NCBI GenBank assembly: GCA_004154925.1
Contig: QJNS01000029.1
Coordinates: 248,001 to 312,000 of the forward strand
From: Monosporascus cannonballus
Lineage: Eukaryota; Ascomycota; Sordariomycetes; Xylariales
Length of the DNA stretch: 64,000 nt
Reading direction: 5' to 3'
The translations under genes were made by a program, and so were the position numbers. Under the pieces are notes generated by a model. It did not search any database. It saw only the letters and a program-made list of their open reading frames with translations, and was not told the DNA's origin. Shown piece after piece: positions 1 to 64,000 of the stretch (position 1 is the stretch's first letter; every line of letters begins with the position of its first letter).

Positions 1-2940
1 ACCTAAAAAAAAATAAAATATAAGGAAAAAATAAGTATAAAAAATACGATATATCGTTATTATTATCAAAGCGAAATTAAGATAATTAAATAACGTTTTA
101 AAATAATAAAAATAATAGTTTCGAAAGTTAGAAGATCTGATTAATATATTATTATAATATTATTAATATAAGTAACTTTTTAAAAAGGAACTGGATACGA
201 AATTATTAAAATATAGCAAATGGGATTATAAAATAATTTTTAAAAAAGGATTTTCGACAAAGTTTTACCTTATTATAACTTTAGCGAAAATGAATTACGT
301 ATTTTCAAAAAATATTTAAAAAATCGATTATAAAAAGGATAAATTTAATATTCGAAGTTTTTAAAAGGACATCCGATATTTCTTTTATTAAAAAAATGAA
401 AAATTAAGATTTATAGTGAATTATTCATAACTGAACGATATTATTGTTAAAGATCGAATATTATTACTTTTAATTACGGAAATAAAAAACCAATTTTATA
501 AAGCCAAATAATTCATAATATTTGATTTTAAAACTAAATATACTTTTATTAAAATTAAAAAAGAATGCGAATAAAAAATAGCTTTTAAAACAATATACGT
601 ATTTTTTAAATATTTAATTACGCTAATAGGATTTACGAACGTATTAGTAGTTTTCCTGCAAATAATTAATTATGTATTACGAAAATACCTCGATATTTTC
701 GTTATATACTATTTCGATAATATTCTTATTTTTTCCGAAACGGAAAAGGCATATGTAAAATACGTTTATAAAACTTTTCAAATTTTATAAAACGTAAGGT
801 TATTTATTAATGCAAAAAGGAATTAATTTTATAAATAAGAAACAAAATATCTGAAATATATTATTATTCCGGAATATATTAGGATAAAGTTTAAGAAAAT
901 CGCTTTAATTATAAAATAAGAAATATTAACGATATTTAAAAAAGTATAGATATTTTTTAGATTTGCCAATTGTTATAGAAACTTTATTCGAAATTTGAAT
1001 AGGATAATTATATTTTTAATAAATTTTATAAAAAAAGTATTAAATAAATACCAAATACAAGAAAAGTATTTCAGGATATTAAGGATGCAATTATTAACGA
1101 GTTAATATTAATTATATATAATTTAAACAGTTCGGTTAAATTAAAAATTAATATTTCGGATTACGCGTTAAACGTAATAATCGGATAACGAAATAATTAA
1201 AATAAATTGCACCTTATTATATTTTTTTCGTATAAATTAAAAAAGCTGAACTGAATTACGGTATTCCAAATAACGATTTTATGGCCATTATTATGGCATT
1301 TTAAAGATTTAAGCATTTTCTAAAAGGAAGCTTATATTAAGTTAAAATTATACGGATTATTAAAATTTTACCCGATTTATTACGACTAAGAAATTTATAG
1401 GACGATAATTTCGTTATGTAGAAAAATTGGCGAATTTCGATTTCGTTATTATTTATAGAAAAGGCTTAAAAATAATAAAGTAAATACCTTAAATAAGTAA
1501 CCAGATTTCGAAAAAGAAATTAATTAAAATTAATTATATAATTTTCGATTTTATTATAAAAAGATATTTACGTTTATAACAAATTACGATAATTCGAGTA
1601 ATACTTTTAGATATGCATTAAAAGATTTAATAATATAATAATAATTTCCTAAAAAACCCAAAAACGCATAAAATATAAGTTTTAGAAAAATATTAAGAGA
1701 ATTTAATACGAAACATATACGAATATTAATTATACGGATATTTCGTAATTTATATAACCTTAAAACGGTTTTAACGTATATATTCCTTTTTTAAAATAAA
1801 AAGAATAATAAAAAAAGATATACGGTAATACGATATTTAAGTTAAAATACAGATTCGATAATATAAGCTATACGGAGAATTACCGTTATTATCAGTTATA
1901 AAGCGATCATAATATTTAATTTTATTCGATTTTATTATTAAATTCTTTAAGTTAAGAAATTTAATAATGGAAATATATTATAATAATATTTTCGTAATCC
2001 TCGACCGATTTACGAAATCTTCTTATTTTGCACTGTATTATAAGAATATAAATGTCGAATAAATAACATACGTTTTTTAAATACATTTTAAATATATACG
2101 GATTATTTATAAAAAATATTTTAAATAAACGATCGATATATGTATGTAAGTTTTGGCAAAGTTTAATAATATAAATCGGCTTAAATTATAAGTTATTTTA
2201 CGTATTTAAACTTTAAACAAATAAATAAACGAAACGAATAAATTAAGTTTCAAAAACTTATTTACAACATTATATTAATTACGAATAAAGCAATTCAGTT
2301 AAGAAATTATTAATTGCAAAATTAACTTAAAATACCAGTTATTATAAAAATATTAAGATAATATTTGTAAACGTAAATTTTTGTTTTATTCAAAAAATTT
2401 ATAAAAAAGTATAGGACGACGATCAAATTAATATTAAAGAAATCCTTATATTAAAATAATTTCGATAATTATATTAAAAAACAAAAACAGAATTCAAATT
2501 TATATAAAATTAAATAAGCAAATATTATAACCAGAAAAAGTTAAAAAAATTAATTTTCGAAAAAAAGAAAATAATTTTCCTCGTTACAAAAAACATTTAA
2601 ATAAAACGACCTAATAAACAATTTAATTTCAAATATATCGGTCCATATAAAACTATCAAAAGAATCTCAGAAAATAACTATTAATTAAAACCTTTACCAA
2701 AAATTAAATTTTATTTAGTTTTTTACGTTTTTGTATTCCAATTAGTAATAAATATAATTAAGGTATATACGGTATAAACCGATATAAAAATAAAAAACGA
2801 ATAAGCATACAAAGTAAAAAAAATTCTTTAACATACGAAAACAAAATAGATTTACCCAGTACCTAATTAAATAGAAAAAACATCCAAATTTTAAGAATAT
2901 TTAAAAACCCGCTAAAAACCTTATTAGCGCCCAGTACCTG
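1..2940 (+). pseudogene. gypsy pol remnant (RT, RNase H, integrase, chromodomain), copy A
   Basis: This was a polyprotein for reverse transcription and integration of the element. In frame one can follow the end of the pre-RT region, the RT palm with a damaged box (YFDN, second Asp to Asn), an RNase H stretch (near 1145-1180, KINISDYALNVIIG), the integrase core near 1970-2160 and the GPYKT.KRISENNY linker near 2640-2690. Many in-frame TAA/TAG codons make it non-functional. The start is cut by the window edge, so gag and protease cannot be judged. Confidence 0.85.
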
Positions 2941-3423
2941 TTAAAAAACTTTTACTAATAATGCCGAAATCGGCAAGGTCGAAAATTCTCCAATTATTAA
3001 ATAACTAATTTGTAAACTTTAAGTTGGACCAGTCGAAAAAAGGTACGGCTTTTGCCGTTATAGCCTTAGCGGCCTTTAATTCGGCCTATTTTTCTTAACG
3101 TTTTAACTTATCCAATTCCTCTAGGGATCGAAATTTACGAAATAACATACGTACTATACGGTCGGCCTATAATTTCTTTTATTTTCGAAAATGATAAACT
3201 TTAGTTTATATTTGTTCCGCTTTTTTCTGGCTTTCTTAAATTCCGTTTTAACCTTAAGATAATTGGAAACGAACTTTTCGAATTAAAAAGTAGAAAAACC
3301 GTTAACGTTATAAAGGTCTTAATTCCGCGTTACGTATTTTTCGCACCTGGAAAAATCCGACAAAAAAACACGATAAGATAATAACCCGCGACGAACATAA
3401 TAAGAACATATAGGCATATCCAT
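2940..3423 (-). pseudogene. antisense ORF of gypsy copy A, six-Cys (Zn2Cys6-like) protein remnant
   Basis: On the minus strand, from an ATG at 3423 (second ATG at 3417), one frame reads MDMPICSYYVRRG, then FSRCEKY, with Cys at two of the six expected positions. Tyr (TAY, the RIP product of TGY) sits at the other four. The spacing is Cx2C-x7-C-x9-C-x2-C-x7-C. Further on, a charged region holds SLEELDKL and AELKAAKAITAKA, and the C-terminal part reads FDWSNLKF. The frame ends close to the pol stop, so the two genes converge tail to tail. Homologous frames occur at the same place in copies B, C, D and E. The function is unknown. The Cys spacing suggests zinc binding, but that is inference. Confidence 0.65.
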
Positions 3424-3566
3424 AATTCAAAAAGTAATTAATTTAAGCAAGTTATTTCGTTTTTTTGTTTTTTTATTAATTGATTTTTTAATACGACCCG
3501 ATAAAATAATAAAAAAACTTATAAAAAAGATATTTTCGGGGCGAAAATTATGGAAAAAGAAGATCG

Positions 3567-3932
3567 TATTATGACTTAATGAGTTGCGGCCTTAAAGAGG
3601 ATCGCAATAAACTATTAAGCTATATAGGTTAAATTACGTAAAGGCTTAATAGGATCGATCGTAAAGCCTATAAAGCCAGGTTCGATAAGATTAATCGTAA
3701 AGTTTATAAAGCCAGGATCGACAGATTAAAAAAGTTAAATATAAAACATTTATTATTTCCATAATTTAAATAATTTTAGATTGCAACAGAATATCGTTAT
3801 CCAAGATACTTTTGGTATTACGAAACGTAATATAATTACTGTATTTATTATTCAGATTCCCACGATACTCCTGTCAACATAAACCCGTACGACTAAGATT
3901 TAATCGTTGGTTAAACCTCTTGGCTCGTTACG
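3567..3932 (+). repeat. 3' LTR of gypsy copy A
   Basis: It starts TATTATGACTTAATGAG (RIP form of TGTTATGACCTAA) and ends in a block related to GTTAAACCGCCTAGCTGTCACA. The shared gypsy block with GGTATTACGAAACGTAATA lies near 3813. It contains imperfect copies of ATCGTAAAG..TATAAAGCCAGG like the D LTR. It is preceded by a purine-rich stretch, GGGGCGAAAATTATGGAAAA, the likely polypurine tract. Confidence 0.85.
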
Positions 3933-5793
3933 AGTATTTTAATTACTAATATATTTATCAGTGGGTTTTTAATTAAATTCTTTTAAATCGTTATTATTAT
4001 AATAATGGAATTTAATTTTTAAATTCGTACAATTGACGAAATATAGGTTTTTTTAAATATGTTACACATAAAATATGTTGTTATAATTTATATTTTTTTA
4101 TAAAAAGTTTTAAAAAAACCAAAATATATATAGAATTCGAACCAGCTTTATAAGGATTCAAAGATTTATCTTAATTATAATACTGTAAATCTTTTATTAG
4201 GTAATAAAAATTGAACTTTATATTATTTTTATAAAAGCCGTAGTTGTTTTATAACGAATAATATATGTTTATCGTTATATTTTTTATAAAAGATTTATTA
4301 TTTTCTATTACTGAAAATATTAAAAATAAAACCGTTAAATTTATTTTGGGCCATAATTTATATATATTACGACACTAGCAAAGAGGCTCTTTTAAGCCGC
4401 CGTTTTCCTATATATACGCAAGCGCATAGCGCTTGCTAGATAAATTCTTTCTTTTTTCTTTGTACAATAACAGAGTATCTCCCAAAGCCTAAGAGACGTA
4501 TAGTGTCGTAACAATATATCGAGAAAATTATTATTTGTTTTTGGTTAACCAATAACGTTTATTTCTAATAACAGTTTTAAAAATAAAATTCTTTTAATAT
4601 TAGAATAAACATTTTTTAAAAATAAATATTTAATTATTGAAAGCGTAAAACTTTTACTGTATATTTATTAATAATATTTGTATTTAATATATTAATTATA
4701 TACATTATAATAATTTGTAATATATTTCTTTCTTTGTATTTTATATATTTCTTAAAATTTATAACAGAAAAAGTGCATGATGTTTTTTAAACTTTATAAT
4801 TATTAAAAATATATTGTTGGCCGATAATATCAAAATGCGAAAATTGTTCTAAAAATATATTATAAAGATTTTTTTTAAAAAAACTATTTATATAAATATT
4901 ATTTATTACATAACAGCAATACATTTGTAAAATTAAAGTTCAATTATTTTTATTAATTATATAATTAAAAACATTATTATTTTTAAATATTGATTTAGTA
5001 ACCTTATATTAAGATTAAAAAAATATATTAATACGTTACAAGTAAAATGCAAAAATATTTAACATAATTTATATAGTTATAACTTAAATATTTATTATCG
5101 AATTAATGAAATATTTGTCTATAAAAAAGTTATATATTTTAAAATATTTTTAAAATATTTTTCATTTGTTAAACCTATACTAAATATTATTACAAAATTA
5201 TAATATCAAGAAAATAAAATATATAATTTTATTAAAATTTGAATATTCAGGACAAACATATTTTTAACAAATAACAAAAATATTATTATTATTACAATTA
5301 TTAACTTCACAATAAGTTTACAATTTTCTTAATTAAACAAAATACTTATGTACGTACGACAATTACATCTATAAGCGCAAGTACAATTATCGACGAAATA
5401 AATTTAAATATTGTTTATTTTTATTTTTATTTTTATTTTCTTCTAAAAATACATAGAATTATATATAAATAGCAGGATTTTTATTATATTATTAATACAT
5501 TTTCTTAAAACATTTAAAAAAGCTTGAAAAGATAAAAAGGTTTTATTATAAAATTAATATTAATTATAAAAGTTATTATTAAATATACCTTATGTAGTTA
5601 AACCACAATAAAATTTATTAATAATTAAAAAGAGAACATAATTTTAAAAATTAAAAATGTATTTCTGCCGAAATACAAATATATATTAAAATATAACATT
5701 AATAACGATTATTTATAATAACGTCAAAGTATTCGTTAATATTTTTATTTATAAATATGATATTAGCAATCACAGTGACCAAATACAGGAAAT
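3933..5793. other. AT-rich spacer without recognisable gene
   Basis: Very AT-rich DNA between gypsy A and copia-1. Apart from the solo LTR at 4365-4513 I see no open frame, RNA gene or known repeat. CpA is not as depleted here as in the gypsy bodies, so part of it may be old decayed DNA and not freshly RIP-mutated repeat. Confidence 0.5.
4365..4513. repeat. 149-bp solo LTR with TSD atata
   Basis: Ends are TATTACGACACTA and TAGTGTCGTAACA, i.e. a 13-bp inverted repeat TGTTACGACACTA with one G-to-A change. It is flanked by ATATA on both sides (4360-4364 and 4514-4518). Inside are a TATA-like TCCTATATATACGC and a short hairpin GCAAGCG-CATAG-CGCTTGC. It is clearly less AT-rich than its surroundings. 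TG…CA ends plus a 5-bp duplication fit a solo LTR. A small non-autonomous DNA element is the alternative, because the inverted repeats are long for an LTR. Confidence 0.7.
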
Positions 5794-5967
5794 TAGTAAT
5801 AGCTTGATAATCTATGTTAGGAAAGACTAAAGACATCTGGGGCGTACCGCTTTTATATATACGTCCTATTTATACAAACGGTAATCCCTGGACAAACGTT
5901 ATCCTAGGTTATAAAGCATTGCTTCAAAACGCCAGCCATGGGCATTTAAAGCACCCAACTGCCAATA
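5794..5967 (-). repeat. 3' LTR of copia-1 (left)
   Basis: 174 bp, the same length as its partner at 18636-18809. Its better preserved core contains GGGGCGTACCGC and GTTATCCTAGG, and it ends ACTGCCAATA (from ACTGCCGACA). The element is on the minus strand, so this left copy is the downstream LTR. Confidence 0.85.
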
Positions 5968-6651
5968 CGCCCTTTTACGTCAAATAACCTTCTTTACTAA
6001 AGTTTTTAATTTGTATAAAAATTAAATTTTTATTTTCGTTAGTTTTAAATGCCTTTTAGCTTATTTTGTATCTGTATTTTTTTAAGCCCTAAGTTGGTTA
6101 TAAATCGTTCGAAACCAGCCTTATCTAGTTGTTTCGTAAACCTATTTACTGGGTTATCCTTATTTTTTACGTACTAAAAATAAATGTTTCCGTCCTGAAC
6201 CTCCTGACGTACATAATGATATTCGAGCCAAATATAACGTTTTTTTCGGGTTATTTGTATTTCCGTTACTTATTTTAACGCACTTATATTATTCTCCACG
6301 ATAAGAATAGGGCCTTTAAATATAAGCCTTAACTTTATAAGAATGTTCCTAATTCCAGCTGTGTCCGTTATTGTTATTCCTGTTTTTATGTACTTTATTT
6401 TCGTAATATATTTAATAATAATATCCTATAATTTCGAAAGTTACGTAACGGGTGCTCCAGCCATAAAAAATACGCATCCCGTAATAAATTTTGCTAATTC
6501 GTAGTTCGGAAAGCTTATATTTATTATTCCGAATAACCTTAGGTCGTTATATTTCCGGTACGGGAGGTTTTCGTTAAATGTTTTATACTGAAAAAACAGG
6601 TTTATTGTACCGTTTAGGTAACGTAATAATCGCTTAATATATTCCCGGTAT
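5968..6651 (-). pseudogene. copia-1 pol, 3' end (RT end and RNase H)
   Basis: On the minus strand this stretch encodes the C-terminal end of a copia polyprotein. LEYHYVRQEVQDGNIYF corresponds to the family's HIDIRYHFIRE…G.I…Y region, and NRFTKQLDKAGFER to the ..DGLTKPL….F motif. Stops are of RIP type. It continues on the far side of gypsy B at 13584, as the ttagg duplication shows. Confidence 0.8.
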
Positions 6652-6656
6652 TTAGG

Positions 6657-7053
6657 TGTTACGACCTAACAGACTCAGGTCTCGGGAAACGGTCAGCCTT
6701 GACCGAAACAGGACTTAAGTGGGTTAAAGCACATAATTAGTACTTAGTCAGGAACTGCTAAGCACAATTAAGCGGTTGCTTAATTAAGTTTTGCTAAGTA
6801 CAATCGATTAATGCTGCTTAGTTAATAATTATTAAGTACGTAAAAAGAAAAAAAGTATATAGTTATATTTATTTTATATAGCGTAAATAATTTTAGCTTA
6901 TAACATTTACCAATATTAACCGTTTGTAATTAACACTTTGGTATTACGAAACGTAACCAAGTTTACTTTATTACTCCGAATCCCACGATACTTTTATTAA
7001 TATAAACCCGTACGATTAGGTTTAATAATTAGTTAAACCACCTAGCCATCATA
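6657..7053 (+). repeat. 5' LTR of gypsy B
   Basis: 397 bp, TGTTACGACCTAACAGACTC … CCACCTAGCCATCATA. The U3 part carries several copies of a GCTAAGCAC/GCTTAATTAAG-like motif (near 6755-6835) not found in LTRs of the other subfamilies. The 3' half, with GGTATTACGAAACGTAA near 6940, is common to all gypsy copies here. Confidence 0.93.
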
Positions 7054-7099
7054 CGTTATAAGCTTTTGTTCAGTAATACCGTTAAATTCTGAGCAATAC

Positions 7100-10000
7100 C
7101 GCCGACATTATATTTACCAGCAAGCAGCCCAAACAGCCCATTTACCAGGTCCCTAAGGATCCTAATACTAAAATGAAATCCAAAGAAAAAAAGAAACAGC
7201 CTTGCCTTTTTCGAAAGGAAGTTCTTTAACGCTTAGATGCCATGAACGAACGCATTATCCAGCTTAAATAAAACAAAAATAACCTTATTACGTTTTTCTA
7301 AGCTGCCCATAAAAAGCTTAAGGAAAAGGGAAAAGTTCCCGAGACCGGAAAGCCCTTTCGGCCAAGCCAGGTTATTCAGCTAAACTTTACCAAAAAACCA
7401 AAAAAAATCTTTAAACCCCCCAAGCCAGAATCTTTTAATAGAACTTCGACCAAATTATAATTGTTTTTAACCTAATGCCGAACGTATTTCGGGTATTTTC
7501 CTATTCGATTCGTTACGCTTACTGTACAAATTAAGTTCGCAGTTGGACGATTTACCAAAAACGCGATTATTTGGTTTAAGCCGGCTATAAAAGAATACGT
7601 TACCTTACTAATCGAAAAACGCAACCCGGAAATAATGCGGGTATATAATAATTACGAATAGTTCGAATAAGCGTTAATAAAGGCTTTCGGAATAATAAAC
7701 GAAAAAATAAAGGCCGAAATATAAATTTAATAATTACGATAAAAGAGATCGGTATCCAAATACGATAACGTATTAGTTTAATTAATATCCAAATTAAATT
7801 GGGGATAAGAAATATTAATGGCCAAATTTTTTAATAACCTAAAAAAGGAAGTACAAAAAAAGCCTTTTAAATTTGACCGGCCTAATTATCTATCGGATTA
7901 TATCGCCATGGTAGTTAAAATTAATAACCGGTAATATACCTGGCGTACCAAAGGAACTAAAGGAAAAAATAATAACAAACCCCGATATACGGCTAATATT
8001 AACGTTTTTCGGCGCAATAACACTTTTTATGGCACTAAACCAGGCCCTATGGAGCTAAAAGTTACCTATAAGAAGAACTGGAGCTAAATTAAGTGCTATA
8101 ATTGCGGAAAAAAAGGATATAAGGTTTATAAGTGCTTTTTACCCAAGAAGTTACGACGGAATAATTAAAAGCCTATACCCGAAGGACAACCTAAGGAAAA
8201 TCAAAAAAACGAAAAATTTATTAATATAATTCGGCCTAAGTATATGTTAGGCTTACCGTAGCAGGAAATTTAATAAAGAATACGTAAAGCTTAAAGATTA
8301 TCTCAAAAGGTATTTCGAATATAGCAGGACGCCTTAAGAGGATGGTTAGAAAAGTATTAAGATTGGACGGAAAAAGTTTGTCCTGGAACCTTTAATCGAT
8401 ATGGCAAAATATATATTATTTATTGCCGACGACGGGACTGCCCTTAACGTAAGGAATAAAAACGATATATTTATAATAGGATTATCCGTATATATTATGA
8501 AAAATTTGATTTTTTTAACCGAACGGGAAATAATAAGAACGATAAATAATAAAATTAATATTTTCGATTTATAACCCCTAAAAATAATTTTTTTCAGCTA
8601 ATAATAATAGAAAGCTAACTTAAAGGAAAATGGTACCCGTAAAAAAACCCCTTTTGTTATTATAAGTGGTATAATTACCAGACGGAAAAGGAATTAATCC
8701 AGCATATTATGGAAAAGTATTACCAAAAGGTTATTACGGATTTTTATTTTTAATTAATATTTATTATAAATCCCGATAAACGATAAGCCTTAAAAAAAAA
8801 TTTAATAATTTATACGAAACTTTTAATAAGAAAAAAATAAGGCTTAGTAGGAAATTATATGCCATATTAAGGAATAATTTACCCAGTACGGAAAAAAAAT
8901 TTAACAGAATTAAGAATAATTAATATAATTTAAAGGCACAGTATGCCGATAAGAACGACAGATATAACAGCTTGATGTGTTATACAAAAAAATATAAATA
9001 AAGTTCGACAAATTCGAAAAGGAATTAAAAAACGAAAGTTATTTATAAAAAAGCCGTAAAATAACGAAACCCAAAGGAATTAAAATAAATTCCTAAAAAA
9101 AACTTTAAACGTAACGATAAAAACCGTTAATAACTTTATCACTTTGGATATACGAATCGGAACGTATTAATATATCGTAATGGTAAATTACGGAGCTCTG
9201 GGTGGAAATTATATTATACCGGATATGGTTAACGAATTTAAATTATTATGGAGATATAAGTTAAAACCTTATATAACGACAAACGCCGAAGGTTAGGATT
9301 TCGTTTACGATAACGGAAAGATTTTACGCGAAATTAATTATTTTGAAATTTTTATTTAAGGACGATACTAGATAATGGATTTCGACATCGTTTTATTCGG
9401 GAATTATGATATAATTTTAAGAAAACTATGGATATACCGGTATAAAATCTTGATTAATGGAAGGATTGGCCAGATAAAGTTTGTTTTACCCCCCGTTAAC
9501 AAACAAAAAAAAGAATTAAGATTTTAATATTTAATCGAAAATGGCGACGAATATAAGTATAAGGATACGATAAACATCTTATTACCCAAAAGGATAAAAT
9601 ATAAAAAAAGAATAGGTATCAGAGAAAAATATAACGTATTGTTATTATTATTAAAGCAAAGTTACGGCAATTAAATAACGATTTAAAATAACAGCCTTAA
9701 AAGTTAAAAGATTTAATTAATATGTTACCATAATATTATAAATATAAGTAACTTTTTAAAAAAAAATTAAATACGAAATTATTAGAATATAGCGAATAAA
9801 ATTACGAAATTATCCTTAAAAAGGGTTTTTTAACGAAGTTTTACCTTATTTATAACTTTAGCGGAAATAGGTTATACGTTTTCCGGGAATACCTGGAAGA
9901 TCGGTTATAAAAAGGATGGATTCGACCTTTAAAGTTATTAGCAGGATACCTTATATTTTTCGTACTTAAGAAAAATGGAAAATTACGACTTATAGTTAAT

Positions 10001-12540
10001 TATCGGCAATTGAACGATATTATTATTAAGAATTAAACGTTATTACCCCTAATTACAGAAATAAAAAACCGATTTTATGGAATTAAATAGTTTATAATAT
10101 TTAATTTTAAAAATAAATATAACCTTATTAAAATTAAGAAAGGATATGAATAGAAAATAATTTTCAGAACGAAATACGGATTGTTTAAATATTTGGTTAC
10201 ATTAATGGGATTTACGAATATATTAGCAATTTTTTAACGGATAATAAATTATGTATTATAAAAATACCTCGACATTTTTGTTATATATTATCTTAATAAT
10301 ATTTTCATTTTTTTAAAAACGGAAAAAATATATGCAAAATACATTTATAAAGTTTTTTAAGTTTTATAGAACGCAAAGTTATTAATTAATGCAAAAAAAA
10401 GTTAATTCCATAAATAAAAAATGGAATATCTGGGACATATTATTACCTTAGGATATATTAGAATGGACCCCAAAAAAGTTACTGCAGTTACAAAATGGGA
10501 AATACCAAATACGGTTAAAAAGGTATAGGCATTTTTTGGATTCGCCAATTATTATAGGAAGTTTATTCGAAATTTTAATAAAATTGCCTTACCCCTAATT
10601 AATTTTATTAAAAAAAAAGGAATTCAAATAAACGCCAGAAATAAAAAAGACGTTTTAGGAAATTAAGGATATAATTACTAGCAAGCCAATATTAATTATA
10701 TACAATCCGAATCGTCCCGTTAAGCTAAAAACCGATATTTCGGATTATGCGTTAGGCGCAATAATCGGACAACGGGATAATTAAGGTAAATTACACCTTA
10801 TCGCATTTTTTTCGTACAAATTAAAGGGAACCGAGCTTAATTACGGTATACCAAATAAGGAGTTTATGGTTATCGTTATGGCATTTAAAGAATTTAGGCA
10901 TTTCTTAAAAGGAAACCTTTATTAGGTTAAGGTTTATACGGATTATCAAAATCTTATCTGTTTTATTACGACCAGAGAACTTATAGAACGATAATTGCGA
11001 TATACAGAAAAAATGGTAAATTTCGATTTCGTTATTATTTATAGAAAGGGTTTAGAAAACGGCAAAGTAAATACCCTAAGTAAACGACCAAACTTCGAAA
11101 AAAAATTGGTTAAAATTAACCATACAATTTTTGATACTACCATAAAAGGATATTTACGCCCGTAATAAATTGCAATAATTCGGGCAGCACCCTTAGATAT
11201 ATATCAGAAAATCCAACAATACAATAACGGTTTTCTAAAAAACCAAAAAACGGACAAAATATAAGTTCCAAAAAAATATTAAATAGATTTAATATAAGAT
11301 ATATACGAATATCAGCTATATAAATATCCAGGAATTTACAAAACCCTAAAACGATTTTAACGTACGTATTTTTTTCCTAAGATGAAAACGATGGTTTAAA
11401 AGGTACGACGATAGTATAACCTTTGTAATAAAGCCAAAACGTAACAATATAAGCCTTATGGAAAACTATAACCATTACCGGTCTCAAAGAGACCATGGGA
11501 TTCGATCATTATGGATTTTATTACTAAATTTCCCTTATTTGAAAATCCAGTAACAAAAGTATATTACGATAACATTTTCGTTATCGTCAATCGATTTACA
11601 AAGTTTTCCTATTTTTTACCATATCATAAAGATATTAATACGGAATAAATGGCATATATTTTTTTCAAAAATATTTTTAACATATACAAATTACTAATAA
11701 AAATTATTTTAAACAAAGGATTAACCTTCGCGTCTAAGTTTTGGCAAGGCCTTATAACATAAATCGGCCTAAATCATAAGTTATTTAGCATATTTAGACC
11801 CCAGATAAATAAATAGACAAAACGGCTAAACCAAATATTGGAGGTATACCTATAATATTACATCAATTATGAACAAAACGATTAGGTTGAAAAATTACCT
11901 GTTATTTAATTAGCTTATAATATTAATTATTATAAAAACATCAAAATAATACCATTTAACGCAAATTTCGGTTTTATTCCAAAAGTTTACAAAAAAGTAC
12001 GCGACGACGGTCCAATCAATATCAAAATAATCCTTACGTCGAAGTAATTACGGCAGTTGCATTAAAAGATAAAAATAAAACTAGAATTCGTACGGAATCA
12101 AATAAGCAAATATTATAACAAAAAAAGGTTAAAAGGATTAATTTTCGAAAAGGGAAAGATAATTTACCTCGTTACCAAAAATATTCAAATAAAAAAACCT
12201 AGTAAAAAATTCAATTTCAAATATATCGGTCCATACAAAATTATTAAGAAAATCTTAGAAAATAATTATTAGTTAAAACTTTTACCAAAAGTTAAATTCT
12301 ATTTAATTTTTTACGTTTTTTTATTCGAATTAATAGCAAATATAATTAAGGTGCGTACGGTATAAAATAACGTAAAGGTGGAAAACGAAACGGTATACGA
12401 AATAAAGAGAATTTTCGATATGCGAAAATAAAACGGATTTACCTAGTACCTAATCAAATAAAAAAAGCACCCGAATTCCGAAAACACCTGGGAACTTATT
12501 AAGAACTTTATGAATACCTAACGCCTATTAAAAAATTTTC
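7100..12540 (+). pseudogene. gypsy B gag-pol with chromodomain, RIP-inactivated
   Basis: Gag is readable from about 7390 (PESFNRTSTKL…) and ends in a CCHC zinc knuckle at 8094-8135: C-YN-C-GKKG-Y-KVYK-C, with His replaced by Tyr. The protease box at 9183-9230 reads VNYGALGGNY; the catalytic Asp has become Asn. RT lies around 9800-10450 with YLNN at 10289-10300. RNase H lies around 10725-11110 (TDISDYALGAIIGQ). The integrase core lies around 11540-11770 (DRFTKFSYF; GLTFASKFWQ). The GPYKIIKKI.ENNY linker is near 12230. The chromodomain is near 12390-12520 (VYEIKRIFD … HPNSENTWE), which would direct integration to heterochromatin in chromoviruses. Whether gag and pol were one frame cannot be told. 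Confidence 0.92.
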
Positions 12541-13017
12541 ACCAATAACGTCAGGGACGCCGGCGGTAAAGGCATCCTAATTAATAACTTCGAATGCAGA
12601 AAAGGCAAATTAATCAAAGGATTTAAAAGGCAAAAAAAGGGCAGTAATAAAAGCCTTTACGGAAACTTATTTTTGGCGCTTTTGCTTTTTTAATTCTTTT
12701 AAGGATTGCAGTTCTTACTAAACCATTTTTATATTTTTAAAACGAAAAAAAACTTTTTACTTGCGTAAACGGATTAAACGAATAATGGTTTCGTTTATTT
12801 CTTGCTAATAACGTTTTTAAAGCTCCAAAAAACGCTTTTCGGCAAACGTTTTTTTACGTTCGAACTGTTAGTTTTCGGCATAGATGTTCTTTAGCAAAAA
12901 AAGCGGAACGCCGTTCCCGTCATAAAAAGAATTACGTTTAATATAAGCCTTACATTTTAAAACGTTTTCCATTATTTCGTATTTCCACCCCTTAAAAAAG
13001 CATAAGGAGTACGGCAT
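12510..13017 (-). pseudogene. antisense ORF of gypsy B, Zn2Cys6-like signature
   Basis: From an ATG at 13017 on the minus strand a frame of about 170 codons runs toward the pol stop. It begins MPYSLCFFKGWKY, followed by LKCKAY and FYDGNGV. Reading the four TAY codons as former TGY gives C-x2-C-x6-C-x8-C-x2-C-x6-C, which is the spacing of fungal Zn2Cys6 clusters; two of the six are still Cys. Then follow a Lys/Glu-rich helix (KKTFAEKRFLEL), RLIRLRK, a second charged block (LQSLKELKKQ) and a C-terminus reading FTAGVPDVIGENF. Interrupting codons are TAA/TAG only. The frame is also open upstream to about 13121, so the true start is uncertain. The function is unknown. Confidence 0.7.
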
Positions 13018-13182
13018 AATTTCGAAACTAAATTTTTCAAAAATAAAAAAAAAGTTCTGATAACGAACGGTCGAAGAAAAATCCTGACGACGAGATTTAA
13101 TAACGCAACCAGATATTGTGAAAAAAAATGATACTTACAGAAAAAAAATTTTCGGGGCGAAAATTTGTGGAAAGGAAAATCG

Positions 13183-13578
13183 TATTACAACCTGACAAAT
13201 TTAGGTCTCGGGAAACGGTTAGCCTTAACCGAAACAGGACCCAAATGGGTTAAAGTACGTAACTGGTGCTCAGTTAGGAACTGCTAAGCACAACTAAACG
13301 GTTGCTTAATTAAGTTCCGTTAAGCATAATCGATTAGCGCTGCTTAATTAATAATTATTAAGCATATAAAAAGAAGAAAAGTATATAGTTATGTTTATTT
13401 TATATAACGTAAATAACTTTAACTTACAATATTTATTAATACCAACCGTTTATAATTAACATTTTGGTATTACGAAACGTAACCAAGTTTACTTTATTAT
13501 TCCGAGTCCCACGATACTTCTGCCAACATAAACCCGTACGACTAGGTTTAATAGTTGGTTAAACCGCCTAACTGTCAC
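13183..13578 (+). repeat. 3' LTR of gypsy B
   Basis: 396 bp, TATTACAACCTGACAAATT … CCGCCTAACTGTCACA, near-identical to the 5' LTR except for RIP-type differences. It is preceded by GGGGCGAAAATTTGTGGAAA, the likely polypurine tract, and followed directly by the TTAGG duplication. Confidence 0.93.
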
Positions 13579-13583
13579 ATTAG

Positions 13584-16500
13584 GCGACGGATTATTTACA
13601 AATTTAACCCAAATTAAGGTTGTAAATATTATATCCGGTTTATTAATATAATTGGAAAAGTTAAATTTTCTTATTAGGCTAACGTATTTGAATGTTTTTT
13701 TCTTATTAATTATTTTGTCGTACCGCATAACGTATTTTAAGTAATTTTTAATAAATAACGCAAGTACTTTTCGTATAACGTTTAAATTTATTAATTGTAA
13801 TAACTTTTCGATATATTATTATTAGTTTAATCCAACGTTTCCAGTTGGCAAAAAACGTATAATCCGTATATTTAGGTACTAATCCGCATTACTTAAATCC
13901 TTAATAAATAAGTCCTTAGCGATTTTTTTAGTAATGCCCTAAAAACGTTATTTATTAGGGCCTAAAAATGGGAAATTATTAACGTACAAAACAATAACAA
14001 CTTTTATTTCCGAGTTATGGTATATCGCGTTGTCCGAAATTTGTATACGGAATCCTTATTTTATTAATATCTTTTTTATTTTTTTATTAAGCAATTCCGG
14101 CTTATTTTAGGCCGTATAAGGGGTTTATTAATTTAATAACTTTTTTAAAGGAGAACTAATAAGTATTTTTATTTTCTGGGTAAATATTAAAATATTTTGT
14201 TAATATAAAAACAAACTTTATGTAAACGTTTTTTTTAGATTATTATTTAAGTTGGCGGTAATAAAATCGATTTGGAATATATGCCAGCCTAAGGCAGTAA
14301 TTAACGTTATTAAAATTTTGTAATAAACAGCTCTTATAATACTGGCTATAATCTCGTTATAATTTATTCTTTTCCGTTAAGCAAAGTCTTTCGCGTAGAT
14401 ACGGGCCTTGTATTTTTCTAGCTTTCCTGTAAACGTATATGGTTTTCTTAATACTTATTTGATATTTATAAGGTGCCTGTAAGCTTTTTCGCCAGGGGAT
14501 ATAAACTTAAAGGTTCCGCGCAAAACGCTCTTTTTGATTTCCGTAAAGATCGCTTTAAGTTATATTTTTCGTTTTGGACTTCGTATAATTTTTTTCAAGT
14601 TTGAACCGTCGTCCACTATAAATAACCTTTAAGTTTGGTTATTAAAGTCGTTATTAGGGTCGAAATAAAAAGTATATATATTGCAGTTATTTTTTTATCG
14701 TCTTTTTAAGTTAAAACTAATTTTAATTCGCGCAAAAACTCCGGGGTTTCGTTTAGGGCTTCTAAGGTATACAAGTTAGGGATTGTTTTTTTGAACGCCC
14801 CCTTTTAGGCTTTATTTATTTTGTTTCTTAATCTGTATCGTTCTTTGAAATAATGTTATCGTCCTTATTTTCTATTTCGATATCCTGCTTTTAACGGTAT
14901 TTTAAATATTTTTGTACGGGTTACGGAAATAACCGAATAATATCTTTTGGGCTAGGGGGTTATCTGTGTTTTTTTTAAGTCCTTATAAATAATAACATAT
15001 AGTATTATTAGCAGTTTGTCGCCCTTTAACAACTAAACCTTATAATTATATATCCCTTAATATTTTAGTAATATTTCCTTTATTTTCCGGGTTGCTAGTT
15101 TTTTTAATTTAATTCTGTAATTCGTATTAATTAAAACTATATATTTGCTGTTAAGGACACGAAAATAATTATTATCCGGTTTATGTAATTATTTTAGTTT
15201 GGGGCTAAATATATTTTTAAAATATTCGATAGATATTATATCTTTTATCATTAATTATTTTATTTTATTAATTATATGGGTTATAGTTTTTATTATAAGG
15301 TCCTAAAAGTATATAAGTATTTTTATTTGTACGGAGGTTATATGCGTTTCGTTTTAAAGAAATTGGATGTTACGTTTTACAATTTTATTTTGGTATTAAT
15401 TATGTAAGCTGGAAATTACCAGCGTAATACTTTCTATAACGCAGAAATTTTCAATAATTGTTATGCCGAATTTTTTGCTGCCGTTAAGCCGCAAAATTTA
15501 TACTTTTTTTCTTTTGTTTAATGCTTTTAAACGTTTAATTACTTACGTAATATATACATATAAATATTGTTATATTTCGTACTGAATCTTAAACAAATAA
15601 TATTTCTTATAACGTAATAAATTATTTATAATAAGTTCAAAATAACTATTATTATTAATACTAATAAGTTTTACAAAGTGTACGTTATACTAAATAATTT
15701 TCTTTACGTATTATTTTCGTTTTTGGAAGTTTATAGACTGAATTTTCCGTATTTTCATTTCGTTATAAGTTATATAAGGGATAGTTTTTAAATTTTTAAG
15801 GTCCACATTTATTCTCGTAAACCTTTTAATGGTTCAAATTAATCGTTTAATATTAGAGTGGCAAAGGCAGCGGTACCAAAAAATAATTTTCTTTATAATT
15901 TCGTCCGTTATAAAAACCTTTCCGTTTTTAAAAACTTTTGTAACGGCCTTTTTTAAGTTATTAATTAAATTACCGTTATTGTCCTTACCGAATACCTTTT
16001 TTAATACGTATCCCTATTAATTGTTCTCGTTTATTACTAAAACTTTAATAATAAGTTCCGATTTTTTATAAAGTTATAAAAAAGGTTTTTCTGGAGGACG
16101 TTAAGTATTGTTAATTAAGTTTTATTAGGATTAATTAGGGCATTATAATTTAAATAACCTTTTTATTTATAAAATTTCTTTCGGAAAAACATTTTTAATG
16201 GGAAATCCTTTATATATAACGTATATTTTACTATAATTTTGTTATTTTTTTATTAAGGCCTTTTAAAAATCACTTAATAATACCGATAAAAATGGCAATT
16301 ATTAATCCGTTTCCTGTTATAACTTGAATTCTTTTAGACTTAATATTCAACATAATGTTTTTCTTAAAGTCGTCGGTATTATTCATAATATTAACATTTG
16401 CTCCCGAATCTTAAAATAATTTATTTCGATTATTTTCCTTGGAAAAATATACGTATAAAAATATAACGTTACCCATAATTATCGTTTTAATTACTTTAAG

Positions 16501-18635
16501 ACAATTAGCTACTTAGAATTTAACGTATTTAACCGCCTAAAATTCAAAACTTTCGGTTGCTTATAACTTAAAGCTTTTACTTATTATAACCTTTTAAGAT
16601 TCTTACTTTATAATTTCGTCATATTATTACATAAAGTTTTAAAATTATTGTTTTTTAACATAAACACTAAAAGCTTTTCCGTTTAACCGATATAAGTTCT
16701 TAAAACCTTTAAAGATAAATTACTTTTCGTTTTAACCGTTATTATAAGTATTGCGAAAATTATTATTACTATTATTCTGGCCGTTATTATCATCTTAACG
16801 TTATTTACGCGTTTTTTCCCCTTATCATTTTTCCGTTTCTTTTACGGTTCAGAATAATTTTTTATTGTATAACCGTATTTTCCATATTTAAAGCAAAAAG
16901 GTTTTTTATTTTTATTCCATACGGGTTTTTTATCTTTAAAATTATTATTATTATTGCTTTTATCTTTTTAAGTATTATAGGTTTTTCTCTTTTTTATTAT
17001 TATTAATACAGTTATAAAATTTATTTTTAAAATCGTTAATTAACTGCTAAAAAGAATAATTTATTTGCTTTAAAAGCGATTAAATAGTTTTGTATTAATT
17101 GCCGATTAGGTTTTCCATAATAATAAAAAATATTATAATTTCTTTTTCCGGTTTAAGTCGTATATTAAAGCCTTTTACTTTACGGAAAAACTTCCAGAAT
17201 TTAATAATAAATTATATTAGGTTTTCTTTATCGTAAATAAATTTATTAAGTTTTTTCTAAAAGAACTTTTACTTAATTCTATTTATGACGGCATAGGTTT
17301 TTCTAAAAGTTCTTAATATGTTCGTATTTTTTTTAATATTTATAATTAATTCCAAAAGCGCTTTTTTGCAAATCTTAATAATAGCTTTTACAAAACGCAA
17401 TTAATCTAATTATTTTAGCTTTATTCCGTTTTCGTAACTAATTTCTTTTAAAAATTAAAATAAAGACGTTATTTTAAAGCTTTTAATTAGTTAAGCCTAA
17501 TAAATAATTCTTTTTATTTAAGGTAAAATCGAAATGTTTTTAACGTAATTTCGCTTTATTTCCGTTACTGGACCTTTTAGAAATTTTCTTTTTATCTTTT
17601 AAAATAATACCTAATTCGTTAAAGCTATTTAAATTATTAAAAGAACCGTTATAACGTTTTTATTATTTCGAATAATTTTTAAACAAATCCGAAAAAGATA
17701 ATAATAAGTTATTTAAATTATTGGGGTTATTACGTATTATATCTTTATCGTTAAGTAACTTTTTTAACGCTTTTTATTTTTTTCGAAGCGTTTAATTTTT
17801 CAGTAAATTACGTTTTCGATTACCTTTTGCTTTTTTAAGCGATTAAATTTTTCCATATTACTTTTTATTGCGATAAATATTTTTTTAAGCTATTTAATTT
17901 AAAAAACTTAATATTTTATAATGCTTTTTATAAACTGTTCGAACTTTACGATCCTTTTAATCGAGGCGAAAATAATAACTTTCCGGCTTTTTATAACTAA
18001 AAATTACCCCCGAATTAAGGCATATCTAATTAATATTTATAACATTATTTATTTACTTTATAATATTAATATATTTCGTATTTTAAAACCTTAATTTTTT
18101 TTTACTTTATCAATAACGTATTAATACGTATTTTTCCGTATTTTAACGTTTTATTTAATTTTATTAATATTAATACCGAAAAACATATAGAACTTATTTA
18201 AGTTATTTTCGGATTATTATTTTTTTAATTAAAATTGTATATTATTCTTTTTTTAATTATTATTATAACTAAAGTAATAAAATATTTTCTTTTAAAAAAA
18301 CCCCGAAAATAAATTTTGTTCCTGTCGCCACACTTAATATACGGCCCTATTTTTTAACTTTATTTTTATTAAAATATTATTTTTCTTAATTACCAGAAAC
18401 TTTTTGTTAAAGGGAAAAAAAAGTCGGGTACGTTACCTTATATAATAAGGGTTTTATTCGTTATCGTTAATTATTATTTAATTTTTTTCGAATCGTTAAT
18501 TTAATAACTTTTTTTAAAATTTCGCGTTTTTTTATTCACTTAATTTGCCAATAATTATTTCGTTTAATGTATTACGGTTATGAAAAACTAAAAAATATTA
18601 TAATATTAATAATTATAATAATTATATATAAAAAT
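13584..18635 (-). pseudogene. copia-1 gag and pol, 5' part
   Basis: Minus-strand remnant of a copia polyprotein. Moving from 18635 downward, gag comes first and holds a zinc knuckle at 16861-16900 reading CFKYGKYGYTIK. The family pattern is CFKCGKYGH, so the second Cys and the His have both become Tyr. Integrase and RT follow toward lower coordinates. The RT box at 13972-13986 reads LYVNNFP, both catalytic Asp having become Asn. The region is saturated with TAA/TAG. Short open stretches on the plus strand (for example 15829-16020) are opposite this remnant and are not genes. Confidence 0.8.
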
Positions 18636-18809
18636 TAATAATAGCTTAATAATCTATATTAGGAAAAACTAAAGAAATCTGGGGCGTACCGCCTTTACAT
18701 ATATATCCTATTTGTACAAACGGTAATCCTTGGACAAACGCTGTCCCAGGCTGCAAAGCACTGCTTCAAAGCGCCAGCCGTGAGCATCTAAAGCACTCAA
18801 CTGCCGATA
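18636..18809 (-). repeat. 5' LTR of copia-1 (right)
   Basis: 174 bp, better preserved than the left copy: GGGGCGTACCGCC, CAAACGCTGTCCCAGG and CGCCAGCCGTGAGC are intact, and it ends CAACTGCCGATA. Because the element is on the minus strand, this is its upstream LTR. Confidence 0.85.
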
Positions 18810-19640
18810 TATAGAACGTAAATATCTTAAATAAAGTTTATAATACGGCGTATCATATATCGAACGAGTACGTTAACAATTAATTGCTAGAATAATAAAT
18901 ATAAAAAAGATAAATATAATAAATATTAATACGGATATAACAGACGTAAAAATAAATACAAACGTAATTACGGTGATTAAAACGGTTATATCGGCATTAA
19001 TACTTACGGCCACGGCGTTAATACGTATGTAATATATTTTATAAATATTGGCGGCGGCCGTATATTATATGACGAAAACGTAATAAAAGTTTTTATTACG
19101 ATTATTTTAAATAAATTTGCGTAAAATTACTTAAAACTACAATATATATATGGTATTATTATTATTATTATTAATTATAATCACGATAAATATATCTGTT
19201 AACCTGTAATATATATACAATAGGTATAAAAAGTAAAAATAATTTAATAATAATAATAATATTTTTCCTTGATTTAAAATATTTATAAATTTATTATACG
19301 AATTAAAGATTTTTTTAATATACGAAATTAAGAAAAAACTAAATACGTAAAATATAAAACGCAAATTGATTATTATACTTTTTATTATGACGGTAATAAT
19401 ATAAGAAATATATGATAATAAATTTTCTCCGGATATTTAATATATATACGGTTTAATTCTTTTATGAATTAAATTTATTAATTAAGTTATTATTTATTCC
19501 TAGGATTATAAAACTTATAATAAGCAAATTTAAGAAAATACTTTTATTTTATTTGAAGAATATATCGTAAACTAAAGGTATTTATATTAATGATTAAGTA
19601 TTTAATAACGCTGGAAAACCTTATTCCGGCGCGCCCATAA
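18810..19640. other. AT-rich linker without recognisable gene
   Basis: AT-rich DNA between copia-1 and the island. It has a GC-rich spot GGCGGCGGCCG near 19050 and trinucleotide runs of ATT/AAT near 19145-19170 and 19247-19262. A short minus-strand open frame (19137-19364) is low-complexity and not credible as a gene. Confidence 0.5.
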
Positions 19641-19885
19641 TATACAAAGAGCTTCCTAGCTACCGTTCGCTAAAGCTTAATTCTAATAAGACAATTATCA
19701 TTTTTCACACTCTATATTACCTTATCCACCGATCAGCTTAACTGTTATAGAACTATAAGAAGAGAAGACTTATTTGATAACTATTGTTGTATGAGATCGA
19801 TAGAACGGAAGAAGCAGAAGTTGACCTCATGGCAAGTGGTAGAAGCTTTTAAATACTAAACATAAACAAGATTAATGGCGATCTA
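19641..19885. other. un-RIPed host flank, left piece of the GC-balanced island
   Basis: Base composition changes sharply near 19625-19650 (GGCGCGCCC) to ordinary sequence. This piece ends with ATCTA, the target duplicated by gypsy C, and was therefore continuous with 26522 before that insertion. I see no gene in it. Confidence 0.65.
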
Positions 19886-20235
19886 TGTCACGACCTGACA
19901 AGCTACGGCCTCCAGAAACGGTCGTAACAGGAAGGCCAAGAAAACTATGTGGATCAGGTTACGTAATGGATCACCAACTTCCTAGTGGTAAGCCAATGAG
20001 CCGGATTACCAACTTATTGGTAATAAGCCAGCTAAAAGAGAAGGATATATACGTTTATTAATTCCATAATTTAAATAATTTTAGCTTATAATAACAATTC
20101 GTTACCCAAAGCATTTTTGGCATTATATGACGTAATACGTTACCGTATTTATTACTTTAATTCTTACGATACTTTTATTAATATAAACCCATCGATTTAA
20201 AGTTTAATAATTAGTTAAACCGTTTAGCCATTATA
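19886..20235 (+). repeat. 5' LTR of gypsy C
   Basis: 350 bp, TGTCACGACCTGACAAGC … CGTTTAGCCATTATA. The U3 region has two tandem copies of a roughly 35-bp unit beginning GGATCACCAACTT / GGATTACCAACTT (19968-20002 and 20003-20035), not present in other subfamilies. The first 150 bp are little affected by RIP. Confidence 0.93.
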
Positions 20236-20299
20236 CGTTATAAATTTTTATTTAATAATACTATTAAATTTTAAGTAATATTTAATATTGTTAAAATAT

Positions 20300-23200
20300 T
20301 GACTAGTATTTAAAAAACCCTTATTTAACAATTTTAGGTTCGAATTCGGGAATTGGAAAAAGAAATTTAATAACTTAAGATTACGCCTGCCCAACTTTTT
20401 CTCTTCCGTATAAAGCCAAAAAAGCCAGAACTTTACGTTAAAAAAGGCAACCCTTAAATTTTCTTAATTTAGGTACGAATTTACTTTCGTTTTCTAAATC
20501 TTAGTAACCCAGCGGATATGGTCCTAGCAATAAAAGTATGCCTGATAAAAGATGCGATTAATTGGTTTAAGCCCATTATGAAAAATGTTTTGGAAATAAA
20601 AAAACAAATAAGAAGGATTTTATTAACGAGATTTTTTAATTTATACTAATTTCAAAAACAAAGTATGCGATAATTTCGGCAATCCGGATAAAAAATAATT
20701 AACGGCTTAATAATTTTTGCAATTCCGATAAAAAAAATTTGCGTCCAAGTACGCCGTAATCTTTAAAAGTTTTGCGGCTAAAACAGGATAAGAAAATAAT
20801 AAAACTAACGTTTTTATCGATATATTTTATAAAAAATAAAAGATAATATAAAAAATAAAATTATTCGGATTAAATAATTAATTACTTTAAATTGGTATAG
20901 CGCAAAAGTAATTAAGATTAATAATTAATAATTTAAAAAATGATAAAAGAAAAAAAAATAATATATTTTATGTTCAGGATATAAGTTTAACTAGGAGAAA
21001 AAACGAAACGTACCCTTTATTTCTTATGGAACGGTATTTGGACCCATGGAATTCGGCGTTACCTATAAATAGAATTAAAGCCAAATTAAGTGCTTTAATT
21101 GCGGCAAAATAGGATATAAGGTTTATGAATATAAAAAACCCAATAAATTACAATAAAATAACTAGATCCTTATACCGGAAAAACAATTTAAGAATTATTA
21201 AGGAAACGATAGCAAAGTTATTAACATGATTTAAGCCAAATACGTATTAGGCCTTAAGCAAAAATTATCATAATAAGAAATCCGACGAAAAATGCGAAAA
21301 ACCAAAAAACTGGTTCGATAAGTAATATGAGCATAATAAGAAGCGCTATAGGGATAATTATATGAATACCGGGATTGGATAGAAGAATTTTGCCCCGAAA
21401 TACCCGATCGATACGGCAAAATATATGCCATATATTGTCGACGACGAGAATATCCCGATTACGAAAAATAAAAATAATATATCTATATATGAATTACCTA
21501 TATATATTACGAAGAATTCGATTTTCAAAACCGTACCGGATATAATAAAAATGATAAGTAATAATATCGACAGTTTCGAACCATAGCCTTAAAAGATGTC
21601 CAGCAGTTGACCGAAACAAAAAATTAGCCCGAAAAAAAACAGTACCCGTCAAAAAACCCCTTTTGTTATTATGAATAATATAATTACCAAATGGAAAAAG
21701 AGTTAATTTAGCGTACGGTAAAAAAATATTATTAGAAAGTTATTACGGATTTTTATTTTTAATTCATATTTATTACAAATCCTTAAAAAAAAGGTTATTA
21801 AGGAAAAAATACGTTAATTTATAAAGTTTTTTGGAACGATAACCAAAATAACGCATAATGGAATATAATCATAAATATGAAAAAATAATTTATTTAATAA
21901 GGAAAAATATTATAAAAAAATTAAGAATAATTAATACGGTTCGACAAAATAATATGCCGACAATAACGACAAATATAATAGTTTAACGCGTTAAACGAAA
22001 AAATATAAATAAGGCTTGATAAATTCGAACAAAAATTAAAAAAAAAGATTACCTATAAAAAAGTTGTAAAATAACGAAATTTAAAGGAGTTAAAGGGAAT
22101 TCCTAAAAAGGGCTTTAAATGTAACGATAAAAAAGGTTAACGACCTTATTATTTTGGATATACGAATCGGAACGTACTGGTATATTGCAATAGTAAATTG
22201 CGGAGCTTTGGGCGGAAATTATATTGTACCGGATATGGTTAATAAGTTTAAATTGCCATAAAGATATAAGTTAAAACCTTATATAGCGACGAATGCCGAA
22301 GGTTAGGAATTTGTTTACGATAACGGAAAAATTATACGCAAAATTAATTATTTCGAGATTTTTGTTTAAGGACGATATTAAACGGTTAATTTCGATATCG
22401 TTTTATTCGGGAATTACGATATAATCTTAAGATTACTATAGATACGCCAGTACGGAATTTTAATTAACGGCGGAACTGGCTAAGTTAAATTTGCTTTATT
22501 TTTTGTTAATAGATAAAAAAAGAAAAAATTAAAATCTTAATATTTGATCGATAATGGCGACAAATGCAGGTATAAAGATACGATAAATATTTTATTACCT
22601 AAAAGAATAAAATATAAAAATAACGGGCATTAAAGAAAAATACGACGTATCGTTATTATTATTAAAGCGAAATTAAAGTATTTGAATAACGATTTGGAAT
22701 AATAAGAATAATAACTTAAAAAGTTAAAAAATTTAATTAATATATTATTATAATATTACAAATATAAATAGTTTTTTAGGAAAAAGCTTAATACGAAATT
22801 ATTAAAATATAATAAATAAGATTATAAAATAATTTTTAAGGAAAGATTTTCGACAAAATTTTATTTTATTTATAATTTTAATAAAAACGAATTACGTATT
22901 TTTAAAAAAATACCTAAAAAATTGGTTACAGAAAGGATAAATTCGACCTTTAAAGTTATTAGTAAAATATTTAATATTTTTCGTACTTAAAAAAACGGGA
23001 AATTGCAACTTATAGTTAATTATTAATAATTAAACGACATTATTATTAAGGATTAAATATTATTACCCCTAATTACGGAAATAAAAAACCGATTTTACGG
23101 AATTAAATAGTTTATAAGATTCGATTTCAGAAATACATATAATTTTATTAGGATTAAAAAAAGATAGGAATAAAAAATAACTTTTAAGATAAAATATAAA

Positions 23201-25540
23201 TTATTTAAGTATTTGGTTATCTTAATAGGATTTACAAATGTATTAATAAATTTTTAGCGGATAATAAATTATGTATTACGAAAATATCTCGATATTTTCG
23301 TCGTTTGCTATCTCGACGATATTTTTATTTTCTTAAAGATAAAAAAAGCATATATAAAATACGTTTATAAAGTTCTTTAAGTTTTATAAGACGCGAAATT
23401 ATTTATTAACGTAAAAAAAAATTAATTCCATATATAAAAAAATAAAATATCTGGGATATATTATTACCTTAGGATATATTAAAATAAATTCTAAGAAAAT
23501 TGTTACAATTACAAAATACTAAATGTTAATAATATTTAAGGAAATATAAGTATTTTTTGGATTCGCCAATTATTACAAGAAATTTATTCGAAATTTTAAC
23601 AAAATAATTATACCTTTAATAAATTTTACGAAAAAAAAGTTTAAATAAACGCCAAATATAAAAAAAGTATTTTAAAGTATTAAGGATACGATTATTAACG
23701 AATTAATATTAATTATGTACGATTTAAATTATTTCGTTAAATTAAAAACCGATTTTTCGGATTACGTATTAAACGTAATAATTGGATAATGAAATAATTA
23801 AAACAAATTATACCTTATTATATTCTTTTCGTATAAATTAAAAGGAGCCGAATTTAATTACGGTATTTTAAATAAGGAATTTATAATTATTATTATGGCA
23901 TTTCGAAAATTTAAGTATTTTCTAAAAAAAATATATATTAAGTTAAAATTTATACGGATTATTAAAATTTTATCCGATTTACCATAATTAAGATATTTAT
24001 AAAACAATAATTAAAATACGTAAAAAAATTAGCGAATTTCGATTTCGTTATTATCTATAAGAAAAAATTAAAGAACGGTAAAGCAAATGCTTGAAGTAAA
24101 TAATTAAACCTTAAAGAAAAATTGGTTAAAATTAGCCATATAATTTTTGATACTATTACAAAAAAATATTTACGTTTACGACAAATTACGATAATTCGGG
24201 TAATACCTTATGATATATATTAGAAAATTTAATAACATAATAATGGTTTTTCAAAAAACCAAAAAATAAATAAAATACAAGTTTTAAAAAAAATATTAAA
24301 AAAACCCAATACGAAAAATATACAAACATTAATTACATAAATATCCAGGAATTTACAAAACCTTAAAACAACTTTAACGTACATATTTTTTTTTCAAAAT
24401 AAAATTAATAATACAGAAAATTATACGGCAATACGATATTTACGACAAAATAAAGGTTCGACAATATAAATCATACAGAAAATTACAACCATTATTAATC
24501 GTAAAACGATTATAATATTTAGTTATATTTAACTTTATTATTAAATTTTTTATATTAAAAAATCTAATTACGTAAATATATTACGACAATATTTTCGTAA
24601 TCGTCGACCGATTTACGAAATCTTTTTATTTTTTACCATATTATAAGGATATAAATGCCGAATAATTAGCACATATTTTTTTCAAATATATTTTTAATAT
24701 ATACGGATTAGTAATGGAAATTATATTAAATAAAGAATTAATATTTATATTTAAATTTTAGCAAAGCTTAATAATATAAATTAAATTAAATTATAAATTA
24801 TTTAACGCTTTTAAATTATAAATAAATAAATAAATAAAACGAATAAATTAAACCTTAAACATTTACTTATAATATTATATTAATTACGAACAAAATAATT
24901 AAGTTAAGAAATTATTAATTACATAATTAGCTTATAATATTAATTATTACGAAAACATTAAGATAATATTTACGAACGCAAATTTTGGTTTTATTCCAAA
25001 AGTTTATAAAGAAATATGCGATAACGATTTAATTAATATCAAAATAATTTTTACGTTAAAATAATTACGATAATTATATCAAAAAATAAAATTAAAATTA
25101 AAATTCGTACAAAATTAAATAAATAAATATTATAACCAAAAAAAGGTTAAAAAACTAACTTTCGAAAAAGGGAAAATAGTTTTTTTTTGTTATAAAAAAC
25201 ATTTAAATAAAAAAACCTAACAAAAAACTTGATTTCAAATATATTAGTCCATATAAAATCGCCAAAAAATCTTAGAAAATAATTATTAATTAAAAATTTT
25301 ACCAAAGGTTAAACTTTATTTAATTTTTTTATGTTTTTTTATTAGAATTAACAGCAAATGTAATTAAAATATATATAATATAAGAAAATGTAAAAATAAA
25401 AAATAAATAAATATACGAAATAAAAAAATTTTCGACATATAAAAACAAAACGGATTTACTTAATACCTAATTAAATAAAAAAAATACCCAAATTCCGAAA
25501 ATACCTGGGAATCCGCCAAAAATCTTATTGGCGCCTAGCG
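20300..25540 (+). pseudogene. gypsy C gag-pol with chromodomain, RIP-inactivated
   Basis: Gag is readable from about 20330, with a knuckle near 21085-21130 (KCFNCGKIGYKVYEY), where His and the last Cys have turned to Tyr. The protease box near 22193 reads VNCGALGGNY, again Asn for Asp. The RT box DIFVVCYLDDIFIF is intact at 23291-23332. RNase H lies near 23745-24080, the integrase core near 24590-24750, and the chromodomain near 25410-25520. In-frame TAA/TAG codons throughout make it dead. It is more heavily mutated than B across pol, yet keeps both catalytic Asp of RT by chance. Confidence 0.9.
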
Positions 25541-25559
25541 CTTATTAAAGAATTTTTAT

Positions 25560-26115
25560 TAATAACGGCAGAATTACCCGAAATAATAATATTTTAATTT
25601 ATAAGATTTACGGAAAGAAACCTTTAATTTACCGTATTCTAATTAATAACGTCCACTTTTCTTAAGGCCTAAACCGTAATTACGGATTCCGATTCTAATT
25701 ACGTAAGGTTATTGGAATTATTTAAGGATTAAAAAGTACGATTAACAAATTTCGTACCCTGAAATTAATAATATTAACGTTAATAACGTATATAAAAAAA
25801 ACGCGCAAAAACCTCGGATAAAAGTTTTTCGGCTATTAGCTTTTTTTTTTAATTTTTTCGATTTTGCAATATAACGATTAATTATAAAAACAGGGATTTT
25901 TATCCCGTTATACGAACAACCTTGACAGATATATTCCTTATAACGAAAAACCTTATTTATTATTTAATAATTAAGCTGCCGAACAAAATAGAAAAAAAAA
26001 TATTACGTTAAAACTTTCGAATTTAATTAAATTAACTAAAGCAAATTGCTGTTCGGATTTGCGAAAACGACGTTTAGATATACCGAAAAACATATTAAAA
26101 GTATGTAAAAAAAAC
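25560..26115 (-). pseudogene. antisense ORF of gypsy C, Cys-rich protein remnant
   Basis: In the same place as the antisense frames of A, B, D and E. On the minus strand MFFGISKRRFRKSEQQFALV is readable from about 26095, then after a frame change a CxxC pair in YICQGCSYNG (near 25915-25930). A Lys-rich stretch near KIEKIKKKKLIAEKLL follows, and a tail reading ISGNSAVINKNSL. It is more decayed than the B copy; the first half of the six-Cys cluster is blurred. It was assigned by position and by the CxxC and basic regions. Confidence 0.5.
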
Positions 26116-26166
26116 TTACCAAAAAAAAGAAATCTTAAGGGCAAGATTTTAAAAAAAAGGAGATCG

Positions 26167-26516
26167 TATTACGACCTAATAAATTACGGTTTCTAGAAAC
26201 GGTCGCAACAGGAAGGCCAAAAAAACTATATGGATTAGGTTACGTAATAAATTACCAACTTATTAATAGTAAGCTAATAAGCCGGATTACCAACTTATTA
26301 GTAATAAGTTAACTAAAGGAGAAAAATATATACGTTTATTAATTTCATAATTTAAATAACTTTAGTTTACAATAATAATTCGTTACCTAAGGCACTTTTG
26401 GTATTACGAAACGTAATACGTTACCGTATTTATTGCTTAGATTCCCACGATACTCCTGCTAACATAAACCCGTCGACTTAAGGTTTAATAGTTGGTTAAA
26501 CCGCCTAGCTGTCACA
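26167..26516 (+). repeat. 3' LTR of gypsy C
   Basis: 350 bp, TATTACGACCTAATAAATTA … CCGCCTAGCTGTCACA, equal in length to the 5' LTR. It is preceded by a purine tract (AAAAAAAAGGAGATCG) and followed by the second ATCTA. Confidence 0.93.
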
Positions 26517-27756
26517 ATCTATTAATAGGACTTTAAAGACCCTTGGCGTTAAGAGATAATACTAATGAACCTTTTTTAAGGGCTCAGCGACCGATGAACG
26601 AGGGCCTTTCGTATAAATAATTATACTGGGCTCCGTACCTGTCGAACCTAGCCGAAGGTCCATATTAATGGGACCATCAGTTGCACCACTTATCAGACCA
26701 CTTACGGTCACTTTCGTCAGTTATCCCTTATAGCTACAGTTGATTTTCCATGTATTTAAGGAGGTTTCGCCGTCCTTTCTTTCCAGCTAGGACCTCTTGG
26801 AGGGTAGAGCCTGATAATAAAGCTTCTTCAATTGTATATGCTTCAGTGTGCGATGTCAGGGTCTCATAGTACCCGAATAGCTAAGAAAAAGGCAGTTATT
26901 AAAGGTGGTTTAATCATTGTTTATCCTAAGAGCTACTTTCTAGGACGCTCCTATGCCTTTCGCTCTGTATTTCACCATTTCCCCCGATATTTGGTGACTC
27001 AGGTTACGCTGCCTCGGAAGAGACTGCCACCTCGTGAATCCGAAGACCCCAAATATAAATTGGAATGTCCTAATTGCGGGCATGCGACAGGACTCCCTAG
27101 GGCGACTTGGGGACTGTGCCTGAAGTTTGCAGGTCTCTTTAACGCCTTGTAGGATATATGATGAAGCCAGGCGCTAGGTTGCACAACATAAGGCCAGCTG
27201 CAGATTATATGTCTTTTAAGAGACGAAAAAGCCAGGCTTCTAAAGGGGGGTGTACTGCTAGAGGGTATGCTATCCACTCTCTATATAGCCACCAATTGTA
27301 TCACATAACCAGCTACACCGGGCTCGATCAGCATCCGATTCTAATTTCCCAGTTGCCAATTCCCGACCTCGCCAAATGCCCCTCCCGAACAAATGTGTCT
27401 CTAAGCGATGAAAGCTAAGCAGCACGAGTAGACCAGAGTAACGATATGTGGCACTGAACGCTTGCATGGTTCGTGGGCGGTAGCCGGCTTCCTATGATAG
27501 TAATAAAAACTTGTAACTCAGCCCAGCAATAGCTCATTAGCAAGTTTCTCGTTCGCAAGACGACGGGATGGATCCTGAGAAGGGTATTAGACTGTCCATT
27601 GTCCCTCGGAGAACGAATAAATCGCTGCGGCTCTTTGCAAGCCTTTAAATCCATGTCCGCTGCCATCTGAACGCGCCCAGCGATATTCAATTCCATGATG
27701 CTGCATACCTGTAACAGCTTGACAGTATAACCCCCTAAGAATCGGGAGAACATCTC
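26517..27756. other. GC-balanced host DNA, no assignable gene
   Basis: Ordinary-composition sequence between gypsy C and the end of the NIT2-like gene. Several open frames of 65-112 codons exist on both strands (for example 26832-27152 plus, 27415-27753 minus). None shows a domain I recognise and they overlap each other. One plus-strand frame has ECPNCGHATG, which resembles half of a zinc ribbon, but no partner CxxC. The 3' UTR of the NIT2-like gene must lie at its right end. I can neither assign nor exclude a spliced gene or decayed gene here. Confidence 0.5.
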
Positions 27757-28824
27757 TCAGTTGTCGTCCTTGGGTATATCCGGCTCATCGAAGTTGATCT
27801 TCCCCTGGCTGACGTCCGGGTAGACGTCGAACCTCCTCTGGGTGTAGAGGGGGATGCTCTTCCGCGTCTCCTCGATGCAGGCGGGGTCGAGCTCGCAGCT
27901 GACGATGCCCTCCTCCTCACCGGCCTCGTCGAGGACCTTGGCCAGGGGGTCGACGACCATGCTGTGGCCGTAGGCGACGTAGGGCCCGCCCGTATCGCGG
28001 GCGGGGCTGCACATGGCGACGTAGACCTGGTTGTCCATGGCGCGGGCGCGGGCCAGCAGACCCCAGTGCAGCGGGCCCGTCGTTGTGTTGAAGGCGCCCG
28101 GGTACACAAGGGCGAAAGAGCCGCGCCGCGCCGCGATGGTCGCCAGCTCTGGGAACCGCACGTCGTAGCAAATGGCGACGCCGACGCGGCCGTACCCCGG
28201 CAGGTCCACGATCGTCACCTTGTTGCCCGGGGACAGCGTGTCGCTCTCGCGGAACCGGATCTTCCCCGGGATGTCGATGTCGAAGAGGTGAACCTTGCGG
28301 TGCGTCGCGAGCAGCGCGCCGTCGGGCCCGAATGTCAGCGACGTGTTGTAGTATTTCCCCTCTCTCCTCCGCTCCTCGGGGTCCGAGCTTTCCGGGTTGT
28401 GCGGGTCCGCTTCCGGGATGGACCCCCCGATCAGGTACGTCTGGGTCTCGGCGGCCATCGCGGACAGCGCGTGGTAGGAGGGGGACTGCTCCTTGGTCGG
28501 CGGGCTGGGCAGCAGGGTCTCGGCGTAGGTGGGGAAGAAGTCGGTCCCGTAGGGCGAGTTGAAGCATTCGGGCAGGACGATGATCTTGGCGCCCCCGCGG
28601 GCGGCCTCGAGGACCTTTTGCCTCGCGCGGGCGAGGTTGGCGGCCTTGTCGCGCCCGCTAGCCAGCTGGACGCAGGCAAGCTTCACGGGCTGCTTGAGCA
28701 GCGGGCCATTCGATGAGGTGGCCATCGCGCAAGATAGTGGCTTAAGACTCGGAACTGAGTATGGGCCTCTGGACAACACGGATCGGGAGAAGAGGTTCAA
28801 GGTCCTGAGCGAAAAAACTATCAT
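27757..28824 (-). CDS. omega-amidase / Nit2-type nitrilase-superfamily amidohydrolase
   Basis: 355 residues in a single exon. The family hydrolyses alpha-ketoglutaramate and alpha-ketosuccinamate to the keto acids plus ammonia, closing the glutamine/asparagine transaminase pathway. The Glu-Lys-Cys triad is complete: E86 in [11 protein letters not shown]177 in [15 protein letters not shown]219 in [13 protein letters not shown]. The Nit2-specific stretch [22 protein letters not shown] is also present, as is SPARD. Compared with animal Nit2 (about 276 aa) it has an acidic insert near residues 141-156. The first ATG (28824) adds 33 residues rich in Ser/Arg without acidic residues ([16 protein letters not shown]…), plausible as a mitochondrial presequence. 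The ATG at 28725 (MATSSNG) would give a 322-residue cytosolic form. The upstream in-frame extension to 28893 begins with GTG and is not used here. GC-rich wobble positions and no RIP stops show a living gene. Confidence 0.93.
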
Positions 28825-29668
28825 GGTGTACGTATCTTGTAACACCGGCAATTGGGCGCCGACAAGGTCCAGTGTTCTTTCTTTGGTCCCCACCGTTGCA
28901 AACCCTGGTTTAACGTTTTTTTAGAGGGGTAAGCTCGGCATAGGAAAACTGCATTTTATTAAATTACTCGTGAGAGTGTGTTATTGGATAGTTACAAGTA
29001 ATCTACGGATGTCTTGGTATTGCTTCGGTGAAGCTTAACCTGACGGCGATGGCTCATCTTATCTGCTTAAGCATGTAGAAATTCGTTTCCTTTTTTATTT
29101 AGCTTTAAAATATATTAAAAACGCAGACACTAACAGCTAATAACGACAACATGTTGCACCCGTTTCCCACCCGCGTTTCTCCCATGTATCGAGGCCAAAG
29201 TGGACTTTTGCCATATATAGTTAGCGTTGACGCAGCTCCCTATCATTGCTGTGCTCCCTTCGCACCCGGAGAGATAGCTTGATCACAGACTGATGATAGG
29301 TAACAGTCTCACTGGAAAAGTCGTGAGCTGGGTGAATGTCACTTCTTCAAGTTAAATCCGGTGCGATATATCCTTAATCAAAGTTTGAGTGTTCTTCTAC
29401 ACGTTTGGACGAGTTGCTGTCGATGCGCGTCGGATGCGAGTTGAGATGTAGTTGCAGGGCTGGGAAGCCTCACACGATTGGGGCGCACCGGTAAGCTTGT
29501 TTAGCACTAGCCTTACATTAGTAGTGCTGACGCTCCTGACCCGTTGCTGTGCTCCTTCGCCGTTTGACTTCCCGACTCCAGGTTCTTTTGCCCAGGTGGA
29601 GTATTCCGTGTCATTGTGATTGGATCTCTACTAAGATAGCTTCAAACTCGGCTTGCACACCTACACCA
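28825..29668. promoter_or_regulatory. divergent intergenic region between the NIT2-like gene and the HET pseudogene
   Basis: About 840 bp of un-RIPed DNA between divergently oriented genes, so it should hold both promoters. A TATA-like TATATAG lies near 29215. An imperfect direct repeat of about 38 bp around TTGCTGTGCTCC(C)TTCGC occurs near 29226-29263 and again near 29525-29560. I see no other recognisable site. Confidence 0.45.
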
Positions 29669-32242
29669 ATGTATCGCCCTTTAGACTCTGCTAGCGGTGA
29701 GATTCGGCTGTTGGTGATTTATCCCGCCAAGAAACTAGAGGATCCGCTAGTAGGCTCCATCCAACACACCACCCTCACATCCCGTCCCCAATATGAAGCC
29801 CTATCATATGCTTGGGGCAATAAAGGGGGGGGAAGGACATTATCATCGACGGCGAGAGGCTCGGCGTCTTCGAGGATCTCGAGGTTGCTCTCCGGCGGTT
29901 AAGGAAGCCCAAGGAATGGCGGACCTTGTGGATCGACGCCATCTGCATTAACCAGGACGACTTCACCGAGCAGCAGGAGCAGATCCCGCTCATGCACAAG
30001 ATCTACCAGCAGGCGCAGCAAGTCTGTATCTTGCTCGGCGAGTCGACCGGCACGTCGGGTATCGCCATGCGCCATATCAACAAGATACGATACGGCCCCT
30101 GGCGCGAGGGTCTCTGGAGGGGTCTGGAAGCCGACGAGTTCCACCATAAGTATTCTTGGTTCGGAACCAGGGAAATGCTCAAGGTCATACGTAGCAAGGC
30201 CTCGGTATACGGGATGTCGAGCCTGGTCGAGGAACTGGTGCACGGCGAGATCCGCGAGTTGCTCGCCCGGCCTTGGTGGAATCGGGGGTCGGCGGTGCAG
30301 GAGGCCGTCGTGGCCAAGAAGCCGCTAATCATGTGTGGCCAGAAACAGCGCTGTGGGAGTGCATCGGCCAAGCCACCAAACGGGTGCGCGGCGGAGGTGT
30401 CTCCTTGGAGACCGCTTCCCTGTTCGGCCAGCGCGCGTAGGCTCGACGTATACTTTTCCTGGCGAGACATATTTGCAAATTTCTGCGTATCGGGATTGTC
30501 AGAAACCAGTACCGCTCTTCCGGCTGCTCTACGACTTCCGCAATCTGAGCTGCGCCGACCCTCGTGACGGGATTTACGCTTTCCTAGGCCTAACGGCCGA
30601 AACGACAGATATCAAGGTCCAGCCAGATTATACGGCCGATATCGCTGCCGTGTACTGTGTCTTTGCTCACCAGGCAATCGAGAAGACGAGGACGCACGAC
30701 GTGCTGAACTGCAAGCGAGAATGGAGGGAGTCTCCCAACGGTGTGGAGACGGAAGGGACGGTTCTGATATATAGCGTAGAGCATCAGTCGCGTTATCACG
30801 ACATGCAGGCCATGCTGATTGACAATGGGACGGAATCGGGGCCCAGGGTTGGATGGGCGAGATTGCTACAAGAATGGGAGCCTCTCGACGAATATAGCGA
30901 AGACATGGTTGGAATGGTGAAAAGGAAGGAGTACCTTTTCGACCACGCCACAAGGACGCGACATGAAGAGAGCCCCCTGAAACATCAGCCTCCTTCGCTC
31001 GCTGAGCACAAAACCCAGCACAGGAAGGCGCCTGCCGAGGGGGGGCTGAGGTGGTGGGATAATCTTGGTCGGGCGCAACTGACATACCGTCCCGGAGAAT
31101 CCGCAGTCACACTCTCCAATGAGACAGCCCTGGAGCACGACTTCTCGACCCTGCCGTCTTGGGCGTCAAACTGGATGGCCAGCTCACCGAGAGACCCTGA
31201 ACTCTTCCTCCGCCACTTTGACCGTGGCGGTATCGAGGGCTTCTGCTTCACCAGGTGGCACGAAGCAAGCGTTATTGCCGACGAAGCCAAGGGTGGAGAT
31301 GCTTTGATGCTCGAAGGGATGATGTTCGACGACATTGAACAAATGACACTCCCGTGGCACCCAGTCGATCAAGCTATTCCGCTCTCTAGAGACTTCCAGG
31401 ACTTCGATATCTGGGAAGCACTGGCTGTTGCCCAGCAGGAGAACTGCCCGTACCAGCACCTCCAAGGTGCCAGAAGGCGAGCTTTCTACGGACTGTAACG
31501 GCCAACTTCTTCCCCGATCCGAGCACAGACGACTTTCACGCCGATTGGTCTTCCTCCTCTCCTGAAACGATGGCCAAGAAGAAAGCCCTTTTTGAAGCCT
31601 TTATCAACCGCATTGAGTGGTATAGAGCGGATACCCCGAAATTTGTTTCACTCGGCATTGCCGAATCTGTAAAACTCGCGACGTACTCTTCCAGTCTGGA
31701 AGAGAAGATGTACGCCTACTACCACATGTTGCTGTCCGCGCTCTCCCCTCCGACCACAGAGGATGACGACGCCACTCCAGGCTCACTATCTGAAGTCTCG
31801 AGCCTGGATGACGCCATTTCCCAGATCACCCTGATGGAGCCGGTGCTGATGGAGGATGCCACGAACTTCAAATTCCACACATTCGTCATGGAGCAGTGGA
31901 AGGACCGCTGGCGCATGACCAAAAAACAGATACAGAATCAGGGGTCAGTGTACTTGCAGTACGAAGAGCTGTGTCGGCGGATTCACGATATCTGTCGCGA
32001 TCGGGCGCTATTCGTCACCAAGCGCAGCTATATGGGGCTTGCGCCGTGGAACGCGAAGGTCGGGGACCGGGTGTGTAGTTTGAAAGGAGGGAAGACCCCG
32101 TTCCTCGTGCGAAGGGTAGGGCGCTCTGATGAGGAGCGATACAAGCCTAGTCGGCGAGGCGTATGTCTATGATGAGAAGAAGGGCTTGCCCCTGGGTCGG
32201 GACCTTGAAGCGGATACCTGGCGGGGAATCCGGCTCGTGTAA
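29669..32242 (+). pseudogene. HET-domain (heterokaryon incompatibility) gene broken by frameshifts
   Basis: Starts MYRPLDSASGEIRLL at 29669. HET proteins trigger cell death when genetically different hyphae fuse. Family blocks are clear: YEALSYAWG (29792-29818), LWIDAICINQ (29926-29955), PWW…VQEAVVAKKPLIMCG (to about 30340), DPRDGIYAFLGL (30557-30592), and a C-terminal YMGLAPWNAKVGDRVC (near 32031-32078) ending …TWRGIRLV at 32242. They lie in different frames. Shifts occur at a G8 run (29825-29832), near 30340, between 30430 and 30470 (with TAG at 30438-30440), near 31490 (stop 31496-31498), and near 32142. Joined, they cover roughly 850 codons, a normal length for this family. The damage is mostly small indels, not RIP transitions. 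Sequencing error could explain the G8 shift but hardly all five; introns do not fit the junctions. Confidence 0.88.
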
Positions 32243-32373
32243 GGTTTGATCAAGCCGAGACGCTGGCCACACTACAGCCAAAACGCAATACCAGCCGCAG
32301 TTTGCACAGATCGCGCCATGTGAGTGTGCTCAAAAACTGGCTGCATGGTGGCCTGAGCTATTGAAACAATTGC
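32243..32373. other. island flank downstream of the HET pseudogene
   Basis: Un-RIPed DNA that probably holds the former 3' UTR. It ends with ATTGC (32369-32373), the target duplicated by copia-2; the same host sequence resumes at 49684. Confidence 0.7.
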
Positions 32374-32540
32374 TGTCAGATATAGGGGACCTCAGTTGTG
32401 TTGTTGTATTCCGTTAAGTTGTAGGCGCTCTCGCACACGTACAACTCTAAGTAGCTTAGCCACGGAACATATATGAGCCGATCAGTATGGGACTTTTCCG
32501 TATATGGGGAACGCTCCGCACCCCCCAACTAGCTGATACA
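32374..32540 (+). repeat. 5' LTR of copia-2
   Basis: 167 bp, TGTCAGATATAGGGG … CAACTAGCTGATACA, hardly touched by RIP. It includes CACGGAACATATATGAGCCG with a TATA-like core. It differs from its partner at 49519-49683 mostly by transitions and one 2-bp indel near the 3' end. Confidence 0.78.
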
Positions 32541-33416
32541 TCTCGTTAATACCTTAAAGCAATTATGGCGTTAATCGTTATATTTTATTTTTTTTCAAAC
32601 TGTAATTATTTATTTTATTTTTTAATAATCAATTTTTTACTTAATTAATTTAAAGATTTTATAATACTTATTAATTTTAATTATTTTTTGAAATAATTAA
32701 AAACTTTTTATAATAAATTTTCAATTACTTTATGAACAAATATATCATTTATAAATATATAAATTATGTAAATTAACTTTTTTTATTTTTTTTCGTAATT
32801 AATAATTATATATATATATATATTATAATTGTATTTTTTAAAAAATAATATTTGTATTAATTTACTATAAAATTTATTAAATCTTATATTATATATTTAA
32901 TAGGTCTGCATTTAAATAGGTTTTTAAGTTCTTAATTAATCGACAGTAAAATCAGACTTTTTAATAATTTATATAAAAAACAATAATTCTGTTTTAGTAA
33001 TAAAAATAATTATTATATTTTATTTGTTCTCTCGTTATTTTATGATTTGGCCGAATAATTTTATATCGTAAATTTAAAATTGTTTTCGATTAATTATATT
33101 ATTTGCGAAAAAATATCGTTTAAAACTTTTATTGAATTTTTATTATTAAATTATAATGTTAACGTTTTGATATCGATTAAGTACAAATAATTTGATTAAT
33201 AACTTTATAATATATAATATTGAAATTTAAATTAAATTCAGCAAATCGGAATATAATAAAAAATATATTTAATTACATATTAATTATAAAATATAAAATG
33301 AAATCGAATTTTTTTTAATATTTACTAATTAAGCTTAAATAAGCTAGATTAGAATTTGATAATAATTCAACGTTTGTTATAAGTGTTTCTAAGTAATTAT
33401 TTAAATTCTTTTATGG
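32541..33416 (+). other. copia-2 internal region, 5' part (no readable domain)
   Basis: AT-rich DNA between the copia-2 5' LTR and gypsy D. It should contain the primer-binding site and start of gag, but I could not recognise either. A (TA)n run lies near 32808-32823. Confidence 0.5.
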
Positions 33417-33421
33417 TTAAA

Positions 33422-33792
33422 TGTTATAACCTAACAGGCTGCGGCCTCAGGAAACGGTCGCAACGAGAAAATAACTAAGCTATATAGGTCGAGTCACGTA
33501 ATGGCTCGATAGGATCTATCGTAAAGCCTATAGAGCTAGGCTCGACAGGATCTATCGTAAAACCTATAAAGCCAGGCTTAATAAGGCTAAAAAAACCAAA
33601 TATAATATGTTTATTATTTTCCATAATTTAAATAACTTTAGTTTATAATAAGATATTATTACATAAAATATCTTTAATATTACGAAACGTAATATATTAT
33701 TATATTTAATACTTATAGTTTTACGATATTTTTATTAATATAAATTTGTACGATTAAGATTTAATAATTAATTAAGTTACCTAATTATTATA
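33422..33792 (+). repeat. 5' LTR of gypsy D
   Basis: 371 bp, TGTTATAACCTAACAGGCTG … TTACCTAATTATTATA. The U3 region has two tandem 36-bp units beginning AGGATCTATCGTAAA (33511-33546 and 33547-33582). The first 160 bp are better preserved than the rest. Confidence 0.93.
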
Positions 33793-33849
33793 TGTTATAA
33801 GCTTTTATTTAATAATATTATTAAACCTTAAGCAATATCGCTAATATTA

Positions 33850-36800
33850 TATTTATTAATAAGTAACCTAAATAGCTTACTTACCAAATCCTTAATAACT
33901 CGAACATTGGAAAAAAATCCGAGAAAAGAAATTTCGTATTTTTCGTAAAGAAATTCTTCGATATCTCGATACTTTAAACGAACGTATTATTTAGCTTAAG
34001 AAAAATAATAATAACTTTACGACGTCTTTTTAAGCCGCCTATAAAAGATTTAAGAAAAAAAAAGATTTTCGAAATTAAAAAGTTTTTTCGAACGAGCTAG
34101 GTTATTTAGCTGAATTTTATCAAGGAATTAAAAAAGGTCCTTAAGCTTCCTAAGCTAGAACTTTTCGACGGAATTTCGACCAAATTATAATTATTTTTAA
34201 CTTAATATCAAACATATTTTAGGTATTTTCCTATTCGATTAATTATGCCTATTATATAAACCAAGTTCGCGGTTAAACGATATACCAGAAATACGGTTAT
34301 TTAATTCGAATCCGTCATAAGAAAATATATTACCATATTAATCAAAAATCGAAATTCGAAACTAATACGAAATTATATTAATACGAATTATTTAAACAAT
34401 TATTAATAAAGATTTTCGATATAATAAATAAATAAGTAAAAGCATAAATATAAATTTAATAAGTAATACAAAAAGATTAATATATAATTACGGTAATACA
34501 TTTATTTATTTAATTTTAAAATTAAATTAAAAATAAAAAATATTAATAGCTAAATTTTCGATAGTTTTTTAAAAATATAAGAAAGTATTTTTAAATTTAA
34601 TCGGCTTAATTATTTATCGGATTATATCGTTGTAGTAATTAAAATTAACGATCGATAATACGCTTAGCGTATTAAGGGTACTAAAGGAGAAAATAATAAC
34701 AAGCCCCGATATACGGCTAATATTAACGTTTTTCGACGCGGTAATACTTTTTACAATACGGAATTAAGGTTTATAGAACAGGGAGCGACTTATAGGAAAA
34801 ACTAAAGCCAGACTAAATACTTTAATTATAATAAAATAGTGCATAAAGCAACATAATACAAAACATCTAAAAACCCCCATTAGGACAACTAAAAACCCAT
34901 ATCTAAAGGATAATCCAGAGAAAATCAGAAAAACGGAAGTAAATCTATTAACATAATTCGGCTTAAATACATACCAGGCCTCCTATGGCAAAAAGCCCAA
35001 TAAGAGCCATTACGATAAGACGTTTAACGAAAAATATACGAAATTAGAAAATTAACTGAATAAATATCGCAAATATAATAAACAGCGTTATAAATACAAT
35101 TACGTAAATACCAGGATTAAATAAAAAAAGTTTGTTCCGGAACCCCTAATCGATACGACAAAATGTATATTATATATTGTCGATAACGAGAATGTCTCGG
35201 TTACGAAAAATGAAAATAATATATATATAAAAGAATTATTTATATGCATTATAAAAAATTTGATTTTTCAAATCGACCCGGAAATAATAAAAACGATAAA
35301 TAATAATATCGATATTTTCGATTTATAACCTTAAAAAATATTTAATAACTAGCCAAAACAAAAAGGTAGATTGAAAAAAATAATGCTTATAAAAAACCCT
35401 TTTTCTATAAGTAATATTATAATCATTAAACAGAAAAAGAATTAATTTAGTATATAATAAAAAATTATTATTAAACAATCATTATACATCTTTATTTTTA
35501 GTTAGCATTTATTATAAACTTTTACGAAAAAAAAGTTATTACAGAAAAAATACGTTAATTTATTTGCAAACTTTAAAATAATAATTAACATAATGCAGAA
35601 TAAAATATAATCGAAATTATAAAAACAGTTATATAATAAAGACATAAATTATAATAGCATTAAAACCAATTAATATAATTCGATAAAATAATAGATTAAA
35701 AATAATAACAAATATAATAACTTAACGTATTAAATATTAGAACATAAATAAAGTTCTATAAATTCGAAAACAAATTTAAAGAAATTACTTATAAAAAAGC
35801 CGCAGAATAACGAAACGTAAAAGAATTAAAGGAAATTTTTAAAAAAAACTTTAAACGCGATAATAAAAATCGTAAATAATTTTATTACATTATATATAGT
35901 AATCGGAACATATTAATATACCGCAATAATAAACTATAGAACTTTAAACAAAACTTAAATTATACCGAATATAATTAATAAGCTTAAATTACACTCAAGC
36001 TATAACTTAAAATCCTATATAGCGATAAATGTTGAAAATTAAAAATTCGCTTATAATAATAAGAACATTATACGCGAAATTAATTATTTCGAGATTTTTG
36101 TTTAAGAATAATATTAAATAATAAATTTCGATATCGTTGTACTTGGGAATTACGATAAAATTTTAGGATTGCCATAGATACGTTAGTACGAACTTTTAAT
36201 TAGTAAAGAGATTAGCCAAGTAAGGTTTATTTTCCACTTTATTAATAAACAAAAAAAGAAAAGAATTAGGATTTTAATATTAAGGATACCAACGAATATA
36301 AGCATAAGAATGCGATAAAAACCTTATTATCTAAAGGGATAAAACATAAAAGAATATAAATATAAACAAAAATACGACATATTGTTGTTATCATTAACGC
36401 GAAAATAAAGCAACTAAATAACGATTTAAAGCAGCAGCCCCAATATATAGAAAGTTTGACCAATATATTACCATAATACCATAGATACGGATAGCTTTTC
36501 AAAAAGAAGCTTAATACAAAATTATTAGAATATAACGAATAAAATTATAAGATAGATCTTGAGGAAAACTTTTTAACGAGGTTTTACCTCATTTATAATC
36601 TTAATAAAAACGAGTTACGGACTTTCAAAAAATATCTGAAAAATCGATTACAAAAAGGAGAAATTCGACCTTCGAAATTATTAACAAATTATCTGATATT
36701 TTTTGTATCGAAGAAAACGGAAAATTACGACTTATAATTAACTGTTAACCACTACATAACATTATTATTATAGATTAAATATTATTATTTTCAATAATAA

Positions 36801-39270
36801 AAATAAAACACTAATTTTACGAAACTAAATAATTTACAGTATTCAGTTTTAAAAATATATATAATCTTATTAAAATTAAAAAAGAATACGAATAGAAAAT
36901 AGCCTTTAAAACGAAATACATATTATTTAAATACTTAGTTACGCTAATAGAATTTACGAACATATTAATAACTTTCCAGCAGATGGTTAATTACGTACTA
37001 CGAAAATACCTTGATATTTTCGTCGTTTATTATCTTGACGATATTTTGATTTTCTTAAAAACGGAAAAACTATATGTAAAATACGTTTATAAAATTCTTT
37101 AAGATTTATAAGACATAAAATTACTAATTAGCGCAAAAAAAGTAATTTTACGTACAAAAAGTGAAATATCTGAGACATATTATTATACTAAAACATATTA
37201 GAATAAACCTTAAAAAGATTGCGATAATTACAAAATGGCAAACGCTAATTACGATCAAAAAAATATAGGTATTTTTTAAATACGTTAATTATAATAGAAA
37301 GATTATTTAAAATTTCAACAAAATAATTATACTTTTAACGAATTTTATAAAAAAGAGCAAAAATGTTCAAATAAACGTTTAAAATAGAAGAAGCGTTTTA
37401 GGATCTTAAGGATACGATTACTAGCAAACCAATATTAATTATGTACGATTTAAACCGCCTCGTTAAATTAAAAACCGATATTTCGAATTACGTTTTAAGC
37501 GGAATAATTGAATAACGAAATTATTAAGGTAATTTATATTTTATTATATTTTTTATATAAATTAAAAGAAATCGAGCTTAATTACGGTTTTTTATATAAA
37601 AACTTTATGGCTATTATTATGGTATTCTAAGAGTTTAAGTAGTTCTTAAAAGGAAATTTACTCCAGCTTAAAGTTTATACGGATTATTAAAATTTTACCG
37701 GATTTATTACAACTAAGGAACTTACAGAACGATAATTTCGTTACGCAGAAAAACTGGCGAACTTTAATTTTGTTATTATTTATAAAAAACGTTTAGAAAA
37801 TCACAAAGAAAACGCGTTAAGCAAGCGACCAAACCTCGAAAAAAGATTTGTCAAAATTAGCTATACAATTTTTAATACTATTATAAAAGGATATTTACAC
37901 TCGGGATAAATTGCGATAATTCGGGCCGTACCCTTTGATATGTATTAGAAATTCAAGCAATATAACGAGGGTTTCCCAAAAACTAAAAAATGGACAAAAT
38001 ACAAATACCAGAAAAATACCGAAAAGGTTTAATACGAAACATGTACGAATATTAATTACATAAATATCCAGAGATCCACAAAACTTTGAAACGGCTTTAA
38101 TACATATATTCCTTTTTTAATATAAAATTAATAGTACAAAAAATCATATAATAATACGATATTTACGCCAGAATAAAAGCTCGACGACATAAACCTTACG
38201 GAACATTACAGCTATTACTAGTTATAAAACGATTATGGTATTTCATTATATTCGACTTTAGTATTAAGCTTTTCATATTAGAAAATCCAGTTACGGGAAT
38301 ATATTACGATAGCATTGTCCTGGTTATTAGCGGATTTACGAAATTTTCATATTTTTTACCGGATTACGAAAATACAAATGTCGAACAAATAATATATATA
38401 TTTTTTAAATACTCTTTAATATATATGGATTACTTCTGGAAATTATTTTAAATAAAGGATTAATATATACATTTCAATTTTAATAAGGCCTTATAATATA
38501 AATCAGTTTAAATTACAAATTATTTCACGCTTTTAAACTATAAATAAATAAATAAATAAAATTTACAAACTAAACCTTAAAAGTGTATTTAGGATATTAC
38601 ATTAATTACTAAGAAACTAAATGGGTTAAAATATTATCTAATATTTAATTAACTTTTAATATTAATTGTAATAGAAATATTGAAACAATATTTACAAACG
38701 TAAATTTTGGTTTTATTCCCGAAATTTATAAAAAAGTATATAACGATAATGAAATTAATATTAAAGTAATCCTTACGTTAAAATAATTATAATAGCTATA
38801 TTAAAAAATAAAAACAGAATTATAATTCGCACGAAATCAAATCAATAAGTATTACAACTAAAAAACGTTAAAAAATTAATTTTCGAAAAAAGGGAAATAA
38901 TTTTTATGTTACTAAAAATATATAAATAAAACGACTTAATAAAAATTTCGATTTTAAGTATATCGGTCCATACAAAATCGCCAAAAAAATCTTAGAAAAT
39001 AATTACCTATTAGAGCTTCTACTAAAAGTCAAATTTTGTCCAATTCTTGACATTGGTTTATTCGAATTAATAACAGATATAATGAAGGTACATATAGTAT
39101 AAGACGATATAGAAAGAGAAAACAAATAAATATATAAGATAAAAAAAATCCTCGATAAACGAAAAGAAAACAAATTAATTCAATACCTAATTAAGTGGAA
39201 AAATATCCGGATTCCGAAAACATTTGGAAATCCCCCAAAAATCTTATTAACGCCCAGCATTTATTAAAGA
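33850..39270 (+). pseudogene. gypsy D gag-pol with chromodomain, RIP-inactivated
   Basis: Gag is traceable from about 34090. The protease box near 35925-35970 is badly damaged. RT has an intact VVYYLDDILIF at 37022-37054. RNase H lies near 37460-37800 (LKTDISNYVLSGII). The integrase core lies near 38300-38470 and the GPYKIAKKILENNYLLEL linker near 38970-39020. The chromodomain follows near 39130-39240. Numerous TAA/TAG codons interrupt it. A short minus-strand open frame at 36266-36502 lies opposite and is not a gene. Confidence 0.9.
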
Positions 39271-39746
39271 ACTTCTACTAGTAACGGCGAGGTTAACAGG
39301 GTTATAGGTTCTCTAATTAATAAACGACCAGTTAGTGGATTTAAGATTGGACCAGTTAAAAAAGAACGCGGCTTCTGCCGATATGGCTTTGGCGGCCTCC
39401 AGTTCGACCTATATTTCTTAACGTTCCAACTTATCTAACTCCTTTAGGGACCAAAGCCCGCGGGATAACATATGTATTATACGATTGGCCTATAATTTCT
39501 TTTGTTTTTGAAGCCGGCGAACCTTGGCCTACGTTTATTCTGTTTTTTTTAGCTTTTGTAAATTCTGTTTTAATTTTAAAATAATTAAAAACGAATTTTT
39601 TAAGCTGAAAAATAACGAAACCGTTAATATCGCAAAAGCCTTAATTCCGCGCCATATATTTTTCGTATCGGAAAAGATTTAACGAAAAAAACATAACAAA
39701 ATAATACACCATAACGAACATAATACAAATAAAGAGGCATAATCAT
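39270..39746 (-). pseudogene. antisense ORF of gypsy D, six-Cys protein remnant
   Basis: On the minus strand from ATG at 39746: MIMPLYLYYVRYGVLFCYV, the counterpart of MPICSYYVRRGLLSY in copy A. After a frameshift come FRYEKYMARN and GFCD (CxxC with both Cys now Tyr, then a retained Cys). The C-terminal half is well preserved: AKVRRLQKQKKL, HMLSRGLWSLKELDKLER, VELEAAKAISAEAAFFF and WSNLKSTNWSFIN. This charged, probably helical region is nearly the same in copy A. The function is unknown; it converges on the end of pol. Confidence 0.65.
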
Positions 39747-39880
39747 AATTCCAGAAATAATAAGTTTAAGCAAATTATTTCGTTTGTTTTATTAATCAGG
39801 TTTTTAATATAACTCGATATAATAACAAAAAAGGATTTATAAAAAGATATTTTGGACGAAAACTGTAAAAAAAAGGATCG

Positions 39881-40251
39881 TATTATAATTTAACAGGTTG
39901 CGGCCTTAGAGAACGGTTAAAACGAGAAAATAACTAAGGCATATAAGTCGAGTTACGTAATGGCTCAATAGTATCTATCGTAAAACCTATAGAGCTAGAT
40001 TCGACAAAATCTATCGTAAAACTTATAAAGCCAGGTTCGATAAGGCTGGAAAAATTAAATATAATATGCTTATTATTTTCCATAATTTAAATAATTTTAG
40101 CTTATAATAAAATATCGTTATTTAAAATATGCTTATTATTACGAAACATAATTTGTTATTATATTTCTTACTTATAATTCTATGATATTTCTGTTAATAT
40201 AAACTTATACGATTAAGGTTTAATAATTAATTAAATCGTTTCGCTATTATT
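39881..40251 (+). repeat. 3' LTR of gypsy D
   Basis: 371 bp, TATTATAATTTAACAGGTTG … TTTCGCTATTATT, same length as the 5' LTR. The last base is T instead of the expected A. The TTAAA duplication follows directly. Confidence 0.92.
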
Positions 40252-40256
40252 TTAAA

Positions 40257-40894
40257 TTGATTTATTTATTTATAAACTAGGATTAAAATACTTTTTCTTT
40301 TGTTAAATATATTTTTAATTATTTGAAATCCGCGAAACTATTATAAATTCTTACCTTTTATAAAAATATATCGTTTCCCAATTTAATAAATTAATAAATA
40401 TTAAAAAATTGGAATTGTTTATTAAATATAATAATAAAATTATTTACGAAAAAAAGTATTTCTTAACGAATAAAACAATAAGGGTCTTAAAAAATAAAGC
40501 TTAATCTGAAATCTTTTACTATATTAATGAATATTTTTATTAAAATAAAAATACTTTCTGTAATCTATATAACGACTTTTTAGTTAGAAGTACCTTTTTA
40601 TATTATAAATATCTTAAAGATATATTTATATATGTTTCGTAAAATAAGGTTATATTAGCGAAATTGTTGATAGCCTTGTAACATTTAAATTTTAAATTAA
40701 ATTTATCAATTGTAATAATTCAAGTTTTAACCGTTTTTTTAATTATTATAAATACGTATATATCGCTATAAACGTCTTTAAATTATTAATCGTTTCGTAC
40801 GATAAAGTAAACTTTATATTTTTATAATTCATGATATTTATTAAATTTATAAACGTATATTTGTATTTATTTTAAAATGTTTTTCTTTTTAAGA
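40257..40894 (+). other. copia-2 internal region, middle part
   Basis: AT-rich DNA between gypsy D and gypsy E, part of the copia-2 body. I could read no domain with confidence. Confidence 0.5.
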
Positions 40895-40899
40895 AAAAT

Positions 40900-41280
40900 T
40901 GTTACGATCTGACAGGTTCCGGTCTCGGGAAAAGGTCAGCGAGGATAACACGGACCACCTTCCAGATAACATAACGGATGCTTAACAAAAATCCTCTGAG
41001 CACAAATAATTAGCATTAAGCAATTGCTTAGCAAAACCTTATGAAATATATTTAAGGAAAGGTATACAGTAATACCAAAACGAATATATATATATACATT
41101 TATTATTTCCCTAATTTAAATAATATTAATTTGTTATCAACTATTATTACTTAAGATTTCTTTAATATTACGAAATATACTATATTATTATATTTATTAC
41201 TTTATTTTTTACGATATTTCTATTAATATAAAGCCGTAATATTAAGATTTAATAACTTGTTAAACTCTTTAACCGTTATA
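40900..41280 (+). repeat. 5' LTR of gypsy E
   Basis: 381 bp, TGTTACGATCTGACAGGTTC … CTCTTTAACCGTTATA. The U3 region includes GATAACACGGACCACCTTCC and GCTTAGCAAAACC, distinct from A/D, B and C. Confidence 0.92.
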
Positions 41281-41329
41281 CGTTATATATTTTTGTTTAA
41301 TAATATTATTAAATATTAAATAATATTAT

Positions 41330-44300
41330 CGACATTATTTGTATTAACAAAGAGCCCCAACAGCTTATTTATTAGATTTTTCATAACTCGGATATTAAAA
41401 TAAAATCCGAAAAAGAATAATTTCGCCTTTTTCGCGGAACAGTTTTCCGACGTCTGGAGGCCATAAATAAACATATTTTTTAACTTAAAAAAATAATAAC
41501 CTTATAACGGCTCTTTAAGCAATTTATGAAAAACCTAAGGGAAAAAAACACTCCGAAACCGAAAAGCCTTTTTAAATAAGCCAAATTATTTAGCTAAATT
41601 TTACCAAGGAACTAGAAAAAGTCCTTAAGTTTTTTAAGCCGGAATTTTTCGACAGAACTTTAATTAAGTTATAATTGTTTTTAACTTAATACCGAACATA
41701 TTTTGAGTACTTTTCCATTGAACTAATTATGCTTACGATACGAATTAAGTTCGTAATTAAACGATTTATCTAAAATACGGTTATTTAATTTATGCCCGCT
41801 ATAAGAAAATATGTTACCTTATTAATCGAAAAACGAAGCCCGCAAATAATACAAATGTATAACGATTACGAATAATTTAAATAAATATTAACGAAAGTTT
41901 TCAAAATAATAAACGAAAAAACAAAAGCCGAAATATAAATCCAGTAGTTACGACAAAAAAATGTAATATCTAATTACGGCAACATATTTATTTAGTTAGT
42001 TTTTAAATTAAACTGGGGACAAAAAGAATTAATAGCGAAATCTTTCGACAATTTAAAAAAATATGAAAAACTTTTAAAATTTAATCGGCCTAATTATTTG
42101 TCGGATTATATTATTATAATAATTAAGATCGATAATTTGTGACAAGCTATGCGGTTTAACCAATTATTAAACCTTAAGTCGACGGGTTTATGTTGGTAGA
42201 AGTATCGTAGAAATCTGAACAATAAATACAATAAAGTGTTACGTCTCGTAATACTAAGGGTACCTTGGGTAACGATATTATAAACGCTTGGTATTAATAA
42301 GAGTTGCAAGCTGAAGTTATTTAAATTATGGAATTAATAAACGTATATATCTTTCTTTTTTTTGGCTTAATTACTCGTAATCATGCCGTTAGTAGTGATT
42401 ACGATCACTTGGGATCACCTTTAATTATTAATGATCACTGGCTTAGCAGTGATCACCGTTACGTAACCCGGGAGGTGGCCCGTGTGTTCCCTGCCTGACC
42501 GTTTCTTGTGACCGGAGCTTGTCGGGTCGTAACATAATTAACAATACGTTTGGGGCATTAAAGGCACCAAAAGAAAAAATAATAATAAATCCTGATATAC
42601 GGCTAATACTAACGCTTTTCGGCATAATAACATTTTTTACGACGCAGAACCAGGATCTATGGAACTAGGAATTACTTATAGAAAAAACTAGAATTAAACT
42701 AAATACTTTAATTGCAACAAAATAAGGCATAAGGCAGTATAATGCAAGACACCTAAGAAACCTCGTCAAAACAACTAAACACCCGTACCTAAAGGATAAT
42801 CCAAAAGAAACTAATAGAACGGAAACAAATCCATCAACATAATTCAGCCTAAGTACATACCAGGGCTCCTCATAACAAAAAGTCCAATAAGGGCCATCAC
42901 GACAAAACATTCGACGAAAAATGCAAAAAACCAGGAGGCTAATTAAACTGATATCGTAAATATAATAAGAAAAACTATGAAGATAATTACGCGAATACTA
43001 GAATTAGACAGAAAAGGTTTGTCTCGGAACCGCTAATCGATACGGTAAAATACATATCATGTATTGCCGACGACAAGAATATCCTGATTACGAAAAATAA
43101 AAACAGCATATTTACGGACGGAGTACCCGTATGTACTATAAGGGATTCGATATTTCAAACCGTACCAAAAATAACAAATTAACCCAAAAAAATAATAGCT
43201 ATAAAAACCACTTTTATTATTATTAATAATATAATTACCAAACGGAAAAGAAATTAATTTAATATACAATAAAAAAACATCACAAAAAGGTTATTACAAA
43301 TCTTTATTTTTAATTAGTATTTATTATAAACCTTTACAAATAAAACGTCATTAAAAGTAATACGTTAATTTATAGAAGAACATTGGAATAATAGTTGACA
43401 GAACGTATAATAAGATATAGTTGCAAATAAAAGAAAATAATTTACATAATAAGAAAAACGTTCTAATAAAACTAAAAATAATTAATATAATTCTAAAAAA
43501 TAGTACGCCGGCAATAACGACAAATATAGTAACTTAACGCGCTAAATATAAAAACATAAACAAAGTTCGATAAACTTAAATAGGAATTAAAAAAAGGTTA
43601 CTTATAAAAAAGCCGCAGGATAACGAAACCCAAAAAAGTCAGAAAAAATTCTCAAAAAAGGCTTTAAACGAGACGATAAAAGCCGTTAATAACCTTATTA
43701 TTTTAAACATACGAATCGAAACGTATTAATATACCGCAATAATAAACTACGGAACTTTGGGCGGGAATTATATTATGCCAGGTACGGTTAATAAGTTCAA
43801 ATTACCAAAAAGAAATACAAATTAAAATCTTATATAATAACGAATACCGAAAATCAGGAATTCACTTACGATAATAGAAAAATCATATGCGAAATTAATT
43901 ACCTAAAGATTTTTATTTAAGGATAATACTAAATAGTTAATTTCGACATCGTTTTATTTAAAAATTATAATATAATCTTAGGATTATTATAGATACGCCA
44001 GTACCAAATCTTAAGTAATAAACAAACTAACCAAATATAATTCACCTTATATATTATTAATAAATTCCCAAGAATTTAAGATCTTAATATTTAATCGAAA
44101 ATAGCGACAAATATCAGCATAAAAATACGATAAAACCCTTATTACCCAAAGGGACAAAATATAAAAAGAAATAAATATGAAAAAATACGACGTATCGTTA
44201 TTATCATCAAAGCGAAACTAAAGCAATTAGATAACGACCTAAAACAACAGGCCCAAAACTTAAAAAGTTTAACTAATATGCTATCATAATATTATAAATA

Positions 44301-44960
44301 CGAACAACTTTTCAAAAAGAAGCTTCATGAAAAATTATTAAAATATAACGAATAAAATCATAAAATAATCCTTAAAAAAGGATCTTTGATAAAGTTTCAC
44401 TCTATTCACAACCTTAACGGAAACGAACTACGTACTTTCAAAGAATACCTAGAAAATCGGTTGCAGAAAAAATAGATTTAACCTTCGAAATTACCGGCAG
44501 AATATCTTATATTTTTCGTACGGAAAAAAAAAGAAAAATTAAAAGTTATGGTTTATTTTCGATAGCTAAACGATATTATTATTAAAAATCGAATACTATT
44601 ACCAAAATAACCTAACAAAAAACTCGATTTTAAATATATCGGTTTATACAAAATCGCCAAGAAAATCTCAGAAAACAATTATGAATTAAAATTTCACCAA
44701 AGATCAAATTTTATATACTATTTTATGTTTTGTTATTGAAATTAATAACAGATATAATCAAAATACATACGGCATAAAATAATATAAAAATAAAAACGAA
44801 TAAGTTTACGAAATAAAGAAAATTTTCGATATACGAAAACAAATTAGATTTACTTAATACTTAATAAAGTAAAAAAGTACCCAAATTCCGAAAATATCTA
44901 AAAACCTGCTAAAACTCTTATTAGTACTTAACGCTTATTAAAAAGATTTTACTAGCAATA
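41330..44960 (+). pseudogene. gypsy E gag-protease-RT start fused to chromodomain by deletion
   Basis: Gag is readable from about 41600 (PEFFDRTLIKL…) and is split at 42138-42534 by a solo LTR. The knuckle region near 42700-42750 reads KYFNCNKIRHKAV.C. The protease box near 43742 reads INYGTLGGNYIMP. The RT start is near 44290-44600. The junction near 44604 joins it to the linker and the chromodomain near 44790-44900. With RT palm and integrase gone, it could only have moved with help from another element, and RIP-type stops have since ended coding. Short minus-strand open frames at 42665-42910 and 43057-43269 are opposite gag and not genes. Confidence 0.88.
42138..42534 (-). repeat. 397-bp gypsy-type solo LTR inserted in gypsy E gag, TSD taatt
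   Basis: Ends TGTGACAAGCTATGCGG … GTCGGGTCGTAACA, flanked by TAATT at 42133-42137 and 42535-42539. It is in minus orientation relative to E: the common gypsy R/U5-like half (GTTTAACCAATTATTAAACC, ACGTCTCGTAATACTAAGG) is at its left. The U3 part is GC-rich and hardly RIP-mutated, with inverted repeats TGATCACTG-GCTTAG-CAGTGATCA (42432-42455) and AGTGAT-TACG-ATCACT (42394-42409). This U3 is unlike those of A-E, so it is a further subfamily. Confidence 0.93.
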
Positions 44961-45435
44961 ACGGAATTACCAAAAATAATAGCATCCCAATTAATATTTT
45001 TAACAAACCAAACGGTATTACCGATACCAAACTGGTTCATAGGATTAACGGGAGGAACTAGGGCGGCTATGGAAGTCTTGGCGATGGCTTGCTCCTGGTA
45101 TTTTTACTTTCTAACTCTTTTAATAATTACAATTTTCGTTATATTATTGTATTCTTTTTAAGCGAAAAAAGGTTTTATATTTCCGAAAATATAATAAATA
45201 TATAATATAATTATTTATCTTTTAGTAAAACCGTTTTTGCAATTCTAAAAAACGTTTTTTTACAAAAACCTCCTTTTATTCCAGATATTAATTCTTGGTG
45301 CAAATAATTTTTAAAAAAGAATAAAAATGCCGGTTTTATAATAAAGATATTTACATTTAATGCAAACTTTATATTTAGAAACAATTTTATTATGTCGCAT
45401 TTTTAACACTTAAAAAAACTTAACAAGTACGGCAT
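44960..45435 (-). pseudogene. antisense ORF of gypsy E, Cys-rich protein remnant
   Basis: Starts MPYLLSFFKC at 45435 on the minus strand, in line with MPYSLCFFKG of copy B. A retained Cys follows three residues later. After a frame change KVCIKCKYLYYKTG gives the second CxxC, and after another KRFLELQKRF matches EKRFLELQKR in B. The open frame also reads upstream (TISDYIIKGYRQ) as in B. At least two small indels break it, besides RIP stops. It is kept although the pol core of this copy is deleted. Confidence 0.6.
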
Positions 45436-45601
45436 AACTTTAAAATCAAAATTATTAAAAATAAAAAGCAGATTTTGCCGACAATTAACCCAGGAAATCT
45501 GACGATAACCTTTAATAATATAATCCGATATCGTGAAAAATTGGTAACATTTATTAAGAAAGTAAAACCTTAAGGGTAAGATTTAGGGAAAAAGGAAATC
45601 G

Positions 45602-45980
45602 TATTACGACCTAACAAGTTCCGGCATCGGGAAACGGTTAGTAAGGATAATACGGACCATTTTCCAGGTTACATAACGAATACTTAGCAAAAGTCCGTTA
45701 AGCATAAGTAATTAGCATTAAACAACTGCTTAGCAAAACCTCACTAAATATAATTAAGCAAAAATAAGTAATAATACTAAAACTAATATATATATATGTT
45801 TATTATTTCCATGATTTAAAAAATACCAGCTTGCAATAAAATATCGTTATTTAAGGCACCCTTGGTATTACGAAACGTAATACGTTATTATATTTATTAT
45901 TTAATTTTCTACTATATTCCTACCAATATAAACCCGTATAACTAAGGTTTAATAGTTGGTTAAACTCTTTAGCCGTTACA
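45602..45980 (+). repeat. 3' LTR of gypsy E
   Basis: 379 bp, TATTACGACCTAACAAGTTC … CTCTTTAGCCGTTACA, matching the 5' LTR in U3 content. It is followed by the AAAAT duplication. Confidence 0.92.
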
Positions 45981-45985
45981 AAAAT

Positions 45986-48900
45986 TATTTAATCATTTCC
46001 TAAAATTATAGTTTTTTATGTTTTTATAATAAAACCTTTTCGATTTTACGAAATATCTTTTTAAACGGATATATATTTAATTTTTTATGTCCTTACAGTA
46101 ATAACGGTAAATTACGGCTATATATCCCGTTTTGCAATTTTAAAGCCTTTTTGTACGGTTTGGTCTCAAAGCTTTTCTGATCAAGGTGGCGTGTATTTCG
46201 AGCCATTATTTTTCTCAAATTTTGGTAATTTGTCGGCCGGTTATCTTTCGTATTTATGGAAAAGAAATTAAACGTCTTATATTAAATATAATTTTTCATA
46301 TTTTATATTCGTTTCGAATAAAATCAATTCGATACGGAATATACGAGGAGTTTACGTTTAGGACTTGTAAGATATCTTTGTTTTTGCCGCTATTTTAAGT
46401 TAAATAATATAATAAAAACGTAGGGTTATTTTATTTTTTTCTGTCCCTATAATAATGATAATAATTATTAGGGGAAAATGTTAACAGCATTAATAATCTA
46501 GTAAACAGAAATAATTCGAATATAGTAATCGTATTAGGATAATTAATTATTTACGAATAAATTTAGTTTCTTTTGATTTTATTCGTGTTTTACGTTAATA
46601 CCTTTTTAAAGTCATTTTTATTTAACAGGTAATTAAATTATGTTGCTTAAATATTGGTTTATATATATATATATAAAGATTATTAATTGGATTAGGTATT
46701 TTTATTTATCGAAATACTTTCTATAACTTATTTTTAAAAATTTTAATATTACTTAAAAAGGTAATATTTTGGTTAAGTTTAGATTGCGAATAATAACAAT
46801 TTTATTAGTCAACGGATTTTAAATCTCGTAAATATTTGTATATCGATAACCGTCAAGATAATTTATTTATATTTTATAATTTAATTTTTAAAGTCTTTGC
46901 ATTGTTTGTAACGCTAATTATTATAATTTAAATATATAGCCATATATTTGCAAATAGACTTATTAAAACTTCTGATTAAATATAATTAAGCCGTTTTTAT
47001 ACGTTTGGTAAATATAATAAACTTTATATAAAATTTATTAAAAATATATTTTTAAAGATATGTTTATATAAGTATATTATCGTTTTGAAAAGAAAAGTAA
47101 TTGAACGTTATTTCGTATTATAATTGTTTTTTCTTTCATTATACATTTTAAATATTTGATATTTTCATTTTAAAACTGAGTATATAGTAATAAAGATTTA
47201 AATTTAATATTAAAAAAAGTAATTAAATTATAATTTTAAGCTAATCATTTTTCAGAATTTCGTTATTATATTTAAATACCTATTAAAATACTTTATCATA
47301 ATTATTCAAAACTTTTAAAAAAGGTATTAAAATATTAAAATAAATATATTTTGTTTTCGATTTTTGAAATAGATATCCCAGATACAACGTATATATCGAT
47401 TGGTTATAAAAATAATATATTGATATTTTTTAAAATCTTTTTCGAAATTTGTACAATTTGTAACGATTTTTTATTTTGATTAAGAAGTTCCTTTTTAAGC
47501 GTACGACGTATTTGCCTTTTGGCTTTCGTCTAGCTATATACTTAGTATTCGATTATTATAAGGCCTTTTAGCTAAATGCTTTTCGTATAGGTTTGTAATT
47601 ACACGATTATGTCGTCTTTTGAGTATCTAATTTTAGGTGCCATATAATACTATTACCGATTCGTAATAATTTTGTTATTTATAAATTAATGTTTCGTTTA
47701 TAAATTATCAAAATTATATCAGTAATTTTTGCGTTAATACTTTCGATAACAAATTAATTAAATATGTTTATCAACGTAATAATTATTTAATTCTATTCAG
47801 TTTGAATATAATTATTAATTTTTCGGTTATTTTATTAATAATTTTTTTTCAAGAGTCGCTAGAAAAATACCAGGTTATATGCAGAATTTTCGTAATATAT
47901 TATGTTGTACAAATACAACGCTTTGGTTCCGTTAAGGCTTTAAAATATTATATCGACTTTTTTATGCCTTTTAATCGAAATAAAATTATTGTTTACGTAT
48001 ATTGTGTCACGTTATACGGCTAATTTAAAATTCAAAAACTTATTTATAAGGTTCAAAATAAATATCGTTAACATTATATCCAAATTCAATAAATTTCTAA
48101 AAACGTAAAATAAGGCGTTTATAACATGACGTTAATTAATAATTAAAAAATACGTTAACATTCGTTTTACCTTTTTTAAAATTAGTTTATTTATATAACT
48201 ATTCTTTTATGGTTTTTAATAACTGGTGGATTTTTTAAAAAACTAATCGGCGGTATTTAAACCTTAAATATATGCCTTTACTATATTGTTGAAACGGAAA
48301 TCCGTTAAACCTTTATTAAGGAATGCATAACAATAATGAAATAATATATAGTAAGCACTTAAGTAAAATTTATAACGAATATTTTGCGTATCCGATTTTT
48401 GTCGTTTTCGTTTTTTAACGTTTTAATTCATATAAGAATTTTTATGATTATTTGGTTTGGTTTGCCACCTTGGAATTTATCTTTATAATTAAAAATCAAT
48501 AAGCTCAACGTTTTTCTAATTAAAATTATCTTAATTAAAGGTAGTTATAAGAGCTGTTTGGAATGGTAAAAACGTTACCTTATTATTTCGTAATGTAAAT
48601 ATAAGATAAGCTATAATTTAATGATCCAACAAAGTAATTGTTACTTTTTGAAAATTAGTCGTACCGTTACTAATTTCTTATTTTTTATTTTTTGGATAAT
48701 AATAATTTATATTTTAATTATAAATGTTAAAATTATATATAAAGTATTACTTTATATAATTATTATTATCGTTTTTAGAAGAGTATGTCGTTATTTTAAG
48801 TTTATAAGCTTTGGTATTATACGATTTATTTAATTAATATTTTGCCTGATTTCGAAATTTACTGAAACGTTTTGCAATATTTTTGTTAAATATTAATTAA

Positions 48901-49518
48901 CAAGTTGTTGTCGTATACCTTGCTAAATTTAGCCAATTTGGCGTATTGTTTCTAGAAATCCTTTTTAAAAAGAAAATTTATTTGTTTAATTGTTAAAAAT
49001 ATTAAGTTTAGTATGTATCTTGTTAAGTAGTTAATATTTTTGCGAAAAGTATTATATTTTCGATTTTTAAGAGTTTTTGTCGTTAAGTTCTATCTATAAG
49101 TTTATTTGTTTTCGATTGTTATTTTAAAGATATTAATTAAGTATTCCGTAAAGTTAATTTTTCCGATATATTTTCCAAAAATAAGCACGATGATAAAATA
49201 TTTAATTACGTTATATAGCAATTTCCTCTTTTGGAACAAAAATTTATGTTAAATTCTATTAGTTTAATAAGTTACAGAAATAATCGATTGGGGTTAATAA
49301 AATTTCAAATATTAAGCATATATATTTTATATTAAAATTCGTTTTTAGAGCCATTTTGAATTTTAAGTTCTTTATAAATAATTAAGCATGTTATTTATAC
49401 GGTTATTATTATTATTATTGAAATATATATATAATTAATATTAAAATATAACTTATTTTATCTTAATAACAATTAATTAATATATATATTTACGAATTAA
49501 ATTAATAAGATATTTAAT
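45986..49518 (+). pseudogene. copia-2 pol remnant (RT and RNase H traces)
   Basis: AT-rich DNA with copia-type traces on the plus strand. Near 47500-47600 DYYKAF.LNAF resembles the family's D…NAFLNA motif. The frame 47802-48023 ends FGSVKALKYYIDFFMPFNRNKIIVY, resembling the …LGEVKWFLGIRI.RD…NRKI.L segment of copia RT. Near 48200-48320 comes a stretch like the GG.I.WK..KQ…TV..STTEAE RNase H start. Each match alone is weak; together, in the right order and between LTRs with a matching TSD, they support copia in plus orientation. Other short open frames (46186-46398, 48621-48833) have no recognisable domain. Confidence 0.5.
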
Positions 49519-49683
49519 TATCAGATATAAGTGATATCAGTTATTTTATTATATTTAGCTAAGTTGTAGGTGCTATCCTACGCGTATATTTCTAAGTAGC
49601 TTAGCCACGGAACATATATGAGCCGATCAGTATGAGACCTTTCCGTATATGGGGAGCGCTTTGCACCCCTCAGCTAGCTGACA
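49519..49683 (+). repeat. 3' LTR of copia-2
   Basis: 165 bp, TATCAGATATAAGTG … CAGCTAGCTGACA. The first 60 bp are RIP-changed, while the rest (CTAAGTAGCTTAGCCACGGAAC onward) is nearly identical to 32374-32540. The ATTGC duplication follows. Confidence 0.78.
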
Positions 49684-49820
49684 ATTGCTATCTCGGAGGC
49701 CCCTGGGTCTATCAGCCGCATTAATTACAGCGACAAAGGGTTCGTGTCCGACTTGGATTAATTCACAGGTACGCGTAGTAATCTTTAGCGCCGGGATGTC
49801 CAGTGAAGTTGTCGGTTGAC
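49684..49820. other. host island sequence resumed between copia-2 and copia-3
   Basis: GC-balanced DNA starting with the right copy of ATTGC. Before copia-2 inserted it directly followed position 32368. A minus-strand open frame (49627-49989) runs from the copia-2 LTR through this piece into the copia-3 LTR, so it is a chance frame. No gene seen. Confidence 0.65.
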
Positions 49821-50067
49821 TGCAGCTATAAGACCCTGACATCATACACAGAAGCATATAACTGAAGAAAAGTGTATTAACAGGTTGCCTTCTTCTACAA
49901 GGTCCTAGATAAAAGGTAAAGTTAACGAACCTTCCTTTTATACACGTAAATACAGCTGTAACTAAAAGTAAAATATACCAGAAGTGCATAAAGTAACCAC
50001 CTTTGAATAAGTGATTAAATTAAGACAAGGCTTAATTATTCATTTAACTTCAATTAAATCTATTGTA
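49821..50067 (-). repeat. 3' LTR of copia-3 (left)
   Basis: 247 bp, TGCAGCTATAAGACCC … ATCTATTGTA. It shares GCATATAA, GTATTAACAGGTT, ACACGTAAATACA and GTGCATAAAGTAACC with the right copy, with RIP-type differences. Confidence 0.8.
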
Positions 50068-53052
50068 CCCCTCCAGTTATTAAAATCTTACTGTTAAAAC
50101 TTTTATAATATTAAACAACTATCCCTTAAAAAACTACCGTAATAGTTAATTCCAAAACGGAAATAAGAAATACAAAAAAGATATAAGGCCGTTATCCGAA
50201 TACGTTTAGGGCAATACCCGAAAAGTGTCTAATAAGATTTAAATCTATACCTTGAGATATTAAGACTTAACGTTATATTATTAAATTATAACGGTTTAGT
50301 AAAATATCCTTCCTTATTAACCTTACTTTTGAGATCGTTTAAGAATAAAGGTAAAAACAATCCTAAAAAAAGGAACGGTAAAAAAGCGAAAATAACAACT
50401 TTCCGTCATTAAGTAATGTCTAGGATAAATTAATATGTTCTAAGCTTTTTTTAATCGCAAAATAACGGTTTAAAAGTTTAACAACCTAATGAATTTTTAA
50501 TACTGCTAAAACTTTAAGGAGTTAATTAAGTTATTTATAATTATAATATTAATAAACGTTTATTCGATTGTAATTTTTCGTATTACGTAAATTTCGCAAA
50601 ATTAATAATCATAAACGTTAGCATATTTGAATTTTATAATTAAACGTATAATGTTTTCAATAATGTATTATATTATATGTGAATTAATTATATAAATAAT
50701 TAAGTTTTCGCTTAGCTTTAACCTATTAACCTTATATAACCTTAATATCAAAAAAAACATTTTTAACCGTTATAATAAAATTAAAAACTTAACTTTTATA
50801 TTTTAAATAATAATGATATTCCGCGTATTAATTCTTTTAGAATAAAGTTGTCGAAAAATAATAACATAAATCCTTAAAACCTTTCTGGTTAATATTATGT
50901 GTAAAAAAAACAGGGTTTGCGTATAAGAAAGATCATATGTTAAGATTTTCATCACTTTCGAATTCCAGGGCTAAGATACGTATGGAATAAACGTAAAAAT
51001 AACTTTATTAACGGCGTTATAATACGTAAAGTGTATATGTTAACAAGATTGTAATAAATAAGAAATAATTTTAACTAAATCCGGCCTAATTATAACAATT
51101 TTATGTAACAAGTGTTCTCCTTTTTCGAATATACCTTTTTAACGTGATTAACATTTTACTTTAATATTTCTTAAAATAACGTTTTTTAAGTTTAAACAAT
51201 TCGAAACGTATATATTGTTTTTTCTAATAAATATCTTATAATAAGTATAACTTTCTAACTGCACGGTTTTATTCAATACGTAATTTAAAAAATTATTAAA
51301 AAACTTTCAAAATCGTCAATATTAAAGGGTTACGTTAATACTTTAAAAAAGTTCTCGATACGTATTATATTACAAATTCTATATAATACACCTATATCGT
51401 TAACGTAAAAGAATAACGTTAGCTAATTATTAGTTATAATATATAAATTATCTGCAACGGATTTTAATTCTGGGTTTTTTTAATTTTACAATTAAACGCC
51501 GTTATTATAAAAAGAATAATTATCTTAAGCCGTATAAGGCTTTCCGAAATTTTAAATAAAACCTCGAACGTATAAATTTTCATAAAAAACGTATGTGCAT
51601 CCACTTATTGAAATCGTTATATAAAAATATATTTATAATATTAAGTTTATAAGTTTAAAAATAGATAGAATTATAGTAACTATAAATATACGAAAACACT
51701 TATTTAATAATATAAAAACGTAAAAGTTAAAACATTTACTAAGTTAAAGGTTATTACCAATAACAAATTTAACCTTAAATCTTTTTAAAAAATATTCCGT
51801 ATTTATTAAATTTATATATAAATATTTATATTAACGAAAAATTACAGTTAGAAAATACCTTTTTAATCGCCTTTTATGATAGAGTAATAATAATTAATTA
51901 CTTTAGTCAATATATTTAATTTCTTTTGCGAAAGTCTCTTTTAATATTTGACGAAATTATATTACATGACTCTTTGTTAATTTTGAAACGTTAAGAAAAA
52001 ATTGATACAATATCAGTAATTATGCTTAATTGCGATTAATAAATGACGTTAAAAACGGTTAAATATGTTTTAAACCTTTCAAATTTTAATTTGTAATTCA
52101 TATTAACCGAAATTTGTTTTTTTCGTTGTATATTTCGAAATGAATAATAGTTATTTGATCTAGGATATTTAATTCCGTACGGGGTTATCGTAATTTTTAA
52201 AAAATCTAATAATGCATGGTAAGTTTTATCTGGCTCTAATACGTGAAGCTATTAACAATTTAGGTTTTTCAAAGCTATAATAGCTCTCGATATAAGTAGC
52301 TAAAGTTATATACCTTTACGTTTCGAATCATCTATTTATCAGAAATATTTAAAGCGTTTTTTTCAAAACTAGTATTAATTATTTCAGTAAAACATTTTTC
52401 GTCAAAAATAAGGTTATAAAAATTACTAGATCTTAATTTTTTAACCTTTTATAAAAGGTTTGAATTAAAAGAATTTATAATTATTATACAATATTATAAA
52501 TAATTCTTTTTTAGTTTTCTTATTATCAATTTATTTACCCTTTTAATAATGGTTGTATTGAAAGAATTATTGTTATAAATAACTTTTAAAGTTTTTTTTT
52601 TAAAAAATATTGTTATGAATAAAATGAAGATACATCGATATAATGGTTTAATTTCGTAATTTCGAACGAATCTTTTTTACCTCAATATATTTTCGTTTTG
52701 TCGAAAGTAAAGTTCTTAATATTAATAACGCGTTATTACGAAAAAAGTCCATACGCGATATATATTATAAATTATGTATCGTATGAAATCCCCGATATGT
52801 GTCCTAAATTCCATTTCTTTAGACATTTTATGTCTTGCCATATAATTTCTGTAAATGCATAAATTTTTAATCCGAAAAATACTATATTGGTTGTATTAAC
52901 TGTGAAATTCTTTTAAGAAATCAAAATTTTATTCTTTGAATTAATTATTGATTAATAACGTAAATAAAGCCTTTCTGAGTTAAAGCTTATATAAATATGT
53001 ACTTAATAATATATATAGTTTTATTCTTTCTCGCTATCATTTAGAAAAGAAT

Positions 53053-53216
53053 TGTTAGGGATTATACCGGTACGCTAGGGGTTCTAGTATAGCAGATCTA
53101 TGCGTCACCATATCAGGTGATCTGGGCAGACCCATATATAGCTAGTTAGCTCGCCGACATTCCACATTCTTTTTTAATTCCACATCTTCATCATTTTTAC
53201 AATTTTATTCCTAACG
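53053..53216. repeat. probable 164-bp solo LTR inside copia-3
   Basis: A GC-moderate patch beginning TGTTAGGGATTATACCGG and ending TTATTCCTAACG, with AGAAT on the left (53048-53052) and AAAAT on the right (53217-53221), i.e. a duplication with one G-to-A difference. It contains CATATATAG (TATA-like) and an inverted repeat ATCACCTGATATGGTGA in reverse. The last base (G for A) is unexpected, so the right edge is tentative. Confidence 0.5.
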
Positions 53217-54666
53217 AAAATGATTTTTAATTATTAAATAATGCATTTTTCTAATAGATCTATTAAAACGTTATTTTCGAAACCTATTACCGACAAAAAG
53301 CTTTTCGTTTAATACGATTAATTTAATCATAATAGAAAATTACGATATAAAGAACTCACAACGATTATTAAAATATCAAAAAATATATTTTCTGCTTTAA
53401 ATTATAATTTATTGTAGTTTTAATAATTAAATTAATAACAATTAACGATTTAGTATATCCGTCGAAAACGTTTTTAAATTTAACAAAATCGACAGATATT
53501 ATATTAAAATGTTTACTTTTTTAATTAGTTATTTCCGTAACTCTATTTTCGCATTTTCACAACTTAATAATTTTAATATTAAATCGTTAAAGGTAAATAA
53601 ATCTTTATTTCGACAACTATATACATTAGTTTTCGAAAGCGCGTAAACCTAAGGATATGAATTTCTAGTAGCACAACGTAATATTTCTTTTTTACAGTTC
53701 TAATAAAAATCCAAATTTATCACCATTAAACCATTTTAATAAATTAAATTAAAAAGCAAAAATTACTAAATAAACAATTACGAAACGGAATTTCCGGTTT
53801 CGCTTTTAAAAATAAGCTTAGGCTTTACATTACTATTATTTTTCGGCATTGTAAAACAAATTCATTTAGGTTATTATAAATTTTATGAAAACGGCATCGT
53901 TATTATCGTTTTCTTATATTATCGTAATATAATATTTAACCGATTAATGTTCGATTTATTTCATTTTTATTATTTTCGTTTTTAACGCTTTATAATATTT
54001 CACATTTAGTTTATAATGTTAATAAATTGTAACCTGTTAAAACAATGTATTAAAATTAAATTAATGTATAAGTTAAAGACATATATATAGGGATTTAAAA
54101 GAAAAGTATTAAGCTTTTTTAAACGTATTATAAATGTAATTCTTTATATATTTTAGCCTATAATATAGAGGTCTTTTCTTTTGGTTAAAGGTTTTTTATC
54201 TTTAAAAGATATAAAGTAACGAAATTAACATCATAGTTACTTACATAAAAATTAAAACAGGAATTTAAGAATGTATATCTTTTTAAATTAAAATCGGTTA
54301 TAACATTATTAATTCATAAGCTTATACGAAACCTTTTAACGAAATATATTAAAGTTAATTAATCAGCTAATACTTTATCATTATTTTCAATATATTTAAT
54401 AATAATTTATAACTGGTCAGCTTTATTCGAAAAAACTTATTTATTTTTAATTTCAGAATTCTTAATTGATTATAAAAACGTAAGATATTTTAAGAATACA
54501 AATTAATTTTTTTTCAATAATATATAACCTTTTATAAAAATACTTTTTTTTGTTGTATAGCTATGGCAATTGTTATCATTATTATTACGATTATTATCGC
54601 AGTTGTTAATTTCTCTATTTAAGATAACGCCGAACGTTCCTTATAATAATTATTTTGCAGTAACGC

Positions 54667-54890
54667 TGTTAGGAATTCCACGATCACGGTTATAGTGATC
54701 GGGTCTCCGGCGATAAGTAGCTAGGAAATTTTCGAGATCTTCAGATAGAAAGAGGGGAGCAATTACATTCACACAATCATACTTACCTTATAATTGAGTT
54801 ATTTATCATAGATGAAGACTTGCCACACTATCTACGTTATCTGGTACAACCATTTCGTCACCTCTTACAGATCCCACGCAATCTCTAACA
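54667..54890. repeat. 224-bp copia-type solo LTR inside copia-3, TSD aacgc
   Basis: Begins TGTTAGGAATTCCACGATCA and ends CGCAATCTCTAACA, with AACGC exactly on both sides (54662-54666 and 54891-54895). It is barely RIP-mutated in an AT-rich context. A hairpin CGATCAC-GGTTATA-GTGATCG lies at 54681-54701. TGTTAG…CTAACA ends are typical of fungal copia LTRs. Its sequence differs from the three copia families here. Confidence 0.9.
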
Positions 54891-55846
54891 AACGCTTTAA
54901 GCTTTTTGCAGCATTATATAGTTTCGGAATCGTTTTATAAGCTTTTGAAAAAATACTAATTTATTAAGTTCATTATTTTCGAACATAAGCTTTTTTATTA
55001 TAACAATTTAGGTAACGGAAAGATCAAGCGAAAAAACGTTAATAACTTTTAAAAAAGCAAAATGGCCGTAATATCCGGCGACGGCTAAAATTTGAAATTT
55101 CGCGGCTTTAATATATACATTTTAATACGTAAATAATTAGGTATTTATTGAGATTTTATCAATTTGTAACGTTTATTTATATCGAACGTTAATTTTGTGA
55201 ATTCGAATATTATTATTAACCTTAAATATATATATATATTTTAAAATAAACCAATCTTTTCAAAACTCAAACATTTTAATATATATAATAGTAATTAAAA
55301 TAAATAAATTAATTCAACAATTCTTAATTGTAACGAATATCTTTTTGAAGTAATATAAAAAGACTACTTTTTGTTATATATCTTTAAAACTTTTTAAAAT
55401 TTCGAATAAATCGGCTTATTTAAAGCATATTTGTTAATTATCTTATTTTGGAATTAATAAGTTTTAGAACGCATTAGTATCGTTAATAAAGGTAATACTT
55501 AAGTTACGCTAAGATTAATATGTCCTCATTATATATTAACTTTTGAACGAACGTAAATTTCAAAAATATAACATTATGTTTAAAATTTATCCTTTTTAAA
55601 TAAATATATAAAAACGGATTTTAAAGAAACATGTTCAAAGTTTGCTAATGAAGCAAATATAACTTCAAAAGTAACACAGAAAATAAATAGATTAAGATAA
55701 CTAAAGATACAACGGCTAAACGATGAATATTCTTAATAACGGAGGAATAACTATATCGCAAAAACGATAACGAAATTTTGAATATTGTAATAGAACGTAT
55801 ATAACGAATATTTTAAAATATACATTAAATCAATAGTGCCCGGGCT

Positions 55847-56092
55847 TATAACTGTAAAACTCTACTATTATATACAAAAGCATATAAGTAAAAAGAGGTA
55901 TTAACAGGTTATCATCTTTTAAAACGTTCTCAATAAAAGATAAAAGCAACAAACCCTCCTTATATATACGTAAATACAACTGTAGTTAAAGGAAAAAGAT
56001 GCTAGGGGTGCATAAAGTAACCTTCTTTCAGTAGGTGATCAAACTAAGCCAAGGCTTAGCTGTTTGATCGACTTCAGCTAGGTCTAACAGCA
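55847..56092 (-). repeat. 5' LTR of copia-3 (right)
   Basis: 246 bp, TATAACTGTAAAACTC … GGTCTAACAGCA. The right half (GTAGGTGATCAAACTAAGCC, GGCTTAGCTGTTTGATCG) is well preserved. Read on the minus strand it starts TGCTGTTAGACC. Confidence 0.8.
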
Positions 56093-56400
56093 GTCACAAC
56101 GCGCTATTGCGTCCGTTTTAGCAACGGTTATAAAGATGGACTTCGCTACCTATTTTCCTCTTACCCGAGCAAATGCATAGTATGTGTATATATATTAGCA
56201 TATCGTAGAGCATATGTAAGGCTCTAAGAGAAGCTTCTTCGATGTAGCAGTAAATCTAGCTTTTACTAGGGTTTGCACTACCCACCAACCCACGCTAGAT
56301 TTTTCACCTACAAGTAGCCACGCACCCCTGCTAACCACTCGTAAGTGGTTAACAGAAGTGCGGAGGTAAAATAAAATCATTTACGGAATAATTACTCATA
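56093..56400. other. GC-moderate host-like patch, no gene assigned
   Basis: Ordinary-composition DNA right of copia-3. A minus-strand frame of 61 codons (56195-56380) shows no domain. The hairpin-like AACCACTCGTAAGTGGTT near 56333-56350 is the only structure I see. It may be the last surviving piece of the island. Confidence 0.5.
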
Positions 56401-59045
56401 AATATTTAAATTATAAAATAATTTGTTATTAGTAAATAGGGATAAAATTTAAATAAATATTATATAAGGATGGTATATATAAAAAATTTAAAAAGTGCAA
56501 ATTGTATATAATTTGAAATTTATCCTTTATGAGTTTTTGGCACTAGATCTTTTCATTTTTTAATATTTTACTACTATATTTATATTTACAATACGTTTTA
56601 CCAAAGTTAATATGTGTTTAATATTATGATATTAATAATACCCTTTATTTAAACCTCCGTTTCAGTGTATCTACGCAAATATTATACGAATTTTAAATAA
56701 TCTTTTTCTTTTCCTACATAATAAGAACATATTTCTTAGAGATTTAAAATAAAAATAACACCGAAATAATATATTCTATTTTGAAAATTAAACTTTACAA
56801 GAATCCGTATAATTGCGTTATAATTATTATTATATTATGTTTTAAATCCGCCGTTATCACGCTATGATTTGAGTTTACTCTTTTTTAATTTTTCTAAATA
56901 CTCTTTAAAACAACGAGAATATTAATTCGTCCGTTTTTAAATACGAATATAACAATAACAAGGTTATATTTTCGACTTACGACTTTGAAGAAATACATTC
57001 TACAGTTTTCTTATTTAAATATTGTTACAAACGGCTTATCTGGAACTTTATACGGTTAAAACGCTGTTTTAAAATAATATAAATATCGTTAAAAATACTT
57101 AAAAATGCTTTTATAATTTTGAAAAATATTTATAAAACTTTAGAATTCCAAAAAACTTACATCTAGACTTGTTTTAGAAATAATGAAGAATTAATACAAA
57201 AAGTTAAAAAATACTATATATGAATAATTAGCTACGTATTTATTTAATTATTATTAATGATATTACGGCTGAATAATATTACTTTTGTAAATGTTTTATT
57301 ACTTTAAAGCAATTGTTATATTAAACGAAATAATTCATTTTTAACACTTTTGTTTCAACATATATTGAACCACTGTAACATATTACCATAACAATTTATA
57401 GCATTTAAAAATATAATAACATTGTTTGTTAGTATTGTTTACAAAATAAATTGATATTTTATAAAAACTGAAAATTCAATAAAATTTTAATATCCTGTTT
57501 TTTAATAAAACAGTATTATCGTAATTTAAAATCGTTTAAATTTAAAAACAGCGTTAAGAACTTAATAAACTACGTAAAAAAGTATGTAAATTATGATTCT
57601 TTTTAGAAAACGCTTAAAAATTAGTATTAACCGCAACATTTAGTTGTCAATTATAAATCCAAAATCATAATTATATAAGTAATGAAATATAAACAATATA
57701 TTTTAATTTTTAAATTAAGGTTATGTCACAGTTACAATATTAATTGGAGTTTTTTTAAAATTTACGGATATTATATTAAATGTTAGTAATATTTATACAT
57801 TACACTTAAAGCTCTTTTAAAAATGTAAGTAGTTATATTATAAAGAAATTCAATAGAATTTATAAAAAGATCTATAGTTTACAAATATAACTTGTTAATG
57901 TTAAAAACAAAACAATATATTTATTAAACAGGTTCTTATTAATATATTATATTATGTATTGTTTATGAATATAATTAAAAGTTAAACAGCTGGCAGAATA
58001 ATATTATACCATTTACTACAAATTTCGACTTTTTAAAGCTCGAATTTATATAAATAAATATGAATAATAAGTAACGGTATAAAGCCTTTAATAGTTTTAT
58101 CTAATAATAAAAGTAACGCCGGCATATATTAAACTTTTATATATATTATATTAATAATATTATTGTTATATATCTTTAACCAGCGTTTAAAATAGTTTAT
58201 AAGTAAAATAACGTTTATGAAATCTCAGCAACAAACTAGTAATATATCATACGAAAACATTGAATTTTGAAAACAAATTATATTTAAGAAGATTTGTCAT
58301 GTAATTGAAATTAAAATATATCAAAAGTGTATATACGTTATATAAATCTTAACACATTTCGTTTTTTATTTCATTAATAATTTATTAACGACCTAAAATT
58401 ATAATGATTATTTATCCTCAATTATAATTATTTAATTGTGAAACTTAATAAAAATAGTTGTACATACTAAAAAAAAGTCTTTTTATTTAGTTTTTCAATT
58501 TTAATGATATATTTTAATACATTGAAATTTAAATAGTTTCGTTACAAAAACACTTAATTTTTACTAATAGCGTTTAAACAAATATAGCATTATTTTGACG
58601 TTGGTTTTATTATAAAAGCATTATTCGTTAATGGAATAAATTATAAAAACAACATATATAAATATCAAAACCAGATTAAAATCTTAAACATTTTTTCTTT
58701 TAGTAAAATTAATTTGAATTTCGTTAAAAATTTAAAACCTTTTATTTTAACTAAATAATAAAGTTGTAAAGGTATAATTATTTTATATTATTAACTTTTT
58801 AAAATTTTGTTATATAAAGAAATGTATTAATAACTTTATGATTTTAAATTTAATCTTTTATTTTTATAAATCTGTTACGAAAAATTACAACTTTATTTTT
58901 GTAACGGTTATTTGTAAACGAAATAGTATTATTAGTACTTGTTATAATTTTAGGTAATATTTTTAATAATAATAATATTATTAATCTAACCATTATTTCC
59001 TCTTTATTACAGCTCTTTTATAATTAAATAACGAAAATACCTTTA
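56400..59045. other. AT-rich DNA without recognisable gene
   Basis: Very AT-rich, low CpG, no open frame above about 60 codons and no readable retroelement motif. It looks older or differently mutated than the gypsy bodies, because CpA and AC-rich words are more frequent. Confidence 0.5.
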
Positions 59046-59235
59046 TGTAACGGCTAACGATTTTAACTAACTATTAAACGTACGTCGTACGGGTTTATGC
59101 TAGCAGAAATATCGTAGAGTTTTAAGTAATGAATATAATAATTAATTACGTTTCGTAATACCAAGGGTATTTTTCACAACGATACTATATATATTATATG
59201 CGGTTATTATTTAAAATATAAAAATAATGAATATT
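59046..59235 (-). repeat. gypsy LTR remnant, minus orientation
   Basis: Starts TGTAACGGCTAACGATTTTA, the reverse of the common gypsy LTR end (…GTTAAACCGCCTAGCTGTCACA). It continues with CGTACGGGTTTATGCTAGCAG, TATCGTAGAG and ACGTTTCGTAATACCAAGGG in the order expected for the complementary strand. The U3 side (from about 59235) cannot be matched and no right end or TSD was found, so it is truncated or of another U3 type. Confidence 0.8.
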
Positions 59236-62200
59236 AAGGTGGAGTAGGATGTTAGGCCCATAATCAACCTCGGCTATTCAGAAAGTCTAAATTTCATATA
59301 TATATATTAAGGAATTCTTTTTCGTTATAGGATGAATCCCAATATTATAATAATTATAATTATGACTTATTATATTTTTCAAAGTCTTAATTATTGAGGT
59401 TTAATATTATTTATAGAACTGGATTAAGGTTTTTATTTTAGTAATTTCTTTAGCATTATAATATAGTTTTTTTATTCGAATTTATTAAGATGAACTTTTG
59501 TTATATTAATTTATTTAGCTATTAAGAAAAGAAAATTGGCTTGAGTTAATTGCTGAAGTAATTTTCGACTTTCCGATTAACAGTTGAAAAAGATAAAATC
59601 TTGAATAAAAACGCGAATAACTATAATTATAATTATAGAAATATAAAAACGAATATTACGCTTTATAAAATGATGACAATACGTATAGTCGATAACGACT
59701 AAACGATTAGAAAATACAATTAATTAAAGAAGATATTTAAGAATTAATTGTTTAAGGAATTTTATTTCAAGCAGCTTGTAGTTAACCGATTTCGGAAAAT
59801 TACATGCTTAACAATATAGAGGTTTAAGAATATAGCTTAATTATTTATATTTTAAACCGACAGCATGATTTAACACATATTATATTTCTTGAAAACCTTT
59901 ATTTAATAAAACGGAACTTATATATTTAGAAATTAAACAATTAGTACGGATTAATTAAAATTAAAAATTAATTAATTATACTTTATTAGGATTAATTGTT
60001 AAAAATCGATTTGTTAAAATCATAGACATGAAAATACGTTATTAATAACGTATTTACATAAATTTTATTTTAATCAAAATTCAAGTCAGGCCGATATCGT
60101 CAACGATATGGATTACATTATTAATCTAAGTAAAAAAAGAATGAAATTATAAAGTATATAATTTCGTTTACAATTAAAAGAATTTGAAAAGAAATTCATA
60201 TTCTTTAATATCATTGGAAAGATAGAACCGAATTCTTAAATAAGATGTTTAAAATATTGTCGCTTTAATATGTTAGTCTTTTGTATGAGCTTTATTTGCT
60301 AATATCTTTTAGGATTTGCTGTCATTAATTAGTAGCGTCATTTTGACCTTAAAGTTAATAATGAAAATATTGATCCTAAAATTAAAAACGATTAAGTCCG
60401 GTATTTACGGCTGGAAATACGCCGATTAAAAAATAAGCTTATTTAGATAAAGAAAACGATAATATTTTTATTTCAATTGTGGACAACTTAAAAAAATATG
60501 GACGAAAATACTAAGCGTTTCGAATTCTCTTATATATATGTATTTAAATACTAATGTTAAATTATTAAGTTATATTAATTTTCAATTATTGTCTTTTAAT
60601 TAGTAGATCTTGTTTAAATTTAAGTTCTTAAAACCTTATTAACAATATTCAAAATCGCGGTGAAATAAGAATTATTACTTATTTTGAAGTTTCTTATTCT
60701 GTAAAATGATCAAAATCCGATATCGAAAATTATTAAATATTACCGATGATTTAAGCTAGAATACGCAAGTAAAATTAATCATAAATAATTTTTAAATACT
60801 CTTCTCGGTTATTTAAAGCCCCTTATGGATTAAAATTAAAAGCAGATAAGAAAAATCCTGGAAAGTATTATTAAAATATCTAAAACACAATAAGTTTAAC
60901 TTATTTAGATTTTTTCGCATACTTGTAGAGGATTTGAAATATCTATTTTTAAAGTTACATTTTTGGAAATTTTTAATTAAGATGGATATAAATTCTCGGT
61001 TAATATTATAGATAATGGTGATTTCTTTTTAGTATAATTAAACGCGTTTGTCTTTTCAAATTCTCCTTTTTTTTAGTATTATAGTTATGAATTAACTTAA
61101 AGAAATTAATATATTATATCGGAAATATAAGTTTATAAAGGCGGACATAATTAAGAAGTTATTTTATTGGGTAAATAGCCGTTTTATGAAAACTCGAATT
61201 ATTATTAACTTTAAAAGTATTATTATTTCAAATAAATTAAATAAGAATATTTTGAAAACTTGTAAATTATATAATTTAAAGTATATAGAAATTATGAAAA
61301 TTCTAATTAAAGGTTTTTCAAAATGAATTTAAGATAATATATCTAATTAGTTTTATAAATGTTATTTGAAATATATTATTCATGTTTACGATATTATTAA
61401 AAATGCTAAGTTTAAACGCAAAATTGTAAATAAGAACGAACATATCGAGAGTTTATTAAAAAGTATTTTAATTAATCATTTTGAAAACTTTTTTAAAAAT
61501 GTATTTATAAAACCTAAAAGTTTAAAGTTAATATTGTACAATATTATGTTAAAATTAATTAAAAATAAACTGTTTTAATAGAAGGGATTAATTAGATGTA
61601 CAGAGAGAAAGAGGATGATTAAATATAATTCGTTTTAACTTTTTTTTAAAGAAATAAGGTGTGATAGTAAAGATTGCAATTCTTTGGATCAAATAATCTT
61701 GGACTTTATTTTATTTTATAGGCACAACTTAATTACATAATAAAAATTATTCATATTTTGCAAAAATTAAAAATTACTTAAACACGATGCATTTAAAACT
61801 TTAACGCTTTTTAAAAAAAATTTAAAAATCGAAAAATTACCCGGTTATCGTAATATTAAGTATTTCAGAGTAAAATGTAATTTAGGTATAATATAATGGT
61901 ATCGATTTATCGATTAATGTAGTAAATATTTAGGCAGATAATTTTAGAAAAATAGGATTTCGTTCTAAATAGTGTGATTACCGAACTAATTGCCAAAACA
62001 GTCAAAATTAATTTAGAGATTTTGAAAACAAAATCCTGTTAATTTTGCGACAAATAAGAACACGTAATTTATACGTATAGGTTCTTTTCGAACATAAAAA
62101 AATCGAGTTTAATTTTGTCCAAACATAATTAATATACGATTTTCTTTAAGTCTAAAACCAACCGATTTAATATAGGTATAATATAATTTTCGATAATATT

Positions 62201-62900
62201 GTAGAATTAGGTGATGAATAAAAAAGCTTTTTTTAAAAAAAAGATTTCAAAATAGATATATAATTTACCCAGTTTGCATAATTATTTTAAAAATAAAAAG
62301 AAATATTATATTTATCGACCAAAAAGTTTTAAAGATAATTAAAAAAATATATATTTAATCCTAACTAGGATTTTACCCGTTTTAATATTATCACCGTATT
62401 TTATTTTAAAATAATGCTTTAATTTAACCGACCGGAACTTGTTATTAATTAGAATTATATTATTAAGATTCATAGATTTTATTTTATCATACAATACAAT
62501 TTGTGATTTTGTTAAAATATACGTTTTATATATCATGTATAAAACCATTTTATTTAAAACAAATTTATTTGATATTTTAAGGGAATTCGTACTTTAAAAG
62601 TTATAATGAATATTTACTTATTTGTATTCAATAATATTAAATTAATTACGGGACTTAGTGCAAAAAAGAATATAACGGCGAATTTAAAAAATAATTAAAA
62701 GTACAAATAATAAATTTATATAAGATGTGTTTTTATTTTTAAACATTAAAATAAATTTGTCAACGGATATTTCTTTATATTATAGTAATATAATTAATAA
62801 GTAATTAGTAAAGTACTAAAAAGTCAAATTTTACGAAAATACGAAAAAGAAATTCGAAATTAAGTGGTTAATATTAATTAAAATTTGCCTAGATATTAAT
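59236..62900. other. AT-rich DNA with faint retroelement traces
   Basis: Mostly unreadable. Near 60466-60505 a plus-strand frame gives YFNCGQLKKIW, similar to a gag zinc knuckle (CFNCGQLGHI) after RIP. Downstream, VKLIINNF..LFSVI (near 60765) vaguely recalls a retroviral-type protease start. The small open frames 61366-61578 and 62339-62548 are Lys/Asn/Ile-rich products of AT bias and not credible genes. Confidence 0.35.
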
Positions 62901-64000
62901 AAGAGTTCAAGAATTCTATAAGAATACAGCCCCTATAAGGATAAGGCTGGTAGCCGACCAGCTACCGATCAGCCACCGACACACTTATTAATAAAAATCC
63001 ACAATCTAGCAAGTAATACAAAATACCAAATGGAAATAACTTAATATACTTACTTCTTAAAATCTGCTTTACGACTAGTCGGAAATCACCTTACTGAACT
63101 TATAATTATCCATTATCTTATAATTTTTATATTTACCATAAAAAGTATTACGATAATTACTAAAAGCAAAACTCGCCGACTATAAAACGGACCTCAGTTA
63201 CCAATCGAAAAAACCGCCAATCGGAACCTAACCGACAAACGATCGATTACAATGTAAAAACAGGCTAAAAAACTTATAATAAAGCCTTAACGGGCAAAAA
63301 ACCACGGTCCCCGGAATCCTAAATCCCTTTATAAATATAATAAAGACATATTCCGATAACCGTTAGCTAAACGGTCGGAAAACGGGCGTAATATAACGAA
63401 TACGTCCCTGAATTTAAAGTAAAAAAAGGTTAAACCCTTTAAAATAACCAGATTTTCGAAATTATTCGTTAACAAAACGAATAATATTTGAAATTATTAC
63501 GACCGCTGGCCGAATAATAAATAATTACATAAATTAAAAAAAGATTTATAAATTAATTACAATATTATTGCAAAAATTTAAAAACGATAAATAAATACAA
63601 TATTATAATTACCCGAAATTTTCCAAAAATACATTAATTTTAAAAAAATTAAATAAAAGTTATTATAAACACTTATGCCAAAAGACCAAGGCGAAATGCA
63701 TTTATTTATATCTAATAGACTATGAGCCATATAAACGTTCTTATTACGAACGTTTAATAATTATACCGCATTACGCTTAATTACTTTAATTACGAAGAAA
63801 ATTAAAAATAAAAATTTTATAAATCTTTCTTAAGAAAAGTTACGTAAATATCAACCTTTTCGATTAAGAATATATGAAATAATTTATGAAACTATAATAA
63901 CGAATTAATTAATTATTATCAAACTGTTACGTTAAATAAAAGTTTTTAATTTATAAAATAAAACTTACATATATCATTAACCCAAAAAACAATCAAAATA
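62901..64000 (+). pseudogene. unidentified decayed coding region, possibly gag of another LTR element, truncated by window end
   Basis: Composition changes near 62925, where a GC-richer stretch with three related words (GCCGACCAGCTACC, GATCAGCCACCGACA) could be the end of an LTR. From about 63150 a plus-strand frame with only TAA/TAG interruptions reads SKTRRL.NGPQLPIEKTANR, later KKLNKSYYKHLCQKTKAKC, then DYEPYKRSYYERL and IIPHYA (63592-63785). CpA is depleted as in the gypsy bodies, so it was a repeat exposed to RIP. I do not recognise the protein. Position after an LTR-like end would make it gag, but that is inference. Confidence 0.4.

What the first reader, a model, noticed from the sequence alone, without database searches (positions are those of the whole stretch)
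12510..13017. Antisense gene with a Zn2Cys6-like six-cysteine signature between pol and the 3' LTR of gypsy B
The minus-strand frame has Cys or Tyr (TAY, the RIP product of TGY) at six positions with spacing C-x2-C-x6-C-x8-C-x2-C-x6-C, the spacing of fungal binuclear zinc clusters. Charged helices (EKRFLEL, RLRK, SLKELKKQ) and a conserved tail follow. Interruptions are only TAA/TAG. A retroelement encoding a possible DNA- or zinc-binding protein on its antisense strand, convergent with pol, is not part of the standard gypsy plan and may regulate the element or its host.
Basis: partly seen in the sequence, partly recalled or inferred. Interest (0 to 1): 0.8.

Follow-up and report, generated by a model that had tools for sequence, protein, structure and literature searches.

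The report
Antisense zinc-cluster gene in gypsy retrotransposons
Many copies of a mutation-riddled family of fungal jumping genes carry, on the reverse strand between their main gene and their end repeat, the remains of a real extra gene that looks like a small fungal DNA-binding regulator; a gene in that place is already known from Botrytis, but I found no report of it as a zinc-cluster protein.

Summary
In 40 near copies transversions pile up on its third codon positions (28 of 112 columns, against 3 and 4). The 150 best of 1903 candidates in the 88.8 Mb genome give 150 matches; in 90 of 90 loci fetched for the gene (69 distinct sequences) pol lies on the other strand. Stops are mostly RIP-type. 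Of 36 database proteins, several from named fungi, 35 hold six cysteines, 32 in exactly C-x2-C-x6-C-x8-C-x2-C-x6-C. One passes Pfam's Zn_clus cut-off; the 12 realigned structures listed are all zinc clusters, at low scores. A long helix follows. An antisense gene between pol and the 3' LTR is published: brtn of Botrytis Boty elements (seen only in citing papers). The zinc-cluster plus coiled-coil identity I did not find in print. Most likely role: a dimeric DNA-binding regulator of the element, like HBZ in layout. Expression, DNA binding and function are inferred.

The parts
12508..13116 (-). Antisense gene, RIP-degraded: 202 codons plus TAA; start codon ATA in this copy (ATG or ATA in 52 of 64 distinct copies)
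   Evidence: most database homologues start at the same place
12922..13011 (-). Six-Cys/Tyr zinc-cluster-like segment, spacing 2-6-8-2-6
   Evidence: six Cys in 35 of 36 database homologues; Zn_clus above cut-off in P0029
12667..12900 (-). Charged region corresponding to the long helix (residues 71-141) of the P0001 model, probable coiled coil; limits approximate
   Evidence: correspondence
12508..12548 (.). Tail-to-tail overlap of the antisense gene with the end of pol, if pol ends at the first TAA after the chromodomain
12396..12545 (+). Chromodomain at the C-terminus of pol, convergent with the antisense gene
   Evidence: Pfam PF00385 above cut-off on an X-masked piece
13183..13570 (+). 3' LTR of gypsy B (388 nt by alignment); the antisense start lies 66 nt from it
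6657..7044 (+). 5' LTR of gypsy B; 55 of 388 sites differ from the 3' LTR, all transitions
13204..13220 (+). Conserved U3 box (GGYCT..RAAACGGT type) upstream of the antisense gene in the 3' LTR; candidate regulatory site
   Evidence: pattern in 42 of 64 distinct regions, 0.02 expected in single-base shuffles; pattern drawn from the same data
44921..45534 (-). Degraded antisense homologue in gypsy E, split over frames; limits approximate
   Evidence: (best domain E 7.7e-16)
2927..3423 (-). Degraded antisense homologue in gypsy A (matched part): Cys/Tyr spacing 2-7-9-2-7 by eye; one-base frame break
   Evidence: (C-terminal part, E 1.3e-7)
25531..25999 (-). Degraded antisense homologue in gypsy C (matched part, two frames)
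   Evidence: (E 2.1e-8 and, in the window scan, 3.6e-4)
39253..39679 (-). Degraded antisense homologue in gypsy D (C-terminal part E 2.5e-6; N-terminal part only E 0.37)

Best explanation
A genuine accessory gene of a Ty3/gypsy chromodomain element, read antisense to pol from at or near the 3' LTR. It encodes a protein of roughly 190-200 residues: a short N-terminus, a Zn2Cys6-like binuclear cluster and a long dimerising coiled coil, the plan of a GAL4-type DNA-binding region without a large domain behind it. Most likely it acts as a dimer on DNA, probably on sites in the element's own LTR, to adjust element transcription (or where the element goes). Shown here: the gene is real, was selected as a protein, lies opposite pol's end in every locus looked at, is broken by RIP-type changes, and has intact relatives in databases. 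Supported but not proved: zinc-cluster fold, coiled coil. Inferred: transcription from the 3' LTR, DNA binding, the LTR as target, regulation.
Against: No Pfam match for any of seven window-genome reads. Of eleven database homologues scored singly, one passes the Zn_clus cut-off, six are listed below it, and P0005, P0017, P0026, P0032 list no Zn_clus at E up to 0.5. Structural scores are low: VIA-align realigned only 27 chains preselected by Foldseek, with rmsd 6-11 A in nine of its 12 rows; Foldseek has nothing at E 0.001, and two of its six rows are unrelated proteins. Ribosomal eL43/L37a zinc ribbons score about as well as LAC9 in sequence. A profile search of PDB sequences gave coiled-coil and other proteins, no zinc cluster. 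In the 14 codons opposite pol no third-position excess is seen (0, 1, 0 of 14 columns). The copies are related, so the p-value is only indicative. No expression or binding data. The genomic context of the database homologues is unknown; scans of viral and prokaryote contigs confirmed none.
Confidence: 0.55

Rival explanations
1. The protein is zinc-binding and dimeric but does not bind specific DNA; it serves the replication cycle instead, for instance nuclear entry or guiding integration together with the pol chromodomain.
For: The gene ends against the chromodomain end; support for a DNA-contacting fold is weak; zinc ribbons score about as well in sequence; plant antisense products are discussed as accessory factors, one of them nuclear (PMC7264820, passages).
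Against: Cys spacing, the Pfam family most often listed and the realigned structures all point to DNA-binding zinc clusters.
Confidence: 0.25
2. The antisense transcript itself matters: dsRNA with the element's mRNA feeds silencing, and the protein is secondary.
For: The convergent, overlapping layout makes dsRNA possible; the review PMC7264820 raises it (passage).
Against: Selection is seen on amino acids over residues 2-113, outside pol, and an intact relative at 33% identity exists.
Confidence: 0.1
3. The frame is open by chance, or only as a shadow of selection on pol's sense strand.
For: The last 13 or so codons do lie opposite pol, and there no antisense-type pattern is seen.
Against: Most of the gene lies beyond pol's stop; transversions pile on antisense third positions; no sense frame scores as well; intact proteins exist.
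Confidence: 0.01
4. It is a host regulator gene picked up by an element ancestor, now passenger cargo of no use to the element.
For: Zn2Cys6 genes are abundant in fungi (general knowledge), so capture is easy.
Against: Kept in element copies down to 41% identity and in all five window elements; selection shown in 40 near copies.
Confidence: 0.09

Closest known systems
brtn, antisense gene of Boty-like gypsy elements of Botrytis cinerea (Zhao et al. 2011, Virology 417:248; paper not held, known here from citing papers)
   Same: Gypsy-type element of an ascomycete, gag-pol with a chromodomain, extra gene antisense between pol and 3' LTR (passages in PMC8365987, PMC4227169, PMC7264820).
   Different: BRTN's sequence could not be fetched, so homology is untested; no passage seen mentions zinc or cysteines for it. 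The name brtn-106 may mean a shorter product.
Plant antisense ORFs of Retand, Grande (gene23), RIRE2, PvRetro13
   Same: Antisense, between pol and 3' LTR, kept across copies, suggested to be regulatory and, for TRP28, DNA-binding (PMC11963269, PMC7264820; passages).
   Different: TRP28, SMC and other domains, not zinc clusters; Retand is a non-chromovirus whose pol-LTR region is 2.9-6.6 kb, while here the genes overlap.
HBZ of HTLV-1 (recalled)
   Same: Antisense from the 3' LTR, dimerising protein of DNA-binding type: layout and logic.
   Different: bZIP, not zinc cluster; retrovirus; no homology claimed.
Fungal Zn2Cys6 (GAL4-type) regulators
   Same: Cys spacing, cluster followed by a coiled coil; weak sequence and structure matches.
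   Different: No large regulatory domain behind the coiled coil; encoded by a retroelement; fewer basic residues in the first half of the cluster (by eye).

Membership tests
Fungal Zn2Cys6 binuclear cluster (Pfam PF00172) | Six cysteines, about C-x2-C-x6-C-x(5-12)-C-x2-C-x(6-9)-C (spacing recalled) | tested here: met
   Exact 2-6-8-2-6 in 32 of 36 database homologues, a relaxed form in 35 of 36. In the window copy only as Cys/Tyr.
Fungal Zn2Cys6 binuclear cluster (Pfam PF00172) | Score above the Pfam gathering cut-off (21 bits) | tested here: inconclusive
   Of eleven scored singly: met by P0029 (22.0); below for P0023 (19.5), P0014, P0020, P0024, P0006, P0001; not listed for P0005, P0017, P0026, P0032. 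30 of 36 list it at E up to 10. Seven window-genome reads: no match.
Fungal Zn2Cys6 binuclear cluster (Pfam PF00172) | Zinc-cluster fold followed by dimerising coiled coil | tested here: inconclusive
Fungal Zn2Cys6 binuclear cluster (Pfam PF00172) | Binds two zinc ions and specific DNA | not testable with these tools
   Needs purified protein.
brtn-type antisense gene of fungal gypsy elements | Antisense gene between pol and 3' LTR of an ascomycete gypsy element with chromodomain | tested here: met
   That the host is an ascomycete is inferred from RIP-like decay and from the named homologues, not tested.
brtn-type antisense gene of fungal gypsy elements | Sequence homology with BRTN | not testable with these tools
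   BRTN's sequence was not at hand; paper not held.
Plant aORF-3R / Retand TRP28 proteins | Transposase 28 (PF04195) domain | tested here: not met
   Not listed for seven reads, P0001 or ten further homologues; the table for all 36 shows only 25 of 72 families.

The most novel reading that the evidence does not exclude
A whole clade of fungal chromodomain gypsy elements carries its own GAL4-like transcription factor on the antisense strand, expressed from the 3' LTR, which binds conserved boxes in the LTR U3 and so controls its own element in the way HBZ does in HTLV: a fungal, zinc-cluster counterpart reached independently.
Probability: 0.33. Interest if true: 0.82.

Novelty: new variant of a known kind. 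Interest (0 to 1): 0.6.

Why it matters
What antisense genes of gypsy elements do is an open question: a 2020 review says that their function is not known and that no clear similarities to database proteins had been described (PMC7264820, passages); since then a plant group has been given DNA-binding TRP28 domains by prediction (PMC11963269, passages). A zinc-cluster plus coiled-coil plan gives a direct test in fungi (zinc, DNA, LTR sites), and intact proteins exist to do it with. If right, fungal retroelements carry their own transcription factor, and some 'Zn(2)-C6 fungal-type' hypothetical proteins in fungal annotations are element genes rather than host regulators.

Tried and rejected
Chance or pol-shadow frame: rejected. 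Intron or programmed frameshift in the gypsy A family (its two halves lie in different frames): rejected, since 71 of 97 half-pairs are in frame, 69 of them exactly 204 nt apart, and 9 and 17 in the other frames; A itself is 203. The 97 are rows retyped (150 matches each), chosen by eye where both halves were listed. CGG-N10-CCG in the LTR as a general target (it is in both LTRs of gypsy B): rejected, 5 of 64 distinct regions against 0.6 expected. A first homologue search with the read of L005 found nothing; the read of L088 found P0001. Scans of viral contigs and genome contigs, one peptide pattern each, confirmed no relative. NCBIfam: no family shared by more than 4 of 36. PDB sequence searches: best E 0.0025, a helical stretch against MtrB, otherwise 0.05 or more. 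Papers: nine counted searches; by title and abstract start, none listed a paper on zinc clusters encoded antisense in LTR elements; the library is open-licence only and lacks most subscription journals. Absence from a structure list is not used as evidence.

Full report
Setting. The window is G000:C234:248001-312000 of an 88.8 Mb, 618-contig assembly. It is AT-rich (19-32% G+C in 2-kb steps outside 26-32 kb) with CA and TG depleted, as RIP leaves it. Self-comparison shows five related gypsy-like stretches, A to E. Gypsy B has LTRs at 6657-7044 and 13183-13570, differing at 55 of 388 sites, all transitions (23 A/G, 32 C/T); 24 of the 55 are in the classical CpA context. No target-site duplication is evident in the flanks printed there.

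The frame. A genome search with the 508 bases gave 43 rows at 40 places. All 40 were fetched and read in register: 22 of 40 have no indel in the aligned part by my tally, ten of the nearest 13. Cys alternates with Tyr at five of the six positions; the first is Tyr in 39 of 39 covered. Cys at the first position was seen in the more distant copies L072, L083 and L084. Of 292 internal stop cells, 286 lie in columns where at least one other copy has Gln or Trp (my tally; beyond residue 115 or so the alignment of distant copies is poor).

Selection without a consensus. RIP makes transitions, so I counted transversions. Over residues 2-113 in 40 copies, columns with a transversion (rarer class at least twice) are 3, 4 and 28 of 112 at codon positions 1, 2 and 3; pairwise rates are 0.0125, 0.0124 and 0.109. 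For the 13 nearest copies over residues 2-150 they are 2, 0 and 6 of 149. Among codons differing by a transversion in the 40 copies, the antisense frame has a mean BLOSUM62 of 1.52; the other five frames lie between -1.12 and 0.42. In the 14 codons opposite pol there is no such excess (0, 1, 0). The copies share ancestry, so the p-value is only indicative, but the pattern is that of a protein gene on this strand.

Spread. One X-masked read as protein query gave 150 matches from the 150 best of 1903 candidates, 41-100% identity; one place is split into two rows. In 90 of 90 loci fetched for the gene (69 distinct antisense sequences) pol is on the opposite strand; in the 74 listed with both ends aligned the aligned ends overlap by 25-34 nt. 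Window elements A, C, D and E hold recognisable, degraded relatives, best domain E 1.3e-7, 2.1e-8, 2.5e-6 and 7.7e-16; in A, C and D mainly the C-terminal half. The A family has spacing 2-7-9-2-7 by eye and is mostly one continuous frame (71 of 97 pairs).

Gene limits. The gene therefore runs 13116-12508. Pol's C-terminal piece matches the Tf2-1 SH3-like and Chromo domains of Pfam above cut-off, Chromo to its last residue; the next codon is TAA, 12546-12548, in 13 of 13 copies. With that end the genes overlap tail to tail by 41 bp.

Relatives elsewhere. The read of L088 found P0001 at E 3.3e-15, 33% identity. P0001 found 36 proteins including itself, among them ones named from Apiospora, Verticillium, Cordyceps, Corynascus, Staphylotrichum, Thyridium and Pyricularia (Sordariomycetes, by recall); UniRef calls three 'Zn(2)-C6 fungal-type'. 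Cysteines: 35 of 35 covering the first three, 36 of 36 at the last three, exact spacing in 32 of 36. Zn_clus is listed for 30 of 36 at E up to 10; of eleven scored singly P0029 passes the cut-off, six are listed below it and four are not listed. The window genome's own RIP-damaged reads match no Pfam family (seven reads).

LTR. A 13-base pattern with up to two changes found an LTR start in 63 of 64 distinct regions (the one in L087 looks doubtful), so the conservation of those 13 columns is by construction. Columns 22-38, outside the pattern, are conserved too. A pattern taken from them occurs in 42 of 64 regions (0.02 expected in single-base shuffles) and TTACGTAA in 45 of 64 (1.2 expected), in 43 of these 45 at 135-158 nt from the antisense start; gypsy B itself has GTACGTAA. 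Shared descent explains part of this. They are candidate sites for antisense transcription, for sense transcription, or for the protein.

What it is like. By layout it is a brtn-type gene: brtn is cited as an additional antisense gene of Boty-like elements (PMC8365987, passages, outline and abstract; PMC4227169 and PMC7264820, passages; PMC5987419, one passage on a Monilinia transcript similar to truncated Pol and BRTN). I have not seen the original paper. The plant review calls the function of such genes unknown; Retand elements of plants have antisense TRP28 proteins predicted to bind DNA (PMC11963269, passages). By logic it resembles HBZ (recalled). The zinc-cluster and coiled-coil identity is what I did not find in print in the nine counted searches named under Tried and rejected.

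Verdict. Real, selected, widespread in this genome; a new variant of a known kind. My odds: that it is a protein gene of the element, about 0.95; that it has a Zn2Cys6-type cluster, about 0.85; that it regulates transcription through DNA, about 0.5.

Noticed in passing
window 26500-32500: A G+C-rich island (56% G+C at 28-32 kb) between RIP-degraded repeats, with an open carbon-nitrogen hydrolase frame (27757-28893, minus) and a HET-domain frame (29926-30567, plus).
   Followed up: partly
TTACGTAA at window 3634, 19959, 26240, 39953: The palindrome TTACGTAA, a bZIP-type site by recall, lies in LTR stretches of elements A, C and D and in 45 of 64 distinct LTR-side regions.
   Followed up: partly
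6690-6705 and 13216-13231: Inverted repeat CGG-N10-CCG in both LTRs of gypsy B, in 5 of 64 distinct regions overall.
   Followed up: yes
window 3220-3423: The gypsy A form of the antisense protein has one more residue in three of the cysteine gaps (2-7-9-2-7), seen by eye.
   Followed up: partly
6657-7044 and 13183-13570: All 55 LTR differences of gypsy B are transitions, but only 24 are in the CpA context, so decay here is not of the strictest RIP kind.
   Followed up: no
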